A stretch of 64,000 nt of DNA from Aurelia coerulea (lineage: Eukaryota; Cnidaria; Scyphozoa; Semaeostomeae; Ulmaridae). Below, in pieces: positions 1 to 64,000 of the stretch. A program made the position numbers and the translations under genes. The stretch's first letter is position 1. Every line of letters begins with the position of its first letter. The stretch lies in the NCBI GenBank assembly GCA_039566865.1, contig CM076949.1, positions 7,727,501-7,791,500 of the forward strand. The letters are read 5' to 3'. The notes beneath the pieces are model-generated. The model was not told the origin of the DNA. It did not search any database and saw only the letters and a program-made list of their open reading frames with translations.

Positions 1-106
1 ATTCTTGTGCCCACATTTTGTTTCCCCATCTTTGAGCACCGAAACATGGATTTTGAGCCGTTTTGTCATCTCAGTCTTGCTAACCGATTCTTAGAACCAT
101 CTTATC

Positions 107-266
107 TCTTATACCTCATTCACATTTAGGTTAAACTAAACTTGGCTGTCGACTGGGGCAATCTAACTGGTCAGTCCAACAAATCGAATGCATTTGATTG
201 GCTAAAATTAAACCTGGTTTAGATAAAGCTGGTTTAATTGCGTCAGTGTGAATGCAGTATAAGTTA
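107..266. mobile_element. Small inverted-repeat element (MITE-like)
   Basis: The left end (CTCTTATACCTCATTCACAT) recurs in inverted, diverged form near 225-266 (GTGTGAATGCAGTATAAG). A further fragment of the same end lies at about 1020-1062 (GTGTGAATGGGATAAGAG). No reading frame. Boundaries are approximate and no target duplication was resolved. Confidence 0.45.
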
Positions 267-549
267 GTCCAAAGTAACGTTTCAATGCAAGCAAATTTCA
301 GTGCAGGCAAATTTCAGTGTAAGGCAAGCAAATTAGCAAAAAAATTGTGACAGCGGAATTAGAAATCAGCAAATACGTATGTATGAACTTAAAGAATACA
401 TGACTTTAGATTAGATACCAAATATATTTCTTTGTCGTCAAATCAAGCCTGTTTGTCTCTCAGAGATTCCAACAGGTTTCGAACTGTCAAATGTGTTAAG
501 GTTTTCGTGTCAACGTAGTCTAATGCAACATAGAGCTCATATCTTTACC

Positions 550-810
550 AAGGTCAGTGTAAAATTCTATTACAGTTTTCTTTGAATTAAATGACTTGGG
601 AGGAACTTACGGTTTTCTGCTGTAATGACGTCATCAAATTTCTAAATCCTAAGCCAGAAAAGCTACAGATTCCTGCTTGCCACCATATTGTAGACTTTCA
701 CAACTATGGTTTTCTTGAAGGTTATATCATTTTTCCTCTATTGGATTAGGATTTACGATGATTTAAACTTTTTCAAGATTTTCCATAAGTTTTTCAAAAA
801 TGAATAAATG
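550..810. mobile_element. Truncated copy of the MULE-like foldback family
   Basis: The text from GGTCAGTGTAAAATTCTATT through the TGACGTCATCAAATTTCTAA block to TTTTTCAAAAATGAATAAAT matches one side of the complete elements at 9505-10014 and 42168-42680. The outer terminus and the second arm are missing, so this is a dead fragment. Confidence 0.6.
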
Positions 811-817
811 ATCGACC

Positions 818-950
818 AATAGACCTTTTAGCTATTCTACAGAAGGGCCTGGATCGAGCGTTATTTTTATACAGTTTCGTACGCGACGTTCGATCGTGTG
901 GCGATAGAGCTTCTGTCACTATTGTGCACATTCGAAAATTCTACAAAATG
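818..950. mobile_element. Single arm of the AATAGACC palindrome family
   Basis: AATAGACCTTTTAGCTATTC and the following CCTGGATCGAGCGTTATTTT and ATTCGAAAATTCTACAAA blocks match the left arm of the near-perfect palindrome at 32831-33077. Only one arm is present here, ending near the palindrome centre. Confidence 0.6.
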
Positions 951-1540
951 TTGCAAAATATCGTTCGATTCTGATTCTTTGCAGAATGTAAAAGATGTAT
1001 TAGAAGGCTCCATTCGATAACCTGGTTTAGCTAAATCTGGTTTAACTTGCAGGTGTGAATGGGATAAGAGGACAGATCTTGTAGAGATTTATAATTATCT
1101 TATCAGGTCACAGTAAGCCCAATCGCGTAATATGGCGGCCTAGCTAATACTATTAATACTATATTAGGTTAATTTACGTTGCTGCTGTTTCATAACTGCA
1201 ATATAGAGGTAGCAGTATTTGCTCTTTGAATTAAAGGAAATAAAATTCATACCGTAAATGGTTGATTGTTATCTCGGTTATCTCTGTCTCGAATGTGTCT
1301 TTCTTCTTGTGCTCTTGTACCCCGAAATGATTGAAGCATTCTGCTACCATGGTAACAGAATTGATGTTGTTGCTGTTGTATTGAAATAACGACGCGACAT
1401 TATAGGTTGAAGTGTGTATACATATAAGAAAGAACTCGTCAATGACAAAACAGACTTGGGGCATTATCAGATAACCTGTTTTGGGGTTGGCAGATAAAAT
1501 ATCTTAAAATGATTCCGTTACTGCGTAATAAATGGTCCCA

Positions 1541-1832
1541 GGGGGGACTCCCTATTGATATATGACGGGGGATCAGACATAGCATATATTTGAAAAACCC
1601 AAAAATATACTAAATTTAGGATATTTCTAGACGCCAGAAATATTCTAAAAAATTATAGCTTTTTTCTACTACTGCGTTGCAACATTTTGAAGAAAACTCA
1701 AAGCAACGTCACAAAATACTAATTATACACAAACTAGCGTACCAAAGGCATACTAGACGGCGTTTTTCAAACCCAAAACGTTCTGAACCCCCCCCCCCCC
1801 GTCACCTATCAATATAGAGTTCCTCCCTAGGC
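1541..1832. mobile_element. MITE with 11-bp flanking direct repeat
   Basis: The ends are inverted and G/C-rich: CTATTGATATATGACGGGGG on the left against CCCCCGTCACCTATCAATAT on the right. The element is flanked by the direct repeat AAATGGTCCCA (1530-1540 and 1833-1843), read as a target-site duplication. It contains a run of 12 or more C before the right end. No coding capacity. Confidence 0.65.
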
Positions 1833-2024
1833 AAATGGTCCCAAAATTCTGTGGTAAAGATTGCTATCAACGAGAGAGTGTTTTAAATTTTTCTATAAAT
1901 AATATCCACAAACTATTTTTCTGTAATATTTTTGCATGTCTAGTAAAGAAAACTACGTATGAAATTGATTCATGGCACATTTGAAGAGATCGTTCTTGGA
2001 ACAAACCTCGATCTGAGCCAGACT

Positions 2025-2054
2025 CTAAATGACAATAGCCATGAAGTTACATTC
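2025..2054 (-). CDS. RPAIN: RPAIN last coding exon
   Basis: Reading on the minus strand, a TTTGTAG acceptor is followed by nine codons (ECNFMAIVI) and a TAG stop. The preceding exon ends in phase 0 with SCK, so the joined C terminus SCK-ECNFMAIVI resembles the vertebrate RPAIN ending SCLACDTWAVIL: the last zinc-binding cysteine pair and a hydrophobic end. The exon lies beyond the inserted hAT element, which therefore sits in the last intron. Confidence 0.75.
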   Translation of the reverse strand, partial: ECNFMAIVI

Positions 2055-2327
2055 CTACAAATGAATGATAAGGAAGAATATTAAGCCTGGTTTCCCTATG
2101 GTTGCAATGATCGCTGGTGACACAAGGACTGCAGAAATAGCGTTCACACCTTCGCATGATACCGGCACAATTTGAGAACGGTTGAAAATTTGACCGTTAC
2201 AAGCTCGTTACAATCTCCCCATAAACAAGGCTAGAACTTGACGCCATATAAATGTATCTATGCCCAAAGAATCGATCAGCCTCGTTGCAAAAGCGTCAAG
2301 AAATGTTCTGTTTTCAACGATTTCAAG

Positions 2328-5053
2328 CAGGGGCGGATCCAGCGGAAATTTTGACCGTCTTACGAGCGCGAAGCGCGAGCAGGTCGTGGGAGGCGTCGAG
2401 CGCGAAGCGCGAGATGCTCGGGGGTCCGGGGGCGTAGCCCCCGGAAAAATTTTTCGGGCCACGCCCTTCAGATCCTCGGAAAACGCCCTATTTTCCAACG
2501 TGATCTCTAAATCATATATAGTTTCTTTGCCGGTAAAAGCCACTTCAAGGCCTCAATCTTAATGCTATCTGAATAATTTTCACTCATTTTGGACAATTTA
2601 TCCACATTATAAGAGACAGAACCACTGAACATGGTCTTAAGAGGTTTCTTAACTTGCCAAAAGATTGAGGAAATGGGGATGGGATGCATAAAAATAAGAG
2701 CGAAGATATGATTCTGCTGATGTAAGTGCTCTCAACAGATGACACATTTCTTCTTCACCATTAATTGCTAGGGAGCAGGCATTGTATAAGCTGTTTCTGT
2801 TGGATGTAACCCTGTATAAATGTGAAATGAAAATCTGTTGCAAATAGTGTGGATATTTTTTGGAACTTGGGATGGACAGTTAACAACCAATTACAGAAAT
2901 TACAGGAACAAAATAAAAGTAATCAGGCTACTAAGAAACTGAACAGACATGCATTTTGTGCCCTCATTGCTGTGCAAGTATCATCATTAACTAAAATAGA
3001 AACTACACTAAATAGAGTAGAGAACTAAAATAGAAACTAAAATCTTAAATTCTTGTGATCCAACATTGATTTAGAAATGAAAGAAATCTTAACAGAAGAC
3101 CAAAAAAGAGTTTTAGCATCCTCCTAAAGTTTTTCAGCCAGCAATATGAAAAATCACAGCATAAATCAGATTAATGATACCAAGTTGGTGAACAGTTTTG
3201 AATCTTCTATGAATTATTTTGCTATTCAATGCAGCACATTAAAAATCAGTCATAACTGACAAATACTAAAGAAATGCTATTATTTGTACACTACCCTGCC
3301 CCTGCCCCCAGATTAACTTCTTGCGCACATCCATCAAGAATCACCTTTTTTGGTTTTATAGAATATTGATAATGGATGGAATGGATGGTAAAGGAGCATA
3401 TCCATCCACAGAGGAATGTGGGTTAGTTTTGATATAGATTTTGGCCAAAATATTCTGGAAATGGGTCTACTTCTGTGAATTTCTGAAGTTAGGGTGTAGT
3501 TTTAGCAAGAATTTCTAGCAATGTTATGGTTTTGCTTGTTAGGTAGCAAAGGAATTCTGGTAATGTTCTGCTAATAGGATAAGCAATAATTGTCCAGTCA
3601 GTTGTCTTGTAGATAACAAAGCACATATAATGCATGATCTATTACTGAAGTCCCCCCCCCCCCTAGGGTCCCTTCCCATATAAATATAAATAATTTTTTT
3701 CATAATCATCTGAAAGAAAACTCAAACTGTACATTTACTGGTACTTCCCATAAATGCATATTGTAACCGTATCTTTCCAAACAATGTTTTAAATATCAGC
3801 CTGAGATACATGACACCTAACCTACTCCTATGGCTACCTAACCTTGTAGCCGTGATCCTAATAATTCTGAAGCCCAATACCAACCCTTCAAACTAATCCC
3901 CTAACCGTAAGTGAACCCTAACCCTCATACCAATTACCCTAGAAATCAGCCCCTCATATACAGTACCCCATTCCATAGTTGTCATATCTCTCCGGTTGCT
4001 GTTAAAGGGACTGATTGAACTCTCCCTTGCTACACCCCCAGCCCTACTCGATGAAACTCGATAAAGGTCATTCAAAATGATCAAGATTATTCAAATGAAT
4101 AAATACCTTGCAAGGAAAATGCTTCAGCCTGTTTGAAAGCCGAATCGATCATGTTGAATGTGAGGTAAGAGTGAGACAGCAGCTTCGTTTTGGCTAGGCC
4201 CTCCACAACAGCACCGCTGATAGGAACATTTCTCCCTAATTTGATGAGCTGCTATGTTGAAAAGCTTTGAATGCCAAGATCGTCACCAGATAAGATTAGA
4301 TCTTCTATTTTTCCAAGCAAATCCACCTCTAAATCTTCAAATAAATTGTTTTCAATCCTTGGCGCGAAATGTTTCGAGCAGTCTCGGTGAAAGGCCAAAG
4401 GTGAAAGGGACTCGCAGAGGTACACCAAGAAAGCATATGGCGAGGCGCAACCAAAAGCTCGTAAGACGGTGCTAAAGAGCCTACCATCGCCTCGACCATC
4501 TTCCAAATATTTTCCTATACGTTTTCACTGTAATTTTGCCAAGGTACCTAACATACATCTTATCTACCGTCTTACGAGAACAAAACCATCACGTGACGGT
4601 TTCAATTTTGATTGTTTCAGAGTGTCCGCGCAGGTTTTAATTTATTACTACCGTCTTACCAATCATCTTTGGCCTTTTGGTCTTGCGTCTTTGTTCACTA
4701 ATTTATGCAGTGGTTGCAAAAGAATAGGGGTGTGTTGGCATGGCATGGCGTTGATTTGCATAGCAACGAAAGAAGGAAAGTGAGGCTGTTTCAAAATGGG
4801 GACTGTGTTGACAAAACTTTTAGCGAGATGTTCATTCCCTGTCTCGAGTATGACAGTTTGGGGGGGGGGGGCCGGGGGGCAAGGGAAAAATTCATGTATT
4901 TATCTCATTTGGTTTACAGTGAAATAGCTGCTCGTACAAATAAAACAAATTATGAATCAGCAATATAAATCACTCACTGTTTCTATGAAAAGTTCAGTTT
5001 CGGAATTTGACCGTCTTCCGTAAGTACCGTAAGACGGTCTGGATCCGCCCCTG
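2328..5053. mobile_element. hAT-like non-autonomous element, 2.7 kb
   Basis: The ends are CAGGGGCGGATCCAG and its inverse CTGGATCCGCCCCTG, extended by the subterminal pair GACCGTCTTAC and GTAAGACGGTC. It is flanked by an exact 8-bp duplication ATTTCAAG (2320-2327 and 5054-5061), as expected for hAT. GC-rich subterminal repeats (GAGCGCGAAGCGCGAG, twice) lie at about 2365-2413. No transposase-sized frame is present, so it would need a helper enzyme. It sits in the last RPAIN intron and splits an older repeat that has GATGCCG-type ends. Confidence 0.85.
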
Positions 5054-5171
5054 ATTTCAAGTGTTCGTATGATGCCGTTTTCCAGTATCAATCTTAACAC
5101 TCACTTGGAACATACATGTACAACAGCATATAAAACGGTAATGCCACAGTAATGCCACAAATTCAGCTTAC

Positions 5172-5253
5172 CTTACAAGATAAAGTTAAGTTATGTAATT
5201 CAAGTTCATCCATGCGTAGCACTGAGAACAACGGTTCAGCACGACAAACAGAT
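5172..5253 (-). CDS. RPAIN: RPAIN penultimate exon (zinc-finger segment)
   Basis: On the minus strand, acceptor TTCTTCTTCCACAG is followed by 82 coding bases and donor AAG|GTAAGC. After one base that completes a split codon it encodes 27 residues running SVCRAEPLFSV to LTLSCK. A single cysteine (SVC) and the SCK that pairs with the next exon fit the C-terminal zinc-binding region of RPAIN. The phase requires an upstream exon that ends with two bases of a codon, and I did not find it. Confidence 0.75.
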
Positions 5254-5411
5254 CTGTGGAAGAAGAACAAGCATTCATTGACTGTGATCTTACATGTAGT
5301 CATCTCAAGCGAACAGAAAAGTGGGTAAAACCATAGTCACAAACACGGAGGATTGATGTTGCGACCACTGACCAAAGGGAATTTAACTTGATTTAACTCA
5401 ACTGAGACTTA

Positions 5412-5614
5412 GACTGCGTTCACACGATGCCGGGACACTTTAAAAACGGTGAAAAATGTGACGGTAGCTAAATTTGACCTAACGTTCACACGATACCGTT
5501 TTCAAAGAGTTCTGTTTTCAAAATCTACCGTTTTCAAATTCTGCCGGCAAAAATGTGCCGTCTTCGTGTGAACGGGAGGCCTTCAAAATGTGCCGGCATC
5601 ATGTGAACGCAGTC
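5412..5614. mobile_element. Harbinger-like MITE, 203 bp
   Basis: The termini GACTGCGTTCACACGATGCC and GGCATCATGTGAACGCAGTC are inverted repeats with one mismatch. The trinucleotide TTA flanks both sides (5409-5411 and 5615-5617), which suits PIF/Harbinger-type insertion. Internal ACGTTCACACGATACCG blocks are further degenerate end copies. Class assignment is inference. Confidence 0.7.
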
Positions 5615-6697
5615 TTAACTTATTGAGGTGCATCAACTGGGCAAAAAAGTTAAGGTTGGGAAGATGTGGGTAAAGGGAGCACGAGCAGGCTTCCCAGGAA
5701 AATTTCCTGATCGTTGTTAGGCCGAAGGAAATTTTCCTCTCTTTCCAAAAATGTTATTCTATCAATAATAAAAACATCGCCAAACTCATCAAAACTAAAT
5801 AGACATACTTCAATTTACTTTGGTACTTTCGTACACTTGGATGTGCAGTAAAGTGAATCTACTTTGAGCAAATTTTACAACAGGAATTTTCACCTTGAAA
5901 TGTGCAGTCAAAAGAAGGAAAACATTTTGTTGCCATTGGGTTTGTGGCAGAACAAACTCAGACAATATCATATCACTGCTTAGTCCTGCTTCGTCCTGCT
6001 TTGTTCAGATATCATACTTTTTTGAATTAAACTTAAAAGTAAGTTTAAAAGTTGTAGTGAACTTAATATGACCGATATGTCTGTCCTTTTGACACGGGAC
6101 TGAAGATGTGTTTAATGAAAAGTGCAATTTGGAAACGAAACCTTTCTAAACTGGCCTCATTTTTGCATAGATATGCCCTGATGATTTGATCAAAACACTT
6201 GTTGACCTTCTTGAGTTCATTGCACTCATCTTTCTTAAATTCTTTTCATAAGTCCTTCAGCAATAATCTGCCGTTAAACGTGTATATTATCTTTACATAT
6301 CCCTATATTTCTTGTCATATTAAGTGTTTCCAATATATACTACTGTAGATTAGTTGCATTATCGATTTGTTATATATTTGTTAAGAATATACATTGAATA
6401 CTACATACTCAGTATGTACAGTGGTACAAACGGAGATTACAGCGAGAAAGACAGTTATTTTAGGCCATTGAAATAAGGTAATTAAATCTACAAAAAGTTG
6501 ATTGCTATACGAAGGCAAGGTGCGAATGGCTGGATCCGTCCCCTCTTAGATAAACTGCTGATTTTGCATTTGACAATTGCATCTGACCTCACTTTCAAAA
6601 TGAGTATCAGATTCGTAAGTTTGATTAATGAATACTCTGATCTATGGGATTCAAATGTTCATTTGTTGAGGAGACATTTGTTGAGGAGGAGACAAGG
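5615..6697. other. RPAIN intron, no recognised gene
   Basis: AT-rich sequence in an RPAIN intron. I read both strands looking for the missing RPAIN exon and found no stretch with good splice sites, the right phases and RPAIN-like residues. No clear repeat family was recognised. Confidence 0.4.
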
Positions 6698-7509
6698 CCC
6701 CGTTTACACGAGTACGGTTCCACAAAAGTACGGTTCCACAAAAGTTCAGTTTGAGTACACCTTTCGCGTTCACACGAGACCGGTTCCAAATTAGTTCACT
6801 TAGGTGTTCCGTTTACACGAGACCCAGTTTGATGCTGACTGTCGAAGTGCATGCGTGATAACACTGTGGCTGCGAGGTATCGCGTAGGTGCTAGCGAGCG
6901 AAGACAAAGGAAAGCGCGCCAATGTTATTCATGTGTTTTCAGAGTTCTTTGTAAATAGTTTGAGTTTGTGTTAGGTTCTGTTGTTTAGCTTTTCACTCAT
7001 TGTTTAGTTTAGTTTTAGTTTAGTTTAATTGTATCACCAGTGTTACATTAGTTCTACTTTGTAACTGCTCCGAAATGGAGATTTGGTAGTTATTATTATT
7101 ATTCTGGCTCGATGAACTTTCGTTAGATACGTTGAAAGAAGATAACCGAAGTTCACCGTTGCAACCAGCGAACTCAGTATTGAAATTAAAGTGAGAGCGA
7201 AATCAAAGTTCTCCATTTTCAAACACCACCACAGCATAAACAAAAACTCTTGGTTTCCATGTTCTTTCTGCCTCTTTTTTAGAAGGAATAGCCTCGTTGT
7301 GGTACCGTACGCAGAAAAATCCACTTTCAGGTGTTTACACGGGGCCAAATGAGTTCGGTTCCAAAAAAGTTCACTTTCCTAGGTGAACTCAAAAAAGTAC
7401 GGCTAGGTGAACTTTTTGAGTACGGTTAGGCAGGTCTCGTGTAAACGGAAAGCAAAAGTGAATCTTTTTGGAACCGAACTTTTGTGGAACCGTACTCGTG
7501 TAAACGGGG
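6698..7509. mobile_element. Inverted-repeat element with CCCCGTTTACACGAG ends
   Basis: The left end CCCCGTTTACACGAGTACGG and right end CCGTACTCGTGTAAACGGGG are perfect inverse copies. Further degenerate end copies (GTTTACACGAGACC near 6810, CTCGTGTAAACGGAAAGC near 7435) give a nested multi-end structure. Open frames inside are short and unrecognised. No target duplication was resolved. Confidence 0.7.
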
Positions 7510-7513
7510 TCTT

Positions 7514-7792
7514 CCCAGAGGCTATAGCCTACGCGTAGACCCATTAGTCCAGAAAGGAGAAAAGGTCTACAAAACAAAGAGCAAAGCTTGCTACTGCGAT
7601 TTCCAGATTTCTGGAAACTTAATTCATGCAGCCTTTTTTCGACGCGTTTCACAAGTTATTTGAAAAGAGAACCAGAATAATTAATTGGGTGGCCGTAGCT
7701 ACGGTTATTACGCGTAGCAAGCCTTTGCTCTGTGTTTCGCAGACCCTTCCTTCTTTTGGAATAATGGGTCTACGCGTAGGCTACCCAGGGGC
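7514..7792. mobile_element. MITE with CTACGCGTAG-containing ends
   Basis: The arms CCTACGCGTAGACCCATTA (left) and TAATGGGTCTACGCGTAGG (right) are inverted. The similarity continues inward for about 70 bases to GCTTGCTAC/GTAGCAAGC. It abuts the preceding element with only a few bases between. Non-coding. Confidence 0.65.
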
Positions 7793-8596
7793 TTGGTAGA
7801 GCTTTTATGGTAAACGTATTGATTTCAAACGTACCCATGCTGCTGAAGTGTGTCCTCTATTTGATTTTTGAAGTAAGTAAGTGTGATACCATCATACTAT
7901 CAATACAAATAATGATCAATTATTCACAGAGAAAAGTTTTTAAAATGATATCTAAAATCAACAGCAAGAAAGGTGTTATCGAAGAATACATGCGATCATT
8001 ACCCCCACCTTCAGGGCAGAGCTACTGATAACGGATTTGATTGGCGGAGAAGCGGGCAACATTTTCCCGTACTGCCTGTCGTCAAGGGACAAAATGGCGC
8101 ATCGGTTCTTGCGTTGCTTCTAGCGTATGACTATTGACTGTGTTGGTTGATTTCTTTTGATTCCTATCGATCGAGTAATAAACCAAAAACTAACTTCCAG
8201 GTTCGGACAATACTGAAAATACCAAGCCCATGCCGATCGTATTGACCTCGCAAGGTAGGTCAATACGGTCAATACTGTTGAGTTTGGGAAAGATATTTTT
8301 CCGTATTGACTGCCATCGCAAAAAGTTACTCTTGGAATAATACTTGAAAGGCAACCAAAAATTACTCTGTCCCTACTCGATCCAAGATCTAAGAAATAAA
8401 CCTTCAACTCGTTAACAATCACCACCAAAGAAATATCTAACACCCCTTGGTTCAGGCAGCGTGTTGCTGTTCTTATCCATTATCGTTGATGTTATTTCGG
8501 AAACGGCTCAGTGGAGATTTAAGTTTATCGTGCCTGTTACACCACCTGATGCCACTGAAGAGAACAAGATCTTCCTTCAGTTTATAAAAATATATA
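7793..8596. other. RPAIN intron, no recognised gene
   Basis: No exon or complete element was recognised. Short direct and inverted repeats built on GTATTGACC / GGTCAATAC occur at about 8238-8310 and may be a worn repeat. Minus-strand frames here lack convincing splice sites. Confidence 0.35.
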
Positions 8597-8780
8597 GGTG
8601 TTGTGGTGCGGTGCAATGGTGTAATCCTCTGACTTTGCACCGAAAACAGTCATGCGTTGGGATTCGATCCCAGGTAGGGTCCCATCACTTGAACGCCGTG
8701 ACGAGCGGTCACGCACTTGATTGGGTCTTCTCTACTTCTGCGATCCCAGCGCTTGGAGCTAAAAACAGCAAATTCACCTT
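8597..8780 (+). mobile_element. tRNA-derived SINE, copy 1
   Basis: It starts GGTGTTGTGGTGC and continues through ATGGTGTAATCCTCTGAC to GGGATTCGATCCC. That spacing resembles a pol III box A region followed by a box B (GTTCGATCC type), as in tRNA-derived SINEs. A second copy at 21097 shares the head, the box B-like motif and a tail block (CTTCTGCGATCCCAGCGCTT). The 3' limit is set where the two copies stop matching. Confidence 0.65.
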
Positions 8781-8789
8781 CGCGAAACG

Positions 8790-9386
8790 AGGACAGGATT
8801 TTGCAACACAATAGCATGAATTGCTTTTGCTGACACCTGAATTCAAAGCGATCAGCGATTGCTGACAAAGGAAATTCTCTCAACCGGTAATTCAAAACAT
8901 ACAAAGCCACAAAAGTTTCTCTGAAACCCAGGCAGCTAGCACGCTCGTTGTGCATTCCAGAAATTGTTTTTAAGAGCAAACATGAGCATCTATGGAAAGA
9001 AGAAGGATATATCTACATATCTACCTCTTGCATTGTATTTCTTTGGTTCAGACGCTGAGCAGTAAATATTTTAATTACACCCAAAACAATAAAAGAATTG
9101 AATCGCCTCCCAATCAGCCTTTGAACCAAGAAAATTAAATGCCCGAGGCAGATGTATAGATATATCATTTTTCTTTCGATCTATGCTCATGTTTGCTCTT
9201 GAAAGCAATTTCTAGAATGCACAACGAGTGAGCCAACTACCTGGGTTTCAGAGAAACTTCTGCGGCCTTGTTTGTTTTGAATTACTGGTTGAGAGAAATT
9301 CCTTTGTCTGTGATCGCTAATCGCATTGAATTGCGGTATCAATAAAAAGCAACTCATGCCATTGTTTACAAAATCTTTCCTTGTTC
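8790..9386. mobile_element. Foldback element, about 600 bp
   Basis: The two halves are inverted copies. TTCTCTCAACCGGTAATTCA and CACTCGTTGTGCATTCTAGA-type blocks on one arm recur reversed on the other, with ATATATCTA-type sequence toward the centre. A diverged right half of the same family lies at about 29880-30270. Non-coding. Confidence 0.65.
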
Positions 9387-9504
9387 CTTCACCTCATAAA
9401 TATTTGATCTAAAAAAATTGGAGGAGCTCTTGTGAGTCTTCTAGTTTTACTGCAAAACTTCTAGGACTACAATCACCTTCTTTCTTATTTTCCCCTCTTT
9501 TCAC

Positions 9505-10014
9505 AGCATAGGGCTCAAATCTTTCAAATCTTTAAAAAGGTGGGTGTAAAATTCTGTTATTTTCCTTTGAATTGAATGGCTTAATAGGAGCTAATGGTAG
9601 TTTGCTGGAAATCTGCCGTGGACATTTTTTGATATCTTGATTTTTTTCATAATGGCAGCAATTTAATTATTTTTGAAAAAGATTATGGAAAATATTGGAA
9701 AAATTTAAATCATCGTAGATTCTAACCCAATAGATGAAAAATGATATAACCTTCAAGGAAACCATAGTTTATAAAGTTCTACAATATGGTGGCAAGCAGA
9801 GATCTGTAGCTTTTCTAGTTTAGGATTTAGAAATTTGATGACGTCATAGCCTCAAATTTAATAAATGCCGCCATTTTGAAACTAATCAAGATATCAATAA
9901 ATTTCCACGACAGATTTACAGCAAAAAACCCTAAGTTCCTTCCAAGCTATTCATTTCAAAGAAATCTGTAATAGAATTTTACACCGACCTTTTTAAAGAT
10001 TTGAGCCCTAAGCT
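9505..10014. mobile_element. MULE-like foldback element, copy 1
   Basis: The ends AGCATAGGGCTCAAATC and GATTTGAGCCCTAAGCT are inverted, and the arms stay complementary nearly to the centre, including TTTTTAAAG, TGACGTCAT and the TCTGCCGTGG/CCACGACAGA blocks. It is flanked by an exact 9-bp direct repeat TCTTTTCAC (9496-9504 and 10015-10023). Long terminal repeats with 9-bp duplications suggest Mutator-like insertion; the family assignment is inference. Confidence 0.75.
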
Positions 10015-10099
10015 TCTTTTCACCAAGAAACGACTGGTTTACTTGTAAAAGGCATATTAACAAACATGACCTTCTTTCCTTCAATAAATAAAGCAATAA

Positions 10100-10125
10100 A
10101 TCAATCAATCAATCAATCAATCAAA
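10100..10125 (+). repeat. AATC microsatellite
   Basis: About six uninterrupted repeats of AATC just after the MULE-like foldback element, within an RPAIN intron. Confidence 0.8.
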
Positions 10126-10270
10126 ATCTTTATCAATGTGTCAAAATATTTAGCTTACAAGTAAATTGAGGACACAACGAAAAAGTTCAATATATTCCTC
10201 TTCATTTCCTTTCTTGGGAATCCCTTCAGGACTTTCTCAATATGTCCTCTGAAAAGGTGTATAAACTTAC

Positions 10271-10334
10271 CCCAGTGTCTATACGAAGGCCACATGAGCA
10301 GAAGAATATTTGCTTATTTTGCAGCAATTGATTT
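10271..10334 (-). CDS. RPAIN: RPAIN exon 5 (zinc-finger segment)
   Basis: On the minus strand, acceptor TTTTTTCTTCCAG is followed by 64 bases and a consensus donor GGG|GTAAGT. Joined to the two-base overhang of exon 4 it encodes 22 residues ending FFCSCGLRIDTG. The CSCGLRI stretch matches the CxCGL segment of vertebrate RPAIN, where it is the second cysteine pair of the C-terminal zinc finger. It ends in phase 0. Confidence 0.85.
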
Positions 10335-10427
10335 CTGGAAGAAAAAACATGGTAAGAAGTACTTCAGTTATGTTAGTACTTCTTCTTGACCCACCAGAAG
10401 AGCATGGAGATAAAGCCCTTGGCCGTA

Positions 10428-10918
10428 CCGGGTGAGCCAGAAAAAATTCCCACTTTCAACAATTCAACTTGACTCATTTTAATAATTCAAGTTCTAGTTA
10501 AAAGCCGAAAGACGAAAGTATATATGTGAATTTTCTCGCACTTTATGACCGCTGAAAACATAGAGAAATTCAAATTTTGAAAAATTTCTTGGTTCCGAAA
10601 TGTCTGAAAATGGGCCTAAAACACTGGACCAAATCGTTAGGAATCTCCTTACACAGTCAAACAGAACAATGCGCAAGGGCATTTCACCTCTCTCGGGAGT
10701 TGTAAAAAATTGATCTCAAACAAATATTGAAGACTTTCAATGCAATGGCAATGAATAAGAAGACGAGATCTCTCACCAGTGAAAAATTCAACTTTATATA
10801 CTGGTCTGAGCGAGGAGCTTTCGTACGATTTGATCAAGTGTTTTAGGCCCTTTGTCAGGCATTTCGTAATCATGAAATTTTTGTAAAGTCGAATTCACTT
10901 ATATATCCAGTGCTTACA
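10428..10918. mobile_element. Truncated CCGGGTGAGCC foldback element
   Basis: It begins at TA|CCGGGTGAGCCAGAAAAA, and internal blocks such as TTGATCAAGTGTTTTAGGCC match the complete copies at 37259-37885 and 40876-41485. The second terminus is missing. Confidence 0.65.
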
Positions 10919-11558
10919 ACAATAATATCAAAATTATGCAGATATTGACAAGGGTTCTGGCGTTGAATCTGAATTGTCTCTGCATTTGCAGGGTTAGTAG
11001 CTTTATTTTACAAACAAGAAACACGAAAGACTTGACGAAATAGATTTGGGGCCTCAGAAATGAGGCGAAAGCTTCAACAATACAAACAATGTAAGTGTGA
11101 GTGTTTAAAAATGAATGGCAAACAAACAAAAACACAATTATAGTATAGGATATAACACTCGGGATCAAATTAAAGCTTTGGCAGGCTCTGCTGAAAGAAG
11201 AAATAGATTTGGGGCCATTCTACCGATATGGATCGAAGAATGCTTTGTAGCACTTTCGTAGCCGAGAGATTGAAGTAATTTGTAATTTGTCTCGCTTTTT
11301 TATGAGACACTGTTCTCAATGCAACCAATTGAACTACGTGACCCTGTGTCTTTTCCCGTTGTGGATGGGACCAATAATGTATTGCAGTTTAGTTTTAGGT
11401 TTTACTTGATAAAAAACTGCAACCACATATTTTGACTTCATTGTGCCATAATTTAGGATTTAGCAACCACTAGTCAGATTGACTCAGATGAGGTCTCAAA
11501 ATCAAAGTTGAGGCACATCCTATGCAACGGCATAAAAGAAGAAAATATTGAGCATGAA
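10919..11558. other. RPAIN intron, nothing recognised
   Basis: AT-rich intronic sequence between exons 4 and 5 of RPAIN. The open frames are short and have no recognisable motif, and no clear repeat boundary is visible. Confidence 0.35.
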
Positions 11559-11836
11559 CCTGTATGAAAATACAAGGCCATGTAATAGCCATGTACAAGC
11601 CTTGTACTTATGGTCTTGTAACCTTGTTCTAGCCTAGAAAAGCCTTGCTATAACCTTGTAAATGGCTCCGAAATGCTAATTAGCCTTGTGGAAACCTTGC
11701 GGAAACCTTGTGGAAACCTTGTGTTAGACTGGTTGTAACTTGGAATCTTACTGATAGCCTTGTAACTTTCTTCAAAGGTTAGTGCAAGGTCATAACAAGG
11801 TCATAATCCAAGTTTAGCCTTGTATTTTTGTACAGG
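11559..11836. mobile_element. CCTTGTA-rich MITE
   Basis: The inverted ends are CCTGTATGAAAATACAAGGC and GCCTTGTATTTTTGTACAGG. The interior is a dense degenerate repeat of CCTTGTAA / CCTTGTGGAAA-like words. The right end recurs at about 18950-19036. Non-coding. Confidence 0.65.
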
Positions 11837-11987
11837 AAGCTCCCCAACATCAGTCACACAAACGGGCCACTATTTTTTGGGACACCCTGTACACTTTTCA
11901 AACATGCCAAACATGCTCATCAAACTCTACTACAGTGGCTTTAACAACAGTGCATTTGTCATCAAACTACCTTTTAAAATAGCTTAC

Positions 11988-12099
11988 CTTTTACATACAG
12001 GACATATCACATAATCACAACCAAGACCTTCTATGGCAGCATGAATGGAATTTTCGTCAAAATTGACCAGATCATCATATTCTTCCAAGATCAATTTTT
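11988..12099 (-). CDS. RPAIN: RPAIN exon 4 (C-terminal helix and first CxxC)
   Basis: On the minus strand, acceptor TTTGCGTTTAG is followed by 112 coding bases and donor AAG|GTAAGC. With one base from exon 3 it encodes residues 133-169, running EKLILEEYDDLVNFDE to YVICPVCK. This parallels the RPAIN segment that ends LICPVCTK in vertebrates. CPVC is the first cysteine pair of the zinc finger. Confidence 0.9.
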
Positions 12100-12336
12100 C
12101 TAAACGCAAATACAATAAGAATAGATATGATGGGTCAAAAAATTCACTACAATGACTCCTTGCACTCGTTCCTACAGATAAGTTAACAATCTGTTGATTA
12201 AAAAAATTTATCTGAAGGTACCTTTGTATCCAGGGACAGATTAACAATCTCACGTATTTTTTACATTCTCATTAAAGAAAAGAACAATTGTAATACCTCG
12301 TACCATGCATACTCTGAGCGCAAGAAGAAAGTCATA

Positions 12337-12934
12337 CCGGGTGCGCCAAAATAAACTATGCACGTTTGGCAGGCCACAATAAATCGTACACAGGACCGAT
12401 TTTGAAGATTTATGATTTATTCGTTAGCAGAAAGCCTGAATTAAATACTGGGATTTTTTGCAATTTCTTTCATGTTCAGTTTTTAGAGTTAGGAGCGAGT
12501 TTCTTAAAATTTAAGTTTTCGAAAACACTGAAAACGATAAAAAAACATCGATCAATTTTTTTTTAAAGAATCGACTTGAATGGACAAGGAGAGAACTTGT
12601 TCATGGTGATTTGGGGTTTAGAAATCGACTAATTGTACTCTGCTGTACGAGAGTTCGTACCAAATCCCCAAATCACCCTCAAAACGTTTTCTCTTTGCTC
12701 ATTCATGTTGAGTCTTTTAAAATTTGATCGACGTTTTTTGATCGTTTTCAGTGTTTTCGACAACGAAAATTTTAAGAAACTCGCTTCTGGCTCTAAAAAC
12801 TGAAAACGGACAAATTGTCAAAAAGTCCTAGAATCTATTTCAGGCTTTCTGCTAAAGATTGAGTCATACATTTTCAAATTCGGTCCAGTGTACGTGGCCG
12901 GCCAAACGTGCATAGTTTATTTTGGCGCACCCGG
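12337..12934. mobile_element. Foldback element with TA duplication, 598 bp
   Basis: The termini are TA|CCGGGTGCGCCAAAATAAAC and GTTTATTTTGGCGCACCCGG|TA. The arms remain complementary over more than 250 bases each, for example GAAACTCGCTTCTGGCTCT against its inverse and CACTGAAAACGAT against its inverse. The whole element could fold into one hairpin. TA target duplication plus CCGG ends places it with the other TA/CCGG foldbacks here. Confidence 0.85.
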
Positions 12935-12982
12935 TAGAATATCCAACAGCTTAAAAGATTCAAAAGATTAGATGATTCAAAG

Positions 12983-13354
12983 ATGCCAAATGTGAAGTCA
13001 CATGGAGCTGGTGGTCTGAGATCAAACCAATTGGTAAAACGGCAGGGTCAGCAAACATCCTTGGATGAGCCAAAGGCTACAGAAGTTATCCTACACATTG
13101 AAGTTAATTATGTAGCAACTAGCACTCCAAAACAAACAGTTGATAACTTTGATGATATTACAGAGAGGATCAAAGAAAAGAACCCTGATGTTAGAATAAC
13201 CATTTCATCAATCATGCCTAGGAAAGACAAGAGATCCCTGAACATTACAATATTGGAAACAAATATGCTGCTGAAGAAGTTCTGTTCATTTCATGGGTAT
13301 GACTTTTTAGAGCACACAAATATCACCTTTCACCAACTCTGTCATGATGGTTAA
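12983..13354 (+). pseudogene. SGNH-hydrolase-like retroelement ORF fragment
   Basis: A 123-residue plus-strand frame lies inside an RPAIN intron, antisense to that gene. The pattern ILHIEVNY, then VDNFDDITERIKEKNPDV, ITISSIMPRKD and LNITILETNMLLKKFC resembles SGNH/GDSL-like domains carried by repeated ORFs in invertebrate genomes (typically HxGxND, TISSIxPRxD, NxxL). The usual GxND is replaced by EVNY, so the oxyanion-hole residues look lost. It stops just after CHDG, where family members normally continue with a histidine-containing block. This reads as a truncated, decayed copy; no function is claimed. Confidence 0.5.
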
Positions 13355-13652
13355 ACAACAAATTAAAATGTTGAAAGAGAAATGATATCTAATCTATACA
13401 TCTGCCAAGTAATTTCTATTCACATTTGATTAAGAAGTTTGGCAGTAAGTGTTTTCTTTACACCTAAAATAATATGAGATTCGTACACTTACTGCTCAGC
13501 TTTCGAATCAGACAAATAAAATCGGTCAGGCAAGTGTGTTGATTTATGATTTATCCTTTCTCTTTCCTTTAATTTATAAATACAATTTCTCTTAACAGTG
13601 TCTGTTGGCTTGCAGAACACTGTTCTATAAAGTAAATTGTTCTTCTTTAAAT
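13355..13652. other. RPAIN intron, nothing recognised
   Basis: AT-rich intronic sequence between the SGNH-like fragment and the hAT-like MITE. No exon or repeat boundary seen. Confidence 0.35.
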
Positions 13653-13807
13653 CAGTGGCGGACACTTTTGCCAAATATTGGGGGGGGGTGGAGCTATTGT
13701 TTCAGTTAAAAAGCATTGTTTATTTCTGTTGTTTTCAAACAAAAGATCTTTGTTCGAGCCAACAGTAGGGGTGATCACACCCCCTCGCCCCCAAGTGTCC
13801 GCCACTA
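13653..13807. mobile_element. hAT-like MITE, 155 bp
   Basis: Ends CAGTGGCGGACACTT and AAGTGTCCGCCACTA are inverted repeats differing at the outer base. Flanking 8-mers CTTTAAAT (13645-13652) and CTTGAAAT (13808-13815) match at 7 of 8 positions. Internal G- and C-runs lie next to each end. Confidence 0.75.
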
Positions 13808-14126
13808 CTTGAAATCTCTCTTTCCTTTGCATCTATTTATTTGTTTTAGGAACAGCATACTTTAACACTATGAGGAGAGCAATTTACTGGTCCTCTGCTA
13901 AAAATCCTGAAGCCAGGTCTAAACATTGTTATTTATCACGAGATACTGTATCTACGTAATTAGACTGATTACAAGTTTGTAGTTATCGCTATTGATAGAC
14001 TGATGGATTCTCAATCTATTTTGAGCAAAAAATATTGTTTTTGTTGTTGTTGTCATTTTTGTTGTTGCGATAACTGGGAATATCTTGTGAGTCTAGTATT
14101 TAATAAGCTGCAAAAAATTTAGTTAC

Positions 14127-14205
14127 CTTCTTTCATCAGCTCTTCTCTTATTTCATCCATAACATCAAACATACTTTCACTTCCATCATCAGTATTGTCA
14201 TGAAA
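14127..14205 (-). CDS. RPAIN: RPAIN exon 3
   Basis: On the minus strand, acceptor CTTTTTTATTTAG is followed by 79 bases and donor GAAG|GTAACT. Only phase 0 is open: it encodes FHDNTDDGSESMFDVMDEIR and then EELMKE, corresponding to the acidic helix LEEIQQELINQE of vertebrate RPAIN. One base is left over and joins exon 4 to give EEKLILEEY. Confidence 0.85.
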
Positions 14206-14309
14206 CTAAATAAAAAAGATTTGTTATCATTATTGATAGACTCATGGACACTCAAACTAGTATGAGCAAAAAAATAGTCAATTCGTGCAAAGTCATTTAT
14301 GTTGATTAA

Positions 14310-15234
14310 GGTTACTGTATCCCTTCAGGACAATAAAAAGTTTTTTCCGATCAATTTTTGGATTTTTAGATCATTGGATAGCACACACATCTACCTACAA
14401 TTTCTAATAATTTCAAGGAATTTTACTTTATTTTTCAGCGAATTATAAGCAATTTAAAGCAAGGTATTTTCTGCTAGGAAAATGCTGTTTACATGAATAG
14501 GATTATTTGAGAACTAAAGGTTAAAGGTTTCAAGTGCCTTTGATTTCCTGTTGAATGGATTTTGTGGTTATAATACCAATTATGTCATTGTAAACTCTGC
14601 ACTAAATACATACAGGATTACTCTGTTTACTTTTGTGGCCAGATTGAAGTTAATCATTTTCAACAGTGGAACTGTACGCTAAGAAACTGTTTCAGAGCTT
14701 TTCTCAAAATCAATTTTTCAGCAACGAATGGGTATTCATACAGCTCCCGGTACCCAACAGCTTGATATAATTGGCTGAAATTTGGCAGACAGAGAGAAAA
14801 GGCATAGGGGGACCAAAAGTTGTCTCACTTTTGAGAAAAAATGCATGGTTCAAATTTAACATTTGAATGAATCTCAAAACGAGGCCAGGGAGCGAAGGGC
14901 AAAATTGTTTTATTAATTATTCTGAAGCTAAGGCATGCAAAAGAAATTTGAGAGATGCTTTGCTAGATTAATGTGCTGAGAACGCAAAAATCTCATTGAA
15001 ATTTAAATGAAACATATCTGGGGGGACAGGGAGGTTCTACAAGGGGGGAAGGTCCGATTTTCACGTTTTCGGAAGTATAACGCCCAATTTTCGGATATTT
15101 TTATTCTTTTTGGCTCGTAAATACTCTCTATTTAATGACGAATCGAATGATGTATAGTTTATACGTGTTATGTCGCAGGCGTGATAATCAAGAGAGAAAA
15201 CACCATGAGTGGTCACTGAAGGGGTACAGTAACC
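14310..15234. mobile_element. TTAA-flanked piggyBac-like element, 925 bp
   Basis: The ends GGTTACTGTATCCCTTCAG and CTGAAGGGGTACAGTAACC are inverted repeats with one mismatch. TTAA flanks both sides (14306-14309 and 15235-15238). No transposase frame, so it is a non-autonomous element; TTAA is the signature duplication of the piggyBac superfamily. Confidence 0.8.
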
Positions 15235-15792
15235 TTAACTCGCTGAAAAGTGTTCTGTCTGAGAGCCGAAGGAACTGCATCCACAGCTAGCAGTGTATCT
15301 ATCAAGAACCGGGGTTGTGCTTTCATTATCCTTCTCAAAGTTTACCAAATTTGGAAGCTCAATGCAAGCCTGTTTTCTAGCAAGTAAAAAGGTCTATTAT
15401 TCTGTGAACTTTAATGGGGTTTCTTGAAAAAGTATCAAAAAGAAAGAAATTTTAAAAAATATGAAATTATTTCAAGGTACTGTGACATATGATTAATGAT
15501 TAAGTGGTTCTGAACATCTGGAAGCGGAAGCAGCAATGCAAACAAATAACAAAATTAGTGTATGTCTCAAATCAGATGTCACATGATATGCTCGTGAATA
15601 AAAACAACTGAAGAGCTTTGCAAGATCAATTTTGTGATATCACATCTTTCACATGACATCTCATTTGCGACAGACTTTAGCCCAAACTTAAAAAAAATAA
15701 AACATCTCAGCTGTCTTTTGACTGATTTTAAAAAGTTTCATTGTACTGCATGTGCTTATCAAAATAAGATTAATTTGGTATTCAAACCTGTG

Positions 15793-16053
15793 TGCTCCAA
15801 GTCTATTCAGTGGACCATCAGCAATAAAAGCATAAGGTTTGGCCATAGAGTACTTTATAGCACTACTACTTCTGAGGTAGATTCTGTGGTAGTAAGTACA
15901 GGATTTTAGGAATACAACAACAGTACTTGCTTCTTTGTATTGTACTGTATTAAGTGCGGGGGGGGGGGGGGGTATTTGACTTAAATTTATACGCCCCCGC
16001 AGAAGAAATTATATTCTTTTATTGCTGATGGTCCACTGAATAGACTTGGAGCA
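15793..16053. mobile_element. MITE with 35+ bp inverted ends
   Basis: TGCTCCAAGTCTATTCAGTG at the left is inverted at the right end (CACTGAATAGACTTGGAGCA), and the match continues inward through GACCATCAGCAATAAAAG. A G-run of about 16 lies inside. The interior block TACTACTTCTGAGGTAGA to TTGTATTGTACTGTA is repeated just outside the element at 16110-16195. Confidence 0.7.
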
Positions 16054-16439
16054 AGTCTAGAAGCATTACTACTAAGGTTAGCAGTAACAATGGCCATACT
16101 TTTGCATTTACTACTTCTGAGGTAGAAGTACAGTACTGTACTTTAGGAATACGACAACAGTACTTGATTCTTTGTATTGTACTGTACTAAAGTATATGAC
16201 GAATTAAAAATTGCAAGTTAATTAGCATAGTTTGGAAAAATTATTATTAATGTCAGGCTATCCTAATGTTGGAGAACTGTTAAATGATTGATAAGTATGG
16301 CCACAATACTGCTAAACTGTTGCCTCACTGTTTCGCACTGAAAGTTTATTGTGCATTTATCAATCTCCTTTTTTGCAAGTTTGGAGAAGTGCATAGAGGA
16401 TTCAAAACCTCCCTGCAGCCTTGCTTTGAAATACATTAC

Positions 16440-16631
16440 CCCTCTTGTGCAGCATGTACACAAAGTGTTTGGCCCATCTTGAATACTCTTAAGTTCATCC
16501 AATTCTTCTTTCATTAACTCATCTATAAATTCTTTACTCTTCTCTTCCCTAGAAGGACTTCCTGATGTTTCTGCTCCTCTCAGCTGCTCAACAAGCTTAG
16601 TCCTGTTTTTTCTGAGTCTCTGGACACAGGC
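16440..16631 (-). CDS. RPAIN: RPAIN exon 2
   Basis: On the minus strand, acceptor TTCTATTCCAG is followed by 64 codons beginning ACVQRLRKNRTKLVEQLRG and including KEFIDELMKEELDELKSIQD. These parallel the vertebrate RPAIN segments RCLERMRNSRDRLLNRYRQ and VQEVMEEEWNALQSVEN, the basic N-terminal region and the following acidic helix. The 3' limit is chosen at donor GGG|GTAATG, which keeps phase 0. The frame stays open to a weaker donor near 16315, so the exon could be longer. Residues 92-106 of the assembled protein (cysteine-rich TLCTCCTRG) are not typical of the family. Confidence 0.75.
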
Positions 16632-17288
16632 CTGGAATAGAATTGAACATGTTAATTAGCATGATATAGAACAGATGGTTTCAAAAAGTATCCGATATGT
16701 GACTGTGTGTTGTCCTCCAGTCTGGAGAGTATGACAATTTTCAATGAGATCTCCAGTATGCACAAGGAAATGTATTTTGCTCTCTATTGTTTATTTTGAG
16801 TAGCCTGTTGAAATCTCCTGTGCTGGTTGTCCTTGGTTTTGACTAGTCATCAAACAAATAAAAAAGGTCATTTCAGTACTTTTTTGTAGAAATGGCTGCC
16901 CCCCCCCAAGATTTTGCAATAAACAAAGAACTTTTATTTTTCAAGTGCCCCTTTAGCTCAATGAAAAAAGTGCCCTTGAAGTGTCATGCCCCCAAGTTTG
17001 AGATGCTTCCTAATCACAATTTATCCAGTTTTTAAACATCAAAATTGCGACAATTGGGAGTTTTTCTTTTGATTTTTGTAGCAACCCTGCTGGTTACCCG
17101 AGGCTCCAACCCATTTTATATTTCACAAGTAGTGTGCACTAATTTGCTTTACGTTATCTAAAGAAATCAAGGCCATAACAGAGACTTAGTAGTGATGCAT
17201 GAATTTAGCTCCAGTGAAAACAAACTTAGAACGATAGGAGAGAGGCAGACTGCCTTTATAAAATAGTTAAAATATGATAAATTTATAC
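16632..17288. other. RPAIN intron 1
   Basis: The minus-strand intron runs from donor GTATAA at 17288 to the acceptor at 16632. It is AT-rich and contains a C-run near 16900. No other feature was recognised. Confidence 0.6.
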
Positions 17289-17414
17289 CCTTCGAAATTT
17301 GTCCTTCCACGACTTTGGGGTCCTTTTGTACATGTCTTTGTGTGTGGGGGAATCTTGCACATGACATTTCTGCTTAAAGGATGCACAAGTACTCTCTTCT
17401 ACATCGATATCCAT
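17289..17414 (-). CDS. RPAIN: RPAIN exon 1 with start codon; gene overview
   Basis: RPA-interacting protein binds replication protein A and is known in vertebrates as its nuclear-import adaptor. Exon 1 starts at the ATG at 17414 (MDIDVEES) and ends at donor AGG|GTATAA. It encodes 42 residues including HKDMYKRTPKSWKDKFRR, parallel to the vertebrate N terminus SLYKLVGSPPWKEAFRQRC. The frame is open upstream to an ATG at 17633, but that stretch is proline/phenylalanine-rich, overlaps the CASP start region and has no family similarity, so I take it as 5' UTR. Exons in order: 17289-17414, 16440-16631, 14127-14205, 11988-12099, 10271-10334, one not found, 5172-5253, 2025-2054. The cysteines CPVC, CSC, SVC and SCKEC give the C-terminal zinc finger. 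The gene lies head to head with CASP/CUX1. Confidence 0.85.
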
Positions 17415-17622
17415 TGCATTGCCTGGAGGTTTGTAGACAGTTTTCTTTTGGTGACTTGGCTGCAGCAAAAATGAAAATTTTGGAAATGGAAATGTTTTCG
17501 CGCCACTTGGATACGAGGCCAAAACAAAAGGCTGGGCTGCAGCGTCTAGCCTCTTTATCGTTTGATAAAATAGGAATGGAAATGGAAATGAGGTTATCAT
17601 TTGTTGATGTTGAAGTGGCAAA
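17415..17622. promoter_or_regulatory. Candidate bidirectional promoter, RPAIN/CASP
   Basis: The 208 bases between the proposed RPAIN start (minus) and the CASP start (plus) must hold both 5' leaders, and probably both core promoters. No TATA box is evident. The segment contains a TTCGCGCCA motif (E2F-like, about 17496-17505) and the purine-rich repeats GGAAATGGAAATG at about 17478 and 17578. Promoter activity is inferred from layout only. Confidence 0.5.
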
Positions 17623-17682
17623 ATGGCTGCCATAAAATCAGCGCTAAAATGTTGGCGTGATTTTAACCTTCCAGAGCATCAG
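17623..17682 (+). CDS. CUX1: CASP/CUX1 exon 1 with start codon; gene overview
   Basis: Exon 1 encodes MAAIKSALKCWRDFNLPEHQ and ends at donor CAG|GTAAGA. It resembles the start of vertebrate CASP, the Golgi membrane coiled-coil product of the CUX1 locus (MAAN...YWKRFDL). The 17 exons found here join in phase over 1100 bases to give 366 residues plus two bases, nearly all predicted coiled coil. Landmarks also seen in vertebrate CASP are NRQDxxxxSRKxLIE, LSKRSKAAE, DPVPALE, [33 protein letters not shown] and DYDEMKREL. The transmembrane end of CASP, or the CUT/homeodomain end of CUX, must lie beyond the window. Whether this locus makes CASP, CUX or both by alternative splicing cannot be seen. 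Confidence 0.9.
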
Positions 17683-18304
17683 GTAAGATTCATCTTTGAA
17701 TTTAATAAATGTATTGATGTCTTGCTGTGAAATATTTTTTACGTTTACCAAGAGAGTTGGAAATGGGCTCGGAAACCGGTGCTTTTTTTATTGCCAGCAA
17801 AGCAAGCACACAACAAACAACAAAATATTTTCTCAAGTCAACTCAATAATAATATCATCAATAAAAAAGCCTTCTGTTTTACTCCTTTTTTCTTAAGAAA
17901 TACAGCTACACACGTACACGTGAATTTCGGAGTTTCTACTAGCTTTGCGGCAGAGAGCATTGCAAGCAACATCGTTGCAGTAATATTTGACAAGCTGATA
18001 ACCAAGACCAAGCAAGAAGGAACAAACAGACAGAGATAACAAAAGGGAGAATGACAGTGAAATTCAGAGGTACAATTTTGTGGAACAGTTTAAGTAATAA
18101 AGACAGGGACAAGGGACATAAAGAGTAAAATTGCATTCAAAGGAAAGATGAAAAAATTAAAAAAGAAGATAAACAATATAACTTTTGGAAAAGTTGGCAC
18201 AATGGAAGAGAAGTGGCAGATGGAATTCCATCCATAGAAATGACAAATTTTTAGCACAACGAGAAGCAGGACACCTATAATATACGACTGCACTCTCCAT
18301 GGGG
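17683..18304. other. CASP intron 1, left part
   Basis: AT-rich intronic sequence without recognised exons. A repeat-poor stretch precedes the 18305 MITE. Confidence 0.5.
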
Positions 18305-18601
18305 CCAGGGTGCATTCCATGTAAAATCTACGCCGAAGGTACGCCGAGCCCTAAGCTTTCGTACACCAGGTATTTTCAGGGAGAGAGAATACACGTCATA
18401 TATATTTGATCATATCAAAAGAGACTGCTATTCACATAAGAAAAGATCGAGGACAACTTCACATTAACGCCAAGGTAGGCAGATTTTTGTATGCCGTCAC
18501 GCCAAGAACCGATTTTATTGAAAAAATGACGCCGCTAAGCCGACAAAAAGTCAGGTCTACGCCGAAGATCTTCGGGCCTAAGTACATGGAATGCACCCTG
18601 G
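18305..18601. mobile_element. hAT-like MITE, 297 bp
   Basis: Ends CCAGGGTGCATTCCATGTA and TACATGGAATGCACCCTGG are perfect inverted repeats. They are flanked by an exact 8-bp duplication CCATGGGG (18297-18304 and 18602-18609). The interior includes ACGCCGAAG-type words near both ends. Lies in CASP intron 1. Confidence 0.8.
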
Positions 18602-18629
18602 CCATGGGGAAAGTCTATGCCATGTAAGC

Positions 18630-18937
18630 TCTGCCTAATACCTAGGAGTAGCATTATCAAAAGATCTAAGCTGGAATCAACATATCAGTCATACTGCCAG
18701 TAAGGCACAAGATCCCTTAATTTTCTCAAAGGAATTTTCGCATAAACTCCCTGCAGTTGAAATCGAAAGCCTACAAAGCAATCGTACGACCAGTTGTCGA
18801 ATATGCTACACTGGTATGGGATCCATACACATAAAAGAACATCCACACGCTTGAAATGGTTCAAAGAATCATCCTAATCATCCTAAATAGACATGATAGA
18901 TTCGCACGTGTTACCGATATGCTTTGACAACTGAATG
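18630..18937 (+). pseudogene. LINE reverse transcriptase C-terminal fragment
   Basis: Read with frameshifts and one in-frame stop, the plus strand gives YLGVALSKDLSWNQHIS, then FLKRNFR, KAYKAIVRPVVEYATLVWDP and a basic tail. This is the region downstream of the reverse transcriptase active site in jockey/CR1-type non-LTR elements. Both ends of the element are lost and it cannot be coding. Confidence 0.7.
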
Positions 18938-18944
18938 GGAAATC

Positions 18945-19036
18945 CTGGTAACTACAAGGTCATAACAAGATCATAATCTCCACTACAAGGCTTAAACAAG
19001 GCCAAGTTTAGCCTTGTATTTTTGTACAGGAGGCTA
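18945..19036. mobile_element. Fragment of the CCTTGTA-rich MITE
   Basis: The terminal GCCTTGTATTTTTGTACAGG and the preceding AAGGTCATAACAAG block match the right end of 11559-11836. The left end is absent. Confidence 0.6.
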
Positions 19037-19104
19037 CATCAATTCGATGCTGAGCCTCACCATTTGCTTACAATTTCTGATATCATTTTAAATATGCTTT
19101 TCAG

Positions 19105-19215
19105 AAAATCCTAGACCTTGAGGCAATTGAAGTTGGAAACAGGCAAGATGCTGCTGATAAGTCAAGGAAAAAACTCATTGAATTGACAAGAGATTTCAAG
19201 AAAAATACTGAAGAT
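19105..19215 (+). CDS. CUX1: CASP/CUX1 exon 2
   Basis: Acceptor TTTTCAG, 111 bases in phase 0, donor GAT|GTAAGT. It encodes residues 21-57, including EVGNRQDAADKSRKKLIEL and DFKKNTED. The match to the vertebrate CASP stretch [20 protein letters not shown] is the clearest family signature in the gene. Confidence 0.92.
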
Positions 19216-19779
19216 GTAAGTTTTGAATTCTTGAGTTTGAGGGTTAAACTGTAATATCTGAGGAACTTTTTCTTGTCCTTGCAATCAATGAATGGTGCTT
19301 GAGCACAATCAAGTCTCCACACCCACTTGGAAATTTTAGGAGCCTCCTGATAAAATAAGCACCTAGGTCAATGGCCTTCTTAATACAGTGAGTGTGCAGG
19401 CACAAAGATTCTTGTTATATTTGGCCTGTTGGTTGCTTTTTCGTACTAAGAATAATTTCTTAATGTCCAGGAATTTTTTCAAAAGTGCATGTAACATTTT
19501 TGTCAAATAAAAAAGTTACTCACACAAGTTTTTCAAATTTTAAAATATGAAAATAAAGAAATTAGAAAATTAAATATAAAAAAGAAGAATGAATACCCAT
19601 GTCCGGAATGTCCTGGAAGTAGCTTGCATACAGTGGCTCAATCTAGCACCTGGAATTTTCAAGGTACTTTTATTGTCAAATGCCTGTATTATTCTTCCTC
19701 ACAAGGCCTGCCTGTTTCCTATCCAAGATCTGACTTATATGACAGGGATTATATGTTTCTACCCATTTTCTTAATGTAG
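19216..19779. other. CASP intron 2
   Basis: 564 bases with consensus ends GTAAGT and ATGTAG. AT-rich; no repeat or exon recognised inside. Confidence 0.75.
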
Positions 19780-19827
19780 GAAATTCGCAAGAAAGTGTCT
19801 CCATTGATTAAAGCTTTACAAAGTGAG
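19780..19827 (+). CDS. CUX1: CASP/CUX1 exon 3
   Basis: 48 bases, phase 0 to 0, donor GAG|GTAAGA. It encodes residues 58-73 (EIRKKVSPLIKALQSE), parallel to EDLRKQVAPLLKSFQGE of vertebrate CASP. Confidence 0.9.
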
Positions 19828-20392
19828 GTAAGAGGCATTAGTACTTATTTAGCATTGTTCACAACACATAAAACCTACAAAATCTTCCCAAATGGCTGAA
19901 CTTTCTCATCACTCCAGTTGCAATTTTATGGTGCGAAACTGATGAAAGATTTACTGCATCATACAGAAGGGTTAGACCCACTGTGTGGTTTGGTATGGAA
20001 CTGCCAGTCCGCTTCTTTGCTTTTGACCGTATTTGTATGCTGTCTTTTTTGTTTATCTTCTTGATTTGTAAAGATGACCTTGTGTTTTGACTTTTCCCAT
20101 GCCAAGAACGGTCAAGTTAGAAAAAATTAACTGTCAAAAATTCTCAAATGTCATTTAGTATGTTATGGACTGAGGATTAAATCAACAATCAACAAGATCA
20201 TCCCTGTATGTGATTTATTGTGAACCATAAAAATTGATACTTTTTGATCAGCAACCTGTGTATAAAGCAAATCTCGTTTTTAGTTCAAAGTCCACTTTGT
20301 AATCTAAGAAGTGGCTCCAATGACTGTCTGTAAGAAAGGATTCAGTCACATTCATTAATGGAATTGATGAACAAACGTTCTATCTTTTTTAG
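19828..20392. other. CASP intron 3
   Basis: 565 bases between consensus splice sites (GTAAGA, TTTTTTAG). No recognisable repeat or exon. Confidence 0.7.
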
Positions 20393-20471
20393 GTGGATCA
20401 GCTAAGTAAAAGAAGCAAAGCTGCTGAAAATTGTTTTTTATCTTTGTACAAAAAGCTTCTTGAAGTTCCAG
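20393..20471 (+). CDS. CUX1: CASP/CUX1 exon 4
   Basis: 79 bases starting in phase 0 and leaving one base; acceptor TCTTTTTTAG, donor AG|GTAAGC. It encodes residues 74-99, beginning VDQLSKRSKAAENCFLSLY and ending LLEVP. It matches the vertebrate [26 protein letters not shown] region. Confidence 0.92.
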
Positions 20472-21096
20472 GTAAGCCGTTCTACCTGTAACGAGATTTG
20501 ATTTGTACATTTTTTTTGGCAACTAGCAATATTTCCATTGTAGACTGTGTATAGTTTGCTGTCTATGATGAGACATCAACTGCGAGACGTCATCTGTGAG
20601 CCTGCAGTTTTACATTAGTTCTTTAGATTTTATCATCTGGCAATTTAAATATCGAAATTTATTTGGACGAAAGCTGTTGTCTTGTTCTAAGGTTGTAGCT
20701 GATTGTGAAAATGCTCAACCAAGGATATCCTTCTGTTCTGTGGGGCTGAATGTTTAGTGAATGAGAAACTTGAAAATGTGCAAAATTGCACTTTGATGAC
20801 CTCTTACAGTGTGTACTTGAGCATACAAGTGACAGGGGGGCTCAGCCCCCCAGAGCTTTTCAGTATGAACAAACTAGAGAAATAACCACTGAACCCAAAA
20901 TGATAAATGCTTTCAAAAACACAACCCCTAAAAACCTTCACACATACTTTAGCAGTTTTAGTCTTCCATTCCATTCCTGTAAAAGTATAAGTTTTTCACA
21001 CCACCTACTGTATTCCATCTATCTGCATAAACGCTTATTCGTTATGCTTACCAAGTTTGAAACTTTCAGAGCTTTCTGTTTCAGAAAGTTTTAGAA
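20472..21096. other. CASP intron 4, left part
   Basis: No exon recognised. A short perfect GC palindrome GGGGGGCTCAGCCCCCC occurs near 20836-20852. Otherwise AT-rich. Confidence 0.4.
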
Positions 21097-21279
21097 GGTG
21101 TTGTGGTGCAGTGGTGTAATCCTCTGACATTGCAGACAGAACAGTTGGGTGGACAAAAAGTTCGATCCCAGGTAGAGCCTTACCACTCAAGCGTCATGAC
21201 AATGGGTTGTGGACTTGATTTGGTCTATTCTGCTTCTGCGATCCCAGCGCTTGGCGCTAAAAACCGCAACTTCACCTTC
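21097..21279 (+). mobile_element. tRNA-derived SINE, copy 2
   Basis: Starts GGTGTTGTGGTGCAGTGGTG, with a box B-like GTTCGATCCC 60-70 bases further on. The tail block CTGCTTCTGCGATCCCAGCGC and following TTCACCTTC are shared with the copy at 8597. Box A-like GGTGCAGTGG is better preserved here than in copy 1. Confidence 0.7.
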
Positions 21280-21790
21280 AGATTTAGCACTCCTGAAATA
21301 AGGTCGATTTCAATTTCTACCCCAAAAGATTAAATCTTATAATTTGCTACCCACAGGAATAAGTAGATAAAGTTCTGACCCAAAAAAAAAGAAAATTGCA
21401 AATTTCGGACCCACAAAGAAGGCGCGGCACCCAGTTTAGATATTTTTGAGTACACCCCCTGCGGGTGCCACAGCATCTGCAGTCAAGCAAGGAATGACAA
21501 GCAAGACAACGACATTGTAGGAAGAGTCTAGTGATCCTTCTCACCCAGACTAATGACATCAATAATAATATAGATAAGAGGACTAAGCAACCAATGGGTA
21601 AGAAATTCTATCATTCTTGTCCTCTTTTTCAAAAACGTTGGTGCATCATCGCCATGATTGACCAAGAGACATTTGCCAATATTATTACTGCGATACTGAG
21701 TATATTTATCAAATCTTATTTGAAAATGATTGCACGGATTGTTATATCATCTGCCCCTATCTGCCCCTTGGTTTAATGGCTTAAAAAGAG

Positions 21791-22127
21791 CTTACATGAT
21801 GCCGTCTTGTCGGTATATCTCGCCTAGCAGGGAAATCTCGCCCATCTCGCCTAGCTGGGACGTTTTTTTCTTTTTGCGTTAAACAGGCAGGACGGGATAG
21901 ATATTATCCACGCTTATTTGGTTACACTGATTACCATAACAAAAGACTGATCATTGTTGCATGCTCATTGACATCAATTTCATCCCAGCAAGATGGGACG
22001 GGATGAAACTCCCATGTAAACGCAAAGTGAAAATTGTACCGTATGTGTTTCTATAGGCAGCCGGGGTATCCCAACTAGGCGAGATATCCCACCTAGGGCA
22101 AGGCAGGGTCATGTAAACAGGCCCCTG
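21791..22127. mobile_element. Degenerate element with TTACATGA / TCATGTAA ends
   Basis: CTTACATGATGCCGTC at the left roughly inverts GGTCATGTAAACAGGCCCC at the right. Between them are TCTCGCCTAG and CTAGGCGAGATAT blocks in opposite orientation and a GGGACGGGAT/ATCCCG-rich middle. Boundaries uncertain. Confidence 0.4.
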
Positions 22128-22139
22128 GGTGCTTTGCCA

Positions 22140-22385
22140 TTATCGTTCATGAGAGAGATTTGATATCTTGATTATTTTCGGGATTACAGCATCTTTCAAT
22201 TTATTGAAAAAATTATGGTTTTGAAAAGAATGAAAGTTATCGTAAACCCTAAATTAGTAAAGAAAAGTAGTACAATCTTCAAGAAAAACAAAATTTCTCG
22301 AGGGTCTACAGTATGGCGCAAAGCAGAAATCTATAGCTTTTCTGGTTTATGATTTAGCTATTTGATGACGTCATAACCTCAAATC
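22140..22385. mobile_element. Internal fragment of the MULE-like foldback family
   Basis: TTTGATATCTTGATTATTTT, ATCGTAAACCCTAAATTAGT, AGCAGAAATCTATAGCTTTT and TTTGATGACGTCATAACCTC follow the same order as in 9505-10014. Both termini are missing; the next element (22390) is inserted at its right edge. Confidence 0.6.
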
Positions 22386-22389
22386 TTAA

Positions 22390-22606
22390 AGGCAGTCTGT
22401 CACGCATCAGCACGCATCTGATTGGCTGCAATAAAGTCGGAGCTCAGCACAACGGATGTTTTTGTGAATCTGTGCGCTTGAAGCAAAGGAGAGCTGATCG
22501 TTAGCACTTCCTACGGCCGTAGAAAGTCACTAGGATTAGGAGACATTCAATTTTCCCATTCTTTGTATTGTCCTCATCACCCAATCAGATGCATGACAGA
22601 CTGCCT
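22390..22606. mobile_element. TTAA-flanked MITE family A, copy 1
   Basis: Ends AGGCAGTCTGTCACGCATC and GATGCATGACAGACTGCCT are inverted with one difference and flanked by TTAA (22386-22389, 22607-22610). A related copy lies at 29194-29436. TTAA suggests piggyBac-type mobilisation. Confidence 0.8.
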
Positions 22607-22610
22607 TTAA

Positions 22611-23192
22611 CACAAGAGAGGCTGTAATTCCGAGAATGATAGAGAGATCAAAAGCCTCCAATGGTCAATGATAGCAAGTACCCAAAGTTCCTTTTCAGCC
22701 ATTAGATCAAAGGGCAGATGCAATACACGCATTTTTTTAGAAACTGCTCATAAGAAACTCAACTCTCAGATCGCCAAAAAATTAAGAAACTCCAGTTAAG
22801 AAGCTATACTTTCTTTTCACTCGTTTCCTGTATTACTGTTCCTGTACTTGGAAGGTACTTGAGTGATGCATAAACATTGAAAAGGCCTGATTTGACATGT
22901 TCATAAGTGAACAGGTTGTGAACATGAAGATTGTTATGGAACCTTTAAGAAACTCGTAAGAAACTGTGAGTCCTCAAAATCTGATAATTTTAAAAAACTT
23001 TCAGTACTGGCCAAAATTCTTAGTTTCTTATAAGAAAATACTTGTAACCATCCGCACGGGCAATCAATTTTTAAGATTGGATGCCTCGGCTGTTATACTG
23101 AGGGAACAGTAATTGTTTGAACTTATTTTTTCTTTAGTCTCTCGATACAGTCTGTTATCATTCATTGGAATGACTTTATCATCTCATTATAG
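22611..23192. other. CASP intron 4, right part
   Basis: Intronic sequence rich in AAGAAACT / AGTTTCTTAT words, some of them inverted. These recur at about 26200-26450 and 28310-28420 and suggest an old repeat split by later insertions. No exon seen. Confidence 0.4.
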
Positions 23193-23251
23193 ATCCTGTA
23201 CCCGCTCTGGAGCAAGCGCAAACAGTTCAGCAACAGCTAAGCAAAATTAAG
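23193..23251 (+). CDS. CUX1: CASP/CUX1 exon 5
   Basis: Acceptor CATTATAG, 59 bases, donor AAG|GTACGC. With the single base from exon 4 it encodes residues 100-119 (DPVPALEQAQTVQQQLSKIK). Vertebrate CASP has DPVPALDLGQQLQLKVQRL at this point. Confidence 0.92.
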
Positions 23252-23525
23252 GTACGCATGACAAAAGTGTTCTACTATAACAATAGCAGGCCAACCGCAA
23301 GGTTGATGTAATCTATTACACAGCTGTTTTTTTGTCTCAGTTTTTAAAGTTAAACCTACAGTCTGTCTCAAACTAGATGTCACGTGTGATCTGCGTTTGG
23401 AGTTAGAGGCAAATTTGGACTTCCAAGATTAATACTTCAACTCTCAGTGCACTAATATCAACCAATGAAGTATCTATGTTCAAGTTGACTATCGGGGATT
23501 ATCTTTAAAATCATTGCAGATTGTT

Positions 23526-23992
23526 TGCCCCAAGAGCAGAGACAACGAAGCGCCGCATCAAATCTGTTACCTTTTTTGGGACACCCGGTATCCTTGCTAA
23601 AATCGTTTGTTTCATTTGGAGCCTGTAGATTTGTGGACTTATCCAGTAGTTATGGCTAATCATCGCAAATGGAGGACTGGTGAGTAGGCTACCTTCTGAT
23701 ATTTACGTCCTACTTGTGACAATAGGGATTCGGGTTTCTTATTGAGTTTGTCACAGAAATTTCGCTGTTTTAAGTGTAATTGTGGTGCTCAAGAAAGCAA
23801 TATCACGCTCTTCTTCAAAGGGCTTACTCGCTCTTCCTTTTAAATGGTGTGTAACACAGAAAATGTCATGGAGATATGTTCGAGGAACGCGCTTCAATAT
23901 GACAATCGTCACCAGAGGCGCAGCGATGTGCCTAAGTAAACACAGTTGAAAATGCCTATTTCATTGTTGACGTTGTCTCTGCTCTTGGGGCA
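23526..23992. mobile_element. Inverted-repeat element, 467 bp
   Basis: TGCCCCAAGAGCAGAGACAA is perfectly inverted at the right end (TTGTCTCTGCTCTTGGGGCA). Inside lies a stray GGGACACCCGGTA, the terminal motif of the TA/CCGG foldbacks. No target duplication identified. Confidence 0.65.
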
Positions 23993-25301
23993 GATAATAT
24001 AAATGTGGTCGGTAAGAACTTAGATTACATCATGAAAAATATGAAAAAGTCATAATACTCTTTGTAGGGCCCTAAAATGTAGTGAATCCCTTCGATTTTA
24101 GAGTCGGTGGTTTTGAAGCGAGGAAATGTGTTCACAATCTTGTTGGTCATCTTTGACGTGGACCACTATTGTTCCTATTGTTCAATGAAGCAATATGATT
24201 GGTTCTTTCCGAGATAAACACAGTCACTGCGCTGATTGGCTCAGAACCTAATTCCTCTCACTGTTTTGTGCAGGGGGCATAATTTTTCCGTTATCAAGCT
24301 CCTTTAATTATCACTTGAAGAGTGGTTGAACTTACTGTCAACCACGCCCAAAAATTCCTACCACAGATATTGTGGAAGGTGAGAGCTTTCCAATTAATGA
24401 GGCTATGTGAAAGGTACGTGATATTCGGTCGTAGAGGATAGCAACAATTGATGCCTTCCTTGCGGTGACACTTTTAAATTCAACGCATGCGTAGAGATTG
24501 CCGGTTGTTCCTTCTAAAAATTGGTAACACTCGTTTTTACAATAAAAAACTACGGTCCAGGATTGTTAGGCAGTTTTTGCCGAGGGGCAAATCACTCCAA
24601 AAATAGCGTACGAGATTTCGGGATTTTAAAATCTCTTGAATTTTTGAAGGATTTTTGGGATTTTTGAGATTTTTTAAAGATTTCGTAAGATTTTAATGAT
24701 TTTGAAAGATTTTGAAAGATTTTTGAGACTTCTGGCGATTTTCAAAGACTTTTTGGGATTTTGCAAGATTGTTGAGATTGTTGAGGCTTTCTCAAAGATT
24801 TTTAAAACCAGTAACTTCAAAAATTTGGAGATTTTGGTACCGTACATTTGCTAGCTTTTTAAAATTATACCGAAATGTGTGCGATCAATCTCGCCGACCC
24901 TTCCTTTCCTCAATGTCCTTCATAAATCTTTGGAAACATGGCTGAAGAGTTGTATTTTCCATTGCCGAGTAAAAGTGGGGATTTCTCCCGTCCTTGGCTC
25001 AGCTATTGTTGACACGGAGAAAAAAAGATAAAGTACTCTGAGTAGTGTAGCATGATATCGACCTTCAACCCTAAATTTCTATTCGCTTGCAAAGCGACAT
25101 TTTCTCTTGTAAACAAAAGAATTTCCGTCCGCTCGGAACATTCCACTGATTGGAAAGTGGGATTTACGCAAGTCTGAGTTGAGTTATACAATGTTATCCT
25201 TGAAGGTTTATTTCTAAAGTTTACCCTCCTTACCAAATGCATTCATTGTTTCAAAGAAACCGCTTATAAAAAACTGTAGTACACTCTTCCAAATCAATTA
25301 A

Positions 25302-26189
25302 CCCTATTTTAACCGGGGGGGGGGGGGCGTTTTTCGCCCCCCTATCGGATTTTTTTTAATAGCTCCCAAACGATGTCACCTACAATGCTGAAACTACTTG
25401 ACTTTTCCTAGAATTTATTTGGCAATCAGAAAATAGAAATTTCAATACCTATTGTTTGACCACGTGACCACCACATGCCCATATTTGGAGAGTGGTCAAA
25501 AAGAAATTCTTAAAAACGGCTCTAATTTATTCCTTTGTTACTAAATCTCAAAAATATATATACCATTCGATTCGTCTCGATGAGTACTTTCGTTTGATAT
25601 ATAAATTATTCACATTTGCTGACATCAGCAGTTTATTATTTCTATGACGTCATCAACCTTGATGACGTCATATTCCTTATGAATGAGTAATTTTTTATGC
25701 AAAACTGATGGAATTACCTCAAATATCGATGAAGGTACTTGATGTCACCAATAATATGCGAAATTAATGGTTTTAAATCATAATTATTGAGCTAACAACT
25801 TTGCGTTGAATCAAATTTTCATTATTTAATTAGTTAATTTATTAGAAACCACAAATATCCGTACGAAACCATATGAAATTACAAATTAATGATATCAAGC
25901 AGGTATTTGGATGGTTTTTTGCGAATTTTATCTCGCTATTTGCTAATAATGGGCCCTTTTCTGCAAAAAGCTCAATTTCCTCAAAATTTGCATTGTTTTT
26001 GGTTGCCTAGGAACCAATCACGTGACTATTGATTGATTGGTGATATTTTTAGATTCTCCTTTATTCAATTATGACACAGTGCAAGTTTCATTGTCATAGC
26101 TGTTATACTTGCGGAGAAAAACAGGGGGGGGGGCGAAAAACTCCCCCCCCCGGTAGAAAGTCACTTTTTTTTACCCGGTTAAAATAGGG
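25302..26189. mobile_element. piggyBac-like element, 888 bp, nested in hAT
   Basis: Ends CCCTATTTTAACCGGG and CCCGGTTAAAATAGGG are perfect inverted repeats flanked by TTAA (25298-25301, 26190-26193). Long G/C homopolymers sit beside both ends (GGGGGGCG...CGCCCCCC and the inverse). The CCCTA start and TTAA duplication are typical of piggyBac ends. No transposase frame. Confidence 0.85.
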
Positions 26190-27218
26190 TTAAGAAACTC
26201 TACTTGAAGCAATCAATTCTTGTCATGACTTGCACAATGAATCTAACAGAAAGTACGCTACTAGCCCAAATATTACTAAAAAGTACAAGTTTTATTCATA
26301 AACTGGCTCATTTTTATAATTCTTGGTTCAAAAGGTGGTCCTCAGTGAATTACGATAAATTGTAATATTCAGTTTTATGAATGATCAAGAAACTCTGCAA
26401 GTAACTACTACTATAATTGTGCCAAAAACTTAAGAAACTCTGCCACAAATTTCAGCGACAAGTTCTCATGAAAAAATTGGTGAATCGGATTCATGTGATT
26501 CTGACAAATGCGACTTCTATTCAGGTCAAAAGACAGTCTTCTATGCCTGCGAGGCTGGACTTTCTTCAAAACGTCCTCTCGAATTGAGAAAGAGAATGAA
26601 CTTTCCATCAACGCTTTGTTGTAAATGCTCGAAACATGATATTCAAGAGACAGGTAGTCTGGGGTAAAAACTTCTTGTCTTGTTTGTAAATATTTCTAAA
26701 AAAGATTTTTAATTTTTGCCTGGTCATTTTCCCTACTGTGTTCGAAATGAGACAAAATAAAGAGAAAATGCCCAAAGCCCAAACTGACAGACCTATGAAT
26801 TATAGGTGTTTTTTGACTGCAGATTCGGAATCTACATGCTTGATTTAGTGCAAATAATGGGGAGATTTCAGCTAAAATGGTTTTGAAAATTAGTCAATTG
26901 TGACGTCATGTCATCTATGACGTCATGGAATACTTTTTCGAATTTCACAAAAATGAAAAAACTATACATCATTCGCAAGCTCTTCAAACGCTCTTTTCGA
27001 CTATGCAAATCGGGTGAAAATCCCAAGTTAATATAACGCGTCAACAGTTATTGAAGTATTTACGGACATTAAGCCCTACCGTGACGCCATCGTTCACATG
27101 AATTCGAAACTTTTCAAAAATGGCGCATTATCTTAAATGTCTCAAATTAATCCTAATCGCCCATTCTAACAACAAAAAACTTGAGTTAGGCACAAGCTTG
27201 GATGGTTAGCCTATTTTC

Positions 27219-27700
27219 CCCGCCTATCACACCTCTAGACTTACGACTTTTCGTCCTTTGTTTCATACTCTGGTTTGCTTCCTGCGATCTTTGATTTGCT
27301 GATATCACTTGGTCAATAGGGACTCATAATATTAATCTTAAAAAGTGGGCCCTCTTTAGGCCTGCGTAGAGTGGCCAATGGTTCCGTATTCACCAATTCA
27401 ATTGCTATAATTTAGTGTTCAACCGATAGGGAGGCGCTATTTATTTATATAGTTGTTGTTGTTGCATACAAAAATCGGTTGATACGGCCTAGTGTTCTTG
27501 TAGCTGCGATGGATCTGTTTTGTTTCTACAGAGGAAGATTATTGCTTGAAAGGTTATAATTTGCAGTTAGTAGGTCAGGAAAACCTCATTCTTTGTACTA
27601 AAAGTTTGCTTTTCAATGCTTACCAGGTGATATCAGCAGATCAAAGAACGCAGGGAAACAAGGGATGAAAATTCATAAGTCTATCACACCTCCCCAGCTC
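27219..27700. mobile_element. Degenerate inverted-repeat element
   Basis: The left arm (TATCACACCTC, GCGATCTTTGATTTGCTGAT, ATCACTTGGT) is inverted on the right (ACCAGGTGATATCAGCAGAT, CAAAGAACGC, TATCACACCTCC). It is nested within the 3.5-kb hAT-like element. Ends not resolved. Confidence 0.45.
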
Positions 27701-28092
27701 GCGAACGCGTGTGTGCATGTATATTCTAGCAGACTCCCTGCCACGGTTGTTGTCTTGACGACGCAATCGAACACAGTGTGGACAAGGTCAGAGGTTAGAA
27801 AATTGTTTTTCGTTTTTCCTTCAATTTCATGGACACTCATAGTCACTTTGCAAGCATTTGCCACCTTTTTTAAGTTTTCCTTACAATTTTTGATGATTTA
27901 TCCAGAGAGATTTTTGGGATTTTTCTGGGATTTCTAAGATTTTTTGAGATTTTTTAGGATTTTTCTAAGATTTCTAAGATTTTTGGAGATTTTCGCAAAA
28001 TGTAGAAGATTTTAAAGATTTTTAGGATTTTTGAAGATTTTTTGAGATTTTTTTCGAAGGTGTACGAGATTTTTGGAGTGATTTGCCCCTCG

Positions 28093-28847
28093 GTTTTTGC
28101 TACCAAAAATTTCTTGTTAGTTCCTTATAATTTTAATGCTGCAAGTGTAGAACTAGTTAGTTTGACTATGGTTTTGTTACAAGGGCTCCCAAATTACTTG
28201 GTATGAGACCTCAAAACAAGAAGTAACATAATTCCCATAATTCACAATCAAAAATATGCCAGAACAGTTGCTATTCCTGCACAATGTCAAAAAAATGTTC
28301 AAATGCAGATTACAAAAGTTTCTTAGCTTTTTTTAATTCAGGTAGGGCTCTTTCTTACGTTTCGAAAAATTGAGCCTACTACTGTTTCTTATAAGCTTTT
28401 TCTTATAAGAAAGGAGTGTAACAGAATTCGGACTCAAAACAATTTGAAAACATTTGTCACTGCTCCATTCCTTCCGGGTTGCTTAGCTTTTATCATTCCA
28501 TCCCGGAAACTTTTCGGTAAGCCGGTTTCCGTATAATAGCAGTGAGTCGCAGTAAGTCGCATTTTTGTTTCCCACCCACCCTATTCTATTCCTCTTTCTT
28601 AAATTCAATTCTTCCATTGTTCGCTCCCTGTGACCTTTTCCTCAACAGCCAGGGTGCATCAGTCGAGAAATATGTTCCCACCACTGACTTATGGAATGGA
28701 AAGGAGCTTTCTCTGGATACCACTCTGCCTTTTAAAGGTTGATCTCCACTCAGTAGAATTTTCCGGAATGTTTCGAACGATTAAACGGAACATTCCGGAT
28801 TTAAGGATTTATTTTTTGCAGTTCCGGATATATGGACCTATTATCCC
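28093..28847. other. CASP intron 5, no recognised feature
   Basis: AT-rich intronic sequence with one short hairpin, CTTATAAGCTTTTTCTTATAAG, near 28390. Plus-strand open frames at 28542-28863 have no family features or splice support. Confidence 0.4.
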
Positions 28848-29098
28848 AGCCAAAACTCGTTGAGACAAATGAGTTTTTTGTCAAAAGGTGTATTTCTTGC
28901 ATTTAAACTACTAATTTTCATTTCTACTGCTGAAGCCACCCTCTCCCATTGCAATGTTGTTTTCATCGAAGAACAAATAGTTGTGAAGTCATCTATGATA
29001 TTTCTATCAGCTTCCAAAATTGCACTGGGGGCGGGAGGGATCTCAATTCGAAATTTCCTCTAAAATAAACTGTCTCAAGAGTTTTTTCCGCGATTGTA
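28848..29098. mobile_element. Degenerate copy of the AATCGCGG element
   Basis: AAAACTCGTTGAGACAAATG, a CCCATTGCAATGTTG block, GTCATCTATGATATTTC and GAGTTTTTTCCGCGATT follow the same order as in 44434-44684. The left outer bases are lost. Confidence 0.6.
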
Positions 29099-29193
29099 GT
29101 TTTCAGACCATTTTCTTATATTTGTGGATGATACTTTATGCCCTGAATGACACCTCCCCCTACAGTGGAGTTTAGCAGTTATCCTGGACTTAA

Positions 29194-29436
29194 AGGCACA
29201 CTGTCGTGGCTGCTATTGGCTATTCGTGATGTTGAGCTGACAACCTAAAGACCTACCCTTTTGATAATTACCAAGCCTTTATGCTCTTAGATCATGTATG
29301 TCTTTGTTTCGGGAATAAAGGGAGTCAGATCGTTATCACCTTCATGAATTTCAGTGTACAGCGAAATTACTGAAGCCTGCCTAATTCTATTCTCTTATTG
29401 TCTCATCTATCCAATCAGTGCCACGACTCTGTGCCT
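29194..29436. mobile_element. TTAA-flanked MITE family A, copy 2
   Basis: Ends AGGCACACTGTCGTGGC and GCCACGACTCTGTGCCT are inverted repeats with one mismatch, flanked by TTAA (29190-29193, 29437-29440). It shares AGGCA...CTGTC ends and a CCAATCAG block with 22390-22606. Confidence 0.75.
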
Positions 29437-29518
29437 TTAACGACAAGACGTTATTCCACAAAAGGTAGGACTCTCATTTGAACATGTTTATCATGATCAT
29501 AATTCTTATATTTGTTAG

Positions 29519-29597
29519 GATCTAGAGCTCGAAAATCAAAAGCTTAGAGAGACACTTGACGAATATCATGTTGAATTTGCCGAAGTAAAGAATCAGG
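29519..29597 (+). CDS. CUX1: CASP/CUX1 exon 6
   Basis: Acceptor ATTTGTTAG, 79 bases, donor AGG|GTAAGT, one base carried over. It encodes residues 120-145 ([17 protein letters not shown], then VEFAEVKNQ). It is near-identical to vertebrate [26 protein letters not shown]. Confidence 0.95.
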
Positions 29598-29707
29598 GTA
29601 AGTCATATGTAAAGTAATTTATTTTTGCCTCGATTATGATCACAACTGAATGCTGCAGATCATCTATCAACAATTTGATTAAAGATATCATGTTAGGGAG
29701 ACGAGAT

Positions 29708-29858
29708 ACGGTTTTTCCGAGGAAAAGTATGTGCCCCCATGCAATGGGTCAAAGCTCATGCGCAGTAGCGTTTCGGGTTGGAACTCTGCCAGGCGCATTA
29801 GCACCAACCTAATGCACGGGGTAGGGGGGGGGCACATAAGTTTCCTCGGACAAACCGT
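29708..29858. mobile_element. Small inverted-repeat element, 151 bp
   Basis: ACGGTTTTTCCGAGGAAAAG at the left inverts CTTATGTGCC...TTTCCTCGGACAAACCGT at the right, including a shared GTGCCCCC/GGGGGCAC block. It follows exon 6 by about 110 bases. Confidence 0.6.
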
Positions 29859-29879
29859 GGTTTTTTTAGAGAAATCATT

Positions 29880-30270
29880 GAGTTTATGTCGAAAGAAGAA
29901 GGATATATCTACACCTGCCTGACGGATTTCGTTTATTTGATTCAGGAGCTGAATAGTGATTGTTTCATTCAAGCCATAAATATTCTCTTCTGCTCAGCTT
30001 CGAACCAAAGGAAAAAAATCCACCCGGCAGATCTTTAGATTAATTCTTCTCCTTTCGTTATGAAGTCTTGATTTCTCTTAAAACCACCTTTTGCGTGCAT
30101 AAGAGGACAGTTTGCCCTGCTGGTTTCAGGGCAGCTTTTGCGGCTTTTGTTTGCTTTAACTACTTGTTGAGAGAATTTCCATTGTCTGCATTATCACTTT
30201 GAGTTGCCGTGTTACTCAAAAGCAGCTGATGATATTGTGTTACAAAGTCTGTCCTCCTTGCTTGCTCCAG
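29880..30270. mobile_element. Diverged copy of the 8790-9386 foldback family
   Basis: GAAAGAAGAAGGATATATCT, AGCTGAATAGT, CGAACCAAAGG, ACTACTTGTTGAGAGAATTT and ATTGTGTTACAAAGTCTGTC echo the complete element in order. Heavily mutated; limits approximate. Confidence 0.55.
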
Positions 30271-30400
30271 CCATTGTTGTGAGACTGGAGTCTATTTCCC
30301 TGACGCTGCAGAAGTCATTTGATCAACATTTCTGTTTTCAATTCTCAAATTCTTAGAAAGGTCTTTGTCGTTTGTAATTGAAATTTCTTTTTCCTCGCAG

Positions 30401-30468
30401 AGGTCACAATCAAAGATTTAAAAGAGAAGTTGAAGGAATTCGAAGACAAAACTGATGAAAAGCTTCAG
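30401..30468 (+). CDS. CUX1: CASP/CUX1 exon 7
   Basis: Acceptor TTTTTCCTCGCAG, 68 bases, donor CAG|GTAAGT. With the base from exon 6 it encodes residues 146-168 (EVTIKDLKEKLKEFEDKTD, then EKLQ), matching EVTIKALKEKIREYEQTLK. Confidence 0.93.
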
Positions 30469-32419
30469 GTAAGTCTATTTTTCCGCTTTATTCGCATACG
30501 ATTTAGGCCTACCGGATGGACCTAGAACAGTTTAAGCGTTTGAAAAATCGTAATACCCAGAGTACTGGATGGATTTGAATGAAGCGAATTTTCCTTGAAA
30601 ACAAAAATACTGAAGTACTATATTTGGGATTTTTTTTGCATTTTTTTAGGCAAAGGAAATATACGTCATTGTCATTCGATTTCACGGAAATTCTTTTGTT
30701 GCGAAATGGCTGAAAAGGGCCCTAAAACGTTCGATCAAATCCTAAGGAATCTCTTACATAGAACAAAGTGCAAGGGATTTGATCTCTCTCAAGAGTTTTA
30801 GGAAATGAGGTTTTTCTCCTTTTTTATATCCACTAAAGGATTACAATATAAATTTACAAGCAACACTACTTTACGAATTTCCTATACAACTATACAATGC
30901 TACTGGAACGATACCCCGAGGAGCAAAAGGCTATGACTACCCCGAGGCCATTTGGACATGGAGATTAAAACTAAAGATTAAAACTAAAGTCTGTCTCAAA
31001 TTACATGCCACGGGAAGTGTCTGCGATCGAAACAACTTAAGTGCTTGGATGGGTAACTTAAATGTTTGGATGGGTAATTTAGACATCATCGCAAATTTCG
31101 TGCCATCTAATTCGAGATAGACGTTAAATATACAGCCGAAAGGAGAACAAAATAAAAGCGAACAAAAGATAAACACCTTACAATGGGACATGGTCGTTGT
31201 GGTTGTGTGGTTTATAACGGAGTATGAAATTTTCTAATCAAATCAAATGAGTTTTGAAACAAATACTAAAGTTTTTGGATTCCATGGTGGCAATAAATAT
31301 GCAGGCGACGTCTGATATTTGTGAAAAACTGTACTTTTGTATCGTTTACCGTGACCAATTTCTTTACGATATGATCAAGGTTTTCAACCCTTTTTGGGCA
31401 TTTTACAAACAAACGAATTTCATGAAATCGAATTTTCGTGTATTTTCAGCACTCTTAACGACACAAGAAAAATCATCAAAATACTTCAATTCATTAAACT
31501 CCATCCAGAACTCTAGGCACTACGATATTCTCAAGCGTCTGAACTTTTCTGGCACACCAAGTTTATTTTTAGTCTAATTTTGCCCCTAAACAACGATTCA
31601 CCTTTAATCCAGAAGGAATATAAACCAACTCAAGTTCACTTCCATTCATTCATTCATTTCATTTGAATTTGAATTAATTTGAAAAATTGGGGGTAACATT
31701 ATGTGCTATTTATTTAAAGTTTTGCGAAGATTCAACACATATACTAATCACAAAGCAAACACAAGACTGTTTGGAATAAACCCTTTTAGAGGCACAATCG
31801 AAAATTGTTTGTGTCAGGAAATCTCAGCGAGATTCTTCTTGCATAAAAAAGAGCCCTCGTACATTCCGAATATATATTTAGTATTTTCGTACGACTTCCA
31901 GAAGTATCATAAACAGAAAAAGGAATGGAAAACAACATATTTGTACCCAGACTTCTCTGCGGCACGTGCGCATAGACAATGGAAAGACAATAGACAAATT
32001 CTCGCGTTTCAAATTTCTTTTCATAAATCTCTGTCAATTAAAGGGGCTCCGTCGTCAAACAATAAACAAATCCGTAAACTCGCACATGTCACTAATTATC
32101 CATTGTTCATCCATTGTTTTCTGCAGTTTGTTTTGTGGCTTCACCCAAGCCACCAAAAAGTGACCGTTAAAAGTCCACTTATGTCAGAGCAATCGTAGAA
32201 GATATGAATGTTTGGTTTGTTCCTTAGTGAAGTACGATGATCTATGTCCAAACAGCACTGTTCATTTTGAAAAAAATGTGAAAATCCCGTGTGATATCAC
32301 CTTTCAAAAACTGCAAATATCATCGTTTTGTTTACATTTTGACGACGGCGCCCCTTTAAATGTTCGATGATTGTGTATCTTTAACGATATGATGTAAAGT
32401 CTTCTTCATCTCGTTGCAG
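30469..32419. other. CASP intron 7 with worn foldback remnants
   Basis: Two blocks, about 30540-30800 and 31250-31570, resemble decayed halves of the CCGGGTGAGCC foldback family (AGTACTGGATGGATTTGAAT, GGGCCCTAAAACGTTCGATC, GATATGATCAAGGTTTTCAA). A block at about 30985-31125 (GTCTGTCTCAAATTACATG) recurs at 23360. A 165-codon open frame (31701-32198) is covered in the findings. Confidence 0.45.
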
Positions 32420-32475
32420 GCAAAGTTGAAAGATAGGGAAGTGGATTTACAGAAAGATTTTAATAGCAGGGAAAA
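32420..32475 (+). CDS. CUX1: CASP/CUX1 exon 8
   Basis: Acceptor CTCGTTGCAG, 56 bases, donor AA|GTTAGT. It encodes residues 169-186 (AKLKDREVDLQKDFNSRE) and leaves two bases. The donor is the least canonical of the gene (GTTAGT), but the phase fits exon 9 exactly. Confidence 0.85.
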
Positions 32476-32619
32476 GTTAGTGTTGATTTGTTTCAGTTAC
32501 TTTTCTTTTGTTGACTTCGAATTCAACCTATTCATCTTAAATTGCAAACGGTTTTTATCTTCATTAAACAGAAATTTCTTTTACAAAAGGGAACTACTTC
32601 CGACACTACTTACGAACTA

Positions 32620-33417
32620 CCGGATGTCCCAAAAAAAGTACTCCGGTTTGAAAAAGCACCAAAATTTGATTACACAGCCGATCTTCGATTTTCTTTTTTG
32701 TCAAGTAGATCAAGGACCAAATTATTATCCAATATATAGTTATTCTTGTAATTGGTCTTATTCATGAATTAGTGAATTTAGCTCTTTTTAGGGTACCTGG
32801 TTTTGAATCATACCGCAAAAAAGCATTGATAATAGACCTTTTAGCTATTCTACAAAAGAGCCTGGATCGAGCGTTATTTTTATACACGAGGTTCGATAGA
32901 GTGGCGTTAGAGCTTCTATCAATATTGTGCATATTCGAAAATTCTACAAAGTGCACTTTGTAGAATTTTCGAATTTGCACAATAGTGATAGAAGCTCTTA
33001 ACACCACTTTATCGAGCCTCGCGTATAAAAATAACGCTCGATCCAGGCTCTTTTGTAGAATAGCTAAAAGGTCTATTGCCAGATTAATTTTTTTGTACAT
33101 GTAAAGCTTCTAGTTTGGTCATAAATTACAGAAAGAATTGCGCACTATCGTTGAAGATGTCAATAATGATAAAAAATCTCAAAATTATGACTTTTGCGCA
33201 AGATTGAGTATTTTGCTTCGAAACTATAGCTCAAAATAAGGTTTTTCTACGGTATGTATAATTTCTCTACCTAGTTGTGTCCAAAGCAAACATTTTATCA
33301 TCTAAAAATATTTTTGGGTCTTTGATAAAACAACTCAAAAATATATTTTTATCAAAGGTTTGATAATCAATTTTTGATGATTTTTCAAACAGGAGTACTT
33401 TTTTATGGGACACCCGG
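32620..33417. mobile_element. TA-flanked CCGGATGTCCC element, 798 bp
   Basis: Ends TA|CCGGATGTCCCAAAAAAAG and CTTTTTTATGGGACACCCGG|TA are inverted, with similarity continuing through AGTACTCCGGTTTGAAAAA. A palindromic MITE (32831-33077) is nested in it. It lies in CASP intron 8. Confidence 0.75.
32831..33077. mobile_element. Near-perfect palindrome MITE, 247 bp
   Basis: The whole element is an inverted repeat with almost no loop: AATAGACCTTTTAGCTATTC on the left matches GAATAGCTAAAAGGTCTATT on the right. The centre at about 32954 reads CTACAAAGTGCACTTTGTAG. An older single arm exists at 818-950. Confidence 0.85.
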
Positions 33418-34137
33418 TATTCTACGACACTACAAGGCCGATAGTATATGAGGCAAAATATAATGACCGCCCCATGGCCTTTACGTGGAAATGACAACCA
33501 TCTATACTACAAAGCTCCAAATTCCAAAAGGCCATACGTAAATGATTTCTACTGATTAATACTGCAGCCGGTTTCACGTTAGATGTCAGGCGAGCATAGG
33601 CAATAATGTTGGGCAACAGAAACCCCAGCTGAGAGAACAACAGCAACACCAACTGCTGCCATCGCTGCTCTCCACCCAGAGTCCCCATCATTCAAGAAAC
33701 CCTGTCCATGCTATCAGGTCGGGTTTCATTTTGCATAGGTTTCGCACCTACAGCAATATTTAGTGCTTTGTGCTTTAATAACTAAAGTTCTTTTCTTTAT
33801 AATCCAATAAATGTTACAATGACATATTGCTTGTTATACTACTTACGAAATTACTCTTCTGTACTACTAAAACGATACCGCAAGGACCAAAAGTCTGCCA
33901 TTACATAGAGTTAAAACTACTAATGAATAAACATAACTCTACAATAAAACACTAAATGTCCCTTGCAGGTTGCAGCAGCTAAGTATCAGTAGTAGCATTT
34001 TATTCAAAACGTTATGTTGCATATATGTATTTTAAAGTTGCTGTAAGAATTTCTGTATTAGAATCAACGGACAACCTTTTATCAACATACAGTATCATTT
34101 CAAGTAATAGCACGTTTGAGAGATTTGACAAACCGTA

Positions 34138-34200
34138 CGAAGAAGCGCACGCTGGGCTCTTTGATGTCAAAAGCAAATCTGAAGAGGAAGGTGTGGCAAG
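34138..34200 (+). pseudogene. Degenerate duplicate of CASP exon 10
   Basis: 63 bases in intron 8 reproduce exon 10 (36049-36115) in the same frame: EEAHAGLFDVKSKSEEEGVAR against EESHAGLFDVKSKSEEEAAAR. Several differences are silent third-position changes. No polypyrimidine tract and AG precede it in phase, and the GT donor is gone (AAG|ATATAC). The bases after it (ACAGCGTGTCCCATAAAG) resemble the CCGGGTGTCCC transposon end that lies 8 bases past the real exon 10. Confidence 0.75.
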
Positions 34201-35233
34201 ATATACAGCGTGTCCCATAAAGATTGTTCGATGTTTGATTGAATATTGAAGAATAACGATAACATAAACTGGCACATGGGAAGGAGATTTTGAAAAAGGT
34301 TTTAAAGACCAGATCTTGCAAATCCGTTGAAAGTTCACTGAGTTGCGAGCTTTCAAAGATAAGAATATGCGACAGCTGAAATCAGAGACCCCTAGCTGAC
34401 TTGTAATGCAAAAAAGTTGTTTTCAAGTCATTCAATCTAAAGAAAGATAAGGTAGCCTCTCACTAGACTTATGACCGGGAGTCCCTTATTTTCTTGTGCT
34501 CTTTCACTTGATGATGTCGCTTCCGTCAACAGAGACTCATTATAAAACTCTGAAGAACCTGACCCTATTACCGGATGCAAAGCTCTGAAATTGAAAAGGA
34601 GCTAGAATCCTCGGGTCCCAGTGCTCCCTTTGGGATATGCCCATCCAATCGATATTCCCCAAGGGAATTCATACCATATAAAAACAAAGAATGCGATCTG
34701 GCCATTCTTCTTCAGCAACTCGCGAGATGCTGCAAGAGCTCCCCTTCATTCCTCCCGCAGCGACGCTTTTCAACTCTCCTCCTTTCAAGTAGCAAACCTC
34801 TTGCGCACTCTCCATATCTTAGTCATTTGAAAAGAAGAGAGAGTGAAAACCGGTGAGAAGATAGCACTATTTAGGCCTTTGCAATTGATTAGATTTGAAA
34901 GAAGTTGCTGCGAGAGGTGGTTGGATATTTCTTGTGAATTTTAAAACTTGGAAATTGTAGCGTTAAAAGACTTATTTTGCACTCACCAGATAAAGTGAAC
35001 TTCTTCTTCAGATGTACAGTAGGTTTTTGTTTGCTTGGCGTAATTTTTATTGCATTTCATTTGTGAGGAGTAACCGTTGAACAGAGCCGAAAGCAGTTGA
35101 ATAAAGAATACACAAAATTGCCAGCTTTTCGGTATGAGTCCCTGTTGAGCAAGATTCAAGAATAAAGAATACACATTTTAGAAAAACCCCTATGCTGTTT
35201 AACTAAAGTTGTGTTTGTTTTATTTCTTGCTAG
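34201..35233. other. CASP intron 8, right part
   Basis: AT-rich intron between the exon-10 copy and exon 9. No convincing exon or complete element. A frame at 34575-34856 has no family features. Confidence 0.4.
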
Positions 35234-35310
35234 ACAATTTCAAGAGGCACAGTTAAACTTGGCTAGCCAACTAGGGGATGCAGAAAGTAGAATAAAAAGC
35301 CTTCAAAGAG
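35234..35310 (+). CDS. CUX1: CASP/CUX1 exon 9
   Basis: Acceptor TTCTTGCTAG, 77 bases, donor GAG|GTACGT. The first base completes a lysine codon from exon 8; it then encodes QFQEAQLNLASQLGDAES and RIKSLQR (residues 187-212) and leaves one base. Parallel to STTSKLEEAEHKVQSLQ of vertebrate CASP. Confidence 0.9.
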
Positions 35311-36048
35311 GTACGTGTGTGATATTTGCTGATGCAGAAAATTACGCAAAATGTGATTGACAAATATGGTTGCTCTGCTTTCAAGGGCCATATAGAATGA
35401 TATTTGTGTGGCCCAAGTGTGCTTCGGTGGTGCTGTTTGGGACACGTTTTTATTGTCTCGATTTGAGAATTTGAGCCATCGCTGAGAAGAAATTTCTTTG
35501 AGATATTTTCGTCAATTTTTTGTCCAAAATTTTAGTATTTAATGTATGCTTTAACCACGGGCAATAATACACCATTGATATGGCCTATACGATCTAAATC
35601 AAAATTATGTTATTACGCATTGTGTTGTTTCTCCTCCACGGGATTGCCAGAAAATCTTGATAAAGTTGCTTTACATTAGTCACTCTCTTGTCACAACAAG
35701 GATGCAATGTTGGCAAAGTTTGAAATGAGACGTATCTCTGCGTAGGAGCTCATGCACGAAGACAGTTTAAATCTTATTTGAATACTGTAATGGCCACTTT
35801 CGATCCTTGTTGTGACAAGAGAAGAATGAAGGAAAAGCAAATGCTTTATCAGGTTTTTCTCGCAAGCCCGTGCATAAGAAACAACACTGAATAAGAATGC
35901 AATGTTGATCATGACATAGGCCACATCAACGGTGCATTATTGCCAATGCCTTAACTTTCAGATATTCATAAATCCTCTCACATAAAGGCCTCTCACATCA
36001 TTTTTTCGAGATGTAGATATGTTGACTTTTTGTTCCTTTCTCCTATAG
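35311..36048. other. CASP intron 9
   Basis: No exon. It contains an inverted pair, CTCTTGTCACAACAAGGATG at about 35682 against ATCCTTGTTGTGACAAGAGA at about 35803, and outer blocks ATAATACACCATTGATATGGCC / GGCCACATCAACGGTGCATTAT. Together these indicate another foldback element of roughly 380 bases (about 35563-35944). Confidence 0.55.
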
Positions 36049-36115
36049 ATTTAGAAGAATCACATGCTGGGCTCTTTGATGTCAAGAGCAAATCCGAGGA
36101 AGAAGCTGCCGCAAG
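36049..36115 (+). CDS. CUX1: CASP/CUX1 exon 10
   Basis: Acceptor TTCTCCTATAG, 67 bases, donor AAG|GTAAAT. It encodes residues 213-234 (DLEESHAGLFDVKSKSEEEA, then AA) plus two bases, parallel to TRTELFDLKTKYDEETTAK. A foldback transposon begins only ten bases after the exon end, and a decayed duplicate of this exon lies upstream at 34138. Confidence 0.92.
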
Positions 36116-36125
36116 GTAAATTATA

Positions 36126-36800
36126 CCGGATCTCCCAAGAAAGGATACAGATTTGGTTGGGTCCAGCGATATGAATTTAGCTTTAATCAATGGCTAATCA
36201 CTCTCAAAATGTTCCTCGATAGTTAACTTGAACATAGATACCTCATTTTTGTTGGTATTGATGCTTTGAGAGCAGAAACATTAATTTTAAAAGCTCAATT
36301 GTATACCCACCTGCAAACCAGAGCTTTGGCCTTTTGGCCTTGGCAAGTTCTTGAAGCACATCGAAATCAATACTGAAGTTAAAGAAAAATTAACAAACTG
36401 CCCAATGGGTGACTGGGGGGGGGGGGGTGACTTCTGGCAAACAGAATGGGATAAGATCTAAGATTAGCGTAATTTTATCAAGGCTATCTTTGATTTATTC
36501 GCTGTGCCTCAAGAGTTTTTTTTGGGCCAAATGACCAAAGCTCTGGATTGCAGGTGGATGCAAATTTTGAGCGTTCGAGATTAGTATGGGCCCCTTGAAA
36601 ATCAGCCTTTGCTGAAGCACAACCCTCCTTAAATGAAATGAAAATAAATATGTCTGCTATCAAAGCACCAATACCAACAAACGAGGTACCTATGTTCAAG
36701 TTTACTATTGAGGAATATTTTAAGAGTGATTAGCCATCGATTAAAGCTAAGTTCACATCGCTGTAGCCAACCAAATCTGTATTCCTTTTGAGACACCCGG
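36126..36800. mobile_element. Foldback element abutting exon 10, 675 bp
   Basis: Ends TA|CCGGATCTCCCAAGAAAGGA and TCCTTTTGAGACACCCGG|TA. The arms remain complementary for about 240 bases each, for example TTTAATCAATGGCTAATCAC against GTGATTAGCCATCGATTAAA and ACCTGCAAACCAGAGCTTTG against its inverse. A G-run lies in the loop. The insertion leaves the GTAAAT donor of exon 10 intact. Confidence 0.85.
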
Positions 36801-36808
36801 TAGTTTCT

Positions 36809-36949
36809 ACAGACCGACCTCCTCTGCAGTAGTTTTGCTCGGTGACCTGCGCGCTTGCCTATTGCGCGTGCTCTCTAGCAACAGAGCATGCGCACAGGGT
36901 GAGCGCGCTGGTCGCCGACTGAAACTACCGCAAGTGGAGGACGGCCTTA
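36809..36949. mobile_element. GC-rich small palindrome element
   Basis: GACCTCCTCTGCAGTAGTTT and ACCTGCGCGCTT on the left are inverted in AGCGCGCTGGTCGCCGACTG / AAACTACCGCAAGTGGAGGA on the right. It is markedly GC-richer than its surroundings and directly follows the 36126-36800 element. Confidence 0.6.
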
Positions 36950-37258
36950 AGTGGAAATCCATTGTTTCGTGACTTTTCATTTCTGTTTCATGAATTTTTA
37001 TTGCAGTGAAAATTCAGCCTCGATCCAGTGCTTTGTAATAAACAATAGAGAGAATTGTATTGCATGAACCAATCAGCTTCATGACATATGCCCTTTAAGA
37101 TTTTTGACGTGCGTTTGCTCCTTTCTGGGATTTGGTATTCCTACAGCTTCTTTTGACTTTTTATGTTCGGAATTAGCTATCTTGATTGCTTTTGTCTCAA
37201 AACAGAACCTTTTGGGTGTCCCAACACATGTTCCAACATTTGATTAGCTCTAGCAGTA

Positions 37259-37885
37259 CCGGGTGAGCCAGAAAAAGTTCCCATTTTTGAAAATTCGTAG
37301 CACCACAAGTACTTCATGGATTTGATTGATTCAAATTCTAGTTAAAAGCTAAAAGATCAAAGTATGTTTGTGATTTTTCTCGTTTTCTTACGATCACTGC
37401 AAATAGAGGTAAATTCAACTTTACGAAAATTTCATGGTCGCAAAATGACTGAAAGAGGGCCTAAAACACTTGATCAAATCGTTAGGACTCTCCTCTCACA
37501 GAACAATACACACGGGCGTTTCACCTCTCTCAAGAGTAATAGGACATAGATTCTCAAACAGATATTTCAAATTTTCAATCCCATGGCAAGAAATGTGCAG
37601 ACAATATCTCTCACCCATGAGAAATGGCATTCTCTCTGTTGTTCTGAGCTAGGAGTCTTATATGATTTGATCAAGTATTTTAGGCCTTTTTCAGTCATTT
37701 TGCAACCACTAAGTTTTTCAAAATTTGAATTTACTAATTTGTCCAGTGCTCGTAAGAGGGCGAGAAAAATCGCAAAAATACTTCGATCTTTTGGCTGTCA
37801 AGCGAAAATTGATTCATTCCAATCCATTCCGTACTCTTGATGCAATGAATTTTCAAAAGTGGGAACTTTTTTCTGGTTCACCCGA
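37259..37885. mobile_element. CCGGGTGAGCC foldback element, 627 bp
   Basis: Ends TA|CCGGGTGAGCCAGAAAAAG and CTTTTTTCTGGTTCACCCGA|TA. The arms are complementary through most of the length (ATCGTTAGGACTCTCCTCTC, TTTTAGGCC and TTGCAACCA blocks). Lies in CASP intron 10. Same family as 40876-41485 and the truncated 10428 copy. Confidence 0.85.
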
Positions 37886-38170
37886 TACATTAAAAAAATT
37901 TTATGAAGTTTGAATGATTATTACCCGCTTCCAGTTTGTCGGCTTAGATATTGATAACTTTTGGTATTTACTTTAGTTTGTCAATTCCATCCGCCATAAA
38001 CTTTGAAAATTAAATTGATGAAATCTTCAAATATTGCAACAGATTAATCTCTTTTCATAAGAATGACAATAAAAAGTTTTATAGTCCCAAAATTGTCTGT
38101 CTTCTGCAATCTTAGGGTTATATTTGAAAATACAGATTCTTTGTTCTTATCGTTTGATTTACATTTTTAG

Positions 38171-38219
38171 GGCATCTGAGGTGGAAATGATAGAAGCCGA
38201 TTTAGACCGTGCCAATCAG
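38171..38219 (+). CDS. CUX1: CASP/CUX1 exon 11
   Basis: Acceptor TACATTTTTAG, 49 bases, donor CAG|GTATAT. With two bases from exon 10 it encodes residues 235-251 (RASEVEMIEADLDRANQ), matching ADEIEMIMTDLERANQ of vertebrate CASP. Confidence 0.93.
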
Positions 38220-38394
38220 GTATATTGAATATTTAGTCCAGTCCCAATTCTCTCTGTATAACTTGATGCATGCATTCTCATTTCAGGGAGGGGCCTGACT
38301 AGACTCAATACATATCTTGGTCTCACTTTTTGACTGCACTGATACCGCTACAACTTCTGCTCATTCCCCTACAGTTGCAGAAAGAGATGAGCGT

Positions 38395-39810
38395 CGTATA
38401 TGGCCTAAACAATTGAGTACATTTAGACAACACACTTTCCGTTTTTATTGCGGCTTATAGACGAGCATATGGCACCCAGCATGTCTTGATACGTCTGATC
38501 GAAGATTGGAGGTCTAACCTCGACAACGACTATCTTGTAGGTGCTATCCTAATGGATCTTTCAAAAGCCTTTGACTGCATCCCACATGATCTGCTTAATT
38601 GCAAAATTACATGCATATGGATTCGAAGAAGACGCACTTGTCCTTACCTATTCTTATCTCAAACGACGGAAACAAAGCGTTCGGATAAATAATACGTACA
38701 GTTCTTTTCAAGAGTTGATATCTGGTGTACCCCAAGGATCGGTGCTTGGCCCAATTCTGTTTAATTTCTACATAAATGATTTATTTTTTTCATAAAACAG
38801 GCAACTCTCTACAATTATGCTGACGACAATACACTCACTTATTTTTCAAAAAGCATGCCCTATCTTGTCAATATTTTAGAAAAAGAAACTAGAATTGCTT
38901 TATCCTGGCTAAAGCAAAATGAAATGATTGCCAACCCTGAAAAATTCCATGCTTTATTGCTCAGAGAAAACCAAGCAAATACTAGTGGTGAACAAATTAA
39001 CATTAACGGTAGTGTAATCAAATCTGAGGAGACTGTCAAACTCTTAGGAGTCACTTTGGATTATAAACTTGATTTCGACCCACATATTTCGAATCTTTGC
39101 AAAAAGGCTGCTACACAGTTAAATGTTCTTAAAAGATTAAAGACGTTTATTGGCTTTGAGGAAAAAAAGGTCCTTGTTCAGAGTTTCGTATATTCAAATT
39201 TCGATTATTGCCCCTTGGTGTGGTATTTCTCATCTTCCAAGTCATTACAGAAAATAGAAAAATTACAAGAACGCGCTCTAAGGTTTCTCTACAACGATCA
39301 TACAAGTTCATATGACGATCTGCTTTTGAAATCAAACAAATGCACCATGCAGGTTGCTCGCCAAAGAATTCTTTGCATCGAAATATTCAAAACATTGAAT
39401 CATCTGAATCCACCATTCATGCGGAGCCTTTTCGAATTACGTTCTTCAAATTATTCGTTAAGAAATCCAAATAACTTAGCCCATGTTAGGCCCAATCAAG
39501 CAACGTTTGGATCCAGGAGTCACAAGTCCGTAGGACCGCAGATCTGGAATGGCCTACCAAACGAACTAAAATCAGCAGAAAATTTGAGAAGTTTTAAGAT
39601 TTTAATAAAACAATGGGACGGCCCCAATTGCACATGTAATGCATGCAACCTAACTATATAATTTGGAAAAATATTTTTTTTTTATTTAATTAATACTGTA
39701 TATTCGATTTTGATTAGTTGACGTGTATATATTTAATGTATATATTGTTAGCTATTAATGTAGATAATCGAATTTAAATAAATTACACACACACACACAG
39801 TCTAAATCAT
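38395..39810 (+). mobile_element. 5'-truncated non-LTR retrotransposon (LINE)
   Basis: The plus strand encodes the reverse transcriptase part of a jockey/CR1-like LINE. Motifs in order are LMDLSKAFDCIPHDLL (about 38551-38599), a one-base frameshift, LIAKLHAYGF, SGVPQGSVLGPILFNFYIND (about 38721-38780), a second frameshift and the YADD active site at 38816-38827. A long intact C-terminal frame follows to 39661. The 3' end is AAATAAATTACACACACACA, likely the element tail. The endonuclease and ORF1 are absent. Same strand as the host gene, in intron 11. Confidence 0.85.
38855..39661 (+). pseudogene. LINE reverse transcriptase, C-terminal frame
   Basis: A 268-codon frame covers the thumb region and tail of the LINE polymerase: ALSWLKQNEMIANPEKFH, KLLGVTLDYKLDFDPHI, ANFDYCPLVW-like YSNFDYCPLVWYFSSSKSLQ, KIEKLQERALRFL and GPQIWNGLPNELK near the end. 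The catalytic YADD lies just upstream of the first ATG, so this frame alone cannot be an active enzyme; it is the intact remainder of a frameshifted ORF2. Confidence 0.85.
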
Positions 39811-40748
39811 CTGCTACTCTTTCTCACGACCACCGAGCCTAAAGCTCCACAAAAAGCAGTTTTCCAGAACTGCTATAGCATAAAACTAGCTATCAGAACT
39901 CAGATGAATGCTTCTTCAAGACTTTCTTCAAGACAAGACTTCTTGCAGAACACGCCTTCCTCTTATTTTGATTAGACAAGAATTTCTTGCAAAAAACGAA
40001 TTGATTTGCTTGCTGTTATCTCTTCTGTACTGTTGTGCTACAAGCTTTGACAAAGCTACAAAGCTAGAATTGCTTCGATTGCAGCTTTTTAATTCTTAGT
40101 ATGAGCCTCATGTTTTAGAATAATGCCTCGTTTTATTGTTTTGATATCCGGCCTAAGTCGCACAAGCACTAATGCACAAGCACTTGTTTGTTTGTGCATT
40201 AAGTACTCAAGTCGCACAAGTGCTTTCAGCACAAGCACTAATGCACTAATGCTTTTCATTGAAAATTAAGGTATTCTACCTTGATAATGTGGATGTTCCG
40301 TCGCTCTAGCCTACTTCCGACTTGGCCATTTTCTTCATCTTATGATATTTATCCACAAAATCTTTGTCAGCTAATAAAAATAACTAAACCTTGGCCTAAA
40401 ACTAAACCATTCGTCAAAATAGCATACAGTTGTCTTTCGCGCATCTGTTATGGTCAGCTCATTGGTACGTGGGACATTACCGTCACATTGGCATGAAAGG
40501 AAGTTTTAGTTTGATCTGAGTAATAATGGAGTCCAGGGCAAGTCGAGAGCACATGCGAACGAAGGAAAAGGAAAACCCAATTTTCAAGGTAAGAATATAC
40601 TTTGAAAGGAAAACCCCATTTTCAAGATAAGTTCCTTATTGCCTGTGGTTTCAGTGATGATCCTTGTATGCAGCATCCCTTCTTTTGTCTACGTGATTGA
40701 TCAAATCTTTGTGTATGCTCAGGAGATCTTCTTTTATTTATTTTCCAG
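39811..40748. other. CASP intron 11, right part
   Basis: AT-rich intron. A local repeat of GCACAAGCACTAATGCAC / CACAAGTGCTTT words occurs at 40158-40255, and AAGGAAAACCC(A/C)ATTTTCAAG(A/G)TAAG is duplicated at 40566-40630. No exon. Confidence 0.45.
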
Positions 40749-40820
40749 CGCTGTTTGTCGGCAGAAAAGTATGCTGAATCACTAAAGGAGCAGCTAACAC
40801 AAGCTCTTGAAGCTAGAAAG
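40749..40820 (+). CDS. CUX1: CASP/CUX1 exon 12
   Basis: Acceptor TATTTTCCAG, 72 bases, phase 0 to 0, donor AAG|GTAGCG. It encodes residues 252-275 (RCLSAEKYAESLKEQLTQAL, then EARK), parallel to AEVAQREAETLREQLSSA. Confidence 0.88.
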
Positions 40821-40875
40821 GTAGCGAAGAATCATATACAATTTTTTTTATCTTTTTGCATATCTGAGTTTAGTA

Positions 40876-41485
40876 CCGGGTGAGCCAGAAAAAGGTTCCC
40901 ACTTTTGAAAATTCATAGCATCAAGAGTACTGGATGGATTGGAATGAATCAATATTTGCTTGACAACCAAAAGATCGAAATACTTTTGTGATTTTTCTCG
41001 CCTTCTTATGAGCACTGGAAAAATTGGTAATTTCAAATTTAGAAAAACTTGGTGGTTGCAAAATGACTGAAAAAGGCCTAAAGTTCTTGATCAAATCATA
41101 AAGGACTCCTCACTCGGAAAAACAGAGAAAATGCGATTTCTGATGGGCGAGAGATATCGCCTGCACATTTATTGGCATGACATTGAAAATCTTTAGTATC
41201 TGTTTGAGAATCCATGTCTTGAGAGAGGTGAAACACCTGTGCATATTGCTCTGTGTGAGGAGAGTTCTAACCATTTGATCAAGTGTTTTAGGCCCTTTTC
41301 AGTCAGTTTGCAACCATGAAATTTTTGTAAAGTTGAATTTACCTACATTTGTAGCGCTTGTAAGAAAACAAGAAAAATCACAAAAATACGTCGATCTTTT
41401 GGCTTTTAACTCGAATTTGAATCATTCAAATCTATGAAGTACTTGTGGTGCTACGAATTTTTGACACTTTTTCTGGCTCACTCGG
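40876..41485. mobile_element. CCGGGTGAGCC foldback element, 610 bp
   Basis: Ends TA|CCGGGTGAGCCAGAAAAAG and CTTTTTCTGGCTCACTCGG|TA. The arms are complementary over most of the length. It begins 55 bases after exon 12. Confidence 0.85.
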
Positions 41486-41908
41486 TATTTGCTAAGTACT
41501 TCATTTCTGGGTACTGTTTCACTTCTCATTTGTGAGTGGGTTGCTTGTGTAATTTCTAAGGAGAAGTCAAGCAGAGTCTTTCGGCTATTCCAAAATGCGA
41601 ATTTGTCAGATATCTCCAAGCAAGTTTTGTTGAGATTTTCAACAGTGTACGACCCAAAGACAACATCATCACAGAAGTTTCCAAATATCTTGAGACCTTA
41701 CATTGATAATACTTAAATTATATCAAATCTCCTTTCCAAAAGGTTGCGATTTAGAAGACAAGTTTATTCGTATCATTGTTGGAAAAGGCAATTTGAAAAT
41801 TTTTATTTGAAGAATTCATTATGATCCTTTCGACTGTTTGATTGATTTCAATCAAACAATGACCATTCTTTTGTACTTGTAAATTTAACTGTTGTGCCTC
41901 TTTTACAG

Positions 41909-41935
41909 GCAGACACAACAGAACAAGAGAGGCTG
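41909..41935 (+). CDS. CUX1: CASP/CUX1 exon 13 (27-base microexon)
   Basis: Acceptor GCCTCTTTTACAG, 27 bases, donor CTG|GTAAGT, phase 0 to 0. It encodes nine residues (ADTTEQERL, 276-284). Because the flanking exons are also phase 0, it could be included or skipped without a frameshift. The splice sites are strong; coding similarity is too short to test by eye. Confidence 0.7.
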
Positions 41936-42167
41936 GTAAGTTTTCAACAATAGCATAGAAGCCAAGCAACTAATTTGCATTCCTTTTTTGACCAATATCT
42001 ATCAGTAATCAATCAATATTCTTTTAAAGAAATTGAGAGGGTTTGGTTATTGAGGAACAGTTTTCAGAACTTTGAATATATTGCAAATTTCTTCAAGTAA
42101 GATAACTTTCTATAATAGAACAAACCCAGTTAATTTTCATTTGTGAAGAAGAAGCAATGTTATCTGA

Positions 42168-42680
42168 AGCATAGGGCTCAAATCTTTAAAAAGGTCGGTG
42201 TAAAATTCCATTGCAGTTTTCTTTGAAATAAATGCCTTGGAAGGAACTTGAGGTTTTTTGCTGTAGATCTGCCGTGGCAATTTATTGATATCTGGATTAG
42301 TTTCAATATGGCGGCATTTATTAAATTTGAGGCAATGACGTCATCAAATTTCTTAATCCTAAACTAGAAGAGCTACAGATTTCTGATTGCCACCATCTTG
42401 TAAATTTTCATAAATTATGGTTTTCTCGAAGGTTTCATAATATTTCCTCTAATAGTTTAGGATTTACGATGATTTAAATTTTTTTTAAATTTTCCATGAA
42501 GTTTTTCAAAAATAATTAAATTGCCGCCATTTTGAAAAAAAATCAAGTTATCGAAAAATTTCCACGGCAGATTTACAGCAAACTGCCATTAGTTCCTTTC
42601 AAGCCATCCAATTCAAAGAAAATTGCAATAGAATTTTACACCGACCTTTTTAAAAATTTGAAAGATTTGAGCCCTATGCT
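42168..42680. mobile_element. MULE-like foldback element, copy 2
   Basis: Ends AGCATAGGGCTCAAATC and GATTTGAGCCCTATGCT are perfect inverted repeats. Flanking 9-mers GTTATCTGA (42159-42167) and GTTATCTGT (42681-42689) match at 8 of 9 bases. The arms pair nearly to the centre. Lies in CASP intron 13. Confidence 0.78.
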
Positions 42681-42800
42681 GTTATCTGTTACCTTGGAGA
42701 TGACAAAAGACAGTATGTTATTGACCTAATTTGGTTGTTAGGGGATCTCTCTGCTGAACAGTTAACCTCCACATTGATCTGAAATGTATCTCTTTCTTAG

Positions 42801-42866
42801 GATCAGAGTTTGAATTCCGTCACCACAGCATCGTTAGAAGTGCAATTAGCAGCAAAAGATCGTGAG
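42801..42866 (+). CDS. CUX1: CASP/CUX1 exon 14
   Basis: Acceptor CTCTTTCTTAG, 66 bases, phase 0 to 0, donor GAG|GTGAGG. It encodes residues 285-306 (DQSLNSVTTASLEVQLAAKD, then RE). SLEVQLAAKDRE corresponds to SLEVELAAKEREI, a hallmark stretch of CASP/CUX. Confidence 0.95.
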
Positions 42867-43968
42867 GTGAGGATAATTCATATTTTTGATCTTTACGTTG
42901 CTTGTTTGTTTTGCTGTTCCATTGAAAGATTTACAGTAAAATTACATATTACACTTCCTACAAATTGCTCTACAAAGCACTACGAGGATGATAACACAGG
43001 GAGCAAAAGACTATGACTGCACCGTGGCCATTCCATGGAAGAAGTAAAAACTACTGGGTGAATTTAGTAAAAATGTACCACCCACCTGCCGTCAAAGAAG
43101 TACCCAACTGTTGGTATCGTACAGCATGTTCTAAGACTTGTTCCCTGTTTTAAACATTATAAAAAAGTGTTACAATATTGATGGAAGCCAATTTGGCATT
43201 GGCTCAAATCAACTCTTTTCTTAGGTAATATCTTAGATATTGATACAATCCTTTAAAGGGAATGAATAGAGTTAAAAACCACACTTGGCAAGTCTAGAAT
43301 TAGCCTATTGTATTTGATGATTTCGACATTTGCATGGGTATAGTTTAGCTTGAGAAACAATAGTGCGGGTAGGAATTTTCTTTGCCCTAGATTACTCCAC
43401 TTGGCTTCGTTCATTGAATTCAAAAAGCCACTGCTAACCATGATCCTTTGTGGCGCCAAAGTAGACTTTCGTATTATGTGAAAGTCGTTTTTGGCCTGAA
43501 TTCTCTTTGCTTTGTTTTTCATTCGGTGCACAAAGGATCGTGGTTGACAATGCGTGTTTAGCGTAGACAAAGCCATACAGTCCAAAACTTGATGTTTCCC
43601 TTTTTCCAATTTTTCAAGGTGCCTTAACAGCGGGCATACCACCTCCCATACCTCACACGTGTTTGCTCTTTGTTGTTGAAAAAAAGAAGATTGTTTGGAA
43701 AGTTTTGTTTTTTGCACATAGCAAAGAATGCACGCAAAGCCTCCATATTCGCAGAGGGTCTTTAAACAATTTTGAACGAGTACTGCAGTGAAGAAAAAGC
43801 ACAGCACATGAAATATCTTACGGATGAGCTAGAGAATGTTTTCACGTTTTTTAAAACAATGTAGCTTTCAAACTATTCATTAGACTCCAATTAACTTTTT
43901 CTGTATGTGTTTTTTTGATTCTTTTTTATCGATTTTTTTCGATTATTGATAAGTTTTATTTATTGTAG
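42867..43968. other. CASP intron 14
   Basis: It contains a degenerate block, AGGATGATAACACAGGGAGC to TGGCCATTCCATGG (42980-43040), that recurs at about 30905 and 33865, and an unusually long minus-strand open frame described separately. No exon on the plus strand. Confidence 0.45.
43253..43807 (-). CDS. Unrecognised antisense ORF, 184 codons
   Basis: A minus-strand frame from ATG to stop inside CASP intron 14, longer than expected by chance at this base composition. The protein is basic and moderately cysteine-rich in its first third, with a hydrophobic start (MLCFFFTAVLVQ). I recognise no domain and see no promoter, splice sites or poly(A) signal tied to it. It could be a relic of a mobile element or chance. 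Confidence 0.2.
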   Translation of the reverse strand: MLCFFFTAVLVQNCLKTLCEYGGFACILCYVQKTKLSKQSSFFQQQRANTCEVWEVVCPLLRHLEKLEKGKHQVLDCMALSTLNTHCQPRSFVHRMKNKAKRIQAKNDFHIIRKSTLAPQRIMVSSGFLNSMNEAKWSNLGQRKFLPALLFLKLNYTHANVEIIKYNRLILDLPSVVFNSIHSL

Positions 43969-44043
43969 TTGGCCCAGCTTGTCGATGAAGTGCATCATTT
44001 GCAAAGCATTGCTACTAAATCCAGGGAGTCATCAAAACGAGAG
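43969..44043 (+). CDS. CUX1: CASP/CUX1 exon 15
   Basis: Acceptor TTTATTGTAG, 75 bases, phase 0 to 0, donor GAG|GTAACA. It encodes residues 307-331 (LAQLVDEVHHLQSIATKSRE, then SSKRE), parallel to AQLVEDVQRLQASLTKLRE. Confidence 0.93.
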
Positions 44044-44433
44044 GTAACATAAAGTTTTATTTTGCGTTTTGTAATCCACATTCATTTTTTGATAATTAGA
44101 ATCTCCAGGCCCTGATGTCCTCCAGGCTATTTGAACAATTCATTGCCACCCAGCCTTTTACCTAGATTGACTACGTATAACCGATTAATATAGGGAAGTA
44201 TTGCCCTATTCCGATCACTGCGAAAGTTACGTCGAGTTTCTTGTTAAAGAAAACTTTACAAAAGTGTTATTGCTATTGATTTATTCCTAATTTCATACTT
44301 GGCAATTTTGATACCAAATGCTGCATACCTTCAAGCGTGAAATCAATGTCCAAATACAGAGCCAGAAAACTGCAAGATCTTGTTTGATCGCTCTTTTCCG
44401 GTCACGCATAAATCTAAGATGTTTAGGAACTGC

Positions 44434-44684
44434 AATCGCGGACAAAACTCGTTGGGACAGATGAGTTTTGTGTTGAAGGAGGTCTTTCCTGCATGTAAAC
44501 AACTACCTTGCACTGCTGATGACCCCCCTCCCCCCTTTGCAATGTTGGTTGCTTGAAGATCACATACTTGTCAACTCATCTATGACATTTCCACCATTCT
44601 CCAACATTGCAATGGGAGCAGGGGCGATCCTAACTCGAACTTTCCTCCAAAAAGCAACATGTCTTTTGAGTTTTGTCCGCGATT
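44434..44684. mobile_element. Inverted-repeat element with AATCGCGG ends, 251 bp
   Basis: Ends AATCGCGGACAAAACTC and GAGTTTTGTCCGCGATT are perfect inverted repeats. The central C-run and GCAATGTTGG / CCAACATTGC are also inverted. A decayed copy lies at 28848-29098. No target duplication identified. Confidence 0.75.
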
Positions 44685-45341
44685 GGTTTCCCTCATAAAA
44701 TAGCAATCCTTGGTTTGGAACCCTTTTCGTGATTCCGTTTACGTCCAGCCATTCAGAACCATTCGAAACACATCGTGATCGAAACTGGGCGATTCTTGTC
44801 ACATTTGACTGCTCTTTGAAATTTGGCTCAGGCTTGGAACGGGGGGAAGCAATCTTCAAGATTATTTGTCAATATTCATTTGGAAACCTCGATGGAAGGT
44901 CGAACATCTTGACTGCGGTTCTTGTAAATTAGTAACAAAGAAGCGAAAAGAAATATAATCACTGTGAATAAACACGAATGGACAAATGGTGGATATTTAC
45001 AACTCAATCGCAGGTAGACCTTATTAAACTTCTTATTACCTTGGATGGTCAGCAACTCATTTTTCGCGCGCTTTCGTTATTGAATAAGCCCATTCTACCC
45101 TGCGTACAGACTCTTGGACAGAACAGGACAAGAACGAGAGAGAAAAGTAGAGTCTGCGCAATTGATCCGCTTTAATTTTTCTGACATAGTCTGCACGCAG
45201 GCTAGCCCATTCCCCATTTAAACTAATATTGTGACGTCGTAAACACAAAAGCAATCGAAGCAACCGGTGATCGGAATAGGGTGATACCACTCTACTTAAT
45301 TCTATATTTAACTTATAGTATCTTTTTATTTTAATTCACAG
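44685..45341. other. CASP intron 15, right part
   Basis: Several short frames on both strands but no recognisable exon or complete repeat. Confidence 0.35.
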
Positions 45342-45395
45342 ATTGCCAACTTGGAAGTGCAGTTATCAGAAAGAACATCTTTGGCTGATTCATTT
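45342..45395 (+). CDS. CUX1: CASP/CUX1 exon 16
   Basis: Acceptor TTAATTCACAG, 54 bases, phase 0 to 0, donor TTT|GTACGT. It encodes residues 332-349 (IANLEVQLSERTSLADSF), parallel to ISQLEQQLSAKNSTLKQL. Confidence 0.9.
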
Positions 45396-45560
45396 GTACG
45401 TGATTTTTCAGCGTTCACTTTTACGGGGTGAAGCCAAAAAGGCAAATTTTTGAAAACTCACCAATATAATCACAAATTCCATCCCCGTTTATCCAATGTT
45501 AAAGAAAGTTGACGGAGATGAATAGCTAATTCAACAGCTACATTGTTTTTTGATGATTTT

Positions 45561-45936
45561 GTCACGTGCGTGGATGTCTTCTCTGTCTGATCAAATTAGC
45601 CTATTGACTCATTTTTTATATGATTTTGAAGGAAGAGTCACGTGCGTGGATGTCTTCTCTGTCCTAGTTACAGATTAACTTTGCCCAGCTCCGTTCATTC
45701 GCTTTCAAGATAGGCTAGGTTCTTGCCCCATAGACTCATGAATTATGTGATATATGTTGTTAAAAGGTATTCGTTGAAGGAAGAGAAACATTAACGTGCG
45801 TAGGTGACTTCTCTGTCCTATTTACAGATTACCTTTGCTTAGCTCCGTTCATTCGCTTTCAAGATAGGTTAGGTTCTTGCCCCATAGACTCATGAATTAT
45901 GTGATATATGTTGTTAAAAGGTATTTGTTAAAAATC
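45561..45936 (+). repeat. Diverged tandem duplication in intron 16
   Basis: A unit of about 165 bases (GTGCGTGGATGTCTTCTCTG, then AGCTCCGTTCATTCGCTTTC, then CATAGACTCATGAATTATGT and TGTTGTTAAAAGGTATT) occurs twice, at about 45634-45770 and 45790-45930. A partial third copy of its start (GTGCGTGGATGTCTTCTCTG) is at 45567. Confidence 0.8.
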
Positions 45937-46223
45937 TGCACCCCCCCCCCGATCAACCGAACACGGTTTTGTGAAAAGATGACAAACATTGGCAAAATGG
46001 GCATAAATTCTCATTTATAGTATATTTTTACGCAATTTGATTAGTTCGTTTCGCAGACACTTGACCATTTTCTAGCCAATCGAGACTGAATTTTCTGAAT
46101 TTTCGTTTTGAGAAATTTGTATAATATACAACATCAATTAATTGTAACAAACAATCTAACTGTGTTGAACCCATAATTTTCCAGGTCTTTATTAGACTTT
46201 TTCTTAACTAAATTCCTTCTTAG

Positions 46224-46276
46224 AAAGCGCAATTAGAGCAACAGAAAGATTACGATGAAATGAAGAGGGAACTAAG
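46224..46276 (+). CDS. CUX1: CASP/CUX1 exon 17, last exon in window
   Basis: Acceptor CCTTCTTAG, 53 bases, donor AAG|GTAATT. It encodes residues 350-366 (KAQLEQQKDYDEMKREL) and two bases of the next codon, matching LEEKLKGQADYEEVKKEL of vertebrate CASP. The tandem array starts at its donor. If splicing used any downstream repeat donor instead, the next codons would be AGG TAA, a stop immediately after residue 367. The next exon lies to the right of the window, so this intron exceeds 17.7 kb. Confidence 0.92.
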
Positions 46277-49200
46277 GTAATTCTGTTTATATTTCGTGTT
46301 TTTACCAAAGAGAAGTAAGGTAATTTTGTTTATATTTCGTGTTTTTACCAAAGAGAAGTAAGGTAATTCTGTTTATATTTCGTGTTTTTACCAAAGAGAA
46401 GTAAGGTAATTCTGTTTATATTTCGTGTTTTTACCAAAGAGAAGTAAGGTAATTCTGTTTATATTTCGTGTTTTTACCAAAGAGAAGTAAGGTAATTCTG
46501 TTTAATTTCGTGTTTTTACCAAAGAGAAGTAAGGTAATTCTGTTTATATTTCGTGTTTTTACCAAAGAGAAGTAAGGTAATTTTGTTTATATTTCGTGTT
46601 TTTACCAAAGAGAAGTAAGGTAATTCTGTTTATATTTCGTGTTTTTACCAAAGAGAAGTAAGGTAATTTTGTTTATATTTCGTGTTTTTACCAAAGAGAA
46701 GTAAGGTAATTCTGTTTATATTTCGTGTTTTTACCAAAGAGAAGTAAGGTAATTCTGTTTATATTTCGTGTTTTTACCAAAGAGAAGTAAGGTAATTTTG
46801 TTTATATTTCGTGTTTTTACCAAAGGGAACTAAGGTAATTCTGTTTATATTTCGTGTTTTTACCAAAGAGAAGTAAGGTAATTCTGTTTATATTTCGTGT
46901 TTTTACCAAAGAGAAGTAAGGTAATTTTGTTTATATTTCGTGTTTTTACCAAAGGGAACTAAGGTAATTCTGTTTATATTTCGTGTTTTTACCAAAGAGA
47001 AGTATGGTAATTCTGTTTATATTTCGTGTTTTTACCAAAGAGAAGTAAGGTAATTCTGTTTATATTTCGTGTTTTTACCAAAGAGAAGTAAGGTAATTTT
47101 GTTTATATTTCGTGTTTTTACCAAAGAGAAGTAAGGTAATTCTGTTTATATTTCGTGTTTTTACCAAAGAGAAGTAAGGTAATTTTGTTTATATTTCGTG
47201 TTTTTACCAAAGAGAAGTAAGGTAATTCTGTTTATATTTCGTGTTTTTACCAAAGAGAAGTAAGGTAATTCTGTTTATATTTCGTGTTTTTACCAAAGAG
47301 AAGTAAGGTAATTCTGTTTAATTTCGTGTTTTTACCAAAGAGAAGTAAGGTAATTCTGTTTATATTTCGTGTTTTTACCAAAGAGAAGTAAGGTAATTTT
47401 GTTTATATTTCGTGTTTTTACCAAAGAGAAGTAAGGTAATTCTGTTTATATTTCGTGTTTTTACCAAAGAGAAGTAAGGTAATTTTGTTTATATTTCGTG
47501 TTTTTACCAAAGAGAAGTAAGGTAATTCTGTTTATATTTCGTGTTTTTACCAAAGAGAAGTAAGGTAATTCTGTTTATATTTCGTGTTTTTACCAAAGAG
47601 AAGTAAGGTAATTTTGTTTATATTTCGTGTTTTTACCAAAGGGAACTAAGGTAATTCTGTTTATATTTCGTGTTTTTACCAAAGAGAAGTAAGGTAATTC
47701 TGTTTATATTTCGTGTTTTTACCAAAGAGAAGTAAGGTAATTTTGTTTATATTTCGTGTTTTTACCAAAGGGAACTAAGGTAATTCTGTTTATATTTCGT
47801 GTTTTTACCAAAGAGAAGTAAGGTAATTCTGTTTATATTTCGTGTTTTTACCAAAGAGAAGTAAGGTAATTCTGTTTATATTTCGTGTTTTTACCAAAGA
47901 GAAGTAAGGTAATTTTGTTTATATTTCGTGTTTTTACCAAAGAGAAGTAAGGTAATTCTGTTTATATTTCGTGTTTTTACCAAAGAGAAGTAAGGTAATT
48001 TTGTTTATATTTCGTGTTTTTACCAAAGAGAAGTAAGGTAATTCTGTTTATATTTCGTGTTTTTACCAAAGAGAAGTAAGGTATATTTCGTGTTTTTTTA
48101 TATTTCGTGTTTTTACCAAAGAGAAGTAAGGTAATTCTGTTTAATTTCGTGTTTTTACCAAAGAGAAGTAAGGTAATTCTGTTTATATTTCGTGTTTTTA
48201 CCAAAGAGAAGTAAGGTAATTTTGTTTAATTTCGTGTTTTTACCAAAGAGAAGTAAGGTAATTTTGTTTAATTTCGTGTTTTTACCAAAGAGAAGTAAGG
48301 TAATTTTGTTTATATTTCGTGTTTTTACCAAAGAGAAGTAAGGTAATTCTGTTTAATTTCGTGTTTTTACCAAAGAGAAGTAAGGTAATTCTGTTTATAT
48401 TTCGTGTTTTTACCAAAGAGAAGTAAGGTAATTTTGTTTATATTTCGTGTTTTTACCAAAGAGAAGTAAGGTAATTCTGTTTATATTTCGTGTTTTTACC
48501 AAAGAGAAGTAAGGTAATTTTGTTTATATTTCGTGTTTTTACCAAAGAGAAGTAAGGTAATTCTGTTTATAATTCATGTTTTTACCAAAGAGAAGTAAGG
48601 TAATTTTGTTTATATTTCATGTTTTTACCAAAGAGAAGTAAGGTAATTTTGTTTATATTTCGTGTTTTTACCAAAGAGAAGTAAGGTAATTCTGTTTAAT
48701 TTCGTGTTTTTACCAAAGAGAAGTAAGGTAATTCTGTTTATATTTCGTGTTTTTACCAAAGAGAAGTAAGGTAATTCTGTTTAATTTCGTGTTTTTACCA
48801 AAGAGAAGTAAGGTAATTTTGTTTATATTTCGTGTTTTTACCAAAGAGAAGTAAGGTAATTCTGTTTATAATTCATGTTTTTACCAAAGAGAAGTAAGGT
48901 AATTTTGTTTATATTTCATGTTTTTACCAAAGAGAAGTAAGGTAATTTTGTTTATATTTCGTGTTTTTACCAAAGAGAAGTAAGGTAATTCTGTTTATAT
49001 TTCGTGTTTTTACCAAAGAAAAGTAAGGTAATTCTGTTTAATTTCGTGTTTTTACCAAAGAGAAGTAAGGTAATTCTGTTTAATTTCGTGTTTTTACCAA
49101 AGAGAAGTAAGGTAATTTTGTTTATATTTCATGTTTTTACCAAAGAGAAGTAAGGTAATTTTGTTTATATTTCATGTTTTTACCAAAGAGAAGTAAGGTA

Positions 49201-52200
49201 ATTCTGTTTAATTTCGTGTTTTTACCAAAGAGAAGTAAGGTAATTTTGTTTATATTTCATGTTTTTACCAAAGAGAAGTAAGGTAATTTTGTTTATATTT
49301 CGTGTTTTTACCAAAGAGAAGTAAGGTAATTCTGTTTAATTTCGTGTTTTTACCAAAGAGAAGTAAGGTAATTCTGTTTAATTTCGTGTTTTTACCAAAG
49401 AGAAGTAAGGTAATTCTGTTTAATTTCGTGTTTTTACCAAAGAGAAGTAAGGTAATTTTGTTTATATTTCATGTTTTTACCAAAGAGAAGTAAGGTAATT
49501 TTGTTTATATTTCATGTTTTTACCAAAGAGAAGTAAGGTAATTCTGTTTAATTTCGTGTTTTTACCAAAGAGAAGTAAGGTAATTTTGTTTATATTTCAT
49601 GTTTTTACCAAAGAGAAGTAAGGTAATTTTGTTTATATTTCGTGTTTTTACCAAAGAGAAGTAAGGTAATTCTGTTTAATTTCGTGTTTTTACCAAAGAG
49701 AAGTAAGGTAATTCTGTTTAATTTCGTGTTTTTACCAAAGAGAAGTAAGGTAATTCTGTTTAATTTCGTGTTTTTACCAAAGAGAAGTAAGGTAATTCTG
49801 TTTAATTTCGTGTTTTTACCAAAGAGAAGTAAGGTAATTTTGTTTATATTTCATGTTTTTACCAAAGAGAAGTAAGGTAATTTTGTTTATATTTCGTGTT
49901 TTTACCAAAGAGAAGTAAGGTAATTTTGTTTATATTTCGTGTTTTTACCAAAGAGAAGTAAGGTAATTCTGTTTAATTTCGTGTTTTTACCAAAGAGAAG
50001 TAAGGTAATTCTGTTTATATTTCGTGTTTTTACCAAAGAGAAGTAAGGTAATTCTGTTTAATTTCGTGTTTTTACCAAAGAGAAGTAAGGTAATTTTGTT
50101 TAATTTCGTGTTTTTACCAAAGAGAAGTAAGGTAATTCTGTTTATAATTCATGTTTTTACCAAAGAGAAGTAAGGTAATTTTGTTTATATTTCATGTTTT
50201 TACCAAAGAGAAGTAAGGTAATTTTGTTTATATTTCGTGTTTTTACCAAAGAGAAGTAAGGTAATTCTGTTTAATTTCGTGTTTTTACCAAAGAGAAGTA
50301 AGGTAATTCTGTTTAATTTCGTGTTTTTACCAAAGAGAAGTAAGGTAATTTTGTTTATATTTCGTGTTTTTACCAAAGAGAAGTAAGGTAATTCTGTTTA
50401 TAATTCATGTTTTTACCAAAGAGAAGTAAGGTAATTTTGTTTATATTTCATGTTTTTACCAAAGAGAAGTAAGGTAATTTTGTTTATATTTCGTGTTTTT
50501 ACCAAAGAGAAGTAAGGTAATTTTGTTTAATTTCGTGTTTTTACCAAAGAGAAGTAAGGTAATTTTGTTTAATTTCGTGTTTTTACCAAAGAGAAGTAAG
50601 GTAATTTTGTTTATATTTCGTGTTTTTACCAAAGAGAAGTAAGGTAATTCTGTTTATAATTCATGTTTTTACCAAAGAGAAGTAAGGTAATTTTGTTTAT
50701 ATTTCATGTTTTTACCAAAGAGAAGTAAGGTAATTTTGTTTATATTTCGTGTTTTTACCAAAGAGAAGTAAGGTAATTTTGTTTATATTTCGTGTTTTTA
50801 CCAAAGAGAAGTAAGGTAATTCTGTTTATATTTCGTGTTTTTAACAAAGAGAAGTAAGGTAATTTTGTTTATATTTCGTGTTTTTACCAAAGAGAAGTAA
50901 GGTAATTTTGTTTATATTTCGTGTTTTTACCAAAGAGAAGTAAGGTAATTTTGTTTAATTTCGTGTTTTTACCAAAGAGAAGTAAGGTAATTTTGTTTAT
51001 ATTTCGTATTTTTACCAAAGAGAAGTAAGGTAATTCTGTTTATATTTCGTGTTTTTACCAAAGAGAAGTAAGGTAATTTTGTTTATATTTCGTGTTTTTA
51101 CCAAAGAGAAGTAAGGTAATTCTGTTTATGTTTCGTGTTTTTACCAAAGAGAAGTAATGTAATTCTGTTTAATTTCGTGTTTTTACCAAAGAGAAGTAAG
51201 GTAATTTTGTTTATATTTCGTGTTTTTACCAAAGAGAAGTAAGGTAATTTTGTTTAATTTCGTGTTTTTACCAAAGAGAAGTAAGGTAATTTTGTTTAAT
51301 TTCGTGTTTTTACCAAAGAGAAGTAAGGTAATTTTGTTTATATTTCGTGTTTTTACCAAAGAGAAGTAAGGTAATTCTGTTTATATTTCGTGTTTTTACC
51401 AAAGAGAAGTAAGGTAATTCTGTTTATATTTCGTGTTTTTACCAAAGAGAAGTAAGGTAATTTTGTTTATATTTCATGTTTTTACCAAAGAGAAGTAAGG
51501 TAATTTTGTTTATATTTCGTGTTTTTACCAAAGAGAAGTAAGGTAATTTTGTTTATATTTCATGTTTTTACCAAAGAGAAGTAAGGTAATTTTGTTTATA
51601 TTTCATGTTTTTACCAAAGAGAAGTAAGGTAATTCTGTTTAATTTCGTGTTTTTACCAAAGAGAAGTAAGGTAATTTTGTTTATATTTCATGTTTTTACC
51701 AAAGAGAAGTAAGGTAATTTTGTTTATATTTCGTGTTTTTACCAAAGAGAAGTAAGGTAATTCTGTTTAATTTCGTGTTTTTACCAAAGAGAAGTAAGGT
51801 AATTCTGTTTAATTTCGTGTTTTTACCAAAGAGAAGTAAGGTAATTCTGTTTAATTTCGTGTTTTTACCAAAGAGAAGTAAGGTAATTTTGTTTATATTT
51901 CATGTTTTTACCAAAGAGAAGTAAGGTAATTTTGTTTATATTTCATGTTTTTACCAAAGAGAAGTAAGGTAATTCTGTTTAATTTCGTGTTTTTACCAAA
52001 GAGAAGTAAGGTAATTTTGTTTATATTTCATGTTTTTACCAAAGAGAAGTAAGGTAATTTTGTTTATATTTCGTGTTTTTACCAAAGAGAAGTAAGGTAA
52101 TTCTGTTTAATTTCGTGTTTTTACCAAAGAGAAGTAAGGTAATTCTGTTTAATTTCGTGTTTTTACCAAAGAGAAGTAAGGTAATTCTGTTTAATTTCGT

Positions 52201-55200
52201 GTTTTTACCAAAGAGAAGTAAGGTAATTTTGTTTATATTTCATGTTTTTACCAAAGAGAAGTAAGGTAATTTTGTTTATATTTCATGTTTTTACCAAAGA
52301 GAAGTAAGGTAATTCTGTTTAATTTCGTGTTTTTACCAAAGAGAAGTAAGGTAATTCTGTTTAATTTCGTGTTTTTACCAAAGAGAAGTAAGGTAATTCT
52401 GTTTATATTTCGTGTTTTTACCAAAGAGAAGTAAGGTAATTCTGTTTAATTTCGTGTTTTTACCAAAGAGAAGTAAGGTAATTTTGTTTATATTTCGTGT
52501 TTTTACCAAAGAGAAGTAAGGTAATTCTGTTTATAATTCATGTTTTTACCAAAGAGAAGTAAGGTAATTTTGTTTATATTTCATGTTTTTACCAAAGAGA
52601 AGTAAGGTAATTTTGTTTATATTTCGTGTTTTTACCAAAGAGAAGTAAGGTAATTCTGTTTAATTTCGTGTTTTTACCAAAGAGAAGTAAGGTAATTCTG
52701 TTTAATTTCGTGTTTTTACCAAAGAGAAGTAAGGTAATTTTGTTTATATTTCGTGTTTTTACCAAAGAGAAGTAAGGTAATTCTGTTTATAATTCATGTT
52801 TTTACCAAAGAGAAGTAAGGTAATTTTGTTTATATTTCATGTTTTTACCAAAGAGAAGTAAGGTAATTTTGTTTATATTTCGTGTTTTTACCAAAGAGAA
52901 GTAAGGTAATTTTGTTTAATTTCGTGTTTTTACCAAAGAGAAGTAAGGTAATTTTGTTTAATTTCGTGTTTTTACCAAAGAGAAGTAAGGTAATTTTGTT
53001 TCTATTTCGTGTTTTTACCAAAGAGAAGTAAGGTTATTCTGTTTATAATTCATGTTTTTACCAAAGAGAAGTAAGGTAATTTTGTTTATATTTCATGTTT
53101 TTACCAAAGAGAAGTAAGGTAATTTTGTTTATATTTCGTGTTTTTACCAAAGAGAAGTAAGGTAATTTTGTTTATATTTCGTGTTTTTACCAAAGAGAAG
53201 TAAGGTAATTCTGTTTATATTTCGTGTTTTTAACAAAGAGAAGTAAGGTAATTTTGTTTATATTTCGTGTTTTTACCAAAGAGAAGTAATGTAATTTTGT
53301 TTATATTTCGTGTTTTTACCAAAGAGAAGTAAGGTAATTTTGTTTAATTTCGTGTTTTTACCAAAGAGAGGTAAGGTAATTTTGTTTATATTTCGTGTTT
53401 TTACCAAAGAGAAGTAAGGTAATTCTGTTTATATTTCGTGTTTTTACCAAAGAGAAGTAAGGTAATTTTGTTTATATTTCGTGTTTTTACCAAAGAGAAG
53501 TAAGGTAATTCTGTTTATGTTTCGTGTTTTTACCAAAGAGAAGTAATGTAATTCTGTTTAATTTCGTGTTTTTACCAAAGAGAAGTAAGGTAATTTTGTT
53601 TATATTTCGTGTTTTTACCAAAGAGAAGTAAGGTAATTTTGTTTAATTTCGTGTTTTTACCAAAGAGAAGTAAGGTAATTTTGTTTAATTTCGTGTTTTT
53701 ACCAAAGAGAAGTAAGGTAATTTTGTTTATATTTCGTGTTTTTACCAAAGAGAAGTAAGGTAATTCTGTTTATATTTCGTGTTTTTACCAAAGAGAAGTA
53801 AGGTAATTCTGTTTATATTTCGTGTTTTTACCAAAGAGAAGTAAGGTAATTCTGTTTATATTTCGTGTTTTTACCAAAGAGAAGTAAGGTAATTTTGTTT
53901 ATATTTCGTGTTTTTACCAAAGAGAAGTAAGGTAATTCTGTTTATATTTCGTGTTTTTACCAAAGAGAAGTAAGGTAATTCTGTTTATATTTCGTGTTTT
54001 TACCAAAGAGAAGTAAGGTAATTCTGTTTAATTTCGTGTTTTTACCAAAGAGAAGTAAGGTAATTCTGTTTAATTTCGTGTTTTTACCAAAGAGAAGTAA
54101 GGTAATTCTGTTTATATTTCGTGTTTTTACCAAAGAGAAGTAAGGTAATTCTGTTTATGTTTCGTGTTTTTACCAAAGAGAAGTAATGTAATTCTGTTTA
54201 ATTTCATGTTTTTACCAAAGAGAAGTAAGGTAATTCTGTTTATGTTTCGTGTTTTTACCAAAGAGAAGTAAGGTAATTCTGTTTATATTTCGTGTTTTTA
54301 CCAAAGAGAAGTAAGGTAATTCTGTTTATGTTTCGTGTTTTTACCAAAGAGAAGTAAGGTAATTCTGTTTATATTTCATGTTTTTACCAAAGAGAAGTAA
54401 GGTAATTCTGTTTATATTTCGTGTTTTTACCAAAGAGAAGTAAGGTAATTCTGTTTATATTTCGTGTTTTTACCAAAGAGAAGTAAGGTAATTCTGTTTA
54501 TATTTCGTGTTTTTACCAAAGAGAAGTAAGGTAATTCTGTTTAATTTCGTGTTTTTACCAAAGAGAAGTAAGGTAATTCTGTTTATGTTTCGTGTTTTTA
54601 CCAAAGAGAAGTAAGGTAATTCTGTTTATATTTCGTGTTTTTACCAAAGAGAAGTAAGGTAATTCTGTTTATGTTTCGTGTTTTTACCAAAGAGAAGTAA
54701 GGTAATTCTGTTTATATTTCGTGTTTTTACCAAAGAGAAGTAAGGTAATTCTGTTTATGTTTCGTGTTTTTACCAAAGAGAAGTAAGGTAATTTTGTTTA
54801 TATTTCGTGTTTTTACCAAAGGGAACTAAGGTAATTCTGTTTATATTTCGTGTTTTTACCAAAGAGAAGTAAGGTAATTCTGTTTAATTTCGTGTTTTTA
54901 CCAAAGAGAAGTAATGTAATTCTGTTTATATTTCGTGTTTTTACCAAAGAGAAGTAAGGTAATTCTGTTTATGTTTCGTGTTTTTACCAAAGAGAAGTAA
55001 GGTAATTTTGTTTATATTTCGTGTTTTTACCAAAGGGAACTAAGGTAATTCTGTTTATATTTCGTGTTTTTACCAAAGAGAAGTAAGGTAATTCTGTTTA
55101 ATTTCGTGTTTTTACCAAAGAGAAGTAATGTAATTCTGTTTATATTTCGTGTTTTTACCAAAGAGAAGTAAGGTAATTCTGTTTATGTTTCGTGTTTTTA

Positions 55201-58200
55201 CCAAAGAGAAGTAAGGTAATTCTGTTTATATTTCGTGTTTTTACCAAAGAGAAGTAAGGTAATTCTGTTTATGTTTCGTGTTTTTACCAAAGAGAAGTAA
55301 GGTAATTTTGTTTATATTTCGTGTTTTTACCAAAGGGAACTAAGGTAATTCTGTTTATATTTCGTGTTTTTACCAAAGAGAAGTAAGGTAATTCTGTTTA
55401 ATTTCGTGTTTTTACCAAAGAGAAGTAAGGTAATTCTGTTTATATTTCGTGTTTTTACCAAAGAGAAGTAAGGTAATTCTGTTTATATTTCGTGTTTTTA
55501 CCAAAGAGAAGTAAGGTAATTCTGTTTATATTTCGTGTTTTTACCAAAGAGAAGTAAGGTAATTCTGTTTATATTTCGTGTTTTTACCAAAGAGAAGTAA
55601 GGTAATTCTGTTTATATTTCGTGTTTTTACCAAAGAGAAGTAAGGTAATTCTGTTTATGTTTCGTGTTTTTACCAAAGAGAAGTAAGGTAATTCTGTTTA
55701 ATTTCGTGTTTTTACCAAAGAGAAGTAAGGTAATTCTGTTTATATTTCGTGTTTTTACCAAAGAGAAGTAAGGTAATTCTGTTTATGTTTCGTGTTTTTA
55801 CCAAAGAGAAGTAAGGTAATTCTGTTTAATTTCGTGTTTTTACCAAAGAGAAGTAAGGTAATTCTGTTTATATTTCGTGTTTTTACCAAAGAGAAGTAAG
55901 GTAATTCTGTTTATATTTCGTGTTTTTACCAAAGAGAAGTAAGGTAATTCTGTTTAATTTCGTGTTTCTACCAAAGAGAAGTAAGGTAATTCTGTTTATG
56001 TTTCGTGTTTTTACCAAAGAGAAGTAATGTAATTCTGTTTAATTTCGTGTTTTTACCAAAGAGAAGTAAGGTAATTCTGTTTAATTTCGTGTTTTTACCA
56101 AAGAGAAGTAAGGTAATTCTGTTTATATTTCGTGTTTTTACCAAAGAGAAGTAAGGTAATTCTGTTTATATTTCGTGTTTTTACCAAAGAGAAATAAGGT
56201 AATTCTGTTTATGTTTCGTGTTTTTACCAAAGAGAAGTAAGGTAATTCTGTTTATGTTTCGTGTTTTTACCAAAGAGAAGTAAGGTAATTCTGTTTATAT
56301 TTCGTGTTTTTACCAAAGAGAAGTAAGGTAATTCTGTTTATATTTCGTGTTTTTACCAAAGAGAAGTAAGGTAATTCTGTTTATATTTCGTGTTTTTACC
56401 AAAGAGAAGTAAGGTAATTCTGTTTATGTTTCGTGTTTTTACCAAAGAGAAGTAAGGTAATTCTGTTTATATTTCGTGTTTTTACCAAAGAGAAGTAAGG
56501 TAATTCTGTTTATATTTCGTGTTTTTACCAAAGAGAAGTAAGGTAATTCTGTTTATGTTTCGTGTTTTTACCAAAGAGAAGTAAGGTAATTCTGTTTAAT
56601 TTCGTGTTTTTACCAAAGAGAAGTAATGTAATTCTGTTTATATTTCGTGTTTTTACCAAAGAGAAGTAAGGTAATTCTGTTTATATTTCGTGTTTTTACC
56701 AAAGAGAAGTAAGGTAATTCTGTTTAATTTCGTGTTTTTACCAAAGAGAAGTAAGTTAATTCTGTTTATGTTTCGTGTTTTTACCAAAGAGAAGTAATGT
56801 AATTCTGTTTAATTTCGTGTTTTTACCAAAGAGAAGTAAGGTAATTCTGTTTAATTTCGTGTTTTTACCAAAGAGAAGTAAGGTAATTCTGTTTATGTTT
56901 CGTGTTTTTACCAAAGAGAAGTAAGGTAATTCTGTTTATATTTCGTGTTTTTACCAAAGAGAAGTAAGGTAATTCTGTTTATATTTCGTGTTTTTACCAA
57001 AGAGAAGTAAGGTAATTCTGTTTAATTTCGTGTTTTTACCAAAGAGAAGTAAGGTAATTCTGTTTATGTTTCATGTTTTTACCAAAGAGAAGTAATGTAA
57101 TTCTGTTTAATTTCGTGTTTTTACCAAAGAGAAGTAAGGTAATTCTGTTTAATTTCGTGTTTTTACCAAAGAGAAGTAAGGTAATTCTGTTTATGTTTCG
57201 TGTTTTTACCAAAGAGAAGTAAGGTAATTCTGTTTATATTTCGTGTTTTTACCAAAGAGAAGTAAGGTAATTCTGTTTAATTTCGTGTTTTTACCAAAGA
57301 GAAGTAAGGTAATTTTGTTTATATTTCGTGTTTTTACGAAAGAGAAGTAAGGTAATTCTGTTTAATTTCGTGTTTTTACCAAAGAGAAGTAAGGTAATTT
57401 TGTTTATATTTCATGTTTTTACCAAAGAGAAGTAAGGTAATTTTGTTTATATTTCATGTTTTTACCAAAGAGAAGTAAGGTAATTCTGTTTAATTTCGTG
57501 TTTTTACCAAAGAGAAGTAAGGTAATTCTGTTTAATTTCGTGTTTTTACCAAAGAGAAGTAAGGTAATTCTGTTTATATTTCGTGTTTTTACCAAAGAGA
57601 AGTAAGGTAATTCTGTTTAATTTCGTGTTTTTACCAAAGAGAAGTAAGGTAATTTTGTTTATATTTCGTGTTTTTACCAAAGAGAAGTAAGGTAATTCTG
57701 TTTATAATTCATGTTTTTACCAAAGAGAAGTAAGGTAATTTTGTTTATATTTCATGTTTTTACCAAAGAGAAGTAAGGTAATTTTGTTTATATTTCGTGT
57801 TTTTACCAAAGAGAAGTAAGGTAATTCTGTTTAATTTCGTGTTTTTACCAAAGAGAAGTAAGGTAATTCTGTTTAATTTCGTGTTTTTACCAAAGAGAAG
57901 TAAGGTAATTTTGTTTTATATTTCGTGTTTTTACCAAAGAGAAGTAAGGTAATTCTGTTTACAATTCATGTTTTTACCAAAGAGAAGTAAGGTAATTTTG
58001 TTTATATTTCATGTTTTTACCAAAGAGAAGTAAGGTAATTTTGTTTATATTTCGTGTTTTTACCAAAGAGAAGTAAGGTAATTTTGTTTAATTTCGTGTT
58101 TTTACCAAAGAGAAGTAAGGTAATTTTGTTTAATTTCGTGTTTTTACCAAAGAGAAGTAAGGTAATTTTGTTTCTATTTCGTGTTTTTACCAAAGAGAAG

Positions 58201-59234
58201 TAAGGTAATTCTGTTTATAATTCATGTTTTTACCAAAGAGAAGTAAGGTAATTTTGTTTATATTTCATGTTTTTACCAAAGAGAAGTAAGGTAATTTTGT
58301 TTATATTTCGTGTTTTTACCAAAGAGAAGTAAGGTAATTTTGTTTATATTTCGTGTTTTTACCAAAGAGAAGTAAGGTAATTCTGTTTATATTTCGTGTT
58401 TTTAACAAAGAGAAGTAAGGTAATTTTGTTTATATTTCGTGTTTTTACCAAAGAGAAGTAAGGTAATTTTGTTTATATTTCGTGTTTTTACCAAAGAGAA
58501 GTAAGGTAATTTTGTTTAATTTCGTGTTTTTACCAAAGAGAGGTAAGGTAATTTTGTTTATATTTCGTGTTTTTACCAAAGAGAAGTAAGGTAATTCTGT
58601 TTATATTTCGTGTTTTTACCAAAGAGAAGTAAGGTAATTTTGTTTATATTTCGTGTTTTTACCAAAGAGAAGTAAGGTAATTCTGTTTATGTTTCGTGTT
58701 TTTACCAAAGAGAAGTAATGTAATTCTGTTTAATTTCGTGTTTTTACCAAAGAGAAGTAAGGTAATTTTGTTTATATTTCGTGTTTTTACCAAAGAGAAG
58801 TAAGGTAATTTTGTTTAATTTCGTGTTTTTACCAAAGAGAAGTAAGGTAATTTTGTTTAATTTCGTGTTTTTACCAAAGAGAAGTAAGGTAATTTTGTTT
58901 ATATTTCGTGTTTTTACCAAAGAGAAGTAAGGTAATTCTGTTTATATTTCGTGTTTTTACCAAAGAGAAGTAAGGTAATTCTGTTTATATTTCGTGTTTT
59001 TACCAAAGAGAAGTAAGGTAATTCTGTTTATATTTCGTGTTTTTACCAAAGAGAAGTAAGGTAATTTTGTTTATATTTCGTGTTTTTACCAAAGAGAAGT
59101 AAGGTAATTCTGTTTATATTTCGTGTTTTTACCAAAGAGAAGTAAGGTAATTCTGTTTATATTTCGTGTTTTTACCAAAGAGAAGTAAGGTAATTCTGTT
59201 TAATTTCGTGTTTTTACCAAAGAGAAGTAAGGTA
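46277..59234 (+). repeat. 42/43-bp minisatellite of 5' splice-site units, main block
   Basis: About 300 head-to-tail copies start exactly at the exon 17 donor. The unit reads GTAATTCTGTTTATATTTCG, then TGTTTTTACC, then AAAGAGAAGTAAG: 43 bases, or 42 when TATATTT is TAATTT. Variants include TTTTG/TTCTG, TATGTTTCG, TATATTTCATG, TATAATTCATG, AAGTAATG (donor changed) and AAAGGGAACTAAG. The last repeats the final ten exon bases, GGGAACTAAG. The 42-base form is divisible by three and makes spurious 14-residue periodic frames on the plus strand; these are not genes. Confidence 0.97.
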
Positions 59235-62200
59235 GGGTAAGACGGGGTAAAGTGAACTATTTTGGAGGTTTTTCAAGGATATCTTAAAGAGACAGTAGTT
59301 GAGGGCAAACTTTTTAACGTTGTTTTGACATTATGTCTTTGGGTCAGTTTATCCAGCAAAAAAAATTTTCAAATATTTTTCCATTGTCTCACAAAAGAGC
59401 TTTCTTTGGTGACCGCTGTGCCTAGTTCACTTTACCCCAGGCCGGGGTAAAGTGAACTACTTAGCAATTGTTCGATAAAACCAAAATGATGCTGGTAATA
59501 CCCGAAAACATGATTTATTTTGCAACTCTAAGGTGTCCTTCGCATGCCAAAACGAAACAGACCTAACAATTTCGCAAAAGGGAATTTAAAAAAAGTTAAA
59601 TGGTGACCTATGCAGAGAACGATCTGTGCAGATCAAATATTTACCAAAAACTATTGTGTCAAAGTCACAAATTCGAGTCAGATTGCGAGACCTGAATGCA
59701 ATTCGATGAACAATAATGGGAATATACTTGGAAAATAATATATTGCACATAAATACCAAATCACTAAAAAGAGAAACACTATTTTCAAAATAATTCACTG
59801 TGCCCTGAAACCTACGCCCAGAAATAAAATCAAGAATAGTTATAAATCTATAACAATTATCAATATTCTAATTTCACAGTGATGGCCCTTTTTCCTTTCT
59901 ATGTCCATAGGTATACTTGCTTCATCAAATCCCAATAAAATTCTTGGATCAAAAGCCGTATTTTTCAATGAAGATCAAACTTCGGCTGTCAAATTTTTGG
60001 AGGTTTTTCAGGGAGCTGGTATCAGAATATATTTCTGTGTCATCAGAGCGAAAAATTATCCTGGAAATTATGATTTTTTGAAGGCATTGTTATGAGCCAA
60101 ATGAGGTTGAAACGGTCTTCTTCATCTGACTTCATGTTCACATGTGAATATAAAAAGTTATGGGTAGTTCACTTTACCCCGGTCGAAGCAAAATATTGAC
60201 TGAACGGTAGATCTTTTAAAATATCATGTTAACTGACAAAAAAGTCTCTCTTGGCCCTTTCCTTTTGGAAAACGTAAACACATGGTATGTGCTTCAAATC
60301 CATCAAAACAATTATAGAAATGAATTTCTTCTTGGGGTCAAAAATTAAGATCGAAGATAGAAGCCCAAACCTAAGAACCATAATTTCCCGAGGTTGTTTT
60401 TACTGCCTGGGGTAAAGGGATTTTTTGCAACAACAGGAAGAAATATTTTGCAAAAATGTTTTCATTTTCTGTGAGCACATGTAACAAAGCATTGGGCATA
60501 AATCATGTTTTATCATTGCATGTTTACTTTTGGAGAGAAGCGCGAATGTTCTGAGTAGTTCACTTTACCCCGTAGTTCACTTTACCCCGTCTTACCCTAA
60601 TTCTGTTTAATTTCGTGTTTTTACCAAAGAGAAGTAAGGTAATTCTGTTTATATTTCGTGTTTTTACCAAAGAGAAGTAAGGTAATTCTGTTTATGTTTC
60701 GTGTTTTTACCAAAGAGAAGTAATGTAATTCTGTTTAATTTCATGTTTTTACCAAAGAGAAGTAAGGTAATTCTGTTTATGTTTCGTGTTTTTACCAAAG
60801 AGAAGTAAGGTAATTCTGTTTATATTTCGTGTTTTTACCAAAGAGAAGTAAGGTAATTCTGTTTATGTTTCGTGTTTTTACCAAAGAGAAGTAAGGTAAT
60901 TCTGTTTATATTTCATGTTTTTACCAAAGAGAAGTAAGGTAATTCTGTTTATATTTCGTGTTTTTACCAAAGAGAAGTAAGGTAATTCTGTTTATATTTC
61001 GTGTTTTTACCAAAGAGAAGTAAGGTAATTCTGTTTATATTTCGTGTTTTTACCAAAGAGAAGTAAGGTAATTCTGTTTAATTTCGTGTTTTTACCAAAG
61101 AGAAGTAAGGTAATTCTGTTTATGTTTCGTGTTTTTACCAAAGAGAAGTAATGTAATTCTGTTTATATTTCGTGTTTTTACCAAAGAGAAGTAAGGTAAT
61201 TCTGTTTATGTTTCGTGTTTTTACCAAAGAGAAGTAAGGTAATTCTGTTTATATTTCGTGTTTTTACCAAAGAGAAGTAAGGTAATTCTGTTTATGTTTC
61301 GTGTTTTTACCAAAGAGAAGTATGGTAATTTTGTTTATATTTCGTGTTTTTACCAAAGGGAACTAAGGTAATTCTGTTTATATTTCGTGTTTTTACCAAA
61401 GAGAAGTAAGGTAATTCTGTTTAATTTCGTGTTTTTACCAAAGAGAAGTAATGTAATTCTGTTTATATTTCGTGTTTTTACCAAAGAGAAGTAAGGTAAT
61501 TCTGTTTATGTTTCGTGTTTTTACCAAAGAGAAGTAAGGTAATTTTGTTTATATTTCGTGTTTTTACCAAAGGGAACTAAGGTAATTCTGTTTATATTTC
61601 GTGTTTTTACCAAAGAGAAGTAAGGTAATTCTGTTTAATTTCGTGTTTTTACCAAAGAGAAGTAATGTAATTCTGTTTATATTTCGTGTTTTTACCAAAG
61701 AGAAGTAAGGTAATTCTGTTTATGTTTCGTGTTTTTACCAAAGAGAAGTAAGGTAATTCTGTTTATATTTCGTGTTTTTACCAAAGAGAAGTAAGGTAAT
61801 TCTGTTTATGTTTCGTGTTTTTACCAAAGAGAAGTAAGGTAATTTTGTTTATATTTCGTGTTTTTACCAAAGGGAACTAAGGTAATTCTGTTTATATTTC
61901 GTGTTTTTACCAAAGAGAAGTAAGGTAATTCTGTTTAATTTCGTGTTTTTACCAAAGAGAAGTAAGGTAATTCTGTTTATATTTCGTGTTTTTACCAAAG
62001 AGAAGTAAGGTAATTCTGTTTATATTTCGTGTTTTTACCAAAGAGAAGTAAGGTAATTCTGTTTATATTTCGTGTTTTTACCAAAGAGAAGTAAGGTAAT
62101 TCTGTTTATATTTCGTGTTTTTACCAAAGAGAAGTAAGGTAATTCTGTTTATATTTCGTGTTTTTACCAAAGAGAAGTAAGGTAATTCTGTTTAATTTCG

Positions 62201-63600
62201 TGTTTCTACCAAAGAGAAGTAAGGTAATTCTGTTTATGTTTCGTGTTTTTACCAAAGAGAAGTAATGTAATTCTGTTTAATTTCGTGTTTTTACCAAAGA
62301 GAAGTAAGGTAATTCTGTTTAATTTCGTGTTTTTACCAAAGAGAAGTAAGGTAATTCTGTTTATATTTCGTGTTTTTACCAAAGAGAAGTAAGGTAATTC
62401 TGTTTATATTTCGTGTTTTTACCAAAGAGAAATAAGGTAATTCTGTTTATGTTTCGTGTTTTTACCAAAGAGAAGTAAGGTAATTCTGTTTATGTTTCGT
62501 GTTTTTACCAAAGAGAAGTAAGGTAATTCTGTTTATATTTCGTGTTTTTACCAAAGAGAAGTAAGGTAATTCTGTTTATATTTCGTGTTTTTACCAAAGA
62601 GAAGTAAGGTAATTCTGTTTATATTTCGTGTTTTTACCAAAGAGAAGTAAGGTAATTCTGTTTATGTTTCGTGTTTTTACCAAAGAGAAGTAAGGTAATT
62701 CTGTTTATATTTCGTGTTTTTACCAAAGAGAAGTAAGGTAATTCTGTTTATATTTCGTGTTTTTACCAAAGAGAAGTAAGGTAATTCTGTTTATGTTTCG
62801 TGTTTTTACCAAAGAGAAGTAAGGTAATTCTGTTTAATTTCGTGTTTTTACCAAAGAGAAGTAATGTAATTCTGTTTATATTTCGTGTTTTTACCAAAGA
62901 GAAGTAAGGTAATTCTGTTTATATTTCGTGTTTTTACCAAAGAGAAGTAAGGTAATTCTGTTTAATTTCGTGTTTTTACCAAAGAGAAGTAAGGTAATTC
63001 TGTTTATGTTTCGTGTTTTTACCAAAGAGAAGTAATGTAATTCTGTTTAATTTCGTGTTTTTACCAAAGAGAAGTAAGGTAATTCTGTTTAATTTCGTGT
63101 TTTTACCAAAGAGAAGTAAGGTAATTCTGTTTATGTTTCGTGTTTTTACCAAAGAGAAGTAAGGTAATTCTGTTTATATTTCGTGTTTTTACCAAAGAGA
63201 AGTAAGGTAATTCTGTTTATATTTCGTGTTTTTACCAAAGAGAAGTAAGGTAATTCTGTTTAATTTCGTGTTTTTACCAAAGAGAAGTAAGGTAATTCTG
63301 TTTATGTTTCGTGTTTTTACCAAAGAGAAGTAATGTAATTCTGTTTAATTTCGTGTTTTTACCAAAGAGAAGTAAGGTAATTCTGTTTAATTTCGTGTTT
63401 TTACCAAAGAGAAGTAAGGTAATTCTGTTTATGTTTCGTGTTTTTACCAAAGAGAAGTAAGGTAATTCTGTTTATATTTCGTGTTTTTACCAAAGAGAAG
63501 TAAGGTAATTCTGTTTAATTTCGTGTTTTTACCAAAGAGAAGTAAGGTAATTTTGTTTATATTTCGTGTTTTTACGAAAGAGAAGTAAGGTAATTCAGTT
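52220..63600 (+). repeat. 5.2-kb higher-order duplication inside the array
   Basis: The order of unit variants at about 52220-57390 is repeated at about 57395-63600, with an offset of about 5172 bases before the inserted transposon and about 6535 after it. Rare markers line up: TATAATTCATG (52530/57704), TTTCTATTTCG (52999/58172), TTAACAAAG (53232/58403), GAGAGGTAAGG (53366/58540), and TTACGAAAG (57339/63571). One copy differs by about 7 units (near 55335-55966 against 61870-62203). A shorter shift of about 2390 bases relates 49900-51400 to 52300-53800. Confidence 0.8.
59235..60597. mobile_element. TA-flanked transposon inserted in the array, 1363 bp
   Basis: Ends GGGTAAGACGGGGTAAAGTG and CACTTTACCCCGTCTTACCC are perfect inverted repeats, flanked by TA (59233-59234, 60598-60599). 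The word GGGGTAAAGTGAACT is repeated inside in both orientations: 59424-59438, 59443-59457, 60166-60180, 60557-60571 and 60574-60588. This gives clustered subterminal sites, as in transposase-binding arrays. Open frames are under 75 codons, so it is non-autonomous. Tc1/mariner-type insertion is inferred from the TA duplication. Confidence 0.88.
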
Positions 63601-64000
63601 TAATTTCGTGTTTTTACCAAAGAGAAGTAAGGTAATTCTGTTTATATTTCGTGTTTTTACCAAAGAGAAGTAAGGTAATTCTGTTTATATTTCGTGTTTT
63701 TACCAAAGAGAAGTAAGGTAATTCTGTTTAATTTCGTCTTTTTACCAAAGAGAAGTAAGGTAATTTTGTTTATATTTCGTGTTTTTACCAAAGAGAAGTA
63801 AGGTAATTTTGTTTATATTTCGTGTTTTTACCAAAGAGAAGTAAGGTAATTCTGTTTATATTTCGTGTTTTTACCAAAGAGAAGTAAGGTAATTTTGTTT
63901 AATTTCGTGTTTTTACCAAAGAGAAGTAAGGTAATTCTGTTTAATTTCGTGTTTTTACCAAAGAGAAGTAAGGTAATTCTGTTTAATTTCGTGTTTTTAC
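60598..64000 (+). repeat. 42/43-bp minisatellite, second block, continues past window
   Basis: About 80 further units of the same array resume after the transposon and run to the window edge. TATGTTTCG and AAGTAATG variants are more frequent here than in the first 2 kb. The array end and the next CASP exon are not in the window. Confidence 0.97.

Follow-up and report, generated by a model that had tools for sequence, protein, structure and literature searches.

A ~23.5-kb tandem array of 5' splice sites in an intron of the CASP gene of Aurelia coerulea

The CASP gene and its array-bearing intron

The window, a stretch of 64,000 nucleotides from Aurelia coerulea (contig CM076949.1), was analysed as part of a locus of 104 kb (contig positions 7727501-7831500), and positions below are counted from the first nucleotide of the window unless given for the contig. 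The locus holds the gene of the Golgi protein CASP, one intron of which carries a long tandem array on the sense strand. With a human CASP sequence as query, tblastn (rows of the plus strand) lists the better pieces of CASP in order from 19102 to 97700, along with weak matches out of order. Up to the array 15 coding exons were found, one of them with an unverified end, while the first exon or exons were not found, and ten exons (35234-73167) can be joined into a single open frame across the array. Of 319 homologs, the 120 listed, mostly CASP or CUX1 from many animals, share 42-49% identity with the assembled part of the protein. In addition, three downstream exons on the plus strand (contig positions 7823515, 7825087 and 7848939) match PF08172 (CASP_C) above the family cut-off. 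The host gene thus has coding exons of CASP on both sides of the array as well as the C-terminal CASP_C domain, and is identified as CASP.

The intron in question measures 24,319 nt (Table 1), in agreement with a previous sequence-only reading that put it above 17.7 kb, and the intron preceding it measures 828 nt. The array and the two transposons within it make up 97% of the long intron, leaving only its final 837 nt.

Table 1. Positions of the array, its parts and the adjoining exons, in window coordinates
Feature	Position	Strand	Remarks
Coding exon before the array	46224..46276	+	53 nt, KAQLEQQKDYDEMKREL plus 2 nt; numbered exon 17 in the sequence-only reading; in one frame with the exons on either side
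Authentic 5' splice site AAG|GTAATT	46274..46282	+	GT at 46277; donor of the first unit; the next exon (70596) continues the frame
Array-bearing intron	46277-70595		24,319 nt
First unit	46266..46308	+	11 nt of exon tail, AGGGAACTAAG, plus 32 nt of intron
Tandem array, part in the window	46266..64000	+	unit AGRGAASTAAG|GTAATT(C/T)TGTTTATATTTCGTGTTTTTACCAA, 42-43 bp
Irregular stretch of the array	48027..48119	+	93 nt, one scrambled unit
Internal block duplication, first copy	51958..55633	+	86 units, 3.68 kb; 99.7% identical to the second copy, transposon left out
Internal block duplication, second copy	57128..62170	+	interrupted by a transposon
Transposon	59235..60597	.	with GGGTAAGACGGGGTAAAGTGAACTA as inverted ends and a TA target duplication; interrupts the donor of one unit (GGTA)
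Second transposon copy	67425-68784		outside the window
Next exon	70596-70641		

On the whole, the array consists of ~485 head-to-tail units of 42-43 bp each, a copy number that is as given by one assembly, with the two transposons among them. It ends at 69758 (contig position 7797258), 5.8 kb beyond the end of the window, and has a size of ~23.5 kb. The sequence-only reading had let the array start at the exact exon/intron junction and counted about 380 units. It rightly took the real splice donor as both the building block and the beginning of the array; the start, however, is position 46266, so that the first 11 nt belong to the exon. The count is well matched in the window, where GTAATT occurs 379 times and AAGTAAGGTAATT 343 times, but the whole array is larger. 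The two transposon insertions, the kilobase-scale internal duplications and a second register of donors (see below) go beyond that reading. A period of 42-43 bp falls within the range of tandem units of ~10-100 bp by which minisatellites are recognised.

Allowing at most one substitution, the donor 9-mer has 484 matches over the whole array, one of which falls within a transposon by chance. Among them, 456 are the exact 9-mer AAGGTAATT, 21 are AATGTAATT and 7 are other variants. The segments are 41-44 bp long in 480 of the 484 cases, and the four of odd length are the 93-nt scrambled stretch and three segments broken by the two transposons. The unit tail AGAGAAGTAAG is present in 437 of the 484 units. 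The array is strand-specific, with 457 occurrences of AGGTAA on the sense strand and 0 on the antisense strand. The two transposons share 91.6% identity, and each sits at the unit position GGTA. Chance or assembly noise as the source of the array is ruled out by its continuity, its strand specificity, its distinct internal variants and the exact founder.

Origin and growth of the array

The founder unit is composed of 11 nt of exon, AGGGAACTAAG, followed by 32 nt of intron, GTAATTCTG...TTTTTACCAA. The first unit is the real exon/intron junction itself, and its donor is the authentic donor of the exon. A unit made of the exon end and the intron start, with the first unit at the real junction, is what a tandem duplication in place is expected to give, and hence the array was born at the CASP splice junction.

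The unit was also searched for in the whole assembly, 574,161,440 bp in 294 contigs. Its 30-mer core (at most 3 mismatches) has 344 matches genome-wide, whereas neither the opposite strand nor the reversed control gives any, and the 104-kb locus contains the same number, 344. The exact 13-mer AAGTAAGGTAATT is found 447 times on the forward and 15 times on the reverse strand, against 22 and 23 in the controls; 439 of the occurrences lie within the locus, and outside it the 13-mer stands at chance level only. The repeat core is therefore private to the CASP locus and does not recur at several loci as a satellite does, which rules out a dispersed satellite that happened to land at the junction.

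A block of 86 units recurs 121 units away, with 75 of the 86 units identical and a transposon in one of the two copies. Judging from this duplication, the array has been enlarged in large, kilobase-scale steps, and such internal duplications suggest that its length may be polymorphic between individuals. The exact 43-mer of the first unit is present in 11 units, namely the first and 10 in the interior. Repeated templating from the exon was considered for these interior copies and rejected: all 10 follow the same type of neighbour, one of them with an extra change, and so they are most simply descended from a single interior copy.

Strength and predicted outcome of the repeated donors

The authentic donor scores as one of middling strength. 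With a scoring matrix it ranks 8 of 18 among the donors read by eye in the CASP gene, a ranking that leaves aside a further CASP donor at 19827. It matches the consensus at 7 of 9 positions, and its pairing with the U1 5' end, whose sequence is assumed, is calculated at about -6.6 kcal/mol, compared with -11.6 for CAG|GTAAGT. When donors are scored over the array, as had been proposed, 458 sites are at least as good as the authentic donor (itself included; 456 equal and 2 better), compared with 10 and 7 in flanks of equal length. The derived unit tail also creates a second register of donors, GAA|GTAAGG, which occurs in 441 places 5 bases upstream of the main donor and is the weaker of the two. 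The sequence-only description of one real and several hundred candidate donors on the sense strand of CASP, repeating the authentic one, is thus borne out, with 455 exact copies downstream. It had further stated that any downstream donor adds an immediate TAA, and this holds for 455 of the 455 exact downstream donors, each of which leads to one codon and then the same stop. Any of them, if used, would yield one and the same truncated CASP product.

The units show no sign of selection on the repeated donors. We count 35 types of change in 480 units, 6 of which affect the 9 bases of the donor, where 7.3 would be expected (P = 0.38); the donor positions therefore show no more conservation than other positions of the unit, 35 change types giving this comparison low power. 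Nothing in these figures supports the proposals of U1 snRNP titration, dispersed donor choice, slower splicing or a switch, though an effect of the array may still exist. Masking of the donors by RNA structure was also considered. Pairing is possible between GGUAA and the UUACC of the unit, yet the donor bases are predicted to be only about half paired, and the RNA of five units is predicted to fold less stably (-23.7) than that of shuffled units (mean -37.5, with 94% of 300 shuffles at least as stable). With donors about half open and folding weaker than in shuffles, masking was rejected.

Known repeats and possible roles of the array

The minisatellite of the human gene IFI6 is said to have far fewer units, of ~12 bp, and extra donors that extend the protein in frame. 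It was reportedly described by Turri, Cuin and Porter in 1995 (NAR 23:1854) as providing multiple splice donors for this gene, also named 6-16/G1P3. According to PMC4526556, two of the downstream units serve as donors there, giving three mRNAs. The CASP array is similar to that of IFI6 in that both consist of minisatellite units carrying splice donors, and it too lies at an exon/intron junction with a donor in its units. It differs in having ~485 units of 42-43 bp with an immediate stop at each downstream exact donor, and in that the use of downstream donors, reported for IFI6, is hypothetical here. The use of downstream units in IFI6, as well as the middling strength of the authentic CASP donor, was counted against the view of the array as a passenger that is given below. 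VNTR6-1 in intron 6 of TERT (PMC11722454) is likewise an intronic minisatellite in a coding gene, with a 38-bp unit in tens of copies; it differs by a measured isoform effect and a reported action through G-quadruplexes, and the abstract is silent on its units as donors. With ordinary satellite DNA the CASP array shares a long homogeneous array and block duplications, but it is found in one place only, is intragenic and has its origin visible in the adjoining exon. In intron gain by tandem duplication, AGGT is said to be the duplicated motif. There, too, the duplication carries splice-site sequence (PMC4974935), whereas in CASP an existing intron was lengthened, the acceptor before 70596 is ordinary-looking and no new intron is evident. 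In the open-licence literature we found no description of an array of comparable size built from a splice donor. The CASP array can be regarded as an extreme variant of donor-supplying minisatellites, a kind that has been in print since 1995.

Our preferred explanation, to which we give a probability of roughly 0.65, is a minisatellite that arose in place from a 43-bp segment across the CASP junction and grew to ~23.5 kb, with the downstream donors being mostly bystanders. A tandem duplication of this junction-straddling segment (11 nt of exon, 32 nt of intron) would have founded the array, and unequal exchange or block duplication would then have enlarged it. As the first donor lies directly across the 53-nt exon from its acceptor, between introns of 828 and 24,319 nt, it would be chosen in most transcripts, and the gene would thereby tolerate the array. 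Splicing from the downstream copies would amount to minor leakage at most, into a single truncated CASP without its C-terminal domain. Since each intact unit holds the last 11 exon nucleotides and the donor, the array could expand and contract without breaking the gene, and even an unequal exchange involving the first unit should still leave an exon end and a donor. The array is thus probably a tolerated passenger, the use of the first donor being expected rather than read from transcripts. An experimental parallel comes from minigenes in cultured cells (PMC9225289), where two identical donors under exon definition, with flanking introns of 365 nt, were reported to be used at the upstream donor exclusively in all cases tested. 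The same report finds that small exons are preferred and gives an intron limit of 250 nt, which both CASP flanking introns exceed. It also reports that transcriptome-wide the upstream donor is preferred in only 29-44% of cases within exon-size classes, and that two very weak donors with a large exon led to exon skipping; these two observations slightly lower the odds of the passenger and raise those of leaky interference.

Under leaky interference, the downstream donors or the U1 bound to them would cut the amount of full-length CASP in proportion to array length, through mis-splicing to the immediate stop or intron retention. The surplus of sites at least as good as the authentic donor is in accordance with it, as are the IFI6 units serving as donors (PMC4526556), the TERT repeat whose length shifts an isoform ratio (PMC11722454) and a VWF minigene in which a strong extra 5' splice-site motif, placed in the exon before a weak donor, promoted intron retention (PMC8706089). 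These parallels are loosened by the upstream-only use of identical donors in the minigenes of PMC9225289, by the VWF decoy being both stronger than the weak donor and placed before it, and by the reported G-quadruplex action of the TERT repeat, since the commonest CASP units contain no GGG and the 11 units with the exon tail carry one GGG each. We consider leaky interference doubtful, though worth keeping in view. A related proposal, in which the identical donors hold U1 on the nascent CASP RNA and array length, tuned or drifting, sets the ratio of full-length to truncated product (or nuclear retained RNA), strikes us as unlikely; if it were true, we would know of no larger natural ladder of a single splice donor.

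U1 can hold RNA at chromatin. It might sit on hundreds of copies without splicing there, shielding the 24-kb intron from premature polyadenylation or keeping the RNA at chromatin. Protection of this type, telescripting, is an established role of U1 (PMC5499120, PMC10404622), and it would fit the hundreds of sites complementary to U1, which are confined to the sense strand, as well as the scarcity of AATAAA, which occurs 4 times in the array and 22 times in each flank of the same length. The low AATAAA count, however, is explained by the repetition of one unit, no selection is detected on the U1-pairing bases, and the match to U1 is partial with a weak pairing energy as calculated above, so that we hold this role to be improbable. 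The single stop shared by all exact downstream donors would make a regulated switch between full-length and truncated CASP binary in outcome. Such a switch is nevertheless very improbable in our judgement: the donor positions are without detected conservation, and a stop upstream of several further exons makes mRNA decay, which is expected of such transcripts, the likelier fate. Recursive splicing, with units serving as exons of zero length and stepwise removal of the intron, could draw on the AG|GT at the donor of most units. Here AGAGAAGTAAG precedes GT in the unit consensus in place of a pyrimidine tract beside the AG, the preceding 11 nt are purine-rich and contain earlier AGs, and we give this mechanism hardly any credence.

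The array is of interest mainly because it offers a natural experiment in how 5' splice sites are chosen. Studies of donor choice among equals usually rely on minigenes with two or three copies, and CASP is a living gene with one authentic donor and 455 exact copies, mostly at 42-43-nt spacing and with one easily scored product. The animal's RNA could serve to probe the first-donor rule, the occupancy of an intron by U1 and telescripting at an extreme dose. The array also indicates that a minisatellite can arise from a splice junction without destroying the gene, as intact units would regenerate the exon end and the donor.

Long arrays are frequent in this genome. Among 20 stretches of 10 kb sampled at preset places on 14 contigs, a small sample, 2 consist wholly of tandem array; both are on the CASP contig, with periods of 169 and 249/497, longer units than those of the CASP array. 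Of the TRF rows, 5 of 101 measure at least 1 kb, some arrays being described by two rows. This frequency, along with the upstream-only use of identical donors in the minigenes reported in PMC9225289, weakens the earlier suggestion that the array has a function. A genome scan for three consensus donors in a row, which misses weaker donors and yields no clean count, gave 1 forward match against 145 in the reversed control, and this lone match is a 3-copy repeat that reads as codons by eye. By a rough estimate, which takes arrays as ~1/10 of the genome, assumes 200,000 introns and lets founders fall at random, one would expect 5' splice sites to have been the starting point of tens of arrays.

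Transposons inside the donor array

Two transposon copies, sharing 91.6% identity with each other, lie in the array of splice-donor units that occupies the CASP intron. Both are shown to have hit the identical base of the unit, within the donor GGTA, in different array units. Since each unit offers five TA sites, this common insertion base may reflect either target preference or chance.

Locations of the repeats and exon copies (window coordinates unless a contig is named)
Feature	Location	Sequence
Transposon copy in array	59235-60597	ends GGGTAAGACGGGGTAAAGTGAACTA
Transposon copy in array	67425-68784	ends GGGTAAGACGGGGTAAAGTGAACTA
CASP exon copy	34139-34201	EEAHAGLFDVKSKSEEEGVAR
CASP exon copy	36049-36115	EESHAGLFDVKSKSEEEAAAR
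Reverse-transcriptase-like frames, CASP intron	38417-39661
154-bp repeated sequence	45640-45929
Wholly tandem stretch L028	C7:3000001-3010000
Wholly tandem stretch L029	C7:15000001-15010000
42-bp repeat, stretch L016	near position 1501 of L016, on C16	contains CAGGTAAGT

Tandem repeats elsewhere in the genome

Among the sampled stretches, both of those on C7, the window's own contig, are wholly tandem array, versus 0 of 18 on other contigs. On C16, the 42-bp repeat is present in three copies and is probably an exon rather than a donor array, because by eye it reads as codons, QVSGSSITVPLSQE.

Duplicated exon and other repeats in CASP

One CASP exon occurs in two similar copies, of which the downstream one is in frame with the CASP reading frame. 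The upstream copy has no GT donor immediately 3' of it, and may be dead. The frames resembling reverse transcriptase, recognized by eye, are probably a LINE remnant. In the intron immediately upstream of the 53-nt exon that precedes the array, the 154-bp sequence is repeated 1.9 times.
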